This document shows positions 1 through 64,000 of a stretch of DNA of 64,000 bases, one piece after another. The stretch comes from Paractinoplanes ovalisporus (GTDB taxonomy: Bacteria > Actinomycetota > Actinomycetes > Mycobacteriales > Micromonosporaceae), in NCBI RefSeq assembly GCF_016834655.1, contig NZ_JAENHP010000024.1, positions 1 through 64,000 of the forward strand. Direction: 5' to 3'. Each line of letters begins with the position of its first letter. Position 1 is the stretch's first letter. A program made the translations under genes and the position numbers. The notes beneath the pieces are model-generated. The model was not told the origin of the DNA. It did not search any database and saw only the letters and a program-made list of their open reading frames with translations.

Positions 1-378
1 AGCGGTCCATCGATGCCACCCGGCCCGGCGACAACACCCCCGGATCATGCCAACGACAGGGGCGAAGAGTCATACCGGACCGGGCGACCGAGCCGTCCCC
101 AACGGGGACGATCAAAAAGGTAACGGGGGGGGTAGCGGCTCCTATCCAGAGACCCACCCTCCCAGGGGGACCCCCGCCACCTGCAATTTTACCTGTTTCA
201 GGGGCTGCGGGAGGTCCTCGGCGGCTCCCCTGTGGACAACCCGCTCCCTGTGGACGACGCCACGTTGATCGGACGGCTGTGCTAGGGGCGACTGCGCTGC
301 ACACGGCTGCCGCTCCGAGGCCGGCCGTTCCTCAGGGCAGCGCACTTCAACCCCGGCACGCTTTGGGCCGACCGCGTA
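1..378. other. Intergenic stretch, no gene recognised
   Basis: No reading frame here has a convincing start, codon pattern or recognisable product. The stretch lies downstream of the minus-strand M50B gene ending at 379. It contains a G-rich run near 125-135 and a pair of DnaA-box-like 9-mers at 231-257, listed separately. Its left limit is the window edge, so a gene could begin just outside. Confidence 0.5.
231..257. promoter_or_regulatory. Pair of DnaA-box-like 9-mers
   Basis: TGTGGACAA at 231-239 is the exact reverse complement of the actinobacterial DnaA-box consensus TTGTCCACA. TGTGGACGA at 249-257 differs at one position. Both have the same orientation, 18 bp start to start, in non-coding DNA. 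DnaA binding is inferred from consensus alone. Confidence 0.4.
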
Positions 379-1038
379 TCAGGCGTTGTGCTGTAACAAC
401 AGAACGCCGCCGTAGATCAGCGCGGCCATCGAGCCCAACCAGAACAGTGCGACGAAGAACGCGCTGGACAGACCGGTCGCCTTCTCCAGGTGACCGGTGT
501 CGGCCTCGCCACCCGCCTTCCAGTTGCCATACAGCTCGGGGATCTGCCGCGTGCCGCCCATGAGCAAGAACCAGATCCAGATGTACGTGAACACCAGCTG
601 GACGTCCTCGGTGGCGCGCATGGCGACGGCCCAGACGAGCAACCCGGTCAACGGCACCGCGATGAACCCGAAGAAGTTGCGGACCATCACCAGCAGCATC
701 GCCATCAGCACCAGGGTCATGAGCAGGATGGAGCGCGGGCTGATGCCGTGCACGAGCATCCACGCGCCGGCCAGTCCGAAGATCGACGGGCCGAGGTAAC
801 CGGCCAGACCCGCAGCGAGCGTCTGGAACACACCCAGCTTCTCCTGCCGGAAGGACGTCCCACCGGCGCCCTGCGGTTTGACGGTGATGCGTTTGACCAG
901 CAGACCGGTGAGCGAACCGAACATGGCGTGACCGCCCTCGTGGGCGATCGTGATGGCATGCGTCGTGATCTTCCACAGCGGGACGGCCGCGATGAACGCG
1001 ACGACCGCCGTCGTCCAGGCCAGCCCTGTCTCTTCCAT
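379..1038 (-). CDS. M50B-like membrane metallopeptidase (copy 1)
   Basis: A 219-residue polytopic membrane protein. The sequence HEGGH at about residues 34-38 is the HExxH zinc motif, inside a hydrophobic context typical of peptidase M50B-like proteins (Pfam PF13398 as I recall it). A second family motif, RNFFG, lies near residue 119, and four to five more hydrophobic segments follow. It is probably an integral membrane protease-like protein; substrate unknown. It is a tandem paralogue of the 243-residue gene at 1101-1832, on the same strand with a 62-bp gap. Canonical site-2 proteases also carry an Asp motif that I cannot place here, so catalysis is unproven. Confidence 0.8.
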   Translation of the reverse strand: MEETGLAWTTAVVAFIAAVPLWKITTHAITIAHEGGHAMFGSLTGLLVKRITVKPQGAGGTSFRQEKLGVFQTLAAGLAGYLGPSIFGLAGAWMLVHGISPRSILLMTLVLMAMLLVMVRNFFGFIAVPLTGLLVWAVAMRATEDVQLVFTYIWIWFLLMGGTRQIPELYGNWKAGGEADTGHLEKATGLSSAFFVALFWLGSMAALIYGGVLLLQHNA

Positions 1039-1100
1039 CTCCGGAAGCTAATTCGGCCGGCGTATCCGCCCTATCGACCGTTAAGAGGATCCGATCCGGA

Positions 1101-1832
1101 TCAGACCGTGGCCGGCAACCACTGGCCGGCCAGGAGGAACGCGCCGACCACCAGGGCCACCAGGTTGACGATCAGGAAGAAGCCGACCCAGAACAGCGCC
1201 GGTACGTGCGACATGCGCGCGAGTTGGTCGGCGTCGGAGTCGGGCATCCGGCCGCGGCGGCGCAGGGCCTGCAACTCGAACACCGGTCGCACGCCGCCGA
1301 AAAGCAGGAACCAGACTCCCACGTACGCGAAAGCCGCCTGCACCTCCGGAGACGCCCACCAGGACACGGCGAAGACGATCGCCCCCGTGACCACCAGCGA
1401 CAGGACGCCGAACAGATTCCGGATGTTGATCAGCATGAGCAGCAACAGCACGACGGCGAGCCAGAGCAGCAACGTGATCCGGTTGCCACCGAGCAGCCAC
1501 GCGCCGAGCACACCGACCAGCGACGGCGCGATGTAGCCGCCGAGCAGGGTGAGCATCATGCCCGGTCCGGTCGGCCGCCCCGACGACAGGGTCAGGCCGG
1601 ACGTGTCGAACTCCAGTCGGATCCCGCGCAGGCGACGCCCGGTGAGCAGGGCGAACAGCGCATGCCCGCCCTCGTGGGCGATCGTGACGGCGTTGCGGGC
1701 GATCCGCCAGACCGGCCGGAACGCCACCGCGAGCAGACCGGCCAGCGCCGTGAGCAGCACCAGCAGGCCGGGCGGGTCGGGTTGGGCACCGAGCAGCTTG
1801 TCCCAGAGGTCAGTCACACCTTCGATCGACAC
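1101..1832 (-). CDS. M50B-like membrane metallopeptidase (copy 2)
   Basis: A 243-residue polytopic membrane protein, paralogous to the gene at 379-1038. HEGGH lies near residues 54-58, and the shared block IRNLFG follows about 80 residues later, so both copies keep the same zinc-motif context and hydrophobic profile. It sits upstream of copy 1 on the same strand and is probably co-transcribed. It differs in a longer N-terminus and in the loop before the last membrane segment. Role unknown; the family is usually annotated only as an M50 family metallopeptidase. Confidence 0.8.
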   Translation of the reverse strand: MSIEGVTDLWDKLLGAQPDPPGLLVLLTALAGLLAVAFRPVWRIARNAVTIAHEGGHALFALLTGRRLRGIRLEFDTSGLTLSSGRPTGPGMMLTLLGGYIAPSLVGVLGAWLLGGNRITLLLWLAVVLLLLMLINIRNLFGVLSLVVTGAIVFAVSWWASPEVQAAFAYVGVWFLLFGGVRPVFELQALRRRGRMPDSDADQLARMSHVPALFWVGFFLIVNLVALVVGAFLLAGQWLPATV

Positions 1833-1906
1833 AGCGCGGAACTGTAGCCGATCCCGCTATGCGCTTCCTGTCACGCGCCCGCGCCAAGCGCCTTTCCCAC
1901 AAGACA

Positions 1907-2131
1907 TCACACCTATTCCCCCGTACGGCGTCAGGCCCGCTCCCACGCGGCGTCACACCGATTTCCCGTACGGCGTCAAGCGGCCTCATCCGCGGATTCG
2001 AGCTCTGCCACGCGCAGTTTCGCGCTACCTCACACGCCGCGCCACGCTCTTTGCAGTGCGGCTACACACCGATTTCCCGTACGCCGTCGCGCGCGCTCGC
2101 ATGCGGCGCCACACCACCTTCCGTACGAAAC
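1907..2131. repeat. Degenerate interspersed repeat, four copies
   Basis: Four related blocks carry the core CACACC-N4/5-CCCGTACGGCGTC: about 1907-1934, 1953-1980, 2062-2091 and a decayed copy at 2107-2131. Starts are 46, 109 and 45 bp apart, suggesting a roughly 45-bp unit with one unit lost or decayed between copies 2 and 3. They occupy nearly all of the 307-bp gap 1833-2139. No gene is supported in this gap. Confidence 0.6.
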
Positions 2132-2139
2132 ATGGCTGA

Positions 2140-2352
2140 TCAGGCGCGACGGCGGGCGGGAGCTTCGGCTGGTTCGGAACGCCGGGAGAGTGAGCGGGCG
2201 GCGACCACGCCGCCGGCCAGCACCGCCACCGTGGCGAGAATGGTGAGCATGACCAGCACACCCGCGGCCGCGGTGAGGATGGCGAGGTCGGCTAACGCGA
2301 CCAGCATCCAGAGGGCCAGCGTGGGTTTCCTGCCGTGGCGTCGGCAGTTCAT
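2140..2352 (-). CDS. Small membrane protein, unknown function
   Basis: A 70-residue protein with a charged N-terminus (MNCRRHGRK), two adjacent hydrophobic segments at about residues 11-32 and 33-52, and a basic, hydrophilic tail. The ATG at 2352 has a strong ribosome binding site, GGAGGTG about five bases upstream on the minus strand, which is the main reason to accept so short a gene. No family is recognised. It follows the large kinase gene on the same strand, but a hairpin at 2373-2400 lies between them, so it is probably transcribed separately. Confidence 0.6.
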   Translation of the reverse strand: MNCRRHGRKPTLALWMLVALADLAILTAAAGVLVMLTILATVAVLAGGVVAARSLSRRSEPAEAPARRRA

Positions 2353-2372
2353 GTCGCACCTCCGTCCGTGAT

Positions 2373-2400
2373 ACCGGATGAACTACCCATTCATCCCGGT
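2373..2400 (-). terminator. Hairpin downstream of the large kinase gene
   Basis: ACCGGATGAA (2373-2382) pairs with TTCATCCCGGT (2390-2400) with a one-base bulge and a seven-base loop. It lies 16 bp past the stop of the minus-strand kinase gene. No U-tract follows, as is common in high-GC actinobacteria. Confidence 0.45.
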
Positions 2401-2415
2401 TATCACTCGCGAGGG

Positions 2416-5400
2416 TTACTTCTTGGGCTGAAATCCCTGGTAAAGCAGCTTCAAATCGGACTGGGAGGCCTCCCAGTCGTCGGGCGACACGTACCAGGAG
2501 ATGGAGTATGCCTGGCTGCCGCTGACGATGATGTTCCGCTTCACCGCGCGCTGTTTGTTGCCGGTCGAGGTGGTGTAGTAGAACTCCCAGTCGACGGACT
2601 GCTTGAAGTAGTTCGGCACCACGTCCATGCGGACCTTGCGGTAATCCCGGTAGGCCGACCCGGCCCGGCTGCGCTCCTGCTCCTTGTAGTCCTCGAGCGC
2701 ATCCGGCTTCGGGCTGTCGGTCTGGTCGATCAACAGGTAGCGGTTGTTCCAGCGAACCTGCGTCTCGCTGCCGGAACGCGAGATGCGGGCGCTCTTGGGC
2801 AGCGGGATCTTGAAGCCGGTCGGGTCCGAGTGGATCTCCCACGTGCTGGGCAGACTGAGCGCGGGCGAGGTGGTCGGCGCGGCCGACGAGGGCGCAGGCT
2901 TCGAGGTGGCCGCGGCCGAGGCCGGCGCGGAGTTGCCGCCGCCGGTGCTCGGCACCACCGCGGGCGGCTGCGACTGGTTGCTGCCGTCACCGTCGTCGCC
3001 GAAGCCGCGACCGATCACCACGACGAGCAGCACGATGACCAGCAGCACGATGCCGCCACCGATCGCGGCCTGGAGGTAGGTGAGCCGGGTGCCGAAGACG
3101 GTGACGCCGGGAGTCTGATCGACGGGCATGGGCGCCCAGGCCGGACGGCTCGGCCGGTTGAAGGCGGGAGGCGGCGTCAGGTGGTGGTCGCCCGCGTCCT
3201 CCGGGTCGTCGTCCTCCGGGGCCGGTCGCTTCACCGGCTCGGCGATCTTGGTGGTCTTGTCGGCCAGGGCGGCCGCCGCCAGGGTCGTGGTCGCCTCGAC
3301 CTCGTCCTGCTTCGGCGCCGCTTCCTCGGCCTTCTCCGCCGCTGCCGGCTTTGTCGCCGTTGCCTTGGCCGCCGGCTCGGAAATCTTGGTCGTCTTGTCG
3401 GCCAGAGCAGCCGCCGCCAGAGTCGTGGTCGCCTCGACCTCGTCCTGCTTCGGCGCCGGCTCCTCGACCTTCTCCGCCGCGGCCGGCTCGGGCTTCTTCT
3501 CGGGCTCAGCCTTCTTCGCGGGAGCGGCGGGCGCCTGGTCGGCCTCGATCCGGGACGCCTCGGCGTTCGTCCCCTCGGTCGCCTTGCCCTCGGTCGCCTT
3601 GCCGTCTGCGGCCTCTGCCTCGATCGGCTCGGCCCCGGCGGCGCTACTCGCGGCTGGTCCCGATCCGGCGACGTTCCCGGCCGCGGCCGACCCGGCGGCC
3701 AGAACGCCGCTCGCGGCGGACTTCTCCGCCCCGGGCTTCCCGGGCTCGTCGTCGGCGGTCTTCGGCGGTGCCGTGTTGGTCAGCTTCGTCTTGGCCGGGG
3801 TCATCTTCTTGGCAGGTGCTGACTTCGCGGGAGTGTTCTTGGCCGGGCTCACGACCTGGGTCGCGTCCTGGGCTCCCTTTTGCCGGGCGGGCGCCTCGGG
3901 GCTGGTCTTCGGCTCGCTCGCGGCCTTGTCTCCGGCCGCCGTCCCGCTTCCGGACGCAGTCTTGCTGTCGGGCGCAATCTCGCTGTCGGCCCCGGTCGCG
4001 GTGTCGCTTCCGGTCGTCCCGCTCCGGGTCTCGGCCTTGCTCTCCGGCGCCGTCGTCGACTTGTCGTCCGCCGTCTCGCTGCTGGGCGTCGTCTCGTCCG
4101 CCGTCTTGCCGCCGGGCGTCGTCTCGCCCGCCGTCTTGCCGCCGGGCGCCGTCTCGCCCGGCGCCGTCTCGCCGGCCGGCTTGGCCGAGGGCGGGGCCGC
4201 GATCCTGGTCGTACGGTCGACCGGCTCCGAGATCTTGGTGGTCGGGTCGACCGGCGCGGAGATCTTCGTGGTCTGGTCGGTCTCGGCAGGCGCGGCCTTG
4301 GCTGGGGCCTGCTTCTCCGGGCGCTTCGCCGGGAACGCGATCCTGGTCGTGGGCTCGGCCTTGTCCGGGCTCGGCATTTTCGGCTTGGCGGGCGTCTCCG
4401 GCTTCAGGTCGGGGAGCGGGATCAACGCCGTGGCCTCGGCCAGCGACCTCTCGTGCTCGGGAGCGGCCTTCTTGCGACGGTTCGCGGCGACGTCGGCCGC
4501 CGTGAAGCCCGCCTGCGTCCCTCGGGCCGTACGGGAAAGGCCGCCTGATCGCGCCGGATCGGGCGACGCCGGCGGGCCGACAACCGTGGTTCGATCGTCT
4601 GGAACCGGAGGGCCGTCGACGCGCGTGGCGTCCACCTTGGGCCCGTCGACGCGGGTGGCGTCCATGCGCGGGTCGACCTTGGGAGCGTCGACCCGGGTCG
4701 CGTCCATGCGCGGATCGACCTTGGGCGTGTCGACCCGGGTGGGCGTCTCGGCGGCGGGACGGTTGCGGGCGGGCGGTTCGGTGGCCGGGCGACGCCGGGC
4801 CGGCTGCTCGGTCGGGCGGCTGACCGGGGCCTTGCCCGGCGCGAAGATCGGCGGACGGCCCTCGCCGGCACCGGGACGCCCCGGGGTGACCGGCGGACCG
4901 GCCGGACTGCTGGGCCGGGCCACCGGAGGACGGGGACCGGGCACAACCGGCGTCGAAGCGGTGCCACTGGTCAGCGCGCCCCGGTCGCGGCCCACACCCG
5001 GGCGGCGCATGGTCGGGCTCATCGGGAAGCTCAGCTTGGACCGGCGGCCGGCCGCGCGCAGCAGCAGGCGCTCGGCCTCCTCGGCGTTGATCCGGTGCGT
5101 CGGGTCCTTGCGCAGAAGACCGTTGAGCACGGGCTTGAGCGGGCCGGCGTTGCGCGCGGGCGGCGGGTTCTCGGTGGCCAGGGCGGCCAGCGTGGCGATC
5201 GCGGAGGGGCGCGCGAACGGCGAGGCACCCTCGACGGCGGCGTAGAGCGTGGCGCCCAGGGACCAGAGGTCGGCGGCGGGTCCGGCCGAGCCGTCACGGG
5301 CGCGCTCCGGCGCGATGTAGGCCGGGGAGCCGAGCACCAGGCCCGTACGCGTGACGTTGGGGTCGCCCGGCACGGTGGCCAGGCCGAAGTCGGTGAGCAC

Positions 5401-5865
5401 GACCCGCCCGTCGGCGCCGATCAGCACGTTGCCCGGTTTGACGTCGCGGTGCACGACTCCGGCCCGGTGGGCGGCGCGCAGCGCGTTGAGCACGCCCAGG
5501 CCGATCTCGGCCGTACGGACCGCGCTGAAGGGGCCGTCGGCGGCGAGCGTGTCCTGCAGCGAGCGGGACGGCACGTACTCCATGACGATCCACGGGTCGG
5601 CGTCCGTGCGCAGCACGTCGAAGACGCGGACCACGTTGATGTTGTTGAGCCGGGCGATCGCGCGGGCCTCACGCAGCGAACGCTCGCGCATCTCCTGCCG
5701 CTCGCCCGGGGTCAGGCCAGGCGGAGGCACCAGCTCCTTGATGGCGACCTCACGGTGCAGGACGACATCGGTCGCCCGCCAGACGCGACCCATCCCGCCC
5801 TGACCGAGCGGCGCGACAAGCCGGTAACGGTCAGCGACTACGAGCGGGGGAGAGGAAGACATCAC
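2416..5865 (-). CDS. PknB-like transmembrane Ser/Thr protein kinase with very long repeat-rich linker
   Basis: A 1149-residue kinase. The N-terminal catalytic domain (about 14-275) has the glycine loop GQGGMG (21-26), Lys43, HRDVKPGN (139-146), DFG (159-161) and APE (185-187). Residues 280-925 form a Pro/Ala/Thr-rich, low-complexity cytoplasmic linker, followed by one transmembrane helix (about 930-952) and an extracytoplasmic domain of some 150 residues (about 1000-1149). The linker carries six TTKI or TTRI motifs (507-508, 532, 542, 552, 825, 871) and a 46-residue tandem duplication (794-885). Typical PknB-type kinases are 550-700 residues, so the linker is the unusual part. The C-terminal domain resembles in layout that of the second kinase at 28974. 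Ligand unknown. Confidence 0.93.
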   Translation of the reverse strand: MMSSSPPLVVADRYRLVAPLGQGGMGRVWRATDVVLHREVAIKELVPPPGLTPGERQEMRERSLREARAIARLNNINVVRVFDVLRTDADPWIVMEYVPSRSLQDTLAADGPFSAVRTAEIGLGVLNALRAAHRAGVVHRDVKPGNVLIGADGRVVLTDFGLATVPGDPNVTRTGLVLGSPAYIAPERARDGSAGPAADLWSLGATLYAAVEGASPFARPSAIATLAALATENPPPARNAGPLKPVLNGLLRKDPTHRINAEEAERLLLRAAGRRSKLSFPMSPTMRRPGVGRDRGALTSGTASTPVVPGPRPPVARPSSPAGPPVTPGRPGAGEGRPPIFAPGKAPVSRPTEQPARRRPATEPPARNRPAAETPTRVDTPKVDPRMDATRVDAPKVDPRMDATRVDGPKVDATRVDGPPVPDDRTTVVGPPASPDPARSGGLSRTARGTQAGFTAADVAANRRKKAAPEHERSLAEATALIPLPDLKPETPAKPKMPSPDKAEPTTRIAFPAKRPEKQAPAKAAPAETDQTTKISAPVDPTTKISEPVDRTTRIAAPPSAKPAGETAPGETAPGGKTAGETTPGGKTADETTPSSETADDKSTTAPESKAETRSGTTGSDTATGADSEIAPDSKTASGSGTAAGDKAASEPKTSPEAPARQKGAQDATQVVSPAKNTPAKSAPAKKMTPAKTKLTNTAPPKTADDEPGKPGAEKSAASGVLAAGSAAAGNVAGSGPAASSAAGAEPIEAEAADGKATEGKATEGTNAEASRIEADQAPAAPAKKAEPEKKPEPAAAEKVEEPAPKQDEVEATTTLAAAALADKTTKISEPAAKATATKPAAAEKAEEAAPKQDEVEATTTLAAAALADKTTKIAEPVKRPAPEDDDPEDAGDHHLTPPPAFNRPSRPAWAPMPVDQTPGVTVFGTRLTYLQAAIGGGIVLLVIVLLVVVIGRGFGDDGDGSNQSQPPAVVPSTGGGNSAPASAAATSKPAPSSAAPTTSPALSLPSTWEIHSDPTGFKIPLPKSARISRSGSETQVRWNNRYLLIDQTDSPKPDALEDYKEQERSRAGSAYRDYRKVRMDVVPNYFKQSVDWEFYYTTSTGNKQRAVKRNIIVSGSQAYSISWYVSPDDWEASQSDLKLLYQGFQPKK
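3208..3483 (-). repeat. 138-bp in-frame tandem duplication in the kinase linker
   Basis: Positions 3346-3483 and 3208-3345 encode two near-identical 46-residue units, each containing AAAEK, APKQDEVEATTTLAAAALADKTT and then KI(S/A)EP. The offset is exactly 138 bp, so the reading frame is kept. Confidence 0.85.
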
Positions 5866-5963
5866 GGAGAAAATACCCGGTCATGTCGAGCGACAGCGAA
5901 TCGATCAGCCGAGTGTGGGATGCGTGTCACCGGATCTCCCCCACAACGTCGTACGCTCGGTCA

Positions 5964-6161
5964 ATGGATACGGAACCGCTGGTCAGCGTCGTGCGCGGCG
6001 AACCGACCGCCGAAGAGCTGGCCGCGCTGGTCACAGTCCTGGTCGCCGCATCCAGCAGAGTGGATGACCAGTCCCCCGAGCCGGCACCCTCGGCGTGGGC
6101 CCGCTCCGCACGCCCGTCGATGGCTCCGTCATCCTGGCGGGCGTCGGCTCTACCTCGCTAG
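5964..6161 (+). CDS. accE: Acyl-CoA carboxylase epsilon subunit
   Basis: A 65-residue protein with both family hallmarks: the N-terminal block PLVSVVRGEPTAEELAALVTVL and the C-terminal WRASALPR. Epsilon subunits are small accessory proteins that stabilise actinobacterial acyl-CoA carboxylase alpha-beta complexes. The ATG at 5964 is chosen because the family block starts four residues later; an upstream in-frame start at 5883 would add 27 unrelated residues. No good ribosome binding site precedes it, so it may be leaderless. The usual neighbour, the beta subunit gene, is absent: the adjacent gene is the divergent kinase. maf and the alpha subunit lie downstream at 9488 and 12574. Confidence 0.85.
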   Translation: MDTEPLVSVVRGEPTAEELAALVTVLVAASSRVDDQSPEPAPSAWARSARPSMAPSSWRASALPR

Positions 6162-6326
6162 ATCATCCTCCATCACTGTCCACAGGGTCCCCCGTGCTGG
6201 CAGTGACCGACTACTCTCACAGACGCTTCGCGTACTTGTGTTGGGTTTTCGGAAGTTGGCTTGACGGTCGCTGAGACAACAAGGCGACCGGCCTGGCCGG
6301 CGGTTGTTTGGTCGGGGGAGACGCAG

Positions 6327-6782
6327 ATGATTCCTGAGGAGGACCGCGGTCCCGCATGGCTGCGTGACTACGGAACAACAGACTTCGGCGCGATCGAGGC
6401 CGACATCCAGGCCATGGAACAGTTCGCAGCCAAGCTGGCCGCCAACGTGAAAGACAGCTACGCCCCTCACATGGCCAGCGTCTCCGAGTCGATGGGGGCG
6501 CCGCTGCCCAGCCCGCCCGCCGGGTTCGTCGAGCTCACGTCCTTCCTGACGGCGCACAACCAGGCGCAGGATGTCACCCACCAGAACGTCTACAACTACG
6601 CGAACGGCACTCAGGGTTTCGCCACCGCGGCCACCGAGGTCAGCAAGCAATACAGCGGTTCCGACGCGTTCTCGCACGCCCGGGTGGCCGACGTGAACCG
6701 GGCCATGGACAGCGTGGGCATCCCCGGGCCGACCGACAGCTATCCCTCGACCTCCACCTCGACCGGCGAGGGAGACGTCTGA
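6327..6782 (+). CDS. WXG100/PE-like helical protein, candidate type VII secretion substrate
   Basis: A 151-residue protein, mostly helical from about 20 to 110, with no signal peptide or membrane helix. After the helical part comes YSGSD (109-113), a YxxxD motif like the C-terminal secretion signal of type VII substrates. A Ser/Thr-rich tail ends the protein. The ATG at 6327 has GGGGGA seven bases upstream. Its stop overlaps the start of the next gene (TGATG), implying translational coupling with the PPE-like protein, as in PE/PPE pairs. Exact family not recognised; the secretion role is inferred from motif and from the mycosin gene two positions downstream. Confidence 0.7.
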   Translation: MIPEEDRGPAWLRDYGTTDFGAIEADIQAMEQFAAKLAANVKDSYAPHMASVSESMGAPLPSPPAGFVELTSFLTAHNQAQDVTHQNVYNYANGTQGFATAATEVSKQYSGSDAFSHARVADVNRAMDSVGIPGPTDSYPSTSTSTGEGDV

Positions 6783-8161
6783 TGCTGGCAGCAAGCGGCG
6801 GCGGCGGAGCCGGCGGCACGCCCTGGGGCCTGATGACCGTCCAGGCGATGCAGCAGTACATCCAGAACCCCGACACCGACAAGCACTACGAGCTGCTGAC
6901 GGGTTGGCAGCGTTCCGCCGACCTGATCAACGAGCACCGCTGGCAGGTGACGAACTACCGCGACAACTTGGCCGCGGTATGGCCGCCGGAGACGAACAAG
7001 GCGTCCGAGGCATACATCAACCGCCTCAACGAGCTGATCGACAACCTCGACGACACGTACGAGGCCACGATCGCCAACCACGACGCCTTCGCCCGCGCGA
7101 CACTCTCCATCAGCCTCGCCCAGAAGGACATGGACGAGATCGCCCGGGAGTACCTGGCCAACGAACAGGCGCTGACCACGTTCACCGCCCAGCAGCAGAA
7201 CGCAAGCGGCCAGCCCACACCCAGCCCAAGCCCCAGCGGCGAGCAGCCCCCGGTGGCTCCGGGCCGCCAGGAGGAGCTGCACCAGAGGGCCGTAACCCTC
7301 CTGAGCGGCGTAAGCGCAGACCTGGCTCAGGCCCAGCTCAGCGTCCGCACCCCGACTCCCTACAGGCCGGGCCGCATCATCGGCGACGAAACAACGCTGA
7401 ACGACGGAGGCAGCTACACAGCGCCCCCGATTCCGCCGATTACACCTATTACGGGAGATTCGGGCACGAGCTCGTCGTCTTCAACCAGGCCGACGACCGT
7501 ATTTCCGACATCAAACACTCCCACTCCGCCAGCGCCGCAACCGACCGTTACGCCTCAGCCTGGGCTCGTATTGGGCGGCACATCACCAACGCCGGTCACC
7601 GGCCTACCTCCAACTGCGACGCCCTTCCCGTCCACACTTCCGACCGGGGCGCCTGGGCCGATTACCAGTCCCGGCTTACTCCCTCCGGGCGTAAACGGCT
7701 TCCTTCCGGGCGGTTCTGGCGCGATACCGCCGAATGCCAACAATGTTTCACGCGGCGTTCCTGCACCTCGGGAGTCGATGGTCCGACCTGGAATGTCGCC
7801 TGCCGCTCCCGGCCTCCACGCAATGCCGCCTGGAGGCATGATCGGTGCCCCCGGGGTCGGGATCGGGCAGCCTGCGACGGCGCGACCGGGTGGAGCGCGC
7901 GTAAACCCAGTCGGTGGTGTCATCGGAGGAACTAGCCCCCATGCCGGACTCGGCGGGCGAGGCGTTCCGACGGGGGAGCGCGCGGGGCAGCAAAGCGCCT
8001 ACGGTCAGCCACTCGGGCGCTCGACAAACCGAAGCGATCGAGACGACAGCAAGCATTGGGATCCAGACAATCCATGGCAGACCGAAGAGGGCGTTGCCCC
8101 CATCGTTCTACCAGCCCGCGAGCAGCGAGTTGATCCAGGACCAGCGATCGGCCTAAGTTGA
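6782..8161 (+). CDS. PPE/WXG-like protein with proline-rich tail
   Basis: A 459-residue protein. The N-terminal part (about 35-135) is a helical hairpin with WPP at 67-69 where WXG proteins turn, followed by YLANE (124-128), a YxxxE secretion-type motif. A Pro/Gly/Thr-rich segment (about 190-430) resembles the extended tails of secreted type VII partners, and the end carries DPDNPWQTEEGVAP, which recalls tails of Micromonosporaceae homologues. The ATG overlaps the upstream stop, and its own stop overlaps the TTG of the mycosin gene, so the three genes form a coupled unit. Base composition falls from about 7400 onwards. Function is inferred. Confidence 0.7.
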   Translation: MLAASGGGGAGGTPWGLMTVQAMQQYIQNPDTDKHYELLTGWQRSADLINEHRWQVTNYRDNLAAVWPPETNKASEAYINRLNELIDNLDDTYEATIANHDAFARATLSISLAQKDMDEIAREYLANEQALTTFTAQQQNASGQPTPSPSPSGEQPPVAPGRQEELHQRAVTLLSGVSADLAQAQLSVRTPTPYRPGRIIGDETTLNDGGSYTAPPIPPITPITGDSGTSSSSSTRPTTVFPTSNTPTPPAPQPTVTPQPGLVLGGTSPTPVTGLPPTATPFPSTLPTGAPGPITSPGLLPPGVNGFLPGGSGAIPPNANNVSRGVPAPRESMVRPGMSPAAPGLHAMPPGGMIGAPGVGIGQPATARPGGARVNPVGGVIGGTSPHAGLGGRGVPTGERAGQQSAYGQPLGRSTNRSDRDDSKHWDPDNPWQTEEGVAPIVLPAREQRVDPGPAIGLS

Positions 8162-9330
8162 CCGCGAAAAGTCACCGCATAGTCTCCGGAGCTGTCGCAC
8201 TGGCGATCGCGGCCGTAGCCCCGGCAGCTCCGGCAAGAGCCGACAGTTTCCGGAATGACCAGTGGTACCTAAAGACACTTCAGATATCAAAAGCACATGC
8301 CATCAGCACCGGCAATGGAATAACCGTCGCAGTTGTCGACAGCGGGTCCGCACCACATCCCGACATTAGAAATAACCTTTTAGCCGGGGCGAATCTTATT
8401 CCAGGGTCAAAGGGTGATGGGCGGATAGATTCAGCTGGCCATGGAACTAACATGGCCGCGATCATCGCCGCTCATGGGAGGAACAACAACGACGGCGTTC
8501 TCGGGATCGCACCCCGGGCTGAAATATTGCCAGTTAAGATCACCAATAGCGGGAATCAGATCTCGGCCGAGACAATGGGTCGCGGAGTCAAATGGGCGGC
8601 CGACCAAGGCGCAGAGGTGATAAACGTCTCTGCACAAACGGGGCCCGGATTCGAGTTGATCAACTCCGTCAAGTCCGCAATTCAAAATAACATCGTCGTC
8701 GTGGCCGGCGTTGGCAACAAGAGCTCCCAGGCAATTATCGCATACCCGGCAGCAATCGACGGCGTGCTCGTTGTCGGCGCAATCGATCGAAACGGGAAAC
8801 GCGCCAGCTTCTCCGTCACCGACCGTAAAATTCAACTGTGCGCACCAGGCGTAGATATAACCACTGCCGAGCCTCAGCGCAAATACGTCGATGTCGACGG
8901 CACGTCGGCGGCTACTGCCGTAGTGTCAGGCGCCGTCGCGCTAGTTCGAGCCAAGTTTCCCGATCTATCTCAGGCCGAAGTTATACATCGGCTTACTGCG
9001 ACTGCGGATGATATTGGGCCTCCCGGGCGGGACGATGAATGTGGGTTTGGGCGCCTCAATATTGTTCGAGCGTTGACCGCCGACGTGGCGCCCCTTGGCA
9101 GTGGGACCTCCGCGCCAGCAAGTGGAGGGGTGGCCTCCGGTAGTTCTACTAGTGCGCCTGGGGCTATTCGACCTGAGTTTGCCTCGCCGGCGCCTACTGG
9201 GAACGCGGCTGAGGCTGAGAGTGCGGGGAACGGCAGCGTGTTGCTGTTTGGGGGGCTTGCCGGCGTTGTGGCGGCGGGCGCCCTCGTGCTTGCGCTTGTG
9301 CTTCGGCGTCGCGGGCGGGGGCGCGTCTGA
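8158..9330 (+). CDS. Mycosin-type S8 serine protease (type VII secretion-associated)
   Basis: A 390-residue subtilase with a signal peptide (about 1-29, ending APARADS), the triad Asp61 (VVDSG), His95 (GHGT) and Ser250 (DGTSAA), oxyanion Asn187, and a C-terminal membrane helix (about 360-383) ending RRRGRGRV. This signal-protease-anchor layout is that of mycosins, which process substrates and stabilise the ESX membrane complex. The likely start is TTG at 8158, overlapping the preceding stop; no better start lies upstream of the signal peptide. Codon use is strikingly AT-richer than its neighbours. No eccB, eccC, eccD or eccE gene is near. Confidence 0.88.
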   Translation: MTAKSHRIVSGAVALAIAAVAPAAPARADSFRNDQWYLKTLQISKAHAISTGNGITVAVVDSGSAPHPDIRNNLLAGANLIPGSKGDGRIDSAGHGTNMAAIIAAHGRNNNDGVLGIAPRAEILPVKITNSGNQISAETMGRGVKWAADQGAEVINVSAQTGPGFELINSVKSAIQNNIVVVAGVGNKSSQAIIAYPAAIDGVLVVGAIDRNGKRASFSVTDRKIQLCAPGVDITTAEPQRKYVDVDGTSAATAVVSGAVALVRAKFPDLSQAEVIHRLTATADDIGPPGRDDECGFGRLNIVRALTADVAPLGSGTSAPASGGVASGSSTSAPGAIRPEFASPAPTGNAAEAESAGNGSVLLFGGLAGVVAAGALVLALVLRRRGRGRV

Positions 9331-9487
9331 AGGGTCGGCGATAGCGGCGCGCACGCTGGTATCGGCGGGACCCGCGTGCGCGGTCGGACCCCGCGCTTCG
9401 GCTGAACTAACAAAAGCGCATATAAGCGGTCACGAAACGCCGCTCTGTGTGCGGGCTGGGTGTGGGTGGGGCTTGTAGCCTCGGGTC

Positions 9488-10105
9488 GTGGACAAGGACA
9501 TCGCGTACCGGCTGATTCTTGCCTCGGCCAGCCCGGCGAGGCGTGGGCTGCTCAGTGCGGCTGGCATTGAGGCCGAAGTCATGGTCAGCGGCGTGGATGA
9601 GTCGGTTGTGCAGGCCGAGGATGCGTACACGCTCTGTCTCGCCCTGGCCCGCATGAAAGCGCGCGCCATCGCGGCTCAGCTCAACGCGGATCCGGGGGTT
9701 GTGGTTCTCGGGTGTGACTCCGTGCTGGCCTTCGAGGATGAGGTGTTCGGCAAACCGGCCAACGCCGAAGAAGCCACGACCCGGTGGAAGCGCATGCGCG
9801 GCAAGTCGGGCGTGCTGCACACGGGCCACCACGTGACGAGTCTGGTGACCGGCAAGCAGGCCGAAGCCGTGGGTACGACCACGGTGCATTTCGCGGACAT
9901 CAGTGATGACGAGATCGCGGCGTACGTCGCAAGCGGGGAACCTCTGCAGGTGGCCGGCTCGTTCACGCTGGACGGTCGCGGGGGCGCCTTCGTGGATCGG
10001 ATCGAAGGCGACCCCGGCAACGTCATCGGGTTGTCCCTTCCGCTGCTGCGCAACCTGCTCGCGGAGATGGGCGTCCCCTACATCAAGCTGTGGAACCGGG
10101 ACTGA
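9488..10105 (+). CDS. maf: Maf family nucleoside triphosphate pyrophosphatase
   Basis: A 205-residue protein starting with GTG. It has the Maf N-terminal signature LILASASPARRGLLSAAGI, the GCDSV block and the conserved GSFTLDGRGGAFVDRIEGDPGNVIGLSLP segment. Maf proteins hydrolyse non-canonical or dTTP/UTP nucleotides to monophosphates and are linked to septum formation and nucleotide-pool cleaning. Next to acyl-CoA carboxylase subunits it matches the actinobacterial order accE-maf-accA. Its stop codon lies inside the first copy of a 24-bp tandem repeat. Confidence 0.93.
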   Translation: MDKDIAYRLILASASPARRGLLSAAGIEAEVMVSGVDESVVQAEDAYTLCLALARMKARAIAAQLNADPGVVVLGCDSVLAFEDEVFGKPANAEEATTRWKRMRGKSGVLHTGHHVTSLVTGKQAEAVGTTTVHFADISDDEIAAYVASGEPLQVAGSFTLDGRGGAFVDRIEGDPGNVIGLSLPLLRNLLAEMGVPYIKLWNRD

Positions 10106-10171
10106 CGAAAAGCTGCGAACCGCGACTGACGAAAAGCTGCGAACCGCGACTGACGAAAAGCCGCGGACCGG
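10100..10171. repeat. 24-bp tandem repeat, three copies
   Basis: GACTGACGAAAAGCTGCGAACCGC occurs at 10100-10123 and 10124-10147, with a diverged copy at 10148-10171 and a further decayed echo to about 10195. The maf stop codon (10103-10105) is within copy 1. Confidence 0.85.
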
Positions 10172-10250
10172 GGCGGACGAAAAAGCTGCGGACCGGAACG
10201 GAAAGGCCGCGCAGCCGGGAGCAGCGGAGGGCCGCAGGACCGGGACGGGA

Positions 10251-11006
10251 CTAACGGACGCTCCGCGCGAACTCGCGCGCCGCCCAAGCGACGGCCAGCA
10301 CCGCCAGCACGGCCATGATCAGGAGGCCCTGCCAGACGTCCGGCGCGCCGAGGTCGCCTCGGAACAGGGCTCGTGTGCCGTTGACCGCCCACGAGAACGG
10401 GTTCCAGTCGGCCACGCCCTGCAACCAGCCGGGGGCGAACGTGAGCGGAAGCAGGATGCCGCTGAGCAGAAGCACCGGCTGGGCGACCGTGTTCATCAGC
10501 GGCGCCAGCGCGTCCTCGCTCTTGACCACGAGCGCCACGCCGTAACTGACCGCCGATGTCATCAGCGAGATCAGAGCCAGCATCAGGTATGCCAGCAGCA
10601 GGTTGCCCAGGAACACGCGCAGGTCGAACACCAGCGCCAGCAGCGTGATGATCACGGCTTGGGCGATCAGCGAGACGACGTCGCGCAGTGAGCGGCCCAG
10701 CAGCAGGGCGACGCGGCTGACCGGTGTCACGCGGGAGCGTTCGATCACGCCCGCGCGCAGTTCGGCGATCAGGCCGAAGCCCTGGAACAGGCCGCCGAAG
10801 ATGGCGAGCAGGACCAACAGACCGGGGACGAAAATTTCGTACGCCTCGGCGTCCGTGCTCACCCCGAGGGCCGGTTTGAGCAGCGGCGCGAACAGCAGCA
10901 GGTACATGACCGGCTGGAAGACGCCGACCAGGATCCACACGGGATTGCGCAGCAGCAGCTGCATCTGCCGGTTGAAGATCAGTGAGATGTCGCGTAGCAG
11001 CTTCAT
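10251..11006 (-). CDS. ABC-2 type exporter permease (DrrB-like)
   Basis: A 251-residue protein with about six membrane segments and the ABC-2 layout. An amphipathic N-terminus (LIFNRQMQLLLRNPVWILVGVFQPVMYLLLFAPLL) comes first, and the family block ERSRVTPVSRVALLLGRSLRD lies near residue 90. It should form the membrane part of an exporter with the ATPase at 11010-11954, whose stop is 3 bp upstream of its start region. The PadR gene further upstream suggests drug- or metabolite-responsive control. Substrate cannot be read from sequence. Confidence 0.9.
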   Translation of the reverse strand: MKLLRDISLIFNRQMQLLLRNPVWILVGVFQPVMYLLLFAPLLKPALGVSTDAEAYEIFVPGLLVLLAIFGGLFQGFGLIAELRAGVIERSRVTPVSRVALLLGRSLRDVVSLIAQAVIITLLALVFDLRVFLGNLLLAYLMLALISLMTSAVSYGVALVVKSEDALAPLMNTVAQPVLLLSGILLPLTFAPGWLQGVADWNPFSWAVNGTRALFRGDLGAPDVWQGLLIMAVLAVLAVAWAAREFARSVR

Positions 11007-11009
11007 GGC

Positions 11010-11954
11010 TCAGCTCTCCCGCAGCGATCGGCCGGTCTTGGTGAGGAACACGTCGTCGAGGCTGGGGCGGTGCAGCTCGACGGTGCCGAGCGGGACGTCG
11101 GCCGCGTCGAGGGCGCGCAGGATCTGCGGGATCGCCACCGCGCCGTCCTCCACATAGAGGCGCACGTTGTCGTCGTACGTGTCGAACTTGTAGCCCTCGA
11201 GCGCCTCGGCCGCCGCCGCAATGGATGAAGCGGGCAGCCCGACCCGGACGACGTCGCCCGAGATCTCGCGTTTCAGGTCAGCCGGCGTGCCCGAGGCGAC
11301 GATCTCGCCGTTGTCCATGATGGAGATCCGGTCGCAGAGCGCGTCGGCCTCGTCGAGGTAGTGGGTCGTGATGAAGACGGTCATGCCCTCCGCACGCAGC
11401 CGTCTGATCTCGTCCCACATATGGGCCCGGCTCTGCGGGTCGAGGCCCGTGGTCGGCTCGTCGAGGAAGACGACCTTGGGCTCGTGGATGATGCCGAGCG
11501 CGATGTCGACCCGCCGCCGCTGGCCGCCTGAGTACGTCTTGCACTTGCGGTCCGCGTAATCGCTGAGCTGGAAACCCTTGAGGACGCGCTCGGCCCGCTG
11601 GTGGGCGACGGTCTTGGACACGCCGTACAGCCGGGCCTGGAGGATCAGTTCCTCCCGCGCGGTCGAGTCGTCCCAGGTGCTGCCGCCCTGGGCGACGTAG
11701 CCGATGCGCCGGCGCACCTCGCCCGGATCGCTGCGCAGGTCGGCGCCCGCGATGGTGGCCGTGCCGTCGTCGGGCACGATCAGCGTGGCGAGCATCCGCA
11801 GCGTGGTGGTCTTGCCGGCCCCGTTCGGACCGAGGAAGCCGAAGATCTCGCCTTCGGCGACGTTGAGGTCGACACCGCGTACGGCCTCGACGGTCTTCTT
11901 TTCGCGCCCCTGGCGCGAGGTGAACGACTTGCGCAAGCCGCGAGTCTCTATCAT
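11010..11954 (-). CDS. DrrA-like ABC exporter ATPase
   Basis: A 314-residue ATPase with Walker A GPNGAGKTTT, signature YSGGQRRR, Walker B VVFLDEPTTGLD and the switch histidine in FITTHYLDEAD. The C-terminal 80 or so residues form the DrrA-type extension seen in daunorubicin-resistance-like exporters. It is co-transcribed with the ABC-2 permease (3-bp gap). A perfect inverted repeat at 11974-11997 lies 20 bp upstream of its ATG, in the gap after the padR gene, and is a likely PadR operator. Confidence 0.93.
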   Translation of the reverse strand: MIETRGLRKSFTSRQGREKKTVEAVRGVDLNVAEGEIFGFLGPNGAGKTTTLRMLATLIVPDDGTATIAGADLRSDPGEVRRRIGYVAQGGSTWDDSTAREELILQARLYGVSKTVAHQRAERVLKGFQLSDYADRKCKTYSGGQRRRVDIALGIIHEPKVVFLDEPTTGLDPQSRAHMWDEIRRLRAEGMTVFITTHYLDEADALCDRISIMDNGEIVASGTPADLKREISGDVVRVGLPASSIAAAAEALEGYKFDTYDDNVRLYVEDGAVAIPQILRALDAADVPLGTVELHRPSLDDVFLTKTGRSLRES

Positions 11955-11973
11955 GTCCCGCAGCCTACGACCG

Positions 11974-11997
11974 TCAAGTTTTACTAGTCAAACTTGA
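11974..11997. promoter_or_regulatory. Perfect inverted repeat, candidate PadR operator
   Basis: TCAAGTTT (11974-11981), an 8-bp spacer, then AAACTTGA (11990-11997). The 8-N8-8 symmetry resembles known PadR sites. It overlaps the end of padR and lies just upstream of the exporter ATPase start, an unusually AT-rich island in this sequence. Confidence 0.6.
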
Positions 11998-12551
11998 TTA
12001 TGGAACCAGTTGCCGTCCGATTCCTCGATCCGTACGGCCGTCCGCTCGCACCAGGCGATCTCGGCCTCGGCCATGGCGATGCTGCGCTCCCACATCCAGC
12101 TCACGTAGACCGGCTTGTTGTCGGCCCAGTCCGCCTTGGTCATGGCCTCGAGATGGTGCACGGCCGCGCGCAGCTGGGTCGCCCGGTTGTGCAACGCGGC
12201 CACGGTCTCCTCGCGCGGCAGGCCGGGCAGGAACGAGAAAGCCGCCATGAACGGGTCGGGACCGGGAGCGAGGGTCCACCAGCCGTTCCGGAGCAGCGAT
12301 TCGAACTCGGCCTTGCCTTTTTCGGTGATTCCGTACGTCGTACGAGCCGGTCGCGCCCCGACCTGTTCGGTGGCGACCTCGCGCAGCAGGCCCTCGTCGG
12401 TCATTTTGCGGAGAGCGTGATAGATCGACCCGGGCTGTACGTTCGCCCACTTGTCGGCGCTCCAGCTCAACAGCTCACGCCGTACGTCGTAGCCGTGCAC
12501 CGGCTCCATCCAGCCGACCAGACCAAGGATCATCATGCGCGTTGCGGACAC
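11988..12551 (-). CDS. PadR family transcriptional regulator
   Basis: A 187-residue protein with an N-terminal PadR winged helix (MMILGLVGWMEPVHGYDVRRELLSW, then QPGSIYHALRKMTDEGLL) and a helical C-terminal dimerisation domain of the PadR-s2 type. Such proteins repress adjacent drug exporters and release DNA on ligand binding. It is first in a minus-strand run with the ABC ATPase and permease and diverges from the biotin carboxylase gene, only 22 bp away. The GTG at 12551 is taken as start; an ATG five codons in (about 12536) is also possible. Confidence 0.9.
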   Translation of the reverse strand: MSATRMMILGLVGWMEPVHGYDVRRELLSWSADKWANVQPGSIYHALRKMTDEGLLREVATEQVGARPARTTYGITEKGKAEFESLLRNGWWTLAPGPDPFMAAFSFLPGLPREETVAALHNRATQLRAAVHHLEAMTKADWADNKPVYVSWMWERSIAMAEAEIAWCERTAVRIEESDGNWFHNQV

Positions 12552-12573
12552 TCTGTCAGCGTAAGCTCAGCCC

Positions 12574-14328
12574 GTGCGCAAGGTATTGATCGCCAACCGT
12601 GGCGAGATCGCCGTCCGGGTCATCCGGGCCTGCCAGGACGCCGGACTGACCAGCGTCGCCGTCTACGCCGACAGCGACCGTGACGCGCTGCCGGCCCGGC
12701 TCGCCGACGAGGCGTACGCGCTGGAGGGCGAGACTGCGGGCGAGACCTACCTGCGCATCGACAAGCTGCTCGACGTCGCCGCGCGGGCCGGGGCCGACGC
12801 GGTCCACCCCGGGTACGGCTTCCTGTCCGAGAACGCCGAGTTCGCGCAGGCCGTGATCGACGCCGGCCTGACCTGGATCGGCCCCACCCCGCAGGCCATC
12901 CGCGACCTGGGCGACAAGGTCACCGCGCGGCACATCGCGCAGCGGGCCGGGGCGCCGCTGGTGCCGGGCACGCCCGAGCCGGTTCAGGACGCGGCCGAGA
13001 TCGTCGCGTTCGCCGAGCAGCACGGCCTGCCCGTGGCGATCAAGGCAGCGTTCGGTGGCGGTGGCCGCGGCCTCAAGGTGGCGCGCACCATCGACGAGAT
13101 TCCCGCGCTGTTCGAGAGCGCGACCCGCGAGGCGGTGGCCGCGTTCGGGCGGGGCGAGTGCTTCGTCGAGCGCTACCTCGACCGTCCGAGGCACGTCGAG
13201 GCCCAGGTGCTGGCCGACACGCACGGCAACGTGGTCGTCGTCGGCACCCGTGACTGCTCGCTCCAGCGCCGCCACCAGAAGCTGGTCGAGGAGGCGCCGG
13301 CCCCGTTCCTCACCGACGAGCAGCGCGCGTCCATCCACTCCAGCGCCAAGGCGATCTGCCGCGAGGCCGGCTACCACGGCGCCGGTACGGTCGAATACCT
13401 CGTAGGCCAGGACGGCACCATCTCGTTCCTCGAGGTCAACACCCGTCTGCAGGTCGAGCACCCGGTGAGCGAGGAGACGGCCGGCCTCGACCTCGTCCGC
13501 GAGCAGTTCCGCATCGCCGACGGCGAGACGCTGGAAATCACCGAAGACCCGGCCCCGCGCGGCCACTCCATCGAGTTCCGCATCAACGGCGAGGACCCGG
13601 GCCGCAATTTCCTGCCCGCTCCCGGCACGGTCGAGACGCTCACGTGGCCCTCCGGCCCGGGCGTGCGGGTCGACGCCGGGGTCGAGGCGGGCAGTGTCAT
13701 CGGAGGCAACTTCGACTCCCTGCTGGCAAAGATCATTGTTTCCGGCCGTACGAGGGAAGAGGCCCTGGAACGCTCCCGGCGCGTTCTCGACGAGACCGTG
13801 GTGACGGGGATCGCGACCGTGCTCCCGTTCCACCGCGCGGTCGTCCGTGACGAGGCCTTCACCACGGAACCGTTCACAGTCCACACACGATGGATCGAGA
13901 CCGAGTGGGCGGGCGGCGTCGAGCCGTTCACCGGTGGCGCCGCGGCCTCGGGCGCCGATGACGAGCGCTCGACGGTCGTGGTCGAGGTGGGCGGCAAGCG
14001 GCTCGAGGTCCGCGTGCCGGCGAGTCTGCTTCAAGGCGGTCCCGCCGCCCCCAAGCCGGGCCGGCCCTCGTCGCGACGCTCGCGCGCCGGCGCCAAGGCG
14101 GCCCAGGCGGGTGGGGCCGCGGCTCTGACCGCGCCGATGCAGGGGACGATCGTGAAGGTCGCGGTGGCCGACGGTGACACGGTTTCCGAGGGAGACGTGG
14201 TCGTCGTGGTCGAGGCCATGAAGATGGAGCAGCCGCTGCAGGCCCACAAGGACGGTGTCGTGTCCGGGCTGTCCCTGACGGTCGGCGAGACGGTCACGGC
14301 CGGAATCGTGGTCTGCACCATCGACTGA
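12574..14328 (+). CDS. accA: Acyl-CoA carboxylase alpha subunit (biotin carboxylase plus BCCP)
   Basis: A 584-residue protein with GTG start. Biotin carboxylase comes first (about 1-445: [17 protein letters not shown], the glycine-rich ATP loop [12 protein letters not shown], and [16 protein letters not shown]). A Pro/Ala-rich linker follows, then a biotinyl domain with EAMKMEQ, the biotinylated residue being Lys550. It carboxylates biotin with ATP and bicarbonate for acetyl-/propionyl-CoA carboxylation. It corresponds by position to M. tuberculosis accA3 (recalled order accD5-accE5-maf-...-accA3). The carboxyltransferase subunit is not in this window. Confidence 0.95.
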
Positions 14329-14427
14329 GGCCGACTCGCACTCGGTCTTTCGAAAACGGCACGGACGTACGGGCCTCGGATGCCCCGGCGGTGAACAGCG
14401 CTGATGCCGGGGTGCTCGTAAGCGTCG

Positions 14428-14453
14428 TTGTCCACAATTCCCGGCTGTCCACA
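14428..14453. promoter_or_regulatory. Pair of DnaA-box-like 9-mers
   Basis: TTGTCCACA at 14428-14436 is a perfect consensus match, and CTGTCCACA at 14445-14453 fits the degenerate actinobacterial consensus. Both are in the same orientation, 17 bp start to start, in the 240-bp gap between the carboxylase and DoxX genes. Nothing else is recognised in that gap. Confidence 0.45.
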
Positions 14454-14568
14454 GGCCGAGGGCCCGCGGATCTCGAAGATCGGCCAAATCCGGGATAATG
14501 GGCGGTGGAGGGGGCCCCCGGTGGAGGGCGGGCCCCCGTCTGGCGTGTCGGGGATGTCGGGCGTGTTT

Positions 14569-15015
14569 TCAGCCGCCGACTGCCACCGCCACGGCTGCGG
14601 CGATGAACAGCAGCTGCATCGGGATCCGTGCGGCCAACGGGGTCACGGGCCGACCGCCCAGCTCCAGGTGACGGCGCGCGGCCGAGACGTTCGCCGGGAA
14701 CATCACCACCATCAGCAGGGCCAGACAAGCCCCGGCCAGCCGGGCCGTCGTCGGCAGCAACAGGCCCGCGGCGCCGGCCAGTTCGAGCACACCGGTCACG
14801 GTAACCAGCAGCGCGGGGTTGGGCAGCGCGGGCGGGACCATCGCGATCAGACCCTCGCGCCGGCCCAGGCCGAAGTGGGCCAGGCCGGTCAGCACGAACA
14901 TCAGGGCCAGGCCGACCCTCAGGGCGGGCCACCAGCCGTCCAGGGCGTCGACGCCAACCAGGCCGACCAGCCGGGCCAGCGCGCTGCCGGCGATCAGGGC
15001 GATCAAGGGAGCCAT
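14569..15015 (-). CDS. DoxX family membrane protein
   Basis: A 148-residue protein with four hydrophobic segments, including the DoxX-like core LRVGLALMFVLTGLAHFG and GVLELAGAAGLLLP. DoxX-type proteins are small membrane proteins linked to redox or oxidative-stress complexes, but the biochemical role of this subgroup is unknown. It diverges from a TetR regulator 79 bp away, with inverted repeats between, so it is the likely target of that regulator. Confidence 0.8.
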   Translation of the reverse strand: MAPLIALIAGSALARLVGLVGVDALDGWWPALRVGLALMFVLTGLAHFGLGRREGLIAMVPPALPNPALLVTVTGVLELAGAAGLLLPTTARLAGACLALLMVVMFPANVSAARRHLELGGRPVTPLAARIPMQLLFIAAAVAVAVGG

Positions 15016-15033
15016 CAGCCGTTCTCCAATCTT

Positions 15034-15077
15034 GTCGCTGTAAAGATTGCTCCTAGCGACGCCATCTTGTCAATGGC
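15034..15077. promoter_or_regulatory. Inverted repeats between divergent doxX-like and tetR genes
   Basis: GTCGCT (15034-15039) is mirrored by AGCGAC (15055-15060), and GCCAT (15061-15065) by ATGGC (15073-15077). A direct repeat ATCTTGTC occurs at about 15029 and 15064. One of these elements is probably the TetR operator controlling both genes. Confidence 0.45.
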
Positions 15078-15094
15078 TAGATAGGATGCGCGGT

Positions 15095-15760
15095 ATGGCT
15101 TACCACCACGGTGATCTTCGGCGGGTGCTGCTCGAGGCGACCGCTGAGGCGATCGAGGAGAACGGGGTCGCGGCGCTGAGCATGCGTGACCTGGCCCGGC
15201 GGGCGGGGGTGTCGCACGCGGCGCCGACCCACCACTTCGGTGACAAGGCAGGGTTGCTCACGGCGTTCGCGGCTGAGGGGTACGAGCAACTGGCCCAGGA
15301 ACTGGCCGGCGGCAGCTTCCTCGAGATGGGGGTGGCCTATGTGCGGTTCGCGCTCACGCGGCGGGCCCAGTTCGAGGTCATGTACCGGCCCGATCTCTAT
15401 CACGCCGACGATCCGGCCCTGGTGGCCGCGCGCGCCAAGTCGGCCGAGGCGCTCTACGACCGCGCGGAGCACGGCAACCAGAAAAGCGCGGGAGACGGCA
15501 TCCAGAGCGACGCGCGGAACGGCAACCAGAAAGACGCAAGGATCACGGGGCAGGCCGGCTGGTCGATCGCGCACGGCTTCGCGACGCTCTGGCTCTCGGG
15601 CGCCTTCCCCGACCGCGACCAGGACCCGATCGCCCTCGCCCGAGCCTTGTTCCAAGAGCTGAACCGGGCCCCAGAAGATCTCAACCGGACCCCGGAAGAC
15701 GTGGACCGCGGCCCAGAAGAACCGGACCCGGACGAGCTAGACCGGGACCCAGAAGCGTAG
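15095..15760 (+). CDS. TetR family regulator
   Basis: A 221-residue protein with an N-terminal TetR helix-turn-helix (about 8-50: VLLEATAEAIEENGVAALSMRDLARRAGVSHAAPTHHFGDKAGLL). The HAAPTHHFGDK form is typical of TetR proteins with the WHG-type C-terminal domain. A charged insertion (about 130-150, repeating GNQK) and a Pro/Asp-rich tail with repeated PED units (about 200-221) are unusual and look like degenerate repeat expansion. The ATG at 15095 is preceded by AGGAT. It probably represses the divergent DoxX gene. The last 24 bp overlap the convergent GNAT gene. Confidence 0.88.
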   Translation: MAYHHGDLRRVLLEATAEAIEENGVAALSMRDLARRAGVSHAAPTHHFGDKAGLLTAFAAEGYEQLAQELAGGSFLEMGVAYVRFALTRRAQFEVMYRPDLYHADDPALVAARAKSAEALYDRAEHGNQKSAGDGIQSDARNGNQKDARITGQAGWSIAHGFATLWLSGAFPDRDQDPIALARALFQELNRAPEDLNRTPEDVDRGPEEPDPDELDRDPEA

Positions 15761-16276
15761 TTTCTCGTCGAGCCGCCGCGTGGGCACCCCACCGTTGCGC
15801 TCGATCGTGCGACGCGACGCCTCGTTGTCGAAGTCGCAGGTCACCAGCACCTGGGACAACCCGAGCGCGGCCGCGATGGGCTTGCACGCGGCCAGCATGG
15901 CGGTGGCGTGCCCCTTCCGGCGGGCCCCGGGCCGCACGTCGTAGCCGATGTGGCCGTTGCGTTCCCCGGCGAGACCGGGCGCGAGCCGATGCCGGATGTT
16001 CAGGCGCCCCAGGTATTCGGGGCCGTCGAGCCACCACAGCACCGTCGTCGGCACGAAGCCGACCGGGCGGGGCGTCTCCTCCAGGCGTTGCGCGCGCAGG
16101 TAGCCGACGAAGCGGGCGAACCCGGCCGGCGTCGACCACGTGGACGCGTACGCGCGAAGGTCGTTGCCGATGTTGCTGAAGTCGTCGAACCCACCCCGGC
16201 CGTCGGCCACGTATTCGTCCATGGCGACGAGGAAGGACTCGCGAGCGTCGACTGTGGGCGGAACGAGCTCAGGCAC
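15737..16276 (-). CDS. GNAT family N-acetyltransferase
   Basis: A 179-residue protein with the GNAT acetyl-CoA loop in HIGYDVRPGARRKGHATAMLAA, followed by GLSQVLVTCDFDNEASRRTIERNGG, typical of the RimJ-like or YesJ-like small acetyltransferases. Start taken as GTG at 16276, 4 bp after the transglutaminase stop, because homology begins there (VPELVPPT); longer starts would run into the neighbour. It is last in a minus-strand run behind the ATP-grasp/alpha-E/transglutaminase genes and probably shares their transcript. Acceptor substrate unknown. Confidence 0.85.
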   Translation of the reverse strand: MPELVPPTVDARESFLVAMDEYVADGRGGFDDFSNIGNDLRAYASTWSTPAGFARFVGYLRAQRLEETPRPVGFVPTTVLWWLDGPEYLGRLNIRHRLAPGLAGERNGHIGYDVRPGARRKGHATAMLAACKPIAAALGLSQVLVTCDFDNEASRRTIERNGGVPTRRLDEKLRFWVPV

Positions 16277-16280
16277 CCGC

Positions 16281-17141
16281 TCAGCGTAGGCGAGTGATGG
16301 TGACCTCCACGCCCTGCCCGGTGCTGGCCGGCCCGGCATAGACACCCTTGAGGGGCGGCACGTCGCCGTACTCCCGGCCCCGCCCGACCACGACGTGGCG
16401 CTCGCCGACGGCGACGCCGTTGGTGGGGTCGAACGCGGTCCACCGGCCGACCCACCACTCGACCCAGGCGTGGCTCTGCCCGACCACGCTCTCGCCGATT
16501 TCGGCCGCCGGCGAGGGGTGCAGATAACCCGAGACGTAACGCGCGGGCAGGCCCATCTCGCGCAGCATGCCGACGGTCAGGTGGCTGATGTCCTGGCAGA
16601 CACCTTTGCGCTGCTCCCAGGCGTGCAGGGCGTCGCTCTGCACGCCGGTCGCGCCGGGCTGATACGTGACCTCGGACCGTACGAACTCGCAGACCGCCAA
16701 GGCCGCCACGTGCGGAGTGTCCGATTTATCGCGCAAGTCGGACACGATGGACCGCAGCGGGTCGTCGAGGCCGGTCCGCTGCGTGGGTAGCAGAAACTCG
16801 TACCAGCGATCGACCAGCGCCGGGGAAGAAAGATCAGACCACGGCAGACCGTCGGAAGCGGACAGGAGATCGCCAGGCGGCAACGTCTCCACAGTAGAGG
16901 TGGCGGTGACGGTCAGGGACTCATGCTGAGCATGCACGTCGAAGGCCGTGACAACGGTCCCCCAGTAGTCCTCGTACCGGTAGGTGCGAGCGGGCGGCCA
17001 CACCTCGACCCGCGCGTCGAGCACGGCCTGCCGCGACCCGTTACGCGGCCACATGCGAGCTTCGTTGTACGACGAGGACACCGGCCCGGCGTAGTCGAAA
17101 CCGGTCTTGTGCTGCACCTTCAGACGCCAGCTGTCGACCAT
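16281..17141 (-). CDS. Transglutaminase-like protein with bacterial N-terminal domain
   Basis: A 286-residue protein. The N-terminal beta domain (about 4-85, KVQHKTGFDYAGPVSSSYNEARMWP) is the bacterial transglutaminase-like N region. A papain-fold core follows with Cys182 (GVCQDISH), His224 (SHAW) and Asp238 (FDPTNG). The ATG at 17141 overlaps the stop of the alpha-E gene (ATGA), so translation is coupled. In the published prediction for this operon type, as I recall it, these enzymes act with ATP-grasp and alpha-E proteins in making or cleaving peptide tags. The substrate is unknown. Confidence 0.92.
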   Translation of the reverse strand: MVDSWRLKVQHKTGFDYAGPVSSSYNEARMWPRNGSRQAVLDARVEVWPPARTYRYEDYWGTVVTAFDVHAQHESLTVTATSTVETLPPGDLLSASDGLPWSDLSSPALVDRWYEFLLPTQRTGLDDPLRSIVSDLRDKSDTPHVAALAVCEFVRSEVTYQPGATGVQSDALHAWEQRKGVCQDISHLTVGMLREMGLPARYVSGYLHPSPAAEIGESVVGQSHAWVEWWVGRWTAFDPTNGVAVGERHVVVGRGREYGDVPPLKGVYAGPASTGQGVEVTITRLR

Positions 17142-18079
17142 CAGGCCACCGCTCCCCGCACCCAGTTCACAGCCGTCGTCTGCCGGAAGTAGCGCCGCGA
17201 CACCGCGTCGTTGACCTGCGAGCACGTCTTCTCGAGCCGGGACAGCACCGACGGCAGGTCACCGATCAGCTCGTCGGCGCCGCGGAACTCGAGGTTGGTG
17301 CGGGCCCGCCCGACGATCCGCTGCGCGTCGGTCGCCACGCCGGCCCGGCCCGGATCGGGTTCCAGGTCGGCCAGGCAGCCCTCAGCGGTCGACAGCGCCG
17401 CGAACACCGAGCGTGGGAACAGCCGGTCGAGCAGCAGAAACTCGGCCGCGTGGCGGTCGTCGAGCGAACCCCGGTACGTACGGAGGAAGGTCTCCCAGGC
17501 CCCGCAGGAGCGCAGCAGCGTCAGCCAGGACGGGATGCTGCCGCCCGCCCGCTCGTGGGTGCGCAGCAGCCGGGCCGTCATGTCGACGCGCTCGATGTTG
17601 CGGCCGAGCACCAGGAACGTCCAGCCCTCGTCGCGGCTCATGGTGGCCTCGGTGAGCCCGGCCAGCACCGCGCAGCGCTCCCGCACCCAGCGGAAGAACG
17701 CGTGCACCCCCTGCTGCTCGACCCGCCGGCGGGCGTTGGGCAGGCCGTGCCAGGTCGCGTTCAGGCACTCCCACATCTCCGAGGAGATCGTCTCGCGGGA
17801 GCCGCGCGCGTTCTCCCGGGCCGCGGCCAGCGCGCCCACCACCGAGCTCGGGTTGGCCTGGTCGAGGCCGAGCAGGTCGACCACCCGGGCCGAGGTGACC
17901 GGTCCGTCGCCGGGGGCGGTGCCCATGACCGCGAGCAGCGCCCGGCAGGCCTGGTCCTCTCTCGTCCACGGGTCGGCCGCCATCCGCTGCAGGTGCACGT
18001 CGAGGATGCGGGCGGTGTCTTCGGCGCGCTCGACGTAGCGGCCGATCCAGTAGAGCGATTCCGCGATGCGGCTCAGCAC
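17141..18079 (-). CDS. Alpha-E domain protein
   Basis: A 312-residue all-helical protein beginning MLSRIAESLYWIGRYVERAEDTARILDVH, the hallmark of the alpha-E family, with the further conserved segment FLVLGRNIERVDMTARLL. Alpha-E proteins nearly always sit between a circularly permuted ATP-grasp and a transglutaminase, as here. The gene overlaps the ATP-grasp gene by 7 bp and the transglutaminase start by 3 bp, so the three are coupled. Biochemical role not established. Confidence 0.92.
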   Translation of the reverse strand: MLSRIAESLYWIGRYVERAEDTARILDVHLQRMAADPWTREDQACRALLAVMGTAPGDGPVTSARVVDLLGLDQANPSSVVGALAAARENARGSRETISSEMWECLNATWHGLPNARRRVEQQGVHAFFRWVRERCAVLAGLTEATMSRDEGWTFLVLGRNIERVDMTARLLRTHERAGGSIPSWLTLLRSCGAWETFLRTYRGSLDDRHAAEFLLLDRLFPRSVFAALSTAEGCLADLEPDPGRAGVATDAQRIVGRARTNLEFRGADELIGDLPSVLSRLEKTCSQVNDAVSRRYFRQTTAVNWVRGAVA

Positions 18080-19650
18080 GAGGCACCCCCGGACTGCTGC
18101 TGTTGCTGCTGTTGTTCCTCGACCGCCGGTGCGCCGGGGCCGAGGTCGGGGCCGGCCGAGGTCGGCAGGGGCGCCGGATCGGCCGGCAGGTGCGGCACCT
18201 CGAACGGCACCACGTCGTCGTCCGAGGCCAGCACCCAGGTGTCCTTGGAGCCGCCGCCCTGACTGGAATTGACCACCAGCGCGCCCTCGGGCAGCGCCAC
18301 CCGGGTCAGGCCGCCCGGCAGCACCCAGATCTTCTCGCCGTCGTTGACCGCGAACGGTCGCAGGTCGACGTGGCGCGGGCGGAGCCGGTTGCCGATCAGC
18401 GTCGGGACCATCGACAGCTTCACCTCCCGCTGCGCGATCCAGCCTCGGGGGTCTTTGACGACCTTTTCCCGTACGAGGGAAAGCTCCTCCGCCGTGGCCT
18501 GGGAACCGATGACGATGCCCGCCCCGCCCGCGCCGTCGACCGGTTTGATCACGAGCTGGTCGAGCTGGGGCAGCACGTGGTCGAGAACCCCCGGCTCGTC
18601 CAGCCGGTAGGTCTCGACGTTGGGGAGCAGCGGCTCCTCGTTGAGGTAGTAGCGGATCAGATCCGGGACGTACGTGTAGAGCAGCTTGTCGTCGGCCACC
18701 CCGTTGCCGACCGCGTTGGCGATCGTGACCCGCCCGGCCCGGGCCGCGTTGAGCAGGCCGGCCACGCCGATCACGGAGTCGGCCCGGAAATGCACCGGGT
18801 CGAGGAAGTCGTCGTCGATGCGGCGGTAGATGACGTCGACCCGCTGCTCCCCCGCCGTGGTGCGCATCAGCACGTCGTTGCCGACACAGGCCAGGTCACG
18901 CCCCTCGACCAGCTCGACGCCCATCTCGCGGGCGATCAGCGCGTGCTCGAAGTAGGCCGAGTTGTAGACGCCGGGGCTGAGCACCACGACGGTCGGGTCG
19001 GGCACCCCGCTCGGGGCGGCCGCCCGCAGCGCACGCAGCAGCATCGCCGGGTAGGACTCGACGGGCAGGATGCGGGTCGCGGCGAACACCTCGGGCAGCA
19101 CCTGGGCCATGGCCCGGCGGTTCTCCATCACATAGCTGACACCGGACGGGATCCGTACGTTGTCCTCGAGCACGCGGAACGTGCCCTGTTCGTCGCGGAT
19201 CAGGTCGACGCCGGCGACGTGGATGCGGACGCCGTTGGGCGGGTTGATGCCGGCCGCCGCCCGCAGGAAGTGCGCGCTGGTGGCGATGATGCGCCGCGGC
19301 ACGACGCCGTCGGCCAGCACCTGCCCGGCGCCGTAGACGTCGGCCAGGAACGCCTCGAGGGCCCGGATGCGCTGGGCCACACCGAGCTCGACCGAGCGCC
19401 ACTCGGCGGCCGCGATGATTCTCGGCACGATGTCGAGCGGGAACGGCCGTTCGACGCCCTTGAGCGCGAACGTGATGCCCTGGTCGAGGAACGCGCGGGC
19501 CAGCACCTCGGCCCGGACGCCCAGTTCGGCGCTCGACAACGGCTGCAGGGTCGCGTTCAGCGCCTCGTAGCTCTCCCGGGGCATGCCGGGCTCACCGAAC
19601 ATCTCGTCCCAGCCGGGGCCGAGGCGGTAGTCCTCGAAAAGATCCGCCAT
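18073..19650 (-). CDS. Circularly permuted ATP-grasp protein
   Basis: A 525-residue protein with family blocks FALKGVERPFPLDIVPRII, LEDNVRIPSGVSYVMENRRAM, DVIYRRIDDDFLDP and VIKPVDGAGGAGIV. This type-2 permuted ATP-grasp family is predicted to ligate amino acids or peptides with ATP. It is first in the operon with alpha-E, transglutaminase and GNAT. The C-terminus is odd: after the conserved domain comes a Pro-rich stretch and EEQQQQQQQSGG, encoded by a CAG/CAA run (near 18095-18118), which overlaps the start region of the alpha-E gene. Confidence 0.93.
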   Translation of the reverse strand: MADLFEDYRLGPGWDEMFGEPGMPRESYEALNATLQPLSSAELGVRAEVLARAFLDQGITFALKGVERPFPLDIVPRIIAAAEWRSVELGVAQRIRALEAFLADVYGAGQVLADGVVPRRIIATSAHFLRAAAGINPPNGVRIHVAGVDLIRDEQGTFRVLEDNVRIPSGVSYVMENRRAMAQVLPEVFAATRILPVESYPAMLLRALRAAAPSGVPDPTVVVLSPGVYNSAYFEHALIAREMGVELVEGRDLACVGNDVLMRTTAGEQRVDVIYRRIDDDFLDPVHFRADSVIGVAGLLNAARAGRVTIANAVGNGVADDKLLYTYVPDLIRYYLNEEPLLPNVETYRLDEPGVLDHVLPQLDQLVIKPVDGAGGAGIVIGSQATAEELSLVREKVVKDPRGWIAQREVKLSMVPTLIGNRLRPRHVDLRPFAVNDGEKIWVLPGGLTRVALPEGALVVNSSQGGGSKDTWVLASDDDVVPFEVPHLPADPAPLPTSAGPDLGPGAPAVEEQQQQQQQSGGASC

Positions 19651-20029
19651 GCGGTGAATCTACGGACGGCTCGTTGCGCCGGTGTAACAAGCGAAACGCG
19701 CTCATAAGAGTTGCGGGTGGACCGCCCGTACGGGACCTACGGACGGCCCACCGGCCGGCTCACCGAGAACGGGGGACCCGGCGTTCCGGCAATCTCACGG
19801 TACGCCCGCTGCGCTTCAAGCGAAAAACGAGCGGGACGAATGTGTCCATACCGCCCTTACGAGACGGTACCGAGCCGAAAATGGGGAGCGCCGGAGGGAT
19901 CGAGACCTTACCGTGTTCGGCATCACCCACGACCGGGTCTGATCAGGGAGCATGCTGAACACAGCCCATTCTCAGGTGGCCTCGTCGACAATGACGTGGA
20001 CCCCGAATCGCCGCGAGGTGGCATGACCT
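19651..20029. other. Intergenic stretch between divergent genes
   Basis: This 379-bp gap separates the divergent ATP-grasp and DedA genes, so it must hold both promoters. I see CGTACGG-type repeat fragments (for example near 19730 and 19800) but no coding frame or RNA gene that I can support. Confidence 0.5.
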
Positions 20030-20770
20030 ATGACCGAACTGTTGACCATGATGGCAACACCGGCATGGGCGTACCTTGCTCTCTTCGGCTTCCTGGCCGT
20101 CGACGCGATGATTCCGGTGGTGCCGATTCAGGCGATCATGATCACATCCGGGGCACTCACTGTCTACGGAAATCTTGATCTTGCTCTGGTGATCCTGGTC
20201 GGCGCGCTCGGCATGTTCACCGGCGACACCATCGCCTTCGTGCTCGGCCGCTCCTCGGCTGACCGGGGCTCGAGCCGCCTGGCCGCCCTCCGCGCGCGCT
20301 ACGGCCCCAAGCACGACGAAGACGCCAAAGAGATCTCCAAGACCAAGCAGACCGCTGCCCGCTTCACCCGGGGGCTGCGCCGGCCGGGGCCTCTCGTGCT
20401 GCTGCTCTGCCGGTTCGTGCCGGGCGGGCGCATGGCGGCCGGCTTCCACGCCGGCCGCCGTCGTTACCCGATCAAGCTGTTCGTGCTCTACGACGGCCTG
20501 GCCGCGCTCGCCTGGGGCACCTACGGCGGCCTGGTCGGCCACGTCGGCGGCACGGCGATCACCCAGTCCGCGTGGCGGCTGTTCGCGATCGCCGCCACCG
20601 CCGCCGTCGTCTTCGGCACCGCCGGCTGGATCCTGGCGCTGTTCGGCGGCCGCAAGCAGGACGAGATCGAGCTCGCCGCGGCCGCCGGTCAGGCCGACGT
20701 CACTGCAGCTCGTGCTGCATCAGCTGACGCGCTGCTTCCGCAATCGACCCCGACAACGACGGGTAGATAG
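20030..20770 (+). CDS. DedA family membrane protein
   Basis: A 246-residue polytopic protein. It has the DedA pattern: an N-terminal re-entrant region (FGFLAVDAMIPVVPIQAIMITSGAL), a GDTIAFVLGR block, then CRFVPGGRMAAGFHAGRRRYPIKLF, matching the conserved F-x-R-F-x-P-x-x-R signature. DedA/SNARE-associated proteins include lipid scramblases and undecaprenyl-phosphate flippases in other bacteria. The 3' end overlaps the convergent flavoprotein gene by 71 bp, so its Ala/Thr-rich tail is antisense to coding DNA. Confidence 0.9.
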   Translation: MTELLTMMATPAWAYLALFGFLAVDAMIPVVPIQAIMITSGALTVYGNLDLALVILVGALGMFTGDTIAFVLGRSSADRGSSRLAALRARYGPKHDEDAKEISKTKQTAARFTRGLRRPGPLVLLLCRFVPGGRMAAGFHAGRRRYPIKLFVLYDGLAALAWGTYGGLVGHVGGTAITQSAWRLFAIAATAAVVFGTAGWILALFGGRKQDEIELAAAAGQADVTAARAASADALLPQSTPTTTGR

Positions 20771-22100
20771 TGATCGTGTGGGCCAGCTGGTCCACGGTCA
20801 GGTTGTTCTCGATCGCCATCGTGATCGGCAGGATCAGCTCGCTCGCCTTGGGCGCCACCACCACACCGCCGACGATCTGGCCGGTGGCGGGCCGGCAGAA
20901 CAGCTTCACGAAGCCGTCGTGCAGGTCGGCCATCTTGGCCCGGGCGTTGCCGGTCAGCGGCAGCATCACCTGACGCGCCGGCACCCGGCCCGCGTCCACG
21001 TCGTTCTGCGAAACGCCGACGGTGGCCAGCTCGGGGTCGGTGAACACGTTGGCCGAGACGGTGCGCAGCCGCAGCGGCGCCACGGCCTCGCCCATCGCGT
21101 GCCAGATGGCGATCCGGCCCTGCATGGCGGCCACGCTGGCCAGCGGCAGCACGCCGGTGCAGTCGCCGGCCGCGTAGATGCCGGGCACGTTGGTGCGCGA
21201 CACCCGGTCGACGGTCACGTAGCCGCCGTCGCCGACCTGCACGCCGTACTCGGCCAGGCCCAGCTCGGCGGTGTTCGGCACGGCGCCGACCGCGATCAGG
21301 GCGTGCGAGCCCTCGATCACCTGGTCGTCGCCGAGCGTCACCCGTACGCCGTCTCCGGTGTTCTCCACGCTCTTGCCGCGGGACTGGCTGAGGATCGTCA
21401 TGCCCCGCTCGCGGAACACCCGCTCGATCGCCATGGCGGCGTCGGCGTCCTCGTGCGGCATGACCCGCTCGCGGCTCGACACCAGCGTGACCTTGACACC
21501 CATGGCCAGGTAGGCGCTGGCGAACTCGGCGCCGGTCACACCGGAACCGATCACGATCAGGTGGGACGGCAGCTCGGTGAGGTCGTAGAGCTGGCGCCAG
21601 TCGAGGATGCGCTCGCCGTCGGGCCGGGCGGTGGCCAGCACCCGCGGGGTGGCCCCGGTGGCCAGCAGCACGGTGGTCGCCTCGACCGCGTACGTCTCCC
21701 CGCCCTCGGGGGTGATCAGCACCTGGTGGGTGTGGCCGAGCGTGTCCTCACCCATGCGGGCCCGGCCGTGCACCACGTCGACCCCGGCCTTGACCAGCTT
21801 GGCCTGGATGTCGCTGGACTGGGCCAGGGCGAGCTTCTTGACCCGCTGGTTGACCGCGACCGCGTCGACCGTGACCCCGTCGAGCCCCGACGAGCGGATG
21901 CCGAACCGGTCGTTGTGCCGGTAGCCGGTCATCACCTCGGAGCTGGCGATGAACGTCTTGGACGGCACACAGTCGGTCAGCACGCAGGCGCCACCCGGGC
22001 CGTCCGCCTCGACGAGGGTGACCTCCGCATCGAGCTGTGCGGCGACCAGAGCCGCCTCATAGCCGCCCGGTCCCCCACCGATGATCACGATCCGACTCAC
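20700..22100 (-). CDS. lpdA: LpdA-type NAD(P)H-quinone dehydrogenase
   Basis: A 466-residue flavoprotein disulfide reductase. It has the FAD-binding GGGPGGYEAALVAAQ (8-22), the redox site GGACVLTDCVPSK with Cys39 and Cys44, the NAD(P)-binding IGSGVTGAEFASAY and the second FAD motif GIYAAGDCTG. The C-terminal dimer domain lacks the His-x4-Glu dyad of true lipoamide dehydrogenases (YPSLSG replaces HPTLSE). The GTG at 22100 (preceded by TTGGAG) is chosen because the family starts with xSRIVIIGGG. It is positionally equivalent to M. tuberculosis Rv3303c, a quinone reductase, and diverges from the cyclotransferase gene. Confidence 0.9.
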   Translation of the reverse strand: MSRIVIIGGGPGGYEAALVAAQLDAEVTLVEADGPGGACVLTDCVPSKTFIASSEVMTGYRHNDRFGIRSSGLDGVTVDAVAVNQRVKKLALAQSSDIQAKLVKAGVDVVHGRARMGEDTLGHTHQVLITPEGGETYAVEATTVLLATGATPRVLATARPDGERILDWRQLYDLTELPSHLIVIGSGVTGAEFASAYLAMGVKVTLVSSRERVMPHEDADAAMAIERVFRERGMTILSQSRGKSVENTGDGVRVTLGDDQVIEGSHALIAVGAVPNTAELGLAEYGVQVGDGGYVTVDRVSRTNVPGIYAAGDCTGVLPLASVAAMQGRIAIWHAMGEAVAPLRLRTVSANVFTDPELATVGVSQNDVDAGRVPARQVMLPLTGNARAKMADLHDGFVKLFCRPATGQIVGGVVVAPKASELILPITMAIENNLTVDQLAHTITIYPSLSGSIAEAARQLMQHELQ

Positions 22101-22190
22101 GACGCTCCAACCCTCTTCCCGCATGGCAGTTGTGCCGACACGCACTCCTTGTATTCTCCACCACCGCCCGGTGCCGCTATCGTCATCGCC

Positions 22191-22652
22191 GTGCGTCATT
22201 ACGCCGCGTATGGCTCAAACCTCGATCCGGCCCGCATGCGGGCCTACTGTCCGCATTCGCCGATGGTTGGCGTGGGGTGGATAGAAGGCTGGCGCCTGAC
22301 CTTTGCCGGTGAGGGGGAAATCGGCTGGGAAGGCGCGGTCACGACGATCGTCGAGTCGCCCGGCGACCGGGTCTTCGTGTCCCTCTACGACGTTCATCCG
22401 TGGGACGCGTCACAGCTCGACGAGGTCGAGGGCGTGACGGCCGGGGCCTACCAGAAGGTCACCGTGCGTGTTTCCACGCTCGAGGGCGAGTTCAGCGCCT
22501 GGGTCTACGTCTTCGCCGGTTACGAGGGCGGGCTCCCCACGGCGTGGTACCTGAGCGAGATCGCCAACGCCGCGGAGAAGGCGGGCGCCCCCGACGACTA
22601 CGTCGAGGAGCTGCGCCGCCGTCCCACCGGCACGTCGTCGCCCGAGGCCTGA
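22191..22652 (+). CDS. Gamma-glutamylcyclotransferase family protein
   Basis: A 153-residue protein with the family N-terminus YAAYGSNLDPARMRAYCP, where the YGSN loop binds the gamma-glutamyl group, and a conserved LYDVHPWDASQLDEVEG segment. Related enzymes cleave gamma-glutamyl amides to 5-oxoproline. The GTG at 22191 is chosen as the first start before the conserved strand. It diverges from lpdA with a 90-bp gap, the same arrangement as Rv3303c/Rv3304 in mycobacteria as I recall. Actinobacteria use mycothiol rather than glutathione, so its true substrate is open. Confidence 0.88.
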   Translation: MRHYAAYGSNLDPARMRAYCPHSPMVGVGWIEGWRLTFAGEGEIGWEGAVTTIVESPGDRVFVSLYDVHPWDASQLDEVEGVTAGAYQKVTVRVSTLEGEFSAWVYVFAGYEGGLPTAWYLSEIANAAEKAGAPDDYVEELRRRPTGTSSPEA

Positions 22653-22657
22653 CGCCG

Positions 22658-23614
22658 CTAAATGATCTTCTGGTAGATGTTGGCCTCGTAGAGCGGCTTC
22701 ATGCCGACCGCGAGGTAGAGCCGGGCCGCCCGTGTCGGGTTGGCCATGTCGACACCGAGCCCGGCCTTCGCGCGCCCCTTGGCGGCATAGGTGGCGAAGG
22801 CGCGGCGCAGAAGAGCCTCACCCAGACCCCGTTTCCGGTACGCCCCCAGCACCGCGAGACGCTTGACCCAGCCCTCGTCGTTGTCGTCGTCGCTGTCCCA
22901 GGACGACTCGAGCACGCCCGCGATCCCGCCGTTCACCTCGGCGACGAACCACTCGTCGAAGACGTGCGTGGTCTCGTCGTCGATCAGCTTGCGCCACCCC
23001 TCGTAGGAGGCGCTGCGGTGGTCGGAGTCGCGGAAGGCCTGCTCGATGACGCCGTGGAAGGCACGCATGTCGGCCTCGTCGCCGGGCCGGACCGTGCGGA
23101 TGGTGACCCCGGCCGGCGGTTCGGGCGGGGTCGCGGAGACGCCGTCGAGCGCGATCTGCATGCGGGCGTGCTGCTTGAGGAAGCCGAAGCCGTGCTCGGT
23201 GAGCAGCTCGATCCAGGGCTTCTCGGTCGGCACGGCGCCGGCCCGGACCTCGTACGGGTCGTGGCCGAACTCGGTCTTACGCTCGGCGACCCGGGCCAGG
23301 ATCAGTTCGAGCAGCGGACGCATCGCGGGCCGCCCCTCGTCGGGCCAGACGTAGACCTCGATGAAGTCGCGGTTCTCGCCGGTCGCGTTGCCCGGGTAGG
23401 CCCAGCCCACGATCCGGCCGTCGCCGTCGAGCGCCACCCAGCAGTCGCGCGCCATGTCGGTGTTCGGCTCGGTGAGGGCCTCCCGCACCTCTTCCGCGGT
23501 GCAGTCGGGGTAGCCGACCGCGGCGATGTCACTGGCGTGCACCAGCCGGAGGATCGCGGGTGCATCGTCGAGGGTGGGCCGGCGCACGCTCCAGCCGTCG
23601 GGAAGCTCAGTCAC
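22658..23614 (-). CDS. Tandem-GNAT acetyltransferase (MshD-like layout)
   Basis: A 318-residue protein with two GNAT domains. The N-terminal one (about 1-155) is degenerate, and the C-terminal one (about 165-318) has the acetyl-CoA loop VLGAYRKRGLGEALLRRAF and the NPTRAARLYLAVGMKPLYE motif. Two-domain GNATs of this size include mycothiol synthase, but nothing here proves that substrate. It converges with the cyclotransferase gene, with 5 bp between them, and is followed upstream by the gene at 23657. Confidence 0.88.
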   Translation of the reverse strand: MTELPDGWSVRRPTLDDAPAILRLVHASDIAAVGYPDCTAEEVREALTEPNTDMARDCWVALDGDGRIVGWAYPGNATGENRDFIEVYVWPDEGRPAMRPLLELILARVAERKTEFGHDPYEVRAGAVPTEKPWIELLTEHGFGFLKQHARMQIALDGVSATPPEPPAGVTIRTVRPGDEADMRAFHGVIEQAFRDSDHRSASYEGWRKLIDDETTHVFDEWFVAEVNGGIAGVLESSWDSDDDNDEGWVKRLAVLGAYRKRGLGEALLRRAFATYAAKGRAKAGLGVDMANPTRAARLYLAVGMKPLYEANIYQKII

Positions 23615-23656
23615 CCGGGCATCGGACCACGGGGACCGTCGATCCGGCGAGTCTTT

Positions 23657-24394
23657 TTACTGAGCCAGGCGGTGGCGCAGGGATTCCAGCAGACCGATCA
23701 GCTCGACCCGCTCGCCGAGGTCGAGGGTCGCGTAGGCCTGACCGGCCATCGCGTCGGCCACCGACTCGGCCCACATCAGGCGCCGCACGATCGGCCCGGC
23801 CGGCGGGTAGGGCGGTTGCCACCCGAAGGCCACCGCGCCGGTCTCGCCCTCGGGACCGGCGATGATGGCCTGCAGCGGGGTGAGCCCGCTGGCCCGCACC
23901 GCCACCAGCTGCACCCCGAGACGATGCTCGTGGAGCTGGTGGAGCAGCACCGCGGCCTGGGCGCCGGGGGTCTGGTCGGGCACCGGCATCGCCCGCCACG
24001 CGGCGAACAGGGGCAGTCCCGCGTAGTCGACCGCGGCCGCCACGCGGCGGGTCAGCTCGTGCAGCCGGGCCAGCCGGGGGAAGCCGCTCAGCTGCTCGAC
24101 ACCCCAGGTGCACAGCTCGTGGAGGTGCCAGGTGGCGACCTCCATGGGCGCGGAGGTCTTGGCGGTGGCCTCCCACCCGTCGATGACGGCCTCGGGCGCG
24201 ATGAGGCCGATCGAGGCCGCGACGGTCTCGGGGCGGACATCGCCGAGCGCACCCGCGCGCGCCGAGACGTGGTAGGCCCAGCCGGACAGACCCAGCAGGC
24301 GCGCACGACGCAGCGTCTGGGGCGACTCGGCAAAGGCGCCCACGATCGTCGCTAGCCCCGTCTTGGCGTTGGCGGCAGCCTGTTCGGGGGTCAC
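23657..24394 (-). CDS. SCO6745-like conserved protein
   Basis: A 245-residue, mostly helical protein resembling what is annotated in actinobacteria as the SCO6745 (SalK-like) family: GLSGWAYHVSARAGALGDVRPETVAASIGLIAPEAVIDGWE and HELTRRVAAAVDYAGLPLFAAWRAMPVPD. No catalytic motif or membrane helix is evident. The GTG at 24394 (VTPEQAAANAKTG) is chosen as start because upstream in-frame residues look non-coding. Family assignment is from recollection of motif style; molecular function unknown. Confidence 0.7.
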   Translation of the reverse strand: MTPEQAAANAKTGLATIVGAFAESPQTLRRARLLGLSGWAYHVSARAGALGDVRPETVAASIGLIAPEAVIDGWEATAKTSAPMEVATWHLHELCTWGVEQLSGFPRLARLHELTRRVAAAVDYAGLPLFAAWRAMPVPDQTPGAQAAVLLHQLHEHRLGVQLVAVRASGLTPLQAIIAGPEGETGAVAFGWQPPYPPAGPIVRRLMWAESVADAMAGQAYATLDLGERVELIGLLESLRHRLAQ

Positions 24395-24461
24395 CTGCCC
24401 GATTCTGCTCCCCCGCGCCGGATTCGGAAAATATTCTTCCTGTCCTGGGCGGCGAATCCGA

Positions 24462-25385
24462 TCATTCCGGCTCGTCCGATTCAAGATCCTCCAACGCGGC
24501 CTGCACGTCGCCGACCTGGCGCCGGGCCGCGGCCGTCTCCCGTTCGGCGAGGCGACGCGCCTGCTTGCGGCGGGCCACGTCGGCCTGCGCCTCGGTTCGA
24601 CGGCGTTCCAGTTCGGCCAGCTCGGCGTCCAGGTCCTCGACAACGTGACCAGCATCACGTTCGGCCGCCTCGGCACGCTCCAACTGTTCGTCGGCGCGCC
24701 TCTCGGCCGCCTGCGCGTTGGTCAGTTCGCGGCGCAGGTCGCGCCGGCGCTGCTCGAACTCCCGGCGCCGGCGCTCGGCGGCGGCCTTTTCCCGGGCGTT
24801 GGGCTGGGGGAACTCGACCACCTCGGCGTCGTCGTCCCCGTCGCCGGCGTCGTCCTCGTCGTCCGGCCCGTCCACCTCGTCGGTCACCAGGCGAAGTCGC
24901 GGGCGCGGCACCTCACCGAAGCCGGCGTAGGTGGCGGCCCGGATCAGCCTTCCCGTACGCACCTGGGCCGCGATCTCGGGTTCGGCCAGCGCGGCGGTCA
25001 GCGTCGCCTCGACCTCGCCGAGCGGGAGTTTGATCGACCGGTCCTCGGCCCGGGCCAGTTTGCCGGCGGCCGCGACCAGCGCCGAGACCACCTGGCGGCG
25101 CTGGTTGGTCAGCTCGCGCAGCGCCGCGCCGTCGAGCCCGCGCTGGGCCTCGCGCAGCGCGGTGGACAGCTCGACCAGTTCCTCGATCAGCTCGGGCCGG
25201 CGCAGCGCGAGCAGGTTGACCACCCAGGCCGCCACGGTCGGCTTCTTGAGCGCGGCCAGGCGCTTGGCGGCCGGCTTGTCACCGGCGCGGCGGGCGTCTT
25301 CGATCGCGGCGGTGCGGGCCGCGACGAAGCCCTCCGGCGGGGACTCGTAGAGCCGCTGGATCAGATCGTCGGTGGCGCTGGGCAC
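24462..25385 (-). CDS. Coiled-coil protein, unknown function
   Basis: A 307-residue soluble protein. The N-terminal half is helical (FVAARTAAIEDARRAGDKPAAKRLAALKKPTVAAWVVNLLA, a pattern I have seen in conserved actinobacterial hypotheticals). An acidic stretch (about 170-190, rich in Asp/Glu) follows, then a long Arg/Glu/Ala coiled coil (about 200-300). GTG start at 25385. It begins 1 bp after the metallo-hydrolase stop, so the two are co-transcribed. Function not recognised. Confidence 0.75.
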   Translation of the reverse strand: MPSATDDLIQRLYESPPEGFVAARTAAIEDARRAGDKPAAKRLAALKKPTVAAWVVNLLALRRPELIEELVELSTALREAQRGLDGAALRELTNQRRQVVSALVAAAGKLARAEDRSIKLPLGEVEATLTAALAEPEIAAQVRTGRLIRAATYAGFGEVPRPRLRLVTDEVDGPDDEDDAGDGDDDAEVVEFPQPNAREKAAAERRRREFEQRRRDLRRELTNAQAAERRADEQLERAEAAERDAGHVVEDLDAELAELERRRTEAQADVARRKQARRLAERETAAARRQVGDVQAALEDLESDEPE

Positions 25386-25386
25386 G

Positions 25387-26022
25387 TCAGGGGATGGTAG
25401 TGCCGGGGGCGACGTGGGCGTACTTCGTACCGGAAAGACGTTCGAGGTGTCCGTCCGAGATGCCGGCCCCGGTCGGCGTCAGCAGCGCGTCGTGCAACGC
25501 GTAGGCCCGGCCCGGCTTGACCGCGCGGACGAAGTCGATCGACTCGGAGAGCTTCATCCACGGAGCATTCAACGGCGCGAACAGCGTGTCCACCGTCGTG
25601 TCCTCCGGCACGGTGAACGAGTCCCCTGGGTGGTAGAGGTTGGTCGACCCGTCGGCGATCAGGTAGCCCACGTTCGCGATCCGCGGGATGTCCGGGTGGA
25701 TCACGGCGTGCCGGCCGCCGTACACCCGCACCTGATAGCCCGCCGCCTCGAACTCGCCGCCCGGCTCGACCGCGGTCGCCACCCCGGCGAAGGCCGGGTG
25801 CTGGGCCAGCACGTCGGCGTGGGCATAGAGACGCAGGCCGGGCCGCCGGTCGAGCGCCTCGGTGAGCGCCTCGGGGTCGAGGTGGTCGATGTGCTCGTGG
25901 GTGATCAGCACCGCGTCGGCGCCGTCGAGGGCCGACCTCTCGCTGAACGCGCCCGGATCGACCACGAGGACGCCCGCGCCCTCGATCCGCAGACAGGAAT
26001 GGGTGAACTTCGTGATCTGCAC
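25387..26022 (-). CDS. Metallo-beta-lactamase fold hydrolase (UlaG-like)
   Basis: A 211-residue protein with the metal-binding motif THEHIDHLD (HxHxDH), a preceding VLVVDPGAFSE strand and later YHPGDS and ALHDALLT metal-ligand blocks. This compact layout matches the L-ascorbate-6-phosphate lactonase-like or RNase Z-like small hydrolases. Substrate unknown. It starts with ATG at 26022 with GGAGGGA a few bases upstream, diverges from the DUF4349 lipoprotein gene and precedes the coiled-coil gene with a 1-bp gap. Confidence 0.9.
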   Translation of the reverse strand: MQITKFTHSCLRIEGAGVLVVDPGAFSERSALDGADAVLITHEHIDHLDPEALTEALDRRPGLRLYAHADVLAQHPAFAGVATAVEPGGEFEAAGYQVRVYGGRHAVIHPDIPRIANVGYLIADGSTNLYHPGDSFTVPEDTTVDTLFAPLNAPWMKLSESIDFVRAVKPGRAYALHDALLTPTGAGISDGHLERLSGTKYAHVAPGTTIP

Positions 26023-26132
26023 GGGATCCCTCCGCTGCTGATTCGTAACCGCTCAATATGCAGTCTGCCGGAACCGGAAAACGTCTGCCGCACGTCCCAG
26101 GGAGCACACCGAAAACGGGGTTGGGAGAAAGC

Positions 26133-27116
26133 ATGCGTGCTCGAAGGACATATTTGCTCGGGACAGTGATGATGGCCGGCCTGCTGCTGGCCGGCTGCGG
26201 CGACGGCGCCTCCGACGACGCGCAGTCCTCGTCGGGCGGAGCCCCGGCCGTCGGCATGGCCGAACAGGCCGCACCGGACGCGGCGGCCGGAAAGGAAATG
26301 GGTCAGGACGCCCAGGCCCAGGCGCCCGACCTCAAGGTGGAACAGCGCTCGATCATCTATCGCGGGACCGTCACCGTGCGGGTCGACAGCGTCGAGGCCG
26401 CGGCCGGGCAGGCCACCGGCATCGCGAAGACGTTCGGCGGCTTCGTCAGCGGCGACAACCGCAGCAGCGGCTCCGGCTCCGACACCGCGACCATGGAGCT
26501 GCGCGTCCCGGCCGACAAGTTCGCCAACGCGGTCGAGCAACTGTCCAAGCTGGGCACCGAGGAACAGCGCCAGATCAACACCGAGGACGTCACCGACCAG
26601 ACCGTCGACCTCGACGCGCGGATCACCGTGCAGCAGGCCCGGGTCGACAGCGGCCGCAAGCTGCTGGCCCAGGCCAAGTCGCTGAACGACCTGGTGATGC
26701 TCGAGCGCGAGGTGGCGACCCGCGAGTCCGACCTGGCGTCGCTGCAGGCCAAGAAGCGGCACCTGGCCGACCTGACCGCCCTCTCGACGATCACGGTCAC
26801 GCTGCTCGACCCGGAGGCGGCCGCGGTCACCGACGACGACGACCCGCCCGGGTTCCTGGGTGGTCTCGGCGCCGGCTGGAACGCGCTGCTGGCCTCGCTC
26901 AAGGTGCTGCTGACCGTGCTGGGCGCGCTGCTGCCCTGGCTGGTCGCGTTCGGCCTGCCGGTCTGGGCGGTCATTTACGCCGTACGGTGGTACAACCGTT
27001 CCCGCCGGCCCGTCGTGCAGCCGGCGGCGGCCTACGCGACGCCCGCCGCTCCGCTGCCGCAGCACCCGCCCGTCTCCGGGCCGCCGGCCTCCGGGCCGCC
27101 GCAGCCGAAGCCCTAG
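26133..27116 (+). CDS. DUF4349 lipoprotein with C-terminal membrane helix
   Basis: A 327-residue protein with a lipoprotein signal (lipobox LLAGC, Cys22). The extracytoplasmic DUF4349 region (about 85-250) includes a coiled coil around VDLDARITVQQARVDSGRKLLAQAKSLNDLVMLEREVATRES. A hydrophobic hairpin or helix follows (about 250-285), then a Pro-rich cytoplasmic or external tail. DUF4349 proteins occur widely in actinobacteria without assigned function. The ATG at 26133 has GGGAG upstream; the longer in-frame start at 26058 would add 25 residues ahead of the signal peptide and is rejected. Confidence 0.85.
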   Translation: MRARRTYLLGTVMMAGLLLAGCGDGASDDAQSSSGGAPAVGMAEQAAPDAAAGKEMGQDAQAQAPDLKVEQRSIIYRGTVTVRVDSVEAAAGQATGIAKTFGGFVSGDNRSSGSGSDTATMELRVPADKFANAVEQLSKLGTEEQRQINTEDVTDQTVDLDARITVQQARVDSGRKLLAQAKSLNDLVMLEREVATRESDLASLQAKKRHLADLTALSTITVTLLDPEAAAVTDDDDPPGFLGGLGAGWNALLASLKVLLTVLGALLPWLVAFGLPVWAVIYAVRWYNRSRRPVVQPAAAYATPAAPLPQHPPVSGPPASGPPQPKP

Positions 27117-27117
27117 C

Positions 27118-28374
27118 TCAGAACGCGCCTGTCGCCAGGGCGGCCAGCGCGGTGTGGACCATGACCCGGACGCCGTATCCGATGCAGCTCTCGTCCACAT
27201 CGAAGTCGCCCTGGTGCAGGTCGTGCTTCTCGTCCGAGCCCGGCACTCCGGTGCCCAGCCGGATCATCGCGCCCGGCACCTGGTCGAGGTAGAACGCGAA
27301 GTCCTCGCCGCCCATGCTGATCTCGGCCTCGACCACACGCTCGGGGCCGAGAGCGGCGCCCGCGGCCCCCGCGATCACGGCGGCGGCCATCCGGTCGTTG
27401 ATCACCGGCGGCACCCCGCGGTGGTAACCGACCTCGACGTGCGCCCCGGTCGGCGCGACCACGTCCTTGATCAGCTGGGTGACCAGCTCGGGGGCCGTCC
27501 GCCAGGCCTCACGGCTCAGGATGCGCACGGTGCCGCGCGCCTGGCCCTCACCCGGGATCGCGTTGAACGCCTCACCCGAGTGCACCGCGCCCCACACCAT
27601 CGACAGGCCGGCCCGCGCGTCGACCCGGCGGCCGAGCAGCGCCGGCGTGTCCACGATGACCTTGGCCAGCGCGTAGACCAGGTCGGCGGTCAGGTGCGGG
27701 CGGGCGGTGTGCCCGCCGGGGCCGGTCAGCGTCACGTCGACGGTGTCGGCGGCCGCGGTGAACGGGCCGGAACGCACCCCGACCAGGCCCGCGGGCAGTT
27801 GCGGGTAGCAGTGCAGGGCATAGATCGCGGCGACGTCCTTGAGGGCGCCGGCGGCGATCAGCTTGGGCGCTCCGGAGGGGACGGTCTCCTCGGCGCACTG
27901 GAAGATCAGGCGGATCCGGCCGGGCAGCTGCCCCTGCCGGGCGAGCTGCTGCAGGGCCAGGCCGAGACCGAGCATCACGGTGGTGTGCACGTCGTGGCCG
28001 CAGGCGTGCGCGACGTTGGGCACCGTGGACTTGTAGGGCACGTCCTTGAGGTCCTGCAGCGGCAGCGCGTCGAGGTCGGCGCGGAAGGCGATCACCCGGT
28101 CGCCCTCGCCGATGTCACAGATCACGCCGTTGCCCTCGGGCAGCATGCGCGGCGACAGACCGGCGACGGCGAGCTCGCGGGCGACCAGGGCCGCGGTCTC
28201 GAACTCGTGATAGGACGGCTCGGGGTGCGCGTGGATGTGACGCCGAATCGCTACGAGCTCCTCGCCGTGGGAGGCAAGCCAGCGGTCGAGCTGGCCGGGC
28301 AGGGGCTCGGCACCGGGCAACGGCCCGGGCCACTCCGTCTGGGCCTCTTCGGGCTCCGTCAGAGTAGTAGTCAC
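27118..28374 (-). CDS. M20D amidohydrolase (AmiA/AmiB-like)
   Basis: A 418-residue metallopeptidase-family amidohydrolase with the metal blocks HACGHDVHT, CAEETVPSG, ALHCYPQLPAG and MGGEDFAFYL, typical of N-acyl amino acid or peptide amidohydrolases. The gene begins where synteny with M. tuberculosis predicts amiB1 (Rv3306c). The GTG at 28374, with GGAAG upstream, gives normal family length; other in-frame starts up to 28551 would add up to 59 residues without homology. It converges with the DUF4349 gene with one base between stops. Confidence 0.88.
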   Translation of the reverse strand: MTTTLTEPEEAQTEWPGPLPGAEPLPGQLDRWLASHGEELVAIRRHIHAHPEPSYHEFETAALVARELAVAGLSPRMLPEGNGVICDIGEGDRVIAFRADLDALPLQDLKDVPYKSTVPNVAHACGHDVHTTVMLGLGLALQQLARQGQLPGRIRLIFQCAEETVPSGAPKLIAAGALKDVAAIYALHCYPQLPAGLVGVRSGPFTAAADTVDVTLTGPGGHTARPHLTADLVYALAKVIVDTPALLGRRVDARAGLSMVWGAVHSGEAFNAIPGEGQARGTVRILSREAWRTAPELVTQLIKDVVAPTGAHVEVGYHRGVPPVINDRMAAAVIAGAAGAALGPERVVEAEISMGGEDFAFYLDQVPGAMIRLGTGVPGSDEKHDLHQGDFDVDESCIGYGVRVMVHTALAALATGAF

Positions 28375-28973
28375 GTCGGCTTCCAGTTCTGTCAACGCCA
28401 AGCGCAGCGCTCTCGAAATTTTGTCGGGTTTCCGCGACGCGCGACAGCTTAGACCGTTTTCAGTGACGCTGTGCAACGCCATTCCCGTGCCCAGTGGATC
28501 GCGCTGAGTCACGTAAGCCCTGATTAAGGGCGCTCCGCGGAAACCTCTCACTCCCTACAACCCGTTACGGGCGCGTGAGTGACGCAGTTCAACGGTGCCA
28601 CGGCGCACCACGGTCGGGCACACCGCGAGTCCGTTCGGAGATCGTTCCGAAACGGCTCATACACCGCGTGAGGTGCGGCACACCCCGACCACAGTGACAC
28701 GGGAGTGCAACGCCTTCTTTCCCCAACGGTAAGACGTTCTTTCGTCCCCGGGCGGTCTTCGCCGAATCCGCCCGGCCCGTGCCGGCGCTGAACCGACGTT
28801 CACATCCGGCTGCGTGAGGGCTTTCGCACTCTGCGTCCGGAACTGTCCACACAATGCGATTTCACGGTCACCTACGGTCGAGTTCACCGGAACACGGCTC
28901 TCGCGACTTTCAAATCGGGGTGGGGGCACGGCAAGATAGCGGGGTTCGTCTCGAAGGCCCCTAGACCCCCTCG
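28375..28973. other. Long intergenic stretch between divergent amidohydrolase and kinase
   Basis: A gap of about 600 bp with no coding frame I can support. It must hold the promoters of two divergent units. It contains a single DnaA-box-like CTGTCCACA at 28843-28851. In M. tuberculosis the corresponding position, as I recall, holds deoD; no trace of a phosphorylase is seen. I find no riboswitch or RNA gene that I can defend. Confidence 0.5.
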
Positions 28974-30902
<1,929 letters not shown>

Positions 30903-30929
30903 GCCGTCGGGGCGTGCTATCAATCCCTG

Positions 30930-32573
30930 ATGGCGCCTGACGAACTCAAGTCCCTGGCCGAGGCCTGGCGGGCGGATGACCCCGACCCGGCCACGCGGGC
31001 CGAACTGACCCGCCTGATCGACGGGCTGCCCGAGACCGAGGCCGAACTGCGCGACCGGTTCGCCGGCCCGCTCACCTTCGGCACGGCCGGGCTGCGGGGG
31101 CGGTTGCGGGCCGGGCCGAACGGGATGAACCTCGCGGTCGTCACGCGGGCCGCCGCCGGGCTCGTGGCGTGGCTGGCCAAGCAGGGCGGCGAGGGCCCGC
31201 TGGTGATCGGGTACGACGCCCGGCACGGCTCGAAGGAGTTCGCCGAGCGGACGGCCCGGGTCGCGACCGGCGCCGGACGCGAGGCCCTGGTCATGCCCGC
31301 GCTGCTGCCGACGCCCGTGCTGGCGTACGCGGTGCGCTCGTTCGACGCGGTCGCCGGGGTCATGGTCACCGCCAGCCACAACCCGCCCCAGGACAACGGC
31401 TACAAGGTCTATCTGGGCCGCGAGCTGGGTGGTCCCGGTGGTGACGGCGCTCAGATCGTGCCGCCGGCCGACGCGGGCATCGAGGCCGCGATCCGGGCCG
31501 TGGGGCCGATCGGCGACATCCCCCTGGGCCCGCCGGGCACCCTGATCGATGACAAGATCATTCACTCGTACGCCGGAAGCGCCGCGGCCGTGCTGGCCGA
31601 GGGCGGCCCACGTGATCTCACGGTCGCCTACACGCCGATGCACGGAGTCGGCGCGTCGACGCTGCTGGCCGCGTTCGCCGCCGCCGGTTTCCCGACCCCG
31701 GCCGTGGTGGCGGAGCAGGCCGGGCCCGACCCGGAGTTCCCGACCGTCTCGTTCCCCAATCCCGAGGAACCGGGCGCGATGGACCTGCTGCTGGGGCTGG
31801 CCGCCGCGTCCGGAGCCGACCTGGCGATCGCCAACGACCCCGACGCGGACCGTTGCGCCGTGGCGATCCCGACCGCCGACGGGTGGCGGGCGCTGCGCGG
31901 CGACGAGCTGGGCGCGCTGCTCGGCGACCACCTGATCCGGCGGGGCGTCCCCGGGACGTACGCCACCACGATCGTCTCGTCGCAGCTGCTGGGCCGTCTG
32001 TGCGCCGCGCGGGGAGTGCCGTACGCCGAGACGCTGACCGGGTTCAAGTGGATCGTGCGGGCGGCCGGGGAGCTCGCGTACGGCTATGAGGAAGCCCTGG
32101 GCTACTGCGTGGCGCCGGCCCTGGTGCGCGACAAGGACGGCATCACCGCCGCGCTGACCGTGGCCGAGCTCGCGGCCGGGCTCAAGGCCGAGGGGCGCAC
32201 CCTGGCCGACCGTCTCGACGAGCTGGCCGGCGAGTTCGGGGTGCACGCCACCGACCAGCTCTCGGTGCGGGTCGACGACCTGGCCGAGATCGGGGCGGCG
32301 ATGACCCGGGCCCGGCAGGCCCCGCCGGCGACGCTGCTGGGACTGGCGGCGAGCGTGACCGACGACGCCGCGAACAACGTGCTCACCTTCCGTACGGCCT
32401 CGGCCCGCGCGGTCATCCGGCCGTCGGGCACCGAGCCCAAGCTGAAGGCCTACCTGGAAGTGGTCGAGCCGGTCGACGCGGGTGGCCTGGCCGCCGCCCG
32501 CGCGCGGGCGGGCGACGGCCTGGTGGGGCTGCGGCGTGAGATCGCCGCGGCCCTGGGCGTCGGACCTTCCTGA
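30930..32573 (+). CDS. Alpha-D-phosphohexomutase family enzyme, possible phosphopentomutase
   Basis: A 547-residue protein with catalytic phosphoserine Ser149 in TASHNPP, metal loop DPDADR (303-308), sugar-binding loop GFKW and EEALGYC, and phosphate-binding RPSGTEPK near the C-terminus. Length and motifs match the PmmB/PgcA group. It sits between the amidohydrolase and upp as M. tuberculosis pmmB does. Because neighbours make and use deoxyribose-1-phosphate, conversion of pentose-1- to pentose-5-phosphates is a reasonable inference; phosphogluco- or phosphomannomutase activity is the alternative. Intergenic distance to the kinase upstream is 27 bp. Confidence 0.92.
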   Translation: MAPDELKSLAEAWRADDPDPATRAELTRLIDGLPETEAELRDRFAGPLTFGTAGLRGRLRAGPNGMNLAVVTRAAAGLVAWLAKQGGEGPLVIGYDARHGSKEFAERTARVATGAGREALVMPALLPTPVLAYAVRSFDAVAGVMVTASHNPPQDNGYKVYLGRELGGPGGDGAQIVPPADAGIEAAIRAVGPIGDIPLGPPGTLIDDKIIHSYAGSAAAVLAEGGPRDLTVAYTPMHGVGASTLLAAFAAAGFPTPAVVAEQAGPDPEFPTVSFPNPEEPGAMDLLLGLAAASGADLAIANDPDADRCAVAIPTADGWRALRGDELGALLGDHLIRRGVPGTYATTIVSSQLLGRLCAARGVPYAETLTGFKWIVRAAGELAYGYEEALGYCVAPALVRDKDGITAALTVAELAAGLKAEGRTLADRLDELAGEFGVHATDQLSVRVDDLAEIGAAMTRARQAPPATLLGLAASVTDDAANNVLTFRTASARAVIRPSGTEPKLKAYLEVVEPVDAGGLAAARARAGDGLVGLRREIAAALGVGPS

Positions 32574-32609
32574 CCTCTCGGACCGCCTGACCCTTTCGGC
32601 CGGATCGGG

Positions 32610-33293
32610 TCAGGCGGGCTTCGGGGCGCCCAGCGCGGCCGTGATGGCCTTGCTCAGGGTGGCCACGACCAGCGCCACGCTGGGGCGGACGATCGAGTCC
32701 TCCAGGTTGCCGCCGGCCATGAAACCGGCGCCCGAGGCGATCTGCTCCAGACGCTCGTGGGCCCGGGCGACCTCGTCGGCCGGCAGCCGCAGCGCGGGCT
32801 CCATGCGGCAGGAGACCAGCAGGGTGGCCAGCGCGGCGGTGCGCTCGTCGCAGAGGGCGCCGGTGGTCAGCGCGTCGGCCAGCCGCTTGCGGATCTCGGC
32901 CTCGAAGGCCGGGTCGGTGGTCGGGTAGCGGTGCACGTGGATGACGCCCATCTGGGTCTCGTCCACGTCCTGCACCACACCGCGGGCCACCAGGTCTTCC
33001 AGCACCCGGGTGCGCAGCCGGTGGCGCAGTCGCTGCAGCCACTGGGCGGGCGTGTGCGGCTCGTCGTCGGCGGCCTTGGCCAGCACGGCGTCGGCGATGG
33101 TGTCACCGATCGGGCTGGGGTCGATCACCTTGAGGTAGCCGTCGACGTAGGCGATGCGCCCCGCCAGCGCGAGGTCGACCAGCACGGCCGCGGCCATGCC
33201 GAGGTCGAGCCCGATCCGGGAGCCGGTCGCCTTGCCGGTCTGGTCGTCGTACGCGAGGAGGAGCAGTTCCTCGGCGAGAGGCATGGAGGTCAT
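32610..33293 (-). CDS. GPP34 (GOLPH3-like) family protein
   Basis: A 227-residue protein with the GPP34 pattern: an N-terminal LAEELLLLAYDDQTGKATGSRIGLDLGMAAAVLVDLALAGRI segment and a helical remainder with RVLEDLVARGVV. The eukaryotic counterpart binds phosphatidylinositol-4-phosphate at the Golgi; the bacterial role is not known, though the family is common in actinobacteria. The ATG at 33293 is used; a second ATG lies three codons in. It diverges from the NUDIX gene and converges with the mutase gene. Confidence 0.88.
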   Translation of the reverse strand: MTSMPLAEELLLLAYDDQTGKATGSRIGLDLGMAAAVLVDLALAGRIAYVDGYLKVIDPSPIGDTIADAVLAKAADDEPHTPAQWLQRLRHRLRTRVLEDLVARGVVQDVDETQMGVIHVHRYPTTDPAFEAEIRKRLADALTTGALCDERTAALATLLVSCRMEPALRLPADEVARAHERLEQIASGAGFMAGGNLEDSIVRPSVALVVATLSKAITAALGAPKPA

Positions 33294-33380
33294 GGATCGA
33301 AACGATAGTGTCCCCAGTCACGCAATCAGATCGCCAGGTCGGTTATATCCCGGTTGCAGACGTTGCCCTAGAGTCGCTCC

Positions 33381-33869
33381 GTGCAAGCGACCATCGCGAC
33401 TCTGGGCTACGTGCTGTCACCCGGCGGGGGCGAGGTGCTGATGGTTCGGCGTGACACCCGTCCGGATGATCTCCACTACGGCAAGTACAACGGCCTCGGC
33501 GGCAAGCTCGAACCCGACGAGGACGTGGTCAGCGGCCTGCGGCGGGAGATCCACGAGGAAGCCGGCATCGAATGCACGGACGTCGAGCTGGCCGGAACGA
33601 TCTCGTGGCCCGGGTTCGGGCGCGGCGGGGCGAACTGGTTCGGTTTCGTCTTCCGCGTGCCGGCCTGGACGGGCACGCCCCTGACCGGCAACGACGAGGG
33701 CAGCCTGCACTGGGTGCCGGTGGCCGACGTGCTGGCCGGCCGGGTGCCGATGTGGGAGTCGGACCGGCACTTCCTGCCGCTGGTCTTCGCCGAGAAGCCC
33801 GAGGTCTTCCACGGCGTCATGCCGTTCTCGAACGGCAAGGCCCTGAGCTGGTCTTTTACGACCCTCTAA
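33381..33869 (+). CDS. NUDIX hydrolase (8-oxo-dGTP diphosphatase-like)
   Basis: A 162-residue protein with a complete Nudix box, G41 to I63 (GKLEPDE, then REIHEEAGI). The N-terminal context VLMVRRDTRPDDLHYGKYNGLGGKLE is characteristic of the MutT/NUDT1-like 8-oxo-dGTP hydrolase group, which sanitises the nucleotide pool. GTG start at 33381. Its last bases overlap the end of the convergent upp gene by 4 bp. Confidence 0.9.
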   Translation: MQATIATLGYVLSPGGGEVLMVRRDTRPDDLHYGKYNGLGGKLEPDEDVVSGLRREIHEEAGIECTDVELAGTISWPGFGRGGANWFGFVFRVPAWTGTPLTGNDEGSLHWVPVADVLAGRVPMWESDRHFLPLVFAEKPEVFHGVMPFSNGKALSWSFTTL

Positions 33870-34498
33870 AACCTTCTCATGCCGCCGAACTGGCGGTCGC
33901 CGGCGTCGCCGAGGCCGGGCACGATGTACATCTTGTCGTTGAGGCCCTCGTCGATCGAGGCGGTGACCAGGCGCAGCGGCAGCCCGGACTCCTCGAGACG
34001 GCGGACACCCTCGGGCGCGGCCAGCACGCAGCAGACGATCACGTCGGTGCAGCCGCGGTCGACCAGCAGCTTGCAGCAGTGCAGCAGCGAGCCACCGGTG
34101 GCCAGCATCGGGTCGAGCACCAGCACGGGCTGGCCGGAGAGGTCGCCCGGCAGCGACTCCATGTAGGCCCGGGGCTCGTATGTGTGCTCGTCGCGGGCGA
34201 GGCCGACGAAACCCATCGACGACTCGGGCAGCAGGGCCAGCGCCGAGTCGGCCATGCCGAGCCCGGCCCGCAGCACCGGCACGATCAGCGGCGGGTTGGC
34301 CAGCCGGGTGCCCTCGGTGGGGGCGACCGGCGTGGTGATCGGGTAGCTCTCGGTGGCGAACGAGCGGGCCGCCTCGTAGACGACCATGGTCGTCAGTTCG
34401 TGCAGGGACGCGCGGAAGACACCAGAGTCGGTCTCCGACTTCCGCATCGCCGTGAGACGGGTCTGAGCCAGCGGGTGATCTACGACGAGTACGTCCAC
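33866..34498 (-). CDS. upp: Uracil phosphoribosyltransferase
   Basis: A 210-residue enzyme converting uracil and PRPP to UMP. It shows the N-terminal VDVLVVDHPLAQTRLTAMR, PRPP loop LVLDPMLATGGSL and the uracil-binding C-terminal end (YIVPGLGDAGDRQFG). GTG at 34498 is chosen because Upp proteins begin with this block; an ATG seven codons earlier (34519) is possible. It is divergent from deoC (60 bp) and takes up uracil released by thymidine/uridine phosphorolysis. Confidence 0.95.
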   Translation of the reverse strand: MDVLVVDHPLAQTRLTAMRKSETDSGVFRASLHELTTMVVYEAARSFATESYPITTPVAPTEGTRLANPPLIVPVLRAGLGMADSALALLPESSMGFVGLARDEHTYEPRAYMESLPGDLSGQPVLVLDPMLATGGSLLHCCKLLVDRGCTDVIVCCVLAAPEGVRRLEESGLPLRLVTASIDEGLNDKMYIVPGLGDAGDRQFGGMRRF

Positions 34499-34558
34499 GC
34501 CGATCAACCTACCGGTCAATCAAGATCAACTGTCGGGGGGCCGCGTAGAATCCGATTC

Positions 34559-35509
34559 ATGACTGCGACAGCGACGTCAAGGCTGTCCGGCCTGCCCGAT
34601 TCTCCCGCCGATCTCCGGACCTTCCTGCACGGACTGCCCGGCGTCGACAAGGTGGGCATCGAGGCCAGGGCGGCGGCGCTCGGCACCCGATCGGTGAAGA
34701 CGACCGCCAAGGCGCAGGCGATCGATCTGGCCATCCGGATGGTCGACCTCACCACCCTCGAGGGCGCCGACACCCCGGGCAAGGTGCGCGCGCTCTCGGC
34801 CAAGGCCCTGCGGCCCGACCCGGCCGACCCCACCTGCCCGCCGGTCGCCGCGGTCTGTGTCTATCCCGCCATGGTTCCGACCGCGGCCGCGGTGCTCGCC
34901 GGTTCGGGCGTCCACCTGGCCAGCGTCGCCACCGCGTTCCCGTCCGGTCAGGCGCCGCTCGAGGTCAAGCTGGCCGACACCCGTGACGCGGTGGCCGGTG
35001 GCGCCGACGAGATCGACATGGTGATCAGCCGGGGCGCGTTCCTGGCCGGCGACTACGCCAAGGTCTTCGACGAGATCGTCGCGGTCAAACAGGCGGCCGG
35101 CCCGGCCCACCTCAAGGTCATCCTCGAGACCGGCGAGCTCGCGACCTACGACAACGTCCGGCGCGCGTCCTGGCTGGCCATGCTGGCTGGGGCCGACTTC
35201 ATCAAGACCTCCACCGGCAAGGTCGGCGTCAACGCCACGCCCCCGGTGACGCTGCTGATGCTCGAAGCGGTGCGCGACTTCCGCGAGCGCTACGGGCGAC
35301 AGGTCGGGGTCAAGCCGGCCGGTGGCATCAAGACGACCAAGGACGCCATCAAATACCTCGTGATGATCAACGAGACCTGCGGCGACGACTGGCTGCACCC
35401 CGACTGGTTCCGGTTCGGCGCCTCCTCGCTGCTCAACGACCTTCTCATGCAGCGCACCAAGCTGAGCACCGGCCACTACGCCGGTCCTGACTACTTCACG
35501 CTGGACTGA
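34559..35509 (+). CDS. deoC: Deoxyribose-phosphate aldolase
   Basis: A 316-residue class I aldolase that splits 2-deoxyribose-5-phosphate into glyceraldehyde-3-phosphate and acetaldehyde. The Schiff-base lysine is Lys216 in FIKTSTGK, with Lys186 in LKVILETGEL nearby and the family strands VAAVCVYP and GVKPAGGIK. It is longer than the roughly 220-residue short form, as usual in actinobacteria. It is followed 5 bp later by an aldehyde dehydrogenase, which fits disposal of the acetaldehyde. Confidence 0.95.
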   Translation: MTATATSRLSGLPDSPADLRTFLHGLPGVDKVGIEARAAALGTRSVKTTAKAQAIDLAIRMVDLTTLEGADTPGKVRALSAKALRPDPADPTCPPVAAVCVYPAMVPTAAAVLAGSGVHLASVATAFPSGQAPLEVKLADTRDAVAGGADEIDMVISRGAFLAGDYAKVFDEIVAVKQAAGPAHLKVILETGELATYDNVRRASWLAMLAGADFIKTSTGKVGVNATPPVTLLMLEAVRDFRERYGRQVGVKPAGGIKTTKDAIKYLVMINETCGDDWLHPDWFRFGASSLLNDLLMQRTKLSTGHYAGPDYFTLD

Positions 35510-35514
35510 GGCCG

Positions 35515-36939
35515 ATGTCGCTCTTCGAATACGCTCCCGCTCCCGAGTCCCGCTCGATCGTCGACATCGCTCCTTCGTACGGGCTGTTCATCGACGGCGA
35601 GTTCGGCGAGGCCAAAGACACCTTCAAAACGATCAACCCGGCCGACGAGGAGGTGCTGACCGAGGTCGCCCTGGCCGCGCCGGAAGACGTCGACCGCGCC
35701 GTCGCCGCGGCTCGCCGTGCCTTCGAGAGCTGGTCGGCGTTGCCCGGCTCGGAACGCGCGAAATATCTGTTCCGGATCGCCCGCATCCTGCAGGAGCGCT
35801 CCCGCGAGCTGGCCGTGCTCGAGTCGCTCGACAACGGCAAGCCGATCAAGGAGTCCCGCGACGTCGACCTGCCGCTGGTCGCCGCCCACTTCTTCTACTA
35901 CGCGGGCTGGGCCGACAAGCTGAAATACGCGGGCCTCGGCCCCGACCCGCGCCCGCTCGGCGTGGCCGGCCAGGTCATCCCGTGGAACTTCCCGCTGCTC
36001 ATGCTCGCCTGGAAGATCGCTCCGGCGCTGGCCACGGGCAACACGGTGGTGCTCAAGCCGGCCGAGACGACCCCGCTCAGCGCGCTCTTCTTCGCCGACG
36101 TCTGCCGCCAGGCCGATCTGCCGCCGGGCGTCGTCAACATCGTCACCGGCGCCGGCGACACCGGCCGCTACCTGGTCGAACACCCCGACGTCAACAAGGT
36201 CGCGTTCACCGGCTCGACCGAGGTGGGCCGCCAGATCGCCCGCTCGGTGGCCGGCACCGGCAAGAAGCTCACGCTCGAGCTGGGTGGCAAGGCGGCCAAC
36301 ATCGTCTTCGACGACGCGCCGATCGACCAGGCCGTCGAGGGCATCGTCAACGGCATCTTCTTCAACCAGGGCCACGTCTGCTGCGCGGGCTCCCGGCTGC
36401 TGGTGCAGGAGTCGATCGCCGAAGAGCTGCTGACCTCGCTCAAGCGCCGGATGGCCACGCTGCGCGTCGGTGACCCGCTCGACAAGAACACCGACATCGG
36501 TGCGATCAACTCCCGGGCACAGCTCGACCGTATTACCGAATTGTCGGAAATTGGCGCCACGGAGGGTGCGGAGCGCTGGTCGCCGGAGTGTTCGCTGCCC
36601 GACCGCGGCTTCTGGTTCGCCCCGACGATCTTCACCGGCGTGACCCAGGCCCACCGGATCGCCCGCGAAGAGATCTTCGGCCCGGTCCTGTCAGTACTCA
36701 CTTTCCGGACGCCCGCCGAGGCCGTCGAGAAGGCCAACAACACGCCGTACGGGCTCTCGGCCGGCATCTGGACCGAGAAGGGCTCCCGCATCCTGGCCGT
36801 GGCCGACAAGCTGCGGGCCGGGGTCGTCTGGGCCAACACGTTCAACAAGTTTGATCCCACGTCGCCGTTCGGCGGCTACAAGGAGTCCGGTTACGGTCGC
36901 GAGGGCGGTCGTCACGGCCTGGAGGCCTACCTTGCCTAA
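35515..36939 (+). CDS. Aldehyde dehydrogenase, catalytic member of a pair
   Basis: A 474-residue NAD(P)-dependent dehydrogenase with all active-site residues: Asn159 (PWNF), Glu255 (LELGGK), Cys289 (FNQGHVCCAGSR) and the EEIFGPV block. It lies 5 bp after deoC and overlaps the next gene, which encodes a shortened, cysteine-free ALDH-like protein. By order and size the two together resemble bacterial ALDH16, a single chain made of a full and a non-catalytic ALDH domain. Probable role: oxidation of acetaldehyde from DeoC; true substrate unproven. Confidence 0.93.
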   Translation: MSLFEYAPAPESRSIVDIAPSYGLFIDGEFGEAKDTFKTINPADEEVLTEVALAAPEDVDRAVAAARRAFESWSALPGSERAKYLFRIARILQERSRELAVLESLDNGKPIKESRDVDLPLVAAHFFYYAGWADKLKYAGLGPDPRPLGVAGQVIPWNFPLLMLAWKIAPALATGNTVVLKPAETTPLSALFFADVCRQADLPPGVVNIVTGAGDTGRYLVEHPDVNKVAFTGSTEVGRQIARSVAGTGKKLTLELGGKAANIVFDDAPIDQAVEGIVNGIFFNQGHVCCAGSRLLVQESIAEELLTSLKRRMATLRVGDPLDKNTDIGAINSRAQLDRITELSEIGATEGAERWSPECSLPDRGFWFAPTIFTGVTQAHRIAREEIFGPVLSVLTFRTPAEAVEKANNTPYGLSAGIWTEKGSRILAVADKLRAGVVWANTFNKFDPTSPFGGYKESGYGREGGRHGLEAYLA

Positions 36940-37756
36940 GTCAGCGACCCCGTCCCGCCTGGCGGTGCGGAAGACCTACAAGCTGTACGTGGCCGGGAAG
37001 TTTCCGCGCAGCGAGTCAGGACGGACCTATCTGGTGGACGGCGACAACGTGGCCCTCGCCTCCCGCAAGGACGCCCGCGACGCCGTGGTCGCCGCCCGCG
37101 CGGCCCAGCCCGGGTGGGCCGGCGCCACGGCGTACAACCGCGGCCAGGTGCTCTACCGCATCGCCGAGATGCTCGAAGCGCGCCGGGCCGAGTTCAAGTC
37201 GCTGGGCGTGGCCGGAGCCGAGGTGGACGCCGCGGTCGACCGCTGGGTCTGGTACGCGGGCTGGTCCGACAAGATCGCCCAGGTGGCCGGCGGCGCCAAC
37301 CCGGTCGCCGGGCCCTACTTCAACATCTCCGCCCCCGAGCCCACCGGCGTGGTCGGCGTGATCGCCCCCGGCTCGCTGCTCGGCCTGGTCAGCGTCGTCG
37401 CCCCGGCCGTCGTGACCGGCAACACGGTGGTCGTCGTCGCCTCCAACCCGCAGGCCGCGATCACGCTGGGCGAGGTGCTCGCCACCTCCGACGTGCCGGG
37501 CGGGGTGGTCAACGTCCTCACCGGCCGGGCCGCCGAGATCGCGCCGTGGCTCGCCTCGCACGACGACGTGAACGCGCTCGACCTCTCCGGCGTCGACGAC
37601 ACCGAGCTGGCGACCGAACTCGAACGGGCAGCCGCCGGCACCCTCAAGCGGGTCCTGAGGCCCACCTCGGGCGTTGACTACACGGAAGACCCGGGCACCG
37701 GCCCGATGACCGCGCTCCTCGAGATCAAAACGGTCTGGCACCCGAAGGGTTTCTGA
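36932..37756 (+). CDS. Truncated ALDH-like protein without catalytic cysteine
   Basis: A 274-residue protein covering only the N-terminal coenzyme-binding part of the ALDH fold (LYVAGKFPRSESGRTY, then GVVGVIAPGSLLGLVSVVAPAVVTGNTVVV, then GGVVNVLTG). The Asn of PWNF is replaced (APGS), and the Glu and Cys regions are missing. The start is TTG at 36932, supported by GGAGG six bases upstream inside the preceding gene; the stop of that gene is overlapped. The intact frame and strong ribosome site argue for a functional partner rather than debris. Likely a separately encoded equivalent of the ALDH16 C-terminal domain. Confidence 0.85.
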   Translation: MPKSATPSRLAVRKTYKLYVAGKFPRSESGRTYLVDGDNVALASRKDARDAVVAARAAQPGWAGATAYNRGQVLYRIAEMLEARRAEFKSLGVAGAEVDAAVDRWVWYAGWSDKIAQVAGGANPVAGPYFNISAPEPTGVVGVIAPGSLLGLVSVVAPAVVTGNTVVVVASNPQAAITLGEVLATSDVPGGVVNVLTGRAAEIAPWLASHDDVNALDLSGVDDTELATELERAAAGTLKRVLRPTSGVDYTEDPGTGPMTALLEIKTVWHPKGF

Positions 37757-37779
37757 CCGTTCCGCACGGACCGGTCAGA
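37752..37779 (+). terminator. Hairpin terminator after the deoC-ALDH operon
   Basis: TCTGACCG (37752-37759) pairs with CGGTCAGA (37772-37779), and an inner TCCG/CGGA pair extends the stem. It includes the stop codon of the second ALDH gene and is followed by a pyrimidine-rich TCTCTTCC. Confidence 0.6.
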
Positions 37780-37857
37780 TCTCTTCCAGGCGCGACCATT
37801 AGGGTGTGTCGGCAGAATCACCCGTCCCATACGCCAGATTGCTTCCCGGAGGTCACC

Positions 37858-38742
37858 GTGACCAGCCAGTCCGACGAGCCCGAGGCGTCCGCGCCCGTGG
37901 CCGCGCAGTCCGAGGCCGGGCTCTCCGGGCGTGAGCTCTGGGACTCCGTCGGCGTCGAGCCGGTCGAGATCGCGCTGCCCGGCGGGGTGGCGCTCACCCT
38001 CCGGGCCTACCGCAACTCCTCGACCCTGACGCCCACCGAGGTCGTGACCGACGAGGACGACCCGTTCGAGGCCCGCAAGCGCCGCGCCGCCCAGCAGGAC
38101 GAGGACGACGAGGAAGTCATCGTCGACGAGGAGTTCCAGGCGCTGCTGGCCGAGGGCGAAGCGGACGACAAGGACAAGGACGCCAAGGCGGCCGACGAGC
38201 CCGACCCGGCCGACTTCGAGGACGACCCGGAGGAGGCGGCGGCCGAGACGGAGGACGAGGAGGTGCCCGCCTTCCTGAGCCACCAGGGCCGGTTGATCGC
38301 CTTCAAGACGCCCGAGTCGCTGATCTCCTTCATTCGTTCGGGTGCTCCCCACGATCTCGCACAAATCGACTCCTGGGACACCTTGGCCGACCGGGTACAG
38401 TCGACCGACATCGACCCGCTGCCGGAGAACCGCTACGAGCTCGACCTCGTGGTGGAAAACCTGCGCGGCGGGCACGACACGTGGGACCTGCCACTGCTCA
38501 TCGCCGCGGGCGAGGTGGCGCGTGACCTCGGTCACGCCCTCCGGCTCAAGCCGGTGATCCTGGCACTGGCGTCCGGGTCGCCGCTCGATGACCTTGACGA
38601 GTCCCTCCGCGCTGCTGAAAGCGGCGGCATGGGTGGGTTCTTCGGTCGACGCCGACTGAAGAAAATCGGGGCACAACAGGCAAGTCTCGGCTGGCGCTCG
38701 GTAATCGGCAAGATCTCTGCAGCTGTGGACTGGCGCGACTGA
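37858..38742 (+). CDS. Acidic conserved protein, unknown function
   Basis: A 294-residue soluble protein. A short N-terminal domain (about 24-65, ELWDSVGVEPVEIALPGGVALTLRAYR) is followed by a highly acidic low-complexity region (about 68-140, mainly Asp/Glu/Ala). A C-terminal domain comes next (about 140-294), containing VPAFLSHQGRLIAFKTPESLISFIRSGAPHDLAQIDSW and ending in a basic FFGRRRLKK segment. GTG at 37858 has GGAGG five bases upstream. Similar actinobacterial proteins are variously annotated, sometimes as primosomal proteins; I cannot confirm that. It sits just upstream of the degenerate IS110-like protein gene. Confidence 0.75.
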   Translation: MTSQSDEPEASAPVAAQSEAGLSGRELWDSVGVEPVEIALPGGVALTLRAYRNSSTLTPTEVVTDEDDPFEARKRRAAQQDEDDEEVIVDEEFQALLAEGEADDKDKDAKAADEPDPADFEDDPEEAAAETEDEEVPAFLSHQGRLIAFKTPESLISFIRSGAPHDLAQIDSWDTLADRVQSTDIDPLPENRYELDLVVENLRGGHDTWDLPLLIAAGEVARDLGHALRLKPVILALASGSPLDDLDESLRAAESGGMGGFFGRRRLKKIGAQQASLGWRSVIGKISAAVDWRD

Positions 38743-38807
38743 CCCCTCACCAGGGACCATCAATCCTTGGCTTACTGAAGGCTGTTCCCAGGGGAGGAGA
38801 CGACGCC

Positions 38808-41048
38808 GTGGCGCTCGTGCGCGTGTACTGCGGTCTGGCCTCGGCAGATGATTCGGTGCGGGCGGCCTCGGCCGCTCACCTGACCATCGCCGTGGTGGAT
38901 GACGCAGGACGACTGCTCGGCGTCCACGAGATCGGCGATGATCCCGGCGGCTACGCCGAGCTCGGCGCCCTGCTCGTGGAACGGACGAGTGGATTCACCG
39001 ACGCCGCGGTCGCCGCCGACAGCGACGACCACCTGGTCACCTCCCTGCTCACCGCGGCCGGCCGCCCACTCGTGGTGGCCGACGACGACACCACCGACGA
39101 CTTCGCCGAGCGGTTCGCCGACGACGACTCCGTCGAAGAGATGCAGGCGCCGCCGGCCGCCCGGCGGGCCGTCGGCCTCGCCCGGGCCTTGCAGGCCGGC
39201 GCGCTCGCCGCGGGCACCCTGCCCGTGCCGCGCGACCTGGTGAGCTACAAGCCCGTGCTGGCCGCGCACGTCGCGCTGCTCAGCGGCCGGCACGCGGCCG
39301 CCATCGCCCTGCGCGAGGTGCTCCGCGAGCTCTACCCGGCCGCGCTGCGGGCCTATCCCGACCCGTCGCACCCGCTGGCGCTCGCCGTTCTCGACGCGCT
39401 GCCCGAGCCCGGCCGGCTCACCGGTCAGGGCGAGCCGCAGCGCGTCGCCGAAGACGTCGCCCGCGAGCTCACCCGGGCCGGCTCCGGCACCGAAGACGAG
39501 ATCATCGCCGCCGTCACCGCCCTCCAGGTCGCGATCAGCGAGTCGCCCCGGCGCGGTGGGGTCAACAAGTCGCTGGCCCCGGCCGCGGGCGAGACGGTGC
39601 GTCAGGCCGTCGCCGCGGTGCGCGCCAGCGACTCCGCCTGCGCCTCCCTGATCGGCACGATCGCCGCCCGCAGCGGCCCGGCCCGCCGGGCCCGGCGGGC
39701 CCCCGAGCCGGCCCCGTTGCAGTCGGTGCCCGGCGACACCTCGCGCTTCGGCCGCCGCACCCGCCCCGAGCCGGCCTCTACCGGCACCGGCCCGGTCATC
39801 CCGCGGCCGCTCACCACGCCGCCGGTCGCGCCCGACCCGGTCATGCCGCCGCCCCTGGCGCCGCGCCCGGTCTCGCAGCCGCCCGCCGCGCCCGCGGCCG
39901 CCGCCGCGTCCCTGTTCCCCAACCGCACACCCGCCCCGGGCAATCGGCCGGTGTCGGTGCCGCCGCCCCCGCCGGGCATGACACCGATCACCCCCGGCTC
40001 GCGCCCCGCGCCGACCGGCACGACCTACCCCGCCGCGTCGGTGTCGCCGGCCGCGTCGGCGCCCTCGTCCGGCCTGCCCAACGGTGGCAGCCCGGCCGAC
40101 AGCGGCCAGCCGTTCCGGGCCACGCTCACCAACGCGGCGATCAACAGCGCCCGCGCCGAGCGTCAGCGCACGGTCATCCCGCCCCGGCCGAGCACCCGCC
40201 CGACGTCACCGGCGGCGGGCGAGGCCACCGACTACTCGCTGCCCATGCCGGCCCAGCGCCCCGGCGGTCAGGAGCCGGCCGAGCCCGGTTCGCGCGCCAA
40301 CTGGCCGCTGATGAACAGCAGCGGCAGCGACGACGCCCTGACCACGCCGGCCGCCTCCACGAGCGCCCCGCCCGCCGACGGCCGGGTCCGCCCGCCCTGG
40401 CAGGACATGCCGAAGGAGCCGCCGGCCCTGCGCCTGGTCGAGTCCCAGCTGGCCAACGGCCTCGACAAGACGGTCACCGACATGCCGCCGGTCTCCGACC
40501 CGCCGTCGCTGCGCCTGGTCGAGGGTCGCAACGGCGCCCGCCGCCCGGCGTCCCCGTCGACGACCAGCAGCAAGCTGACCGCGCTCGACCGCAGCATGAA
40601 CCCGCCGGTCCCCGCCGACAGCAACGACACCGACCTGCTGATCTTCGCGGCGGCCCGCTCGGCCTGGTTCACCGGCCACAGTGAGCAGTCCGACAAGCTC
40701 GACTGGACCAACCCGAACGACTCGGGCTGGCGCGCCGCCGAGAAGGCCTCCACCCCCGCGGTGGCCGCCGAGACCGCGGCCGGCCTGCCCAAGCGCGTGC
40801 CCCAGGCCAACCTGGTCCCGGGTTCCCCGCTGCGCGACGAGCGCCCGCTGCGCATCGTCCGCGACGCGGCGAGCATCGCCGCCCACACCACGGGCTATTT
40901 CCGCGGCTGGCGGCGCGGCCAGGAGATCGGCGGCTTCGCCATGGGTGGCCGCCCCGGCCGCGAGGCAGCCGGCGGTTGGGACTTCACCCGAGACCGCGAG
41001 GGCGCCGACGAATACCGCAACAACAACGCGGGCTACGGCTCCCGCTAG
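38808..41048 (+). CDS. Degenerate IS110-transposase-like protein with conservon-type C-terminal tail
   Basis: A 746-residue protein. Residues 1-220 recall the IS110 DEDD-transposase N-domain in order of elements (RVYCGLA...HLTIAVVDDAGRLL, then GLARALQAGALAAGTLPVP, then YKPVLAAHVALLSGRHAAAIALREVLRELYP), but the expected catalytic Asp/Glu residues are not visible. A Pro-rich disordered region (about 300-610) follows. The C-terminal SAWFTG (618), GWRAAE, AGLPKRVPQANLVPGS (658-673) and YFRGWRRGQ blocks closely match the tail of the sensor kinase at 47681 ([31 protein letters not shown]). Not flanked by inverted repeats; probably a domesticated, non-transposing signalling protein. IS110 relation is moderate confidence. 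Confidence 0.65.
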   Translation: MALVRVYCGLASADDSVRAASAAHLTIAVVDDAGRLLGVHEIGDDPGGYAELGALLVERTSGFTDAAVAADSDDHLVTSLLTAAGRPLVVADDDTTDDFAERFADDDSVEEMQAPPAARRAVGLARALQAGALAAGTLPVPRDLVSYKPVLAAHVALLSGRHAAAIALREVLRELYPAALRAYPDPSHPLALAVLDALPEPGRLTGQGEPQRVAEDVARELTRAGSGTEDEIIAAVTALQVAISESPRRGGVNKSLAPAAGETVRQAVAAVRASDSACASLIGTIAARSGPARRARRAPEPAPLQSVPGDTSRFGRRTRPEPASTGTGPVIPRPLTTPPVAPDPVMPPPLAPRPVSQPPAAPAAAAASLFPNRTPAPGNRPVSVPPPPPGMTPITPGSRPAPTGTTYPAASVSPAASAPSSGLPNGGSPADSGQPFRATLTNAAINSARAERQRTVIPPRPSTRPTSPAAGEATDYSLPMPAQRPGGQEPAEPGSRANWPLMNSSGSDDALTTPAASTSAPPADGRVRPPWQDMPKEPPALRLVESQLANGLDKTVTDMPPVSDPPSLRLVEGRNGARRPASPSTTSSKLTALDRSMNPPVPADSNDTDLLIFAAARSAWFTGHSEQSDKLDWTNPNDSGWRAAEKASTPAVAAETAAGLPKRVPQANLVPGSPLRDERPLRIVRDAASIAAHTTGYFRGWRRGQEIGGFAMGGRPGREAAGGWDFTRDREGADEYRNNNAGYGSR

Positions 41049-41743
41049 CCCGCAGCACGCTCCCGGCCCGGCCTCCGCGCTCGACGCGAACGGCCGGGCC
41101 GCTTGCTGTCCGCTTCCCCGTCCGCGCACGCCCTCGCCGCGGATTTTCCGTCCCGCGTCCGGGCCGGCAACAGGTCGAGGTAGCAAGCTGAGCCGCGCCT
41201 TTGGCGGCCGGGCCCAGCATGCAACTTGCCTCCCACGCTGGTCACCACCGCGCGGGTCACCACCACGCGAGTCACCACCGCACGGGTCCACCCTCGTCGC
41301 GGACCGCCTCGAGCTCGCAACCCCCGCACGACCGCCCACCGTGTGCGGCCCACGTCCCGCACGGCGTCCGACTTCGCGCGCGGTGAGTCCCGTGTTTGGT
41401 GCGGTCGAACTGTCATGCGCGGCCAGTCACCACCACGGATCGGTCGGACTGCGAGCTCGCCGTACTCGGACGATCCAGCAATTCGAAGGACGACGACGCC
41501 CGCGGCGAACGCCCCCACCGGCGCGACCCATCTGCGCGCGAACCGCCACCTCTCGCACGCGAACGACCCTCTCGCGAGTCACAGCCCCACGCTCGCGCGC
41601 TTCGCCCTCCCGCGCGCAGCCCACCCATCTGCCCGCACAGCCCGCGCCTGGCTGGAGACGGCACCCTTCCGGCCTGTGGCGGTGAGTCGGGCGCGGCTGG
41701 GGACGGCACCCGGCCGGACTGCGGCGGGTGGCAAGATGCGCTT
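41049..41743. other. Long repeat-bearing intergenic stretch
   Basis: A gap of about 695 bp. Frames crossing it give Arg/Pro/Ser-rich translations with no family resemblance, and I accept none. It holds a 15-bp tandem repeat (41241-41285) and an imperfect duplication: GGCTGGAGACGGCACC at 41650-41665 recurs as GGCTGGGGACGGCACC at 41695-41710, 45 bp away. The right end must hold the NUDIX promoter. Confidence 0.55.
41241..41285. repeat. 15-bp tandem repeat, three copies
   Basis: GTCACCACCGCGCGG (41241-41255), GTCACCACCACGCGA (41256-41270) and GTCACCACCGCACGG (41271-41285), followed by a decayed fourth start at 41286. Confidence 0.8.
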
Positions 41744-42169
41744 GTGTCGATCTCGGGGGAAGGCTCGGCCAAGGCTCGCGTCGTCGCGGGGCTGCTGCGG
41801 GACGGCGACCGGGTGTTGCTTTGTCACCGGTCTCCGCGGCGCCGGTGGTATCCGGACGTCTGGGATCTGCCGGGTGGGCATGTGGACCCCGGGGAAATGC
41901 CCGGATCGGCGCTTGTCCGGGAGCTTCGTGAAGAGCTGGGCATCGATGTCGCGGTGCCGTCGGGGCCGCACCTTCGCGAGGTTCATGGCGACACGTTCGA
42001 CATGCGGATCTGGCTGGTCGAAGCGTGGGTGGGGTCTCCGGTCAACGCCGCGCCGGAGGAACACGACGCCATCGCCTGGTTCGACGGGGAGGCGCTGGGA
42101 GAGCTGGCCCTGGCTCATGACGGCTACCTCGCGTTGTTCAGGGAAGTTCTGGCTGAGCGCCGCGTCTGA
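41744..42169 (+). CDS. NUDIX hydrolase
   Basis: A 141-residue protein with a full Nudix box (Gly45, Glu51, then RELREELGI, 59-67) in the context RVLLCHRSPRRRWYPDVWDLPGGHVDPGE. Substrate group unclear; the context resembles MutT-like pyrophosphohydrolases. GTG at 41744 is taken as start because the frame upstream is Pro/Arg-rich and non-conserved. No close functional link to the neighbours; the 286-bp gap after it (42170-42455) is C-rich and I recognise nothing there. Confidence 0.85.
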   Translation: MSISGEGSAKARVVAGLLRDGDRVLLCHRSPRRRWYPDVWDLPGGHVDPGEMPGSALVRELREELGIDVAVPSGPHLREVHGDTFDMRIWLVEAWVGSPVNAAPEEHDAIAWFDGEALGELALAHDGYLALFREVLAERRV

Positions 42170-42455
42170 CTCCGACCGGACACGCGCGCAGAGAGCCGCC
42201 CACCGAGGTGCGCCAAGAACGGTGCGCCACCCGGCCAGCATCCGACGCACCGCGCCATCCGGCACAAACACGCGGCCCGGCACAACACACCACCCCGCCC
42301 AACACGCCGCCCGGCACGACAGGTCATCCGAACGCCGCTGCCGCCGCACCACGTCTCCCGAGGCGGCGTCGGCGGGCGAGCGCCGGCGGAGGGATCGGGC
42401 GGGTGATCGGGGCGTTTGGCGGTCACGTCGTGGGCTCAGCGCCGACCATGGTCGG

Positions 42456-43451
42456 GTGAGCATCCCGTTTCTGGTGGCCAGCCTGATCGTGCGTGATGAG
42501 GAGTCCGAACTGGGCGGCTGCCTGGCCTCGCTCGACGGCGTGGTCGACGCCGTCCATGTGCATGACACCGGGTCGACGGATCGAACGCCTCAGATGGCCT
42601 CAGAACTCGGCGCCACCGTCACCCAAGGGCAGTGGAACGATGACTTCGGTTCGGCGCGCAACGAGGCTCTGACGGGGTGGAGCGCTCTCTGGGTGCTGAC
42701 CGTCGACGCCGACCAGCGGTACTCGGGGGATCCGGGGCGGCTGCGCAAGTTGCTGGAGTCCACCACGGCCGATGTGGTCGAGGTCGACGTCGACAACGCG
42801 CACGACGAGTTGCCGTACACGAACACCGCTGCTCATGTGCACCGCAAGGCGTCCGTACGGTGGGCCGGCCGTGTGCACGAACGCCTGGTCACCCCGGACG
42901 GCCGGTCCGCCCGCACCGTGGCGGCGCCGCGGGAGGCGATTGTGCTGCGGCACCACGGCTATGCGGAGGCGACCGTCCGGGTGGCCAAGGCCGAACGTAA
43001 TGCCGCCCTGGCCCGGCAGACCCTGGCCGAGGCGGGGAACGACCGGCCGCTGATCGCCCGTACGCTGCTCGACCTCGGCCGCAGCCTGATCGGGGCCGGG
43101 CAGCGGCAGGAAGCGGCCGACACCCTGGAGACGCTGCGCGAGCTCTTCCCGGGCACGCCGGAGTGGCTGCGAGGCACCGACTTCCTCGCCCGGCTTCTGC
43201 TGGCCACGGGCTGCGACGACGTCTGCCTGGTGCTGGTCGACCAGATGCGGGAGGCGGGAGCGTCGGGCGCCTACTGCGACTGGCTGGCCGCGCAGGCCCT
43301 GGCCCAGCTGGGCCACGTCACCGCCGCCACCCGGCTGCTCGACGGCGTCACCGAAGTGGTGGACACCTGCGGCCGCCGCCTCGACCCGCGCGCCCTCGAC
43401 GAACTGCGCAGCCTGCTGAACCGGCTGGGCCCGGCACTGACGACCAGGTAG
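42456..43451 (+). CDS. Family 2 glycosyltransferase with helical C-terminal repeats
   Basis: A 331-residue protein. The N-terminal GT-A domain (about 1-165) begins IPFLVASLIVRDEESELGGCLASL and has HDTGSTDRT and the DXD-like LTVDADQR. A helical C-terminal half (about 180-331) has TPR-like spacing. This layout matches SunS/SPBc2-like glycosyltransferases and tetratricopeptide glycosyltransferases of actinobacteria. GTG at 42456 is chosen because the conserved strand starts four residues on. Acceptor unknown. It ends 7 bp before the convergent dehydratase-VOC gene. Confidence 0.88.
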   Translation: MSIPFLVASLIVRDEESELGGCLASLDGVVDAVHVHDTGSTDRTPQMASELGATVTQGQWNDDFGSARNEALTGWSALWVLTVDADQRYSGDPGRLRKLLESTTADVVEVDVDNAHDELPYTNTAAHVHRKASVRWAGRVHERLVTPDGRSARTVAAPREAIVLRHHGYAEATVRVAKAERNAALARQTLAEAGNDRPLIARTLLDLGRSLIGAGQRQEAADTLETLRELFPGTPEWLRGTDFLARLLLATGCDDVCLVLVDQMREAGASGAYCDWLAAQALAQLGHVTAATRLLDGVTEVVDTCGRRLDPRALDELRSLLNRLGPALTTR

Positions 43452-43458
43452 AGCGGCG

Positions 43459-44109
43459 CTACAGGGCGCCGCGGGTCTGCCAGGTGCACAGGCAGACGCG
43501 GTTGCCCTCGGGGTCGGCCAGCACCCAGAACGCCGGCGCCTCGGCGTCGCTGACCAGCGTGCCGCCCGCGGCGACGGCGGCGTCGATGCGGGACTGCACC
43601 TGCGACGGGTCGATCCACACGTCGGGGTGCCAGCGCTGCCTCGGCTCCTCGCGGCCGGAGCTCTGGAACCAGATGCAGGGGTTGCGGTCGGCCGGGTCGA
43701 CGATGTCGTTGGCGCCCTCGGTGATCTCCATCGCGAGCACGGCCGCCCAGAACGGCTTCACCGTGGCCTCGGCGGGGGTGTCGAGCGCCCACTCGGAGCG
43801 GGACACGTCGTCGCTCGACAGCCGCAGGCCGCGCTCGGTGGCGAGCGACGAGATGGTCCGGGCCATCCGGACGTCGCGGGCCGTCACCCCGCCCACGTCG
43901 TGACTGGTCAGGCGGATGTCGACCGCGGGGTAGCGCAGGTTGAGGTCGGGGTGGTGGTCCGCCTGCTCGGCCGCCTCGCCGACGGCGTTCACCAGAGCCA
44001 GCCCCGTACGGAAATCTCCGGTCGTGACCCGTGTCTGCAGCCCGCCGGGCACGTAGACCCAGCCGTCCAGCTTCTCCGCCGCGATCTGCTTCGCATCGAG
44101 CTTCGTCAT
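43459..44109 (-). CDS. Pterin-4a-carbinolamine dehydratase fused to a VOC domain
   Basis: A 216-residue two-domain protein. Residues 1-95 have the dehydratase signature: HHPDLNLRY (52-60) and LTSHDVGGVTARD with His70. Residues 105-216 form a glyoxalase/bleomycin-resistance (VOC) domain ending GTLVSDAEAPAFWVLADPEGNRVCLCTW. Stand-alone dehydratases are about 100 residues and regenerate tetrahydropterin cofactors; the VOC fusion is the unusual element. ATG at 44109 is the start. The Lrp-family gene starts further upstream on the same strand, with 10 bp between. Confidence 0.87.
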   Translation of the reverse strand: MTKLDAKQIAAEKLDGWVYVPGGLQTRVTTGDFRTGLALVNAVGEAAEQADHHPDLNLRYPAVDIRLTSHDVGGVTARDVRMARTISSLATERGLRLSSDDVSRSEWALDTPAEATVKPFWAAVLAMEITEGANDIVDPADRNPCIWFQSSGREEPRQRWHPDVWIDPSQVQSRIDAAVAAGGTLVSDAEAPAFWVLADPEGNRVCLCTWQTRGAL

Positions 44110-44119
44110 GACCCCATCG

Positions 44120-44632
44120 TCACCCATCGGCGGACGGACGGATCCGGTTGTTCCGGATGTGTTCGTAGACGATCGAGGTTCGGACGTCGGCCACCTCGGG
44201 CCGCTGGGTGAGCCGGTCGATGACGAACTCGTAGAGGCTGTCGTTGTCGGGGACGGCCACATGCACGATGAAGTCGTCGGTGCCGGTCGTCACGTAGAGC
44301 CCGAGCGTGTCGGGCAGCGTGCTCACCCACTCGCGGAACGCCTCGATGTTGCGGCGTGACGGCGGCCGGATCCGGATTGCGATGAGTGCCTGCACCGGGC
44401 GCCCGATGGCCTTCAGGTCGACGTCGAGGATCGCGCCCCGGATCACACCCCGCTGGCGCAGAGCCCTCGTACGGTCGAGCGCCGTGGTGGGCGAGACGCC
44501 GACCGCAGCGGCCACCTCACGGTTGGTCTTCCGTGCATCCGACTGCAGTTCCCGCAGGATCGCCTTATCTAATTCGTCCAGCTCGGCCAAATCGGGCTCA
44601 CTTCCGAGACAAGTACGGATTGATTGCCGCAC
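44120..44632 (-). CDS. Lrp/AsnC family regulator
   Basis: A 170-residue protein with an N-terminal helix-turn-helix (LDELDKAILRELQSDARKTNREVAAAVGVSPTTALDRTRAL) and a C-terminal RAM ligand domain (IRIRPPSRRNIEAFREWVSTLPDTLGLYVTTGTDDFIVHVAVPD). Such regulators sense amino acids and usually control adjacent genes. It diverges from the DUF2000 gene with 60 bp between, so that gene and lrp itself are likely targets. GTG start at 44632. Confidence 0.93.
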   Translation of the reverse strand: MRQSIRTCLGSEPDLAELDELDKAILRELQSDARKTNREVAAAVGVSPTTALDRTRALRQRGVIRGAILDVDLKAIGRPVQALIAIRIRPPSRRNIEAFREWVSTLPDTLGLYVTTGTDDFIVHVAVPDNDSLYEFVIDRLTQRPEVADVRTSIVYEHIRNNRIRPSADG

Positions 44633-44692
44633 AACCTAACACCTGCCTAGCATTTCCTTCGTACGCCGCACTAATGCACGGAGGAAACGACG

Positions 44693-45151
44693 ATGACCGG
44701 ATTCGCCCCGGACGAGATCGACCCGGACGCCCCCACCCGCTCGGCCCGCCTCAAGTGGGTGGTGGTGGTCGACGCCGACCTGCCCGCCGGCCGGGCCGCC
44801 AACGCCGCGATCTGCACCGCCGCCGCCACCTCGCAGGCGGTCAACGGCCTGCTCGGCGACGACGCGGTGGACGCCGACGGCAACCGCCACCCGGGACTCC
44901 CCTGGGCCGGCTGCACGGTGCTCGCGGCCGATACCGAGACCCTGCGCAAGATCCGGGCCCGGGCGGCCGCGCGCCCCGACTTCTTCGTGGCCGACATGCC
45001 CGCCGCCGCCCAGCACACCCGGGTCTACCGCGAATACCTGGACACCGTCGCCGCCACCGAGGCCGAGAAGATCGACTACTACGCGGTCAGCGTCGTCGGG
45101 CCGCGCAACCCGGTCGACAAGCTGGTCGGACGCCTGCCCCTGCTCGGCTAG
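44693..45151 (+). CDS. DUF2000 family protein
   Basis: A 152-residue protein with the DUF2000 layout: KWVVVVDADLPAGRAANAAICTAAA near the N-terminus and KIDYYAVSVVGPRNPVDKLVGRLPLL at the C-terminus. From memory, the family has a peptidyl-tRNA hydrolase II-like fold but no known activity. ATG at 44693 has an excellent ribosome binding site (GGAGGA at 44680-44685). Divergent from an Lrp/AsnC regulator that probably controls it. Confidence 0.85.
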   Translation: MTGFAPDEIDPDAPTRSARLKWVVVVDADLPAGRAANAAICTAAATSQAVNGLLGDDAVDADGNRHPGLPWAGCTVLAADTETLRKIRARAAARPDFFVADMPAAAQHTRVYREYLDTVAATEAEKIDYYAVSVVGPRNPVDKLVGRLPLLG

Positions 45152-45182
45152 CCGTGTCCGGGTGATCATGGCGGCGCCGGGC

Positions 45183-46124
45183 TCAGATCGCGGCCAGGGC
45201 CTTCCCGATGTTCCACTCGGCCAGATCGAGCATCCACTGGCGGTCGGGGAAATCGGTGCCGGCGATCCGCAACGGCCCCTCGATCAGCGCGATGACCTGC
45301 GCGAACCGATAGAACTCAAGACGCGCCGGGTCGAGGGCGACCGGATCGAGTTCCCCGTACGCCTCGTCGAAGCGCAACTGGAGAAAGGCGTGCTCCCACT
45401 CGACGTCGAACCAGGTCAGGCCCTCGATGTCGATCATCACGGGCTCGCCCGCCGGGCCGATCAGCACGTGGTCGGCGCCCAGCTCACCGTGCACGAGCAC
45501 GAACTCCCGCCGGGGCCGCACCTCCGCCCGCAGGCTGTGCAGGTGCTCCTCGAGCCGGGGCCGGGCCGTGGCCAGCCGCTGGTCGCGGTCCGCCACCTTG
45601 CCGAGGTGGTTCAGCACCCGCCCGACGATCATGTCTTCCGGCGGCCGGGCCGGGGTGGTCCGCGCGGCCGGCATGCCCCACTGCTCGCCATAGGTCGTGT
45701 GCATCCGCCGGAGCGCCGCTCCCAACTCGCTAAGGGGCCGGGCCGCGGCAGCGGGGTCACGCTCCATCAACGCCTCGAGCGTCTCGCGGCCGGCGTCCTC
45801 GACCAGCACCATCTCGGGGCCGGCGACGAGGACCTCCGGTACCCGCACCCCGGCGCCGGTCAGCAGGGCCTGGTTCGTCATGAACAGCTCGGCGCCGGAG
45901 GCGTCCTGGAACGGGTCGTCGGGCACGGTCCCGGACGGCGGCCAGTAGTTCTCCGCCTCCGCCCACAGGTAGAGGACCACCGAGCGGCCGTCGTCGAGCT
46001 CCAGCCGGTAGACGCCTTTCTTGGTGCCGCCGGTGAGCCGTTGCAGGCCGGTGACCCGCCCGGCGTCGCCCCACCGACCGGCCAGCAGCCCGGACACGTC
46101 GTCAAGAGTCAGAAAGACACGCAC
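45183..46124 (-). CDS. Aminoglycoside phosphotransferase-like kinase
   Basis: A 313-residue protein with the APH-type fold: the nucleotide-binding start (VTGLQRLTGGTKKGVYRLELDDGRSVVLYLW), the catalytic loop VLVHGELGADHVLIG and the metal motif VMIDIEGLTWFDVEWE. The HGELGADH form differs slightly from the classic HGDLxxxN, as in many environmental homologues. These enzymes phosphorylate small hydroxylated molecules; resistance cannot be inferred. GTG at 46124 is chosen as start at the beginning of homology. Confidence 0.8.
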   Translation of the reverse strand: MRVFLTLDDVSGLLAGRWGDAGRVTGLQRLTGGTKKGVYRLELDDGRSVVLYLWAEAENYWPPSGTVPDDPFQDASGAELFMTNQALLTGAGVRVPEVLVAGPEMVLVEDAGRETLEALMERDPAAAARPLSELGAALRRMHTTYGEQWGMPAARTTPARPPEDMIVGRVLNHLGKVADRDQRLATARPRLEEHLHSLRAEVRPRREFVLVHGELGADHVLIGPAGEPVMIDIEGLTWFDVEWEHAFLQLRFDEAYGELDPVALDPARLEFYRFAQVIALIEGPLRIAGTDFPDRQWMLDLAEWNIGKALAAI

Positions 46125-46180
46125 GACGGTCGATGCTAGGGCTTGCGCTGCCGTGGGACCTCCGAATTCCGGACAGCACA

Positions 46181-46211
46181 AAGCCCCGCTCCGGCGTCCG
46201 GAGCGGGGCTT
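46181..46211 (-). terminator. Terminator after the conservon
   Basis: A perfect 14-bp stem, AAGCCCCGCTCCGG (46181-46194) with its complement at 46198-46211 and a 3-bp loop. It lies 10 bp past the GTPase stop and closes the minus-strand operon; it could act in both directions. Confidence 0.85.
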
Positions 46212-46221
46212 CGACCGTCAG

Positions 46222-46809
46222 TTAGGCGGGCGCTACCGCGCGGGTACGACGCATCGTCAGCACATACTCGACCAGCGAGATGAGGACGTTCTTGGTCGAC
46301 TCACGGTTGCGGGCGTCGCAGCTCACCACCGGGACGTCGCTCGAGATCGCGAGAGCGTCCCGGACGTCCTGAGCGTTGTGATACTGCATGCCGTCGAAGC
46401 AGTTTATGGCGACCAGGTAGGGCAGCCGCCGGTGCTCGAAGAAGTCGATCGCGGCGAAACAGTCGGCGAGACGCCGAGTGTCCACCATGACGACCGCACC
46501 GATCGCGCCCCGCACCAGTTCGTCCCACATGAACCAGAAACGCGTCTGGCCCGGCGTGCCGAACAGATAAAGGATCAGATCGCGATCGATGCTGATGCGG
46601 CCGAAGTCCATGGCGACGGTGGTCGTCATCTTCCCCGGAACCTGCCGGTTGTCGTCGACACCCACACCCGCCGAGGTCATGATGGCCTCGGTGGTCAGCG
46701 GGGTGATCTCCGAGACCGAACCGACCAGCGTCGTCTTACCGACGCCGAACCCGCCGGCGATCACAATCTTCGCCGACGTCACGCGCCCCGCAGCGGGACG
46801 GTGCGACAT
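46222..46809 (-). CDS. Conservon GTP-binding protein (CvnD-like)
   Basis: A 195-residue small GTPase-like protein with P-loop GGFGVGKTT, switch segment YLFGTPGQTRFWFMWDEL and NCFDG in place of a standard NKxD. This is the fourth component of actinobacterial conservons, which act downstream of a sensor kinase somewhat like eukaryotic G-protein modules. ATG at 46809 lies 1 bp past the DUF742 stop. Order kinase-roadblock-DUF742-GTPase is complete and on one transcript. Confidence 0.93.
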   Translation of the reverse strand: MSHRPAAGRVTSAKIVIAGGFGVGKTTLVGSVSEITPLTTEAIMTSAGVGVDDNRQVPGKMTTTVAMDFGRISIDRDLILYLFGTPGQTRFWFMWDELVRGAIGAVVMVDTRRLADCFAAIDFFEHRRLPYLVAINCFDGMQYHNAQDVRDALAISSDVPVVSCDARNRESTKNVLISLVEYVLTMRRTRAVAPA

Positions 46810-46810
46810 G

Positions 46811-47194
46811 TCAGAGCCTGCGAAGTCCACTCAGCACCCTTTCCAGCAGTTCCGTGCCTACCGCGTCGGTCTCGTCGTCCAGCGAGGTGGGCTCATAAAC
46901 CGCCACCAGGCCATCGGAGGCCATGTCGGCGACGATCACACGAGCCACACCGAGCGGCAGTTGCATGCGTGCGGCGATCTCGGCCAGCGACTGAACCCGG
47001 CCGCCGTCGCACATCGCCGCGATGTACTGATGCTCGCTTCCACCCTGCCCGCCACGGATGCCGGAGCGCCCGCGAACGGTTGTCTCGACCAGCGCTTCCA
47101 GCGCTATCTCAAGCTTCGGACGGGTCCGACCGCGGGTTACGGCGTACGGCCTGACCAGCGCGCCGGTCGGCTCATCGCGTTCGGGCATCGTCAC
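46811..47194 (-). CDS. DUF742 protein (CvnC-like)
   Basis: A 127-residue winged-helix-like conservon protein: LVRPYAVTRGRTRPK near the N-terminus, then the conserved EHQYIAAMCDGGRVQSLAEIAARMQLPLGVARVIVADMASDGLV. Partner of the roadblock protein and GTPase in signalling complexes; exact biochemistry unknown. GTG at 47194 has GGGG six bases upstream; the ATG two codons later is an alternative. Confidence 0.93.
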   Translation of the reverse strand: MTMPERDEPTGALVRPYAVTRGRTRPKLEIALEALVETTVRGRSGIRGGQGGSEHQYIAAMCDGGRVQSLAEIAARMQLPLGVARVIVADMASDGLVAVYEPTSLDDETDAVGTELLERVLSGLRRL

Positions 47195-47279
47195 CGCTCA
47201 CCCCTTCCTCGAACCCTTAGAAGTGTCTCTACTTTTCAACTTTTTGAACAGCGGCCGAATACTTCGGCCGTCTGCCCGT

Positions 47280-47684
47280 TCAGCCGAGTACCCCGGCCGC
47301 CGAACGCGGAGCGGGAGTAAGTGCCTCGCCGACGCGGTCGACCAGGAGGGCCATTTCGTAACCCACCTGTCCGACGTCGCAGCTGCGAGCCGCGAGCACC
47401 GCGAAGGACGAGCCGTCCGAGATGGACATCAGGAAAAGGAACCCGTTGTCCATCTCGACCACCGTCTGCAGCACGGCGCCACCCTCGAAGCACCGAGCGG
47501 CGCCCTGAGTGAGGCTGACCAGGCCGGAGGCGATGGCTGCCAATTGATCGGCGCGGTCCCGGGGGAGGTCCCGCGAGGCCGCCAGGAGCAGACCGTCAGC
47601 GGAGACCGCGATCGCATGTGCGACGCCGGGAACGCGGTCGGCGAAGTTGGCCAGGAGCCAACCGAGATCCTGCGTAGATGTCAT
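47280..47684 (-). CDS. Roadblock/LC7 domain protein (CvnB-like)
   Basis: A 134-residue protein with the Roadblock/LC7 pattern: [35 protein letters not shown] and [20 protein letters not shown]. Roadblock proteins modulate small GTPases. The ATG at 47684 overlaps the stop of the sensor kinase gene, so the two are translationally coupled. An 85-bp gap follows before DUF742. Confidence 0.93.
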
Positions 47685-50600
47685 GCCTCATGCTCCTTGC
47701 CAGCCTGCGAGGACTGCTGCCCTCCCGGAGTCTCCTCCGGGTTGGTCGATTCTTTGGTGCGACCGCGCTGCACACCACGGTGGTACGCGGAAAGGAGACC
47801 GCGAACACCCTCGGGCGTACGACGCTCGACGGAGTTTCCGCCGCGGTCGACACCACCGGGGACGAGCTGCGCCATGGGGGTGCGCTTGGGCAGACCGGCC
47901 GTGGTCGTGGTGTCGACCTGCGCCTCCGCCGCCGCCTGAGCGGCGGTCCAGCCCTCGTCGGCCGCGGTCCGCCACGGGTTGTTCGTGGCGGCGCTGCCGT
48001 TCGGGCTGCTGCCGTTCGTCGCGGCACCGTTGGCGGCACCGACACCAACAGTAGCCGGGTCTCGTTCGCGCGACTCGGGCGAGACAGCCTGCTGCGGCAC
48101 ACCGACCGAACGGGCCGGCTCCCCGGTGGGGATCCGCTGCGAGCTGACCGGTTCATCGAGCCCGTTCGACGACGGCTTGGCCTCGGCCGGACGGGCCGTG
48201 GTGAACCAGGCCGACTCGAGCTCCCGGAAGATCGGCAGCTCCATCGTCTCGTCGGCGAACTGACCCTGCCCGCTGTCGCGCTGCCGGGCCGCGGCCTGCG
48301 CGGCGGCGATCTGCGCGGCCGCCGTGGCCTGAGCCTCGGCCGCCTGAGCCGTCGCGACCTCGTGGGCCGCCTTGGCCGCCGCGGCCGCACGCTGGGCCTC
48401 GGCCCGCTCGGCCTCGGACTGCGGGGCACCCGAGACGGGCACCGCCGACACCGGCGGGATCGGCGCGGTCTGCGGGTTGGTCGGACGCTCGACCTGGGGA
48501 CCGTCGAGGCGGTTCTCGGGCCGGTAGCGCGGAAGCTCGGCGGTCATGTCGAGCGCCGCGGCGAGACTCTCCGGAACGTGCGGGGCCTGGTTCTCGCGTT
48601 CCGGCGCGACCGGCGGCCAAGCCGGCGGAGCGGCCGAGACCGGGTTGTTGGTCGGCGGGGCCGAGACCGGGGGTTCCGATCCGGGCGGGCCCGAAACCGG
48701 GTGACCACCATAAGGCGGGGCCGACGGCACGGGCGGGGCGGAGATCGGCGGCACCGGCGGGGCCGAGACCGGCGGGACGAACGGGTTGCGGCCCTGGGTC
48801 TCGGGGTTGGCCGGGAGCTGGCGCGGGATGGTCGGGCCGAAGCCGTTGGTGTCGACGTCGCGGCCCTGGTCGTTGCGGCGCTGCGGCAGCCCGTCGGGAC
48901 CGGCGAAGCCCTGCGGCGACGACGGCTGACCCATCGGGCCGGACGGCAGCGGCGGGATCGGCTCGTTGCTGCGCGGGCCGTAGAAGCCGTTGGCGCCGTT
49001 GCCGTTGCTGCCGCCGTTGAACGAGCCGTTGGAGCCACCGAAGCCGTTGGACGGGGCGCCGGTGAGGTCGGACCAGGCCGGGACCGAGCGGCCGTTCGTG
49101 CCGAGCATGCCGCCGTTGTTCATCGGCGGGTTCGGGTCGAACGGGCGGCCGGTCGGGTAGCCACCGCGGCCACCGCTCTCGAGCGCCAGCGGCTCGGGCA
49201 TGCCCGGGCGGCCCTGCTCGTCGTAGCCGGCGCCGACCTGCATGCGGCCACCGCCGACGGCGGGCTGACCCTGGCCACCGGTGAGCACCGAGAGGGGCAG
49301 GCCGACCTCGGCCACCGTGCCGCGCTCGTTGTCGGCCGGGCGGAGCTCGACCTTGACGGCGTGCCGGTTGGCCAGCCGGGCGACCACGACCAGGCCCATC
49401 ATGCGGGAGACAGCCACGTCGACCATGGGCGGGTTGGCCAGGCGGTCGTTCAGCTCGTGCAGCTGCTCGCGGCTGATGCCGATGCCGCGGTCTTCCACGG
49501 TGAGCAGAGCGCCGTCACCCAGCCGCCGCGCCTCGACGATGACCGTCGAGTTGGGCGGGGAGAAGGCGGTCGCGTTGTCGAAGAGCTCGGCGACCAGGTG
49601 GACCATGTCGTTGACGGCGTGCGCCGCCACCTCGATGTCCCGGTCGATCATGCCGAACTCGATGCGTGTGTAGTGCTCGACCTCGGACTGGGCGGCGCGG
49701 AGCACGTCGATCAGGGCGGCCGGCTCGCGCTGCACGCGGGTCGAGTCGGCGCCGGCGAGAACCAGGAGGTTTTCGTCGTTGCGGCGCATCCGGGTGGCCA
49801 GGTGGTCGAGCTGGAAGAGCTCGGCCAGACGGTCCGGGTCTTCCTCGCCGCGCTCCAGCCGGTCGAGGTGACCGATGAGCCGGTCGACCAGGATCTGGGA
49901 ACGGCGGGCGAGGTTGACGAACATCGTCGCGACGGAGGCCCGCAGGGCGGCCTGCTCGGCGGCGGTGCGCACCGCCTCGAGGTGGACCGCGTTGAACGCC
50001 TCGGTCACCCGGCCGAACTCGTCACGGCTGCGGACCGGAAGCGGCTCGGCGATCTGGTCGGCCAGCTGGGCCGGGGTGAGCGAAGTGGACAGCTGCGGGT
50101 CACGCAGCCGGCTCACGGCGTGGGGCAGGCCGAACTGGGCGACCGAGAGGGCACCCTGGCGCAGCTCGCGCAGCGAGCGGGCCATCGACCGGGCCACCAG
50201 CCAGGCGAACAGGATCGCGAGCAGGAGCATGCCGAGCAGCACGCTGGTCTCGATGAAGACCCGGCGGTTCACGTCGTTGCGCAGGGTGGTGGCCTGGTCG
50301 ACGATCTCGGAGTCCATCTTGACCTCGACCGTGCGGAACTCCGCGCCATAGCCGGCCAGGGCGTTGTCCCACTGCGAGGTGGTGAACAGGATCCGCCGGG
50401 TGTTCGCACCCTGCAGGTCGGGCAGCGGGTTGGTGTAGTTGGTCGCGGCCCGGCCGGCGGTCGAGTTCTCGATCGCGTTGAACGCGTCGCGGTCGACGCC
50501 CGAGCCGACCGACTGGAGCGTGTTGCCGGCGAGCGTGAAGCCGAGCTGGGCCTCGAGGAACTCGGTGCGCAGGGCGACGGAGAGCTCGCGCTTGGCGATG

Positions 50601-51265
50601 ATCTTGTGACCGATGTCGCGCTGGCGGGCGACGTATTCCTTGGCGGTCGCCACCGCGGCGACGGCGCGCAGGTGGTCGCTCAGCTCGGTGTCGCTGGCGA
50701 GCTGGGCGGCGGCCGAGCGCACGGCCAGGAGGTCGTCGATCAGCTTGGTGTAGGTCTCTTCGACCGTCTGCTCGGCGCCCGGGCGGTCGTTGGCGATCTG
50801 GCTCCGCTTGGCCGGCAGGTCCTCGAGGTTGCGGTCGAGGCGCAGCAGCAGCGTGCTGACGTTGTCGGGGACGTCGTCGAGCGCGGCCTTCTGCTGGGCG
50901 TAGGGCACCTTGGCCGCGTCGACCTTGCCGTTCTCGGCACCGTAGGCCTGGGTCGCCTTGACGAAGTCGGGGCTCTTCTTGTCCTCGATCGTCGTGATCA
51001 TCATGCCGTAGGCACGTTCGTTCTGCAGGTGGTCGACCAGACCACCGGCGGCCTCCGACAGCACCGAAAGGGTGCGGGCGCGCTCCGCGTTGTTGGCTTC
51101 GTCGATGTGGTCGACCAGACCGCTGACGCCGACGATGATCGTCGCCAGGGTGGGCACCAGCATGATGAGGCCAAGCTTCGACCAGATCGGCAGGTCTCGC
51201 AGCCGATCGGCCGGGCGACGGAGACGCGACATGACGCCGGTCGCCGTCTTGGGGCGCTTGCTCAC
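47681..51265 (-). CDS. Nitrate-sensor-type histidine kinase (CvnA-like)
   Basis: A 1194-residue membrane kinase. TM1 (about 27-50), an extracytoplasmic NIT-type sensor domain (60-330), TM2 (336-358) and HAMP (359-435) come first. A putative phospho-accepting helix has His488, followed by an HATPase with N box [12 protein letters not shown] (560-571) and DRGIGIS (592-598). A long Pro/Asn-rich tail (about 665-1015) ends in conserved blocks SAWFTT (1018) and [16 protein letters not shown] (1123-1138). GTG at 51265 has AGGAGG seven bases upstream; an ATG 18 codons earlier lacks one. First gene of the conservon. Confidence 0.93.
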
Positions 51266-51689
51266 GTCACCGTCCTCCTGTTTCGGGCCCCGGCACTCGG
51301 CTCGCCGGGCGCCGCACACGGCCGACTGCCGCGTCGGGCCCCCGAGATTCCATCACGACGAGTGTCAAAGAGAAAGGGCCGTCGGACACGGACCGGTTGT
51401 GTGACGCGTGTTGCTCGATACGTCGACCGTCAATGTCACAGGCTGTGCACGTCAACTTTTCTCACTGTCACCCTGTCCGGTCGGAACGGCGCGGGGGTAC
51501 GCCGGAACGACCGCGCACGATCGTAAAGGATCGCGGCAGGAGAGACGATGTCGCGGTTGCGAACGATCGGCAAGGTGAGATGCCGGATTTCGCAGTGTTT
51601 GTAGGGACCATTCTGGCCGAACGGATGATCAGTGCCGCCAAACCGGCAATGTCGCTTGCCGGACCGCGCGTTGTAACAAGCTTGTGCCG
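51266..51689. other. Intergenic stretch upstream of the conservon
   Basis: A 424-bp gap between the adenosine deaminase stop and the sensor kinase start. It must contain the conservon promoter, and a TTGACG-like hexamer reads on the minus strand near 51430, but no matching -10 element is convincing. No coding frame or RNA gene is supported. Confidence 0.45.
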
Positions 51690-52775
51690 CTATCCGATCA
51701 GCTTCGCGTACCCCGGCTTGATCAGGTCATTGATGATCGCCAGCCGTTCGTCGTACGGGATGAAAGCCGACTTCATCGCGTTGATCGTCAGCCACTGCAG
51801 CTCGCTCCAGCCCCAGCCGAAGGCCTCGGAGAGCAGCGCCATCTCGCGGGACATCGAGGTTCCGCTCATCAGCCGGTTGTCCGTGTTGACGGTGACCCGG
51901 AAGCGCAGATCGTGCAGCAGGCCGATCGGGTGCTCGCCGATCGACGCCGCGGCGCCGGTCTGCACGTTGGACGACGGGCACAGCTCGAGCGGGATCCGCT
52001 TGTCCCGCACGTACGCGGCGAGGCGGCCCAGGACCACGTCGCCACCGGCCGGGGTGCCGGCGATGTCGTCGACCAGTCGCACTCCGTGACCGAGCCGGTC
52101 GGCGCCGCACCACTGGATGGCCTGCCAGATCGACGGCAGACCGAAGGCCTCGCCCGCGTGGATGGTGAAGTGGAAATTCTCACGCTGGAGATATTCGAAG
52201 GCGTCGAGGTGCCGGGTGGGCGGGAAACCGGCCTCGGCGCCCGCGATGTCGAAGCCGACCACACCGGCGTCGCGGTAGCGCACGGACAGCTCGGCGATCT
52301 CCTGCGAGCGGGCCGCGTGGCGCATCGCGGTCAGCAGCACGCCGATGCGGATCGGGGTGCCCTGGGCGGCGGCCTCGGCCATCCCCTCGGCGAAGCCGGC
52401 GTTCACCGCCTCGACGACCTCGTCGAGACTCAGGCCGCGTTCGAGATGCTGCTCGGGGGCATAGCGCACCTCGGCGTAGACCACACCGTCGGCGGCCAGG
52501 TCGAGCGCGCACTCCCGGGCGACCCGGCGCAGGCCCTCCTCGGTCTGCATCACGGCCACCGTGTGGGCGAACGTCTCCAGGTAGCGTTCCAGCGAGCCGG
52601 AGTCGGCCGCCGCGACGAACCACTCGGCCAGCGCGGCCGGGTCGGTGGCGGGGAGTTCGTGGCCCACCCGTTCGGCCAGCTCGATGATGGTGGCGGGGCG
52701 CAGTCCACCGTCGAGGTGGTCGTGCAGCAGCACCTTCGGCGCCGGGACGATGTCGGAGAAAGCGATGGCGGCCAT
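51690..52775 (-). CDS. add: Adenosine deaminase
   Basis: A 361-residue zinc enzyme that converts (deoxy)adenosine to (deoxy)inosine. It has zinc ligands in LLHDHLDGG, substrate-binding [10 protein letters not shown], catalytic His in LGHGVRL, and the metal Asp in [13 protein letters not shown]. Length is typical. Order add-deoA-cdd matches M. tuberculosis Rv3313c-Rv3315c, but here a methyltransferase gene and DUF4272 separate add from deoA. It diverges from the methyltransferase with 26 bp between starts. Confidence 0.95.
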
Positions 52776-52801
52776 CAGCCGAGCCTAGAGGCAGGGGACC
52801 A

Positions 52802-53596
52802 ATGATCGACGGAGCATTGCCGTACCTGCGATGCCCGGTTTGCCAACAGGGCCTCGCGCGTGTGGAGCGTTCACTGCGCTGCCCGGCCGGGCACAGCTTC
52901 GACATGGCGAAACAGGGGTACGCCGACCTGACCGCCGGACGGATGCCGCACGTGGGCGACACGGCGGAGATGGTGGCCGACCGGGCGGAGTTCCTGGCGG
53001 CCGGGCACTACGACTTCATCGCCGACGCCCTTGACACCGGTCTTCTGCACGGGCTGATCGTCGACGCGGGTACGGGTACGGGGCACTATCTCGGGCGGGT
53101 GCTGGACGCGGCGCCGGGCGCGACCGGGCTGGGGCTCGACGTCTCCAAGCCGGCGCTGCGGCGGGCGGCCCGGGCCCACGAGCGGGCGGCGGCGGTGCTG
53201 ACCGATCTGTGGCGGCCGCTGCCGATCGCGGACGGGGTGGCCGATGTGATCGTGAACGTGTTCGCCCCGCGCAACGGTGCTGAGTTCCGGCGGGTGCTGC
53301 GACCGGAGGGGCGCCTGCTCGTGGTGACGCCGGCCCCCGATCACCTGCGGGAGCTGATCGACGCGCACGGCCTGATCCAGGTCGACCCCGACAAGGCGGC
53401 CCGCGTACGGGATGCGCTGGGCGACCACTTCAAGGAAGAGAGCTCAACCGCCCTGCGGCGGGCCCTGACCCTGACGGCGGTCGAGACCAGGACGCTGATC
53501 GGCATGACACCGAGCGCCCACCACGTCTCCGACTTCCCCGCCGCTCCCACCACGGTCACCGCCTCGGTGCTGGTCACCACGTATCGCCCGGTTTGA
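52802..53596 (+). CDS. RlmA-like rRNA guanine methyltransferase
   Basis: A 264-residue protein with an N-terminal zinc ribbon (Cys11, Cys14, Cys27, His31: CPVC then CPAGH) and a Rossmann methyltransferase domain with SAM loop VDAGTGTGHY. This pairing characterises RlmA/TlrB enzymes, which methylate G745 or G748 of 23S rRNA; TlrB-type members confer macrolide tolerance. Which base is modified cannot be read here. ATG at 52802. Confidence 0.87.
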   Translation: MIDGALPYLRCPVCQQGLARVERSLRCPAGHSFDMAKQGYADLTAGRMPHVGDTAEMVADRAEFLAAGHYDFIADALDTGLLHGLIVDAGTGTGHYLGRVLDAAPGATGLGLDVSKPALRRAARAHERAAAVLTDLWRPLPIADGVADVIVNVFAPRNGAEFRRVLRPEGRLLVVTPAPDHLRELIDAHGLIQVDPDKAARVRDALGDHFKEESSTALRRALTLTAVETRTLIGMTPSAHHVSDFPAAPTTVTASVLVTTYRPV

Positions 53597-53668
53597 GAGT
53601 TCGAGCGCGACCGCAGCGGGTTTTGATCTTCCGGTTTGAGCGCAACCGCTCACGCACGTCGCCGTGGT

Positions 53669-53708
53669 GGGCTTCGCGTTATGGACGCGCCAGCGGCCAG
53701 CGAAGCCC
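53669..53708. terminator. Hairpin between convergent genes
   Basis: GGGCTTCGC (53669-53677) pairs with GCGAAGCCC (53700-53708), extendable to 12 bp with one G-T pair. It lies between the convergent methyltransferase and DUF4272 genes. A TTTTGATCTTC-like word also recurs nearby (53621, 53767, 53782). Confidence 0.45.
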
Positions 53709-53801
53709 GCCGCGGTCCCCGCGGGAGCGACGGTCCGTCACCCACCACCCAGCCGGGACATCCAGCTCTTGATCTTCTGGCTTTTGATCTTCAAGAAGCC
53801 C

Positions 53802-54482
53802 TCAAACGGACAAGTCCACTTCTTCCCATTCCGCTGGTTTGTCGTGATAGGGGCCGATAAACACCACCGCCCACTCCAACGCCCACCTCCGCTGGCCGAT
53901 CGCGTTGCCGTCGATCTCCCCCGGCAACGTCAGCCCGATCCGCTCGGCCTCCTGAAACGCCCAATCCAGGCAGTAGTAAAGATCAAGCAGCACAGCGGCC
54001 TCGATCGGATCGCGAGGCGACATCAGCGACCGCGACCGCCAGTTCCCATAACTCTCCCCCGCCGGCAGATCGGGCATGTCCGCCATCAACCGGCCCTCAG
54101 GCGGCGCGGTCGGATCCAGGTGCCGGCTGAGCCCCAGCACCCAGGCCAGCGCGAACACCGCGTCGTGATGCAGCACGAACGACCGGTGATCCCCCTTGGC
54201 GCCGATCACGAACTGCCACTCCGGCGGTGTGACGAGATCAACCAGGTGCGATCCCAGCAACCAGCTCATGGCAGCCTCGGTCGGCATGCCGAAACAACGC
54301 GCGACGACGACGTGCAGCACCGCCAGCCGGGCCTCGATCTCGGCGGTCGGCCGCAGCTCGATCGAGTCTCCGGGCTCCCAGATCAGCGGGAACCCGGGCG
54401 GCGGCAGCGGCAGCCCGAGCCTGTCCAGTTCGTCGAGGCTGGCCTCGCGAACGGCGCGCGGGTCGGGTGCGGCCTTCGTCAT
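53802..54482 (-). CDS. DUF4272 family protein
   Basis: A 226-residue soluble protein with the DUF4272 pattern: ASLDELDRLGLPLPP near the start, AAMSWLLGSHLVDLVTPPEW in the middle and LDLYYCLDWAFQEAERIGLTLPGEIDGNAIGQRRWALEWAVVF near the end. No function is known for the family. It begins 6 bp after the deoA stop and therefore probably belongs to the nucleoside operon, as its last gene. Confidence 0.85.
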   Translation of the reverse strand: MTKAAPDPRAVREASLDELDRLGLPLPPPGFPLIWEPGDSIELRPTAEIEARLAVLHVVVARCFGMPTEAAMSWLLGSHLVDLVTPPEWQFVIGAKGDHRSFVLHHDAVFALAWVLGLSRHLDPTAPPEGRLMADMPDLPAGESYGNWRSRSLMSPRDPIEAAVLLDLYYCLDWAFQEAERIGLTLPGEIDGNAIGQRRWALEWAVVFIGPYHDKPAEWEEVDLSV

Positions 54483-54488
54483 GGTGCG

Positions 54489-55758
<1,270 letters not shown>

Positions 55759-55766
<8 letters not shown>

Positions 55767-56472
55767 TGCTGCCCTCTTCCCATGTGTCCGGAATGCCCTC
55801 GGGGGTCGCGCCCTCGCCGGCCCAGGCCAGCGACCCCTCGGCGTCCACCACGACGACCCGCGGGGTGCGCACACGACCCCAGGCGACGGCCTCGCCCGCC
55901 GTCGGGAAGTTCGGGCCCTCCTCGAGCACGCCCTTCTCGGCGTCCGTGTTGCCGCCGGACCGCTCCCAGTAGCCGGTCCAGACAGTTTCGCCCCCGGCGA
56001 GGTCCGGATGCACAAAAACGGTGCCCCGGCCGCGCCACTTGGCCAGCTCGGCTGGGACCTCGGGACCGGTCTGGAGGTTGTTGACCCGTTCCAGGTCGTC
56101 CAGGCCGAACGCGTGCGGCAGCAGATCGGCCATCCGCAACGGCCCGGTGTGCCACTCGACCAGCAGCTCGGGGCCGCCGTTCTCCCACAACAGCTGGCGG
56201 CAGCGGCCGCACGGCATCAGCGGGTTGCCGGTGGCGTCGACGCACGAGAACGCCACCAGGCGGCCACCGCCGGTCAGGTGCAGCTGGCTGACCAGCCCGC
56301 ACTCCGCGCACAGCCCGACGCCGTAGGACGCATTTTCCACGTTGCACCCGACGACCACCCGGCCGTCGTCCACCAGTGCCGCCGCTCCGACCGGGAAGTC
56401 GGAGTACGGCGCGTACGCATGCCGCATGGCTTCGATAGCGGACGCCCGCAACCCAGCCCAGTCGATCTCCAT
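55759..56472 (-). CDS. cdd: Cytidine deaminase with a C-terminal extension
   Basis: A 237-residue protein. Residues 1-133 are a complete cytidine deaminase with zinc ligands Cys55, Cys88 and Cys91, catalytic Glu57 (CAE) and PCGRCRQLL. Residues 134-237 are an added domain (for example GTVFVHPDLAGGETVWTGYWE) that I do not recognise; normal tetrameric enzymes stop near 130. ATG at 56472, 5 bp after the permease stop, and the stop overlaps deoA, so coupling is likely. Function: deaminates cytidine and deoxycytidine to uridine forms. Confidence 0.93.
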
Positions 56473-56477
56473 GGGCG

Positions 56478-57758
56478 TCAGCTTTTCACGTAGGGCACCC
56501 CGTCGGCCGCCGGCGCACGCACGCGTCCGACGAGTCCCGCCACGGCGATGATGGTCGCGATGTACGGCAGCATGTTGAGGAACTGGTTGGGCACCGGGCT
56601 GCCGACCGCGCTCAGGTAGTTCGCCAGCTTCTGGGCGAAGCCGAAGAACAGGGCCGCGCCCAGCGCCCCGAACGGCGTCCACCGCCCGAAGATCAGGGCG
56701 GCCAGCGCGATGAAGCCGGCGCCGGCGGTCATGTTCTTGTTGAACGACCCGGTCGAGACCAGCGTGAAGTACGCACCGCCGGCGCCCGCGACCACGCCGC
56801 CGAGCAGCACGTTCAGGTAGCGCAGGCCACGCACCCGGATGCCCACGGTGTCGGCCGCGGTCGGGTGCTCGCCGACCGCGCGGGTGCGCAGGCCCCAGCG
56901 GGTGCGGGTGAGCCCGAAATGGACCACGAAGACGAGCACGAGCGCGAGCCAGACCAGCAGGTTGGTGTCGAACAGCACCGGGCCGATCACCGGGATGTCG
57001 GCCAGGCCGGGCACGTGCCACTCGGGCAGCCGCGGCGGCTGGTTGTACTTGAGCGCCTCGGGCTGCATCAGACGCTCGTAGAGGAAGCCGGTGACGCCGA
57101 GCGCGAACAGGTTGAGCACGACGCCCACGACGACCTGGTCGACCAGGAAGCGGATGGCGAGCACGGCCAGCAGCGAGGCGATGATCACGCCACCGATGAC
57201 GGCGCTGACCAGGCCGGCCCAGACGCTGGTGGCCAGGGTGCCGACCAGGGCGGCGCCGAACGCGCCCATCAGGAACTGGCCCTCGATGGCCACGTTGACC
57301 ACGCCCGAGCGCTCACAGAGCACGCCGGCCAGCGCGCCCAGGATCAGCGGCAGGGCCAGTTCCAGCGAGCCGCTGACCGTGTCGACCAGCGGCAGGAACT
57401 TGCCGGCGACCTGCCAGCACAGGAACGACAGCACGAAGAACACGATGCCCAGGCAGAGCAGCAGGGTCTGCCAGCGCTTGGCCACCCCGGCCAGCAGGGC
57501 GGCGCCGGCGGCGATCGTGACGATGCCGAACAGGATGGCGCCGAACTGGCCGTTGATCGAAAGCGCGGCGCCCTCGGCGTCTTCGCTGAGCGTGAAACGG
57601 GCCGTCGCCGACTCGGCGAGCGAACCGAAGATCACCGCCGCGATCAGGCCGATGATCACCAGGGCGGCGCCGAGGCGGCGCTGCCGGTTCCAGAAGCGGT
57701 CGGGAGCGGTTGCCTCCGCCAGCTCCTCCACGGTCGCGGTCGACACTCGGGTCACCAC
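56478..57758 (-). CDS. Nucleoside ABC transporter permease (second subunit)
   Basis: A 426-residue membrane protein of the BPD_transp_2 family with about ten helices. A polar core follows the first helices: LALPLILGALAGVLCERSGVVNVAIEGQFLMGAFGAAL, then TRTRWGLRTRAVGEHPTAADTVGIRV. It matches NupQ/YufQ-like nucleoside permeases and pairs with the gene at 57752, overlapping it by 7 bp. Genes for cytidine deaminase and deoA directly follow, supporting nucleosides as substrate. GTG start at 57758. Confidence 0.93.
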   Translation of the reverse strand: MVTRVSTATVEELAEATAPDRFWNRQRRLGAALVIIGLIAAVIFGSLAESATARFTLSEDAEGAALSINGQFGAILFGIVTIAAGAALLAGVAKRWQTLLLCLGIVFFVLSFLCWQVAGKFLPLVDTVSGSLELALPLILGALAGVLCERSGVVNVAIEGQFLMGAFGAALVGTLATSVWAGLVSAVIGGVIIASLLAVLAIRFLVDQVVVGVVLNLFALGVTGFLYERLMQPEALKYNQPPRLPEWHVPGLADIPVIGPVLFDTNLLVWLALVLVFVVHFGLTRTRWGLRTRAVGEHPTAADTVGIRVRGLRYLNVLLGGVVAGAGGAYFTLVSTGSFNKNMTAGAGFIALAALIFGRWTPFGALGAALFFGFAQKLANYLSAVGSPVPNQFLNMLPYIATIIAVAGLVGRVRAPAADGVPYVKS

Positions 57759-59019
57759 CCCTTCGCCATGGACGTGCCGAGCCGGGCGGTCCGGGCATCA
57801 CGCAGCTGGAAGATCGTCTTTACCAGCGCCGGGGCGGCGATGAAGATGACGATCAGGGCCTGCAGGACGGTGACCAGTTCGAGCGAGACACCCACGTCGA
57901 CCTGCATCAGGTTGCCGCCCGCGCGCAGGGCGCCGTAGAGGATCGCGGCGAACAGGGTGCCCCAAGGCTTGTTGCGGCCCAGCAGGGCGACCAGCAGGCC
58001 GTCGAAGCCGATGTTGCCGGCCACCTGACCGGTCAGCTTGTCGGCCGTGCCGAGCACCTGCACGGCGCCACCGAGGCCGGCCAGGCCACCGGCGACGACC
58101 ATGAGCATGGTGTACGTCCTGGCCACGCTCATGCCGGCGGTCTTGGCCGCGGGCGGGTTGACACCCACGGCGCGCAGCTCGAAGCCGAACGACGAGCGGT
58201 TGATCAGCCAGGCCACCGCGGCCGTGACGATCACCGCGAGCACGATGCCCAGGTGCACCCGCAGCGGGGCGGGCAGGGCGGGCAGGACGGCGCTGGAGTC
58301 GACGGTCTTGCTGATGGCGTCGGTGCGGTCGGGGTCCTGCACGCCGTTCTGCAGGATCAGCCAGCCCAGGAAGAGCGTGGCCGTGTAGTTGAGCATGATC
58401 GTGGTGATCACCTCGTGGGCGCCCGTGCGGGCCTTGAGCAGGCCGGGCAGGAAGCCCCAGAGCGCGCCACCGATCAGACCGGCGGCCAGCGCGACGATCA
58501 GGTGCAAACCGGCCGGCAGCCCGATCGCAAAGCCGGCCACACCGGCCGTGATGCAGCCGATGACCGCCTGACCCTGGCCGCCGATGTTGAACAGGCCGCC
58601 GCGGAAGGCCAGCGCCACCGACAGGCCGGTGAAGACCAGCGGGGCGGCGTAGGTGAGCGTCTCGGAGAGCGGGTTGAGGGCCGTCTTCCAGTCGCCGCTG
58701 CCGTTGAACCAGGCCTGCACCGCGGCCGGGTCGAAGATCGCGCCCTTGAACAGGTCGGCGTAGGCCTGGCTGATCAGGTCCCAGCTGGCGGTGAGGGCGT
58801 CGCTGGGTCGGGCGGTGAAGTAGGAGAATGTGGACAGCACGTTGGCGTCGGAGATCACGATCAGCACGGCGCCGATGAGCAGCGCCAAGAAGATCGACAG
58901 GATCGTGACAGTGACGGTATTGGCCGACCAGAGATTGTGGACGAAAAGCCCTAAAAAGGACTCTTCCTTCTCTTTCTTCTCCGGGCTCTTCTCCGGTGGT
59001 GCAGCGGGGGCTTCGGTCG

Positions 59020-59023
<4 letters not shown>
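57752..59023 (-). CDS. Nucleoside ABC transporter permease (first subunit)
   Basis: A 423-residue membrane protein of the same family, resembling NupP/YufP. A charged N-terminus (EKKEKEE) is followed by about ten helices with GLSVALAFRGGLFNIGGQGQAVIG and FELRAVGVNPPAAKTAGMSV. It overlaps the ATPase stop by 4 bp (GTGA) and the second permease start by 7 bp, so the transporter genes are translationally coupled. GTG start at 59023. Confidence 0.93.
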
Positions 59024-60552
<1,529 letters not shown>

Positions 60553-60591
60553 CGGAATCTCCTGACTTCGGGCGCATTCACTTGAGAAGGG

Positions 60592-60636
60592 GGCCGCCGC
60601 CCGGCCACGAGAAAACCTCGCGACCGTGCGGCGGCC
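60592..60636 (-). promoter_or_regulatory. Intercistronic hairpin between binding-protein and ATPase genes
   Basis: GGCCGCCGC (60592-60600) pairs with GCGGCGGCC (60628-60636), with an inner CGAG/CTCG stem. It may stop part of transcription or protect the upstream mRNA, giving more binding protein than transporter. Confidence 0.55.
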
Positions 60637-60655
60637 GATGTTACCTAGCGTTCGG

Positions 60656-61759
60656 TCAGGCCGGGGCGCTGGCCGACTCGACCTTGACGGTTCCGGCGAT
60701 GATGTCCGCCTTCAGCTTCTCGACCTCGTCCTTGAGGGCCTGGTCGACCTTGCTGTCGAACTGGTTGTACGGCGCCAGCGAGACACCGTCGTTCTCCAGC
60801 GTGCCCAGGTAGCCCGGGGTGGCGGTGAGCGGCTGGCCGGTGGCGCCGGCGACGACCGCGGTCTTGACGGCGTCGTTGATGTTCTTGACAACGGTGGTCA
60901 GGAACACGTCGCAGTCCTGCGGGGTGCTCTTGCAGCCGTCCTGGTCGACCCAGATGACCGAGACCTTGCCGCTGGAGCCCTTGGCCACCTCGGCCGCGCC
61001 GAGGCCGGTGCCGCCGGCGACCGGCATGATCACGTCGGCCCCCTGGGCGACGAACGTGTTGGTCAGGGCCTTGCCCTTGGCCGGGCTGGCGAAGTCTTCG
61101 GCGAAGCTGCCGTTCTGCTTGGCCTTGTCCCAGCCGAGCACCTGGACGTTCTTGTTCTTGACCTTGTTGTACTGCGCGACGCCGTCGGCGAAGCCGTCCA
61201 TGAAGATGGTGACCGGCGGGATCTTGAGGCCGCCGAAGGTCGCCACCTTGCCCGACTTCGAGTAGCCCGCGGCCAGGTAGCCCGCGAGGAACGAGGCCTG
61301 GTGGGTCGCGAACTGCATCGGGTAGACGTTGGTCGCGCCCTGGATCGAGCTGTCCACGATGCCGAACTGCTGGCTGGTGTTCTGCTCGGCGACCGCCTTG
61401 GTGGAGTCGCCCATCAGGCCACCCACCGACAGGATGAAGTTGCACTTCTGGGTCACGAAGCCACGCAGGTTGGGCTCGTAGTCGGCCTCGGCGGTCGAGG
61501 CGACGTACTTCGGGTCGACGTTCGGCGCGTCGGTCTTGGCCGCCTGCAGACCCGCCCATGCGGACGCGTTGAAGGACTTGTCGTCGATGCCGCCGGTGTC
61601 GGTGACCATGCAGGCCTTGTATGCGGCGGCGGTCGCGGCACCACTGGAGCTGCCGCCGGCAGGGGTCTCGTCAGGAGCGTCACCACAGGCCGCGGCGGCG
61701 AGCGTCAGCCCACCTGCCGCGAGAATCGCAACGATCCGCTTCCCACGTACTGGGCGCAA
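60656..61759 (-). CDS. BMP family nucleoside-binding lipoprotein
   Basis: A 367-residue periplasmic-type binding protein. Lipoprotein signal with lipobox LAAAAC, then the BMP fold: CMVTDTGGIDDKSFNASAWAGLQ, FATHQASFLAGYLAAGYSKSGKVATFGGLKIPPV, and ADVIMPVAGGTGLGAAE. BMP/Med lipoproteins bind nucleosides for NupN-type ABC importers. The start is TTG at 61759, preceded by AAGGAGGG. An 18-bp palindrome lies 20 bp upstream of the start. It heads the operon ATPase-permease-permease-cdd-deoA. Confidence 0.93.
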   Translation of the reverse strand: MRPVRGKRIVAILAAGGLTLAAAACGDAPDETPAGGSSSGAATAAAYKACMVTDTGGIDDKSFNASAWAGLQAAKTDAPNVDPKYVASTAEADYEPNLRGFVTQKCNFILSVGGLMGDSTKAVAEQNTSQQFGIVDSSIQGATNVYPMQFATHQASFLAGYLAAGYSKSGKVATFGGLKIPPVTIFMDGFADGVAQYNKVKNKNVQVLGWDKAKQNGSFAEDFASPAKGKALTNTFVAQGADVIMPVAGGTGLGAAEVAKGSSGKVSVIWVDQDGCKSTPQDCDVFLTTVVKNINDAVKTAVVAGATGQPLTATPGYLGTLENDGVSLAPYNQFDSKVDQALKDEVEKLKADIIAGTVKVESASAPA

Positions 61760-61779
61760 GACGCCCTCCTTCCAACGCA

Positions 61780-61797
61780 CACCGACACTTGTCGGTG
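61780..61797. promoter_or_regulatory. Palindromic candidate operator of the nucleoside operon
   Basis: CACCGACA (61780-61787), two bases, TGTCGGTG (61790-61797): a perfect 8-2-8 palindrome. It is just upstream of the ribosome site of the BMP gene, a good position for repressor binding. No regulator gene is adjacent. Confidence 0.6.
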
Positions 61798-61971
61798 AGT
61801 CTTCACCGCGGGAGCGTAGCCGCAGGCCAGAACGTCGGCGGTACTTTGGGCCGGACTGTTGGCGCACCGTTATCTGCCCGCAATCGCGTGGCGCACAGGT
61901 CGTGGCTTCTATCCGGTAGTGCGGCAAATCATCGGCCCCTGTGGTAACAGGCCAGAAACCTTCCGGTCCGG

Positions 61972-62193
61972 TCAGGACTTTCGCCAGGCTTTTGCGCCGA
62001 GGACGCCGACGACGGTGCCGATCGCCAGCGAGGCGACGATCAGCACCGCATGGACCATCAGGAACGAGGTCGGCCGGCCGTCGGCGAACGAGCGGTCGTC
62101 CTTCCAGATGGCCAGGCCGAACCGGGGCCAGATGACCCACGTCCAGACGCCGACCAGAGTCAGGAAGATTGCCCATCGCTTGGTGATGACCAT
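61972..62193 (-). CDS. SCO4848-like small membrane protein
   Basis: A 73-residue protein with two membrane helices (about 7-24 and 46-66) separated by KDDRSFADGRPTSF. This matches the SCO4848 family as I know it (VWxWVIWPRFxxxIWKD..., then a C-terminal helix with GTVVGVLG). Function unknown. Its ATG and first five codons lie in copy 1 of a 62-bp tandem repeat, so the start region is present three times. I see no Shine-Dalgarno site. Confidence 0.75.
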   Translation of the reverse strand: MVITKRWAIFLTLVGVWTWVIWPRFGLAIWKDDRSFADGRPTSFLMVHAVLIVASLAIGTVVGVLGAKAWRKS

Positions 62194-62325
62194 GCCCGCG
62201 ATTATTCAGCGGCCGGAAGATCGCACCGAGACCAGGTCGGCTTGGTGATGACCATGCCCGCGATTATTCAGCGGCCGGAAGATCGCACCGAGACCAGGTC
62301 GGCTTGGTGATGACCATGCCCGCGA
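62179..62325. repeat. 62-bp perfect tandem repeat (2.4 copies) carrying a gene start
   Basis: Copies at 62179-62240 and 62241-62302 are identical, with a third partial copy at 62303-62325. Each contains the minus-strand ATGGTCATCACCAAG start of the SCO4848-like gene. On that strand the ATGs at 62255 and 62317 each open a 17-codon frame ending in TAA (to 62202 and 62264). Confidence 0.95.
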
Positions 62326-62335
62326 GTGTGCCCGC

Positions 62336-63112
62336 TCAGGCCACGGCGACCAGGTCGGGGGTGGCGGTGGTCGTCCCGGCCGGCTTGCCGGCCAGACCGC
62401 GGCGGCCGATCAGGGTCAGGAGCAGACCGATTCCCGCGTACGCCGTGAGGACCGCGATCGCCTGGGCCGCGCCCGCGCCGTCGAAGTAGGCGGCCGACCG
62501 CAGCAGCTGGGCCCCCGCCCCGATCGGCAGCCACTGGCCGACCTCACCCCACGGCTGCGGCAACAGCTCGGGAGCGGCCGCGATGCCGGCCAGCGCGTTG
62601 CCGACCAGGAACATCACCACGGCTCCGAGGGCCAGACCGCCCCGGTCGAGCACGGCCGCCAGCCCCGTCATCGCGGACGCCAGGGCCAGCGCGAACAGGC
62701 CCAGCGCGGCGGCCACGGCCAGATGGTCACCGGGCAGGATGTCCAGCCACTGCTGCTGCACCACGGCGACCGTAAGACCGGCCAGCACGCCATAGCTGAG
62801 CAGCGCGATGAACCGGGCCACACGCTGCCGGACGAGCAGGGAGACCAGTACACCGGCGAGCAGGCTGGTGATGGCGAGCGGCAAGAAGCCCCCGGCGAAC
62901 CCGGTGCCGCGCGGGTCGTTCGCGTCGAGCGGCACGATGTCGCTCACCGGAGTCTGCGGCCCGAAGCCGGCGGCGGCCTGGGTCAGCAGCGCCGAGACGG
63001 CGGGCGACGCGGCCGAAGCGACGTGCACCTCGGCGCCCGAGGCGGAGACCAGGATCGCGCCGTACACCTCCCGGTCGCGGATGGCGGCATCGGCGGCGGC
63101 CGCGTCGGCCAC
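62336..63112 (-). CDS. N-terminally truncated ABC-2-like membrane protein
   Basis: A 258-residue reading frame with a short soluble part (DAAIRDREVYGAILVSASGAEVHVASAASPAVSALL) and about six membrane helices. The soluble segment resembles the extracytoplasmic domain of YhgE/ABC-2-like permeases of about 350 residues, whose first membrane helix should precede it. Here the frame continues upstream of the GTG at 63112 for only about 12 family-like residues (LSGEGAFQVTT) before a TGA next to the TetR promoter, and no start codon lies in that stretch. The first helix is therefore missing, and the gene may be non-functional. Confidence 0.65.
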   Translation of the reverse strand: MADAAAADAAIRDREVYGAILVSASGAEVHVASAASPAVSALLTQAAAGFGPQTPVSDIVPLDANDPRGTGFAGGFLPLAITSLLAGVLVSLLVRQRVARFIALLSYGVLAGLTVAVVQQQWLDILPGDHLAVAAALGLFALALASAMTGLAAVLDRGGLALGAVVMFLVGNALAGIAAAPELLPQPWGEVGQWLPIGAGAQLLRSAAYFDGAGAAQAIAVLTAYAGIGLLLTLIGRRGLAGKPAGTTTATPDLVAVA

Positions 63113-63150
63113 GGTCGTGACCTGGAAGGCGCCCTCTCCACTTAGTCAAG

Positions 63151-63164
63151 AACGAGCGTTCGTT
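63151..63164. promoter_or_regulatory. Palindrome upstream of tetR
   Basis: AACGA (63151-63155), GCGT, TCGTT (63160-63164). A typical TetR-family half-site arrangement, 15-28 bp before the likely start. Probable autoregulatory operator. Confidence 0.55.
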
Positions 63165-63178
63165 TTATGATGAGAGGC

Positions 63179-63763
63179 ATGCCACGCGTCTCCGAGCAAC
63201 ACCTCACCGCCCGCCGTGAGCAGATCCTGGCCGCCGCCCGCGCCTGCTTTCTGCGCAAGGGACTGCACAACACCTCGATGCAAGACCTGATCAAGGAGGC
63301 GGGGCTCTCGGTCGGCGCGGTCTACCGCTACTTCAAGTCCAAGGACGAGATCATCGCGGCCATCGCCGAGGGGGTCGTGGGCGGCATCCGCAGCCGGATC
63401 GACGAGATCGCGACCCGGCGGCTGCCCCTTCTCGAGTCGCTGGAGCTGCTGCTCGACGTGATCGACGAGCAGGCCCGGCCGGGCGGCGCGCTGCCGGTCG
63501 CGCTGCAGATCTGGGCCGAGTCCACGGTCGACCCGTCGATCAGCCGGATCGTCTTCGAGCGCTACTCGGATCTGCGGGCCGGCGTCCGCGTGCTGATCGT
63601 CCACGCGGCCGAGAGCGGCGAACTGCCCGCCGGCACCGACGTCGACGAGGTCACCGGCGCCTTCTACGCGCTGATCCCGGGCTTCGCGCTGCAACGCATG
63701 CTGCTGGGCGCGCCGGACAAGGAGGGGTTCCTGCGCGGCTTCCGGGCCCTGACCAACCGCTAG
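63179..63763 (+). CDS. TetR family regulator
   Basis: A 194-residue protein with a classic TetR DNA-binding domain (EQHLTARREQILAAARACFLRKGLHNTSMQDLIKEAGLSVGAVYRYFKSKDEIIAAI) and a helical ligand domain. ATG at 63179 matches the usual family start (MPRVSEQHL); ATGs at 63167 and 63170 are possible. It diverges from the truncated permease gene and has a palindrome upstream, so it probably once regulated that membrane protein. Confidence 0.9.
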   Translation: MPRVSEQHLTARREQILAAARACFLRKGLHNTSMQDLIKEAGLSVGAVYRYFKSKDEIIAAIAEGVVGGIRSRIDEIATRRLPLLESLELLLDVIDEQARPGGALPVALQIWAESTVDPSISRIVFERYSDLRAGVRVLIVHAAESGELPAGTDVDEVTGAFYALIPGFALQRMLLGAPDKEGFLRGFRALTNR

Positions 63764-64000
63764 ACCGTGGTGAGCCGGGCCGCGATGCGACCCCAGCCCT
63801 CGCGCACCTCGGCCTCGGTGGGCGGGCGGCCGGGCCGTACGCGCCGGGTCTCGTACTCGTCGAAGGGGTCGGTCTCGTCGTCGTCCGGTGACTCCACGGC
63901 CGCGCGGGCCAGTTCGATCTCGCCGCGGATGGCCTCGGCGTCGGGCCGGGGCAGCAGCGGCTCGACGACCGCCATCAGCTGTTCGTCGGCCACCACGGCC
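63760..64000 (-). CDS. Partial gene at the window edge, unknown protein
   Basis: At least 78 residues (ending TEAEVREGWGRIAARLTTV) are visible from the stop at 63760. The frame is open to the right edge; a GTG at 63996 might be the start, but the true one may lie outside. Composition is acidic and soluble, with no motif recognised. It converges with the TetR gene, overlapping it by 4 bp. Confidence 0.5.
   Translation of the reverse strand, partial: AVVADEQLMAVVEPLLPRPDAEAIRGEIELARAAVESPDDDETDPFDEYETRRVRPGRPPTEAEVREGWGRIAARLTTV

Follow-up and report, generated by a model that had tools for sequence, protein, structure and literature searches.

The window described here, a 64,000-nucleotide stretch of a Paractinoplanes ovalisporus contig, contains a gene whose product couples a transposase-like N-terminal part to a C-terminal tail resembling that of a conservon sensor kinase encoded nearby. 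This combination raises the questions of where the two parts come from and what such a protein might do. We refer to the protein as IS110L, and its features and those of its neighbourhood are listed in the table below. The reading we favour, with a probability of roughly 0.6, is that IS110L is a domesticated IS110 transposase that would now serve a roadblock/Ras-like GTPase switch as a kinase-free, CvnA-like input or scaffold component; we observe homology and synteny directly and infer binding and signalling. The source genome, assembled into 62 contigs (11.4 Mb), is Actinoplanes-like, and the closest IS110L proteins come from Actinoplanes; a protein search returned, among the matches listed (120 of 1088), close relatives only. 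The gene starts with GTG. Compared as a single sequence with Pfam and NCBIfam, IS110L has no match, and a PDB search with a four-sequence IS110L profile gives chance-level matches only.

Table. Features of IS110L and of the adjoining conservon region, in window coordinates.
Feature	Position	Strand	Remarks
Upstream neighbour, acidic middle, no Pfam match	37804..38742	+	312 aa; upstream of IS110L in 76/80 named loci
Ribosome-binding-like sequence	38791..38799	+	GGGGAGGAG
IS110L, whole gene: dead IS110 half, Pro-rich linker and CvnA-type tail	38808..41048	+	746 aa
IS110L residues 1-290: RuvC-like and coiled-coil half of IS110	38808..39677	+	DEDD lost, strongly acidic
IS110L residues 291-609: Pro-rich, fast-evolving linker	39678..40634	+	22% Pro over residues 291-606; pN/pS 0.47-0.80
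IS110L residues 610-706: CvnA-type tail	40635..40925	+	LxIFxxxxSAWF / GWxAA / GLPKRxPxANLVPG / YFRGWxRG
IS110L residues 707-746: C-terminal extension	40926..41045	+	partly kept among close Actinoplanes relatives
Glycosyltransferase/TPR, between IS110L and conservon	41226-43451		
Pterin dehydratase/glyoxalase, between IS110L and conservon	43459-44262		
ORF without family, between IS110L and conservon	44636-45169		
APH-type, between IS110L and conservon	45183-46181		
CvnD, small GTPase (ATP_bind_1/Ras-like)	46222..46830	-	
CvnC, DUF742	46811..47194	-	PF05331
CvnB, roadblock/LC7	47280..47684	-	PF03259
CvnA-type sensor kinase of the neighbouring conservon	47681..51319	-	NIT, HAMP, HATPase
Tail of the CvnA-type kinase, four blocks as in IS110L	47759..48238	-	

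Profile-profile alignment (hhalign) of seven IS110L members with five true IS110 transposases gives a 99.5% match (E value 1.1e-22) over 252 columns, and the aligned region ends immediately ahead of the Tnp half. Of 45 diverse IS110L members, 15 match PF01548 at E ≤ 1 (best 2.3e-7), and the database holds precomputed PF01548 matches for two members (P0203 and P0216); PF02371, the Tnp domain with the catalytic serine, is matched by none of the 45 at the same threshold, and a PF01548 search of the source genome returns no match. The original prediction of an IS110-like N-terminal part is borne out for residues 1-290, and an unrelated domain is not indicated by these alignments, from which an IS110 fold is predicted. 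When a four-sequence profile was compared with 394 genomes of the class, three genomes of the protein's own family matched at E < 1e-119, and 21 genomes outside the family gave weak matches (best 1.3e-15); those that were read individually are mostly genuine IS110 transposases of ~400-450 aa, some of them in several copies per genome. One weak match (L031, E 8e-4) was rejected as a chance match to an antisense frame of another gene.

The active site of the recombinase has been lost in all members compared. All nine true IS110s have D, E, D and D at the four catalytic columns, and the complete set occurs in none of 212 IS110L members, which were chosen by a CG[LI] motif with the catalytic residue left free (other IS110L proteins lie outside this count). 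Column by column, the expected residue is present in 0 members at D1, 10 at E2 (186 have D there), 1 at D3 and 40 at D4; the lack of DEDD residues claimed for the window protein is thus a property of all these members. Mutation of any DEDD residue or of S241 abolishes recombination by IS621 (PMC11208158, the part of the text available), and the same part of that text reports that its coiled coil dimerises. Taken together, these alignments show that the front half of IS110L corresponds, at the level of sequence, to the RuvC and coiled-coil half of an IS110 recombinase with its active site destroyed. The Tnp half is missing, and its place is taken by a flexible, Pro-rich linker that leads to the CvnA-type tail.

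The charge of the region homologous to IS110 is also different, with a median net charge of -17 in IS110L (range -22 to -3, n=212) and of +2 in true IS110s (-4 to 4, n=9), and nucleic-acid binding is therefore less likely. This bears on the idea that IS110L still binds RNA or DNA, as with a bridge RNA, and reports to the G-protein switch. In IS621, the half that is retained here forms the dimer and contributes some of the contacts to nucleic acid (PMC11208158, available portion), and the front-half sequence is under purifying selection, but given the acidic charge, and the 65 bases between the upstream gene and IS110L in the window, too short for a bridge RNA at that place, we regard this idea as improbable. 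Our preferred reading is that IS110L gave up catalysis and probably nucleic-acid binding, and that it may keep the dimer.

Of 121 genomes in the GTDB-type family of the source genome, a group that spans both NCBI families Micromonosporaceae and Glycomycetaceae, 118 have IS110L (E ≤ 1e-5); 43 of 44 genera are represented, with a single match in 112 of the 118 positive genomes. A second look at the three negative genomes reveals an intact 531-aa member in one (G437) and the tail part at a contig end in another (G504), and none was found in the third (G430). A sample of 200 genomes of the order contains 29 genomes of the own family matching at E 5e-88 or better, and 21 genomes outside it with weaker matches only (best 2.3e-20). 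The best 80 of 198 confirmed loci presumably all belong to Micromonosporaceae or Glycomycetaceae, as judged by their names, with the taxonomy of Glycomyces and Actinoplanes looked up. Among plasmid records, whole IS110L finds a single match, a CvnA kinase of Nonomuraea, and no IS110L, and the upstream gene finds no match. Shorter second copies are seen at G464:C22:46096-47433 and on G466:C127, one of them 501 aa long and with the tail, and could be paralogues or contamination.

Comparison of the window gene with seven Actinoplanes relatives gives pN/pS values of 0.28-0.37 for the front half, 0.18-0.42 for the tail and 0.47-0.67 for the linker; with two more distant relatives the values are 0.45-0.48, 0.41-0.42 and 0.80. 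These data show that IS110L belongs to the core genes of Micromonosporaceae and Glycomycetaceae, is inherited vertically and has both of its ends under purifying selection. A recently decayed, functionless copy of an ordinary IS110, or a mis-called fusion, could account for the missing catalytic residues and for the NCBI name 'transposase' carried by most relatives, but it is hardly credible given one architecture in 118/121 genomes, fixed synteny, pN/pS of about 0.3 and a catalytic loss common to all 212 members. Barring sampling errors, distribution, fixed synteny and purifying selection rule out a decayed mobile element.

The other end of IS110L was originally said to share four blocks almost word for word, and in the same order, with the tail of the window CvnA kinase, whose gene lies 6.6 kb from the end of IS110L, as stated there. 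Block 1 (LLIFAAARSAWFTG, IS110L residues 610-623) has its counterpart at kinase residues 1028-1041, block 2 is GWRAA (640-644) in IS110L and GWTAA (1123-1127) in the kinase, block 3 (AGLPKRVPQANLVPGS, 658-673) corresponds to kinase residues 1141-1156, and block 4 is YFRGWRRGQ (697-705) and YHRGVQRGR (1179-1187), respectively. The order is equal, and BLASTP of the two whole proteins gives 38% identity over 73 columns (E 4e-7). The likeness of the blocks holds, but the wording is slightly too strong, as 12 of 16 residues are identical in block 3 and 5 of 9 in block 4 (by eye), and blocks 1 and 2 are much further apart in the kinase than in IS110L. Both tails follow the Pro-rich region that had been described, with 22% Pro in IS110L and 18% in the window kinase.

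We constructed an HMM from IS110L tails only, using 37 representative tails out of 207. It recognises the window kinase at E 2.5e-14 and 116 of 119 kinase ORFs of the test set at E ≤ 1e-3, a count in which a gene may figure twice where fetched stretches partly overlap. Four further ORFs are matched, comprising three broken kinase-type ends and one fragment of an IS110L relative. None of 1001 shuffled sequences is matched, and the sampled tails are those of CvnA kinases, which rules out a generic low-complexity tail.

In the source genome, the tail profile has four strong places, namely IS110L and three CvnA-type kinases, and the tail is present in 51 of 148 genomes drawn from the class. The class search yielded 94 rows, of which four are the places in the source genome, one is a relative in G095 and one is a duplicate; the other 88 places were examined. 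A CvnA kinase domain is present at 85 of these, and the remaining three are cut or split kinase-type ends rather than unrelated proteins: fragments at contig ends (L139, L158) and a 451-aa frame with CvnB, C and D behind it (L193), which is probably a split kinase. Collecting the owners of the tail motif, as had been suggested, shows that, within this sample, the owners are CvnA kinases and a single non-kinase family, IS110L. Searching a protein database with an alignment of five divergent IS110L members, which is limited to proteins that share words and are similar in length, returned 99 proteins, 80 of them of the IS110L family and 19 with a histidine-kinase ATPase domain. The 80 include P0232, a predicted 609-aa protein on a 1998-base metagenome contig with a caspase domain, the IS110L tail, a second CvnA-like tail and DivIVA, which is probably an assembly chimera. 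G131, a genome of another family, has eight tail places, several of them on the same contigs (L137-L140, L143, L155, L205, L218).

At 86 of the 88 places outside IS110L, a roadblock gene is next on the same strand, with a median gap of 12 bases and 81 of them within 150; a roadblock directly downstream was not detected at L139 (G131:C119) and L194 (G055:C19). For IS110L itself we compared 38 loci, which are 40 fetched stretches minus three non-members (two conservons of the source genome and one true IS110) plus the window; the stretches were fetched for variety, so that genera divergent by profile score are over-represented in the counts that follow. An own roadblock gene lies directly downstream of IS110L on the same strand (-21 to +110 bases) in 18 of the 38, the window not being among them, and a convergent conservon with its GTPase nearest lies 43 to 5180 bases from the IS110L end in 31. 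Eleven loci have both, 20 have the conservon only, seven have the roadblock only, and none has neither. A complete convergent conservon is present at 20/20 loci without an own roadblock (window included) and at 11/18 with one (Fisher p 0.0025, kinship ignored). The recruitment into conservon signalling that was originally proposed is supported by this genomic arrangement.

When 133 roadblocks are placed in a tree, the 18 own roadblocks group as a single clade (support 1.0). A profile of this dedicated type scores at least 210 bits in 3/3 control genomes, and a genome-wide search with it finds the type absent in 12/12 genomes without an adjoining copy, where the facing conservon in each case supplies, with its CvnB, the best roadblock (110-117 bits); in these 12 we can rule out that the dedicated roadblock has moved to another place. 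Among the 80 named loci (best 80 of 198 confirmed), where flanks extend at most 3 kb, 26 have an own roadblock and 47 have a convergent CvnD within the flank. The own-roadblock taxa are Glycomyces (21/21), Stackebrandtia (2/2), Phytomonospora (1), Actinocatenispora (1) and one Micromonosporaceae MAG.

With kinase and dead-transposase fronts alike, a tail gene is nearly always followed directly by a roadblock gene, which makes the tail the best candidate for a roadblock-docking element. We propose that through it IS110L docks on a CvnB-type roadblock protein, which regulates the Ras-like GTPase CvnD, and that the dead RuvC/coiled-coil half would no longer be a DNA enzyme but would substitute for the sensor-kinase half as a dimerising input or scaffold domain. 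The dedicated adjoining roadblock would be the partner in Glycomyces, Stackebrandtia and other divergent genera; in Actinoplanes, Micromonospora and their kin without an own roadblock it would be the CvnB of the facing conservon, for which IS110L may compete or cooperate with the kinase tail. According to the available text of PMC8510531, citing Komatsu et al., CvnA9 binds CvnB9 and CvnC9, and a GEF role is argued there for CvnB8; PMC13343842, in its available part, places CvnB between CvnA/CvnF and CvnC/CvnD and notes a reported GAP role of MfpD. Against the model, four genes and 5.2 kb separate IS110L from the nearest conservon gene (the GTPase) in the window, and 7/38 loci show no conservon within the fetched stretch, though all seven have their own roadblock. 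The equal distance of IS110L tails to facing and to other kinases, described below, and the missing Pfam, NCBIfam and PDB matches noted above also weigh against it.

Another partner could drive IS110L, or the tail may serve localisation. In the latter case the tail would be a tag for localisation or scaffolding, such as an adaptor to the membrane, the pole or the division site, the task of IS110L would lie outside G-protein signalling and the conservon synteny would be historical. In kinases and IS110L alike the tail comes after a long linker that looks disordered; this fits such a tag, as do the seven loci without a conservon in the fetched stretch and the fact that the literature examined, as far as its text was available, names no binding partner of the tail. 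The regular succession of tail and roadblock genes (86/88), and the dedicated roadblock at 18/38 IS110L loci, speak against it, and we consider it rather unlikely.

Returning to docking on a roadblock, the likely origin of IS110L would be the joining of an IS110 copy to the linker-and-tail end of a cvnA ahead of its cvnB, in an ancestor of the two families. This direction is the parsimonious one, since the kinase tail is spread over the class and the fusion is found in one family. Tail trees say little about the donor, because they hold too little signal, with a clade of IS110L tails having only 0.37 support. That the IS110L tail was recently copied from the facing kinase is ruled out, as facing kinases are no closer than others (mean identity 0.37 to each group); the kinase closest to the window IS110L tail (identity 0.52) belongs to another family. 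We also offer, tentatively and at somewhat less than even odds, a wider version in which IS110L and its roadblock make up an input module for G-protein signalling that works without a kinase. In this version a dead bridge-RNA recombinase would have replaced the sensor kinase by joining the tail end of a cvnA gene and kept that tail for docking on the roadblock; in Actinoplanes and Micromonospora the own roadblock would later have been lost and IS110L connected to the facing conservon. The phylum's unexplained CvnA tail would then be a general docking element between inputs and roadblocks.

The IS110 transposases, or bridge-RNA recombinases (PF01548 and PF02371; IS621), are homologous to IS110L over its residues 1-290, but IS110L lacks DEDD and the Tnp half, is acidic and has the kinase tail. 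Unlike the mobile, often multi-copy IS110 elements, it behaves as a core chromosomal gene with fixed neighbours and one match in 112/118 genomes. The Piv invertase is an IS110-like enzyme in a host role that requires the DEDD motif; IS110L resembles it as an IS110-type protein in a host role, but Piv has kept DEDD and IS110L has lost it.

CvnA kinases have a like Pro-rich linker and the four-block C-terminal tail, which was defined in this analysis, and cvnA lies directly upstream of cvnB much as IS110L lies directly upstream of a roadblock gene in 18/38 loci, though not in the window. In contrast to CvnA, IS110L has an IS110-derived front and no cvnC or cvnD of its own, and Pfam detects no NIT, HAMP or HATPase domain in the window protein or in 45 members at E ≤ 1. 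CvnE (a cytochrome P450) and CvnF (GAF) are, like IS110L, extra non-kinase proteins associated with a conservon, with a plausible role on the input side, but IS110L lies outside the cvnA-D operon, either convergent to the conservon or in a two-gene unit with a roadblock, and has no P450 or GAF domain by Pfam (window protein and 45 members). PMC13343842 (available part) describes CvnF8 as a protein that binds the kinase itself.

A literature search gave no title describing IS110L or the CvnA tail, within a coverage that excludes most subscription papers and leaves novelty unproven. PMC13343842 does not mention C-terminal, tail, disordered, proline or transposase, and the available text of PMC8510531 does not mention C-terminal, proline, transposase or IS110. 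Conservon biology has yet to explain by what path CvnA signals to the roadblock and GTPase (PMC13343842, in the part available), and a non-kinase protein that shares with CvnA only the tail and the roadblock neighbour marks out the tail as a docking candidate. IS110L is a further clear example of how a bacterial transposase has become a host protein that is ancient and conserved but no longer catalytic, and probably hundreds of core genes in Micromonosporaceae and Glycomycetaceae genomes are misnamed 'transposase'.

Further to the left in the window are a rightwards-transcribed gene for a Ser/Thr protein kinase with a PsbP-like C-terminal domain (28974-30902) and a leftwards-transcribed GPP34 (Golgi phosphoprotein 3-like) gene (32610-33293).
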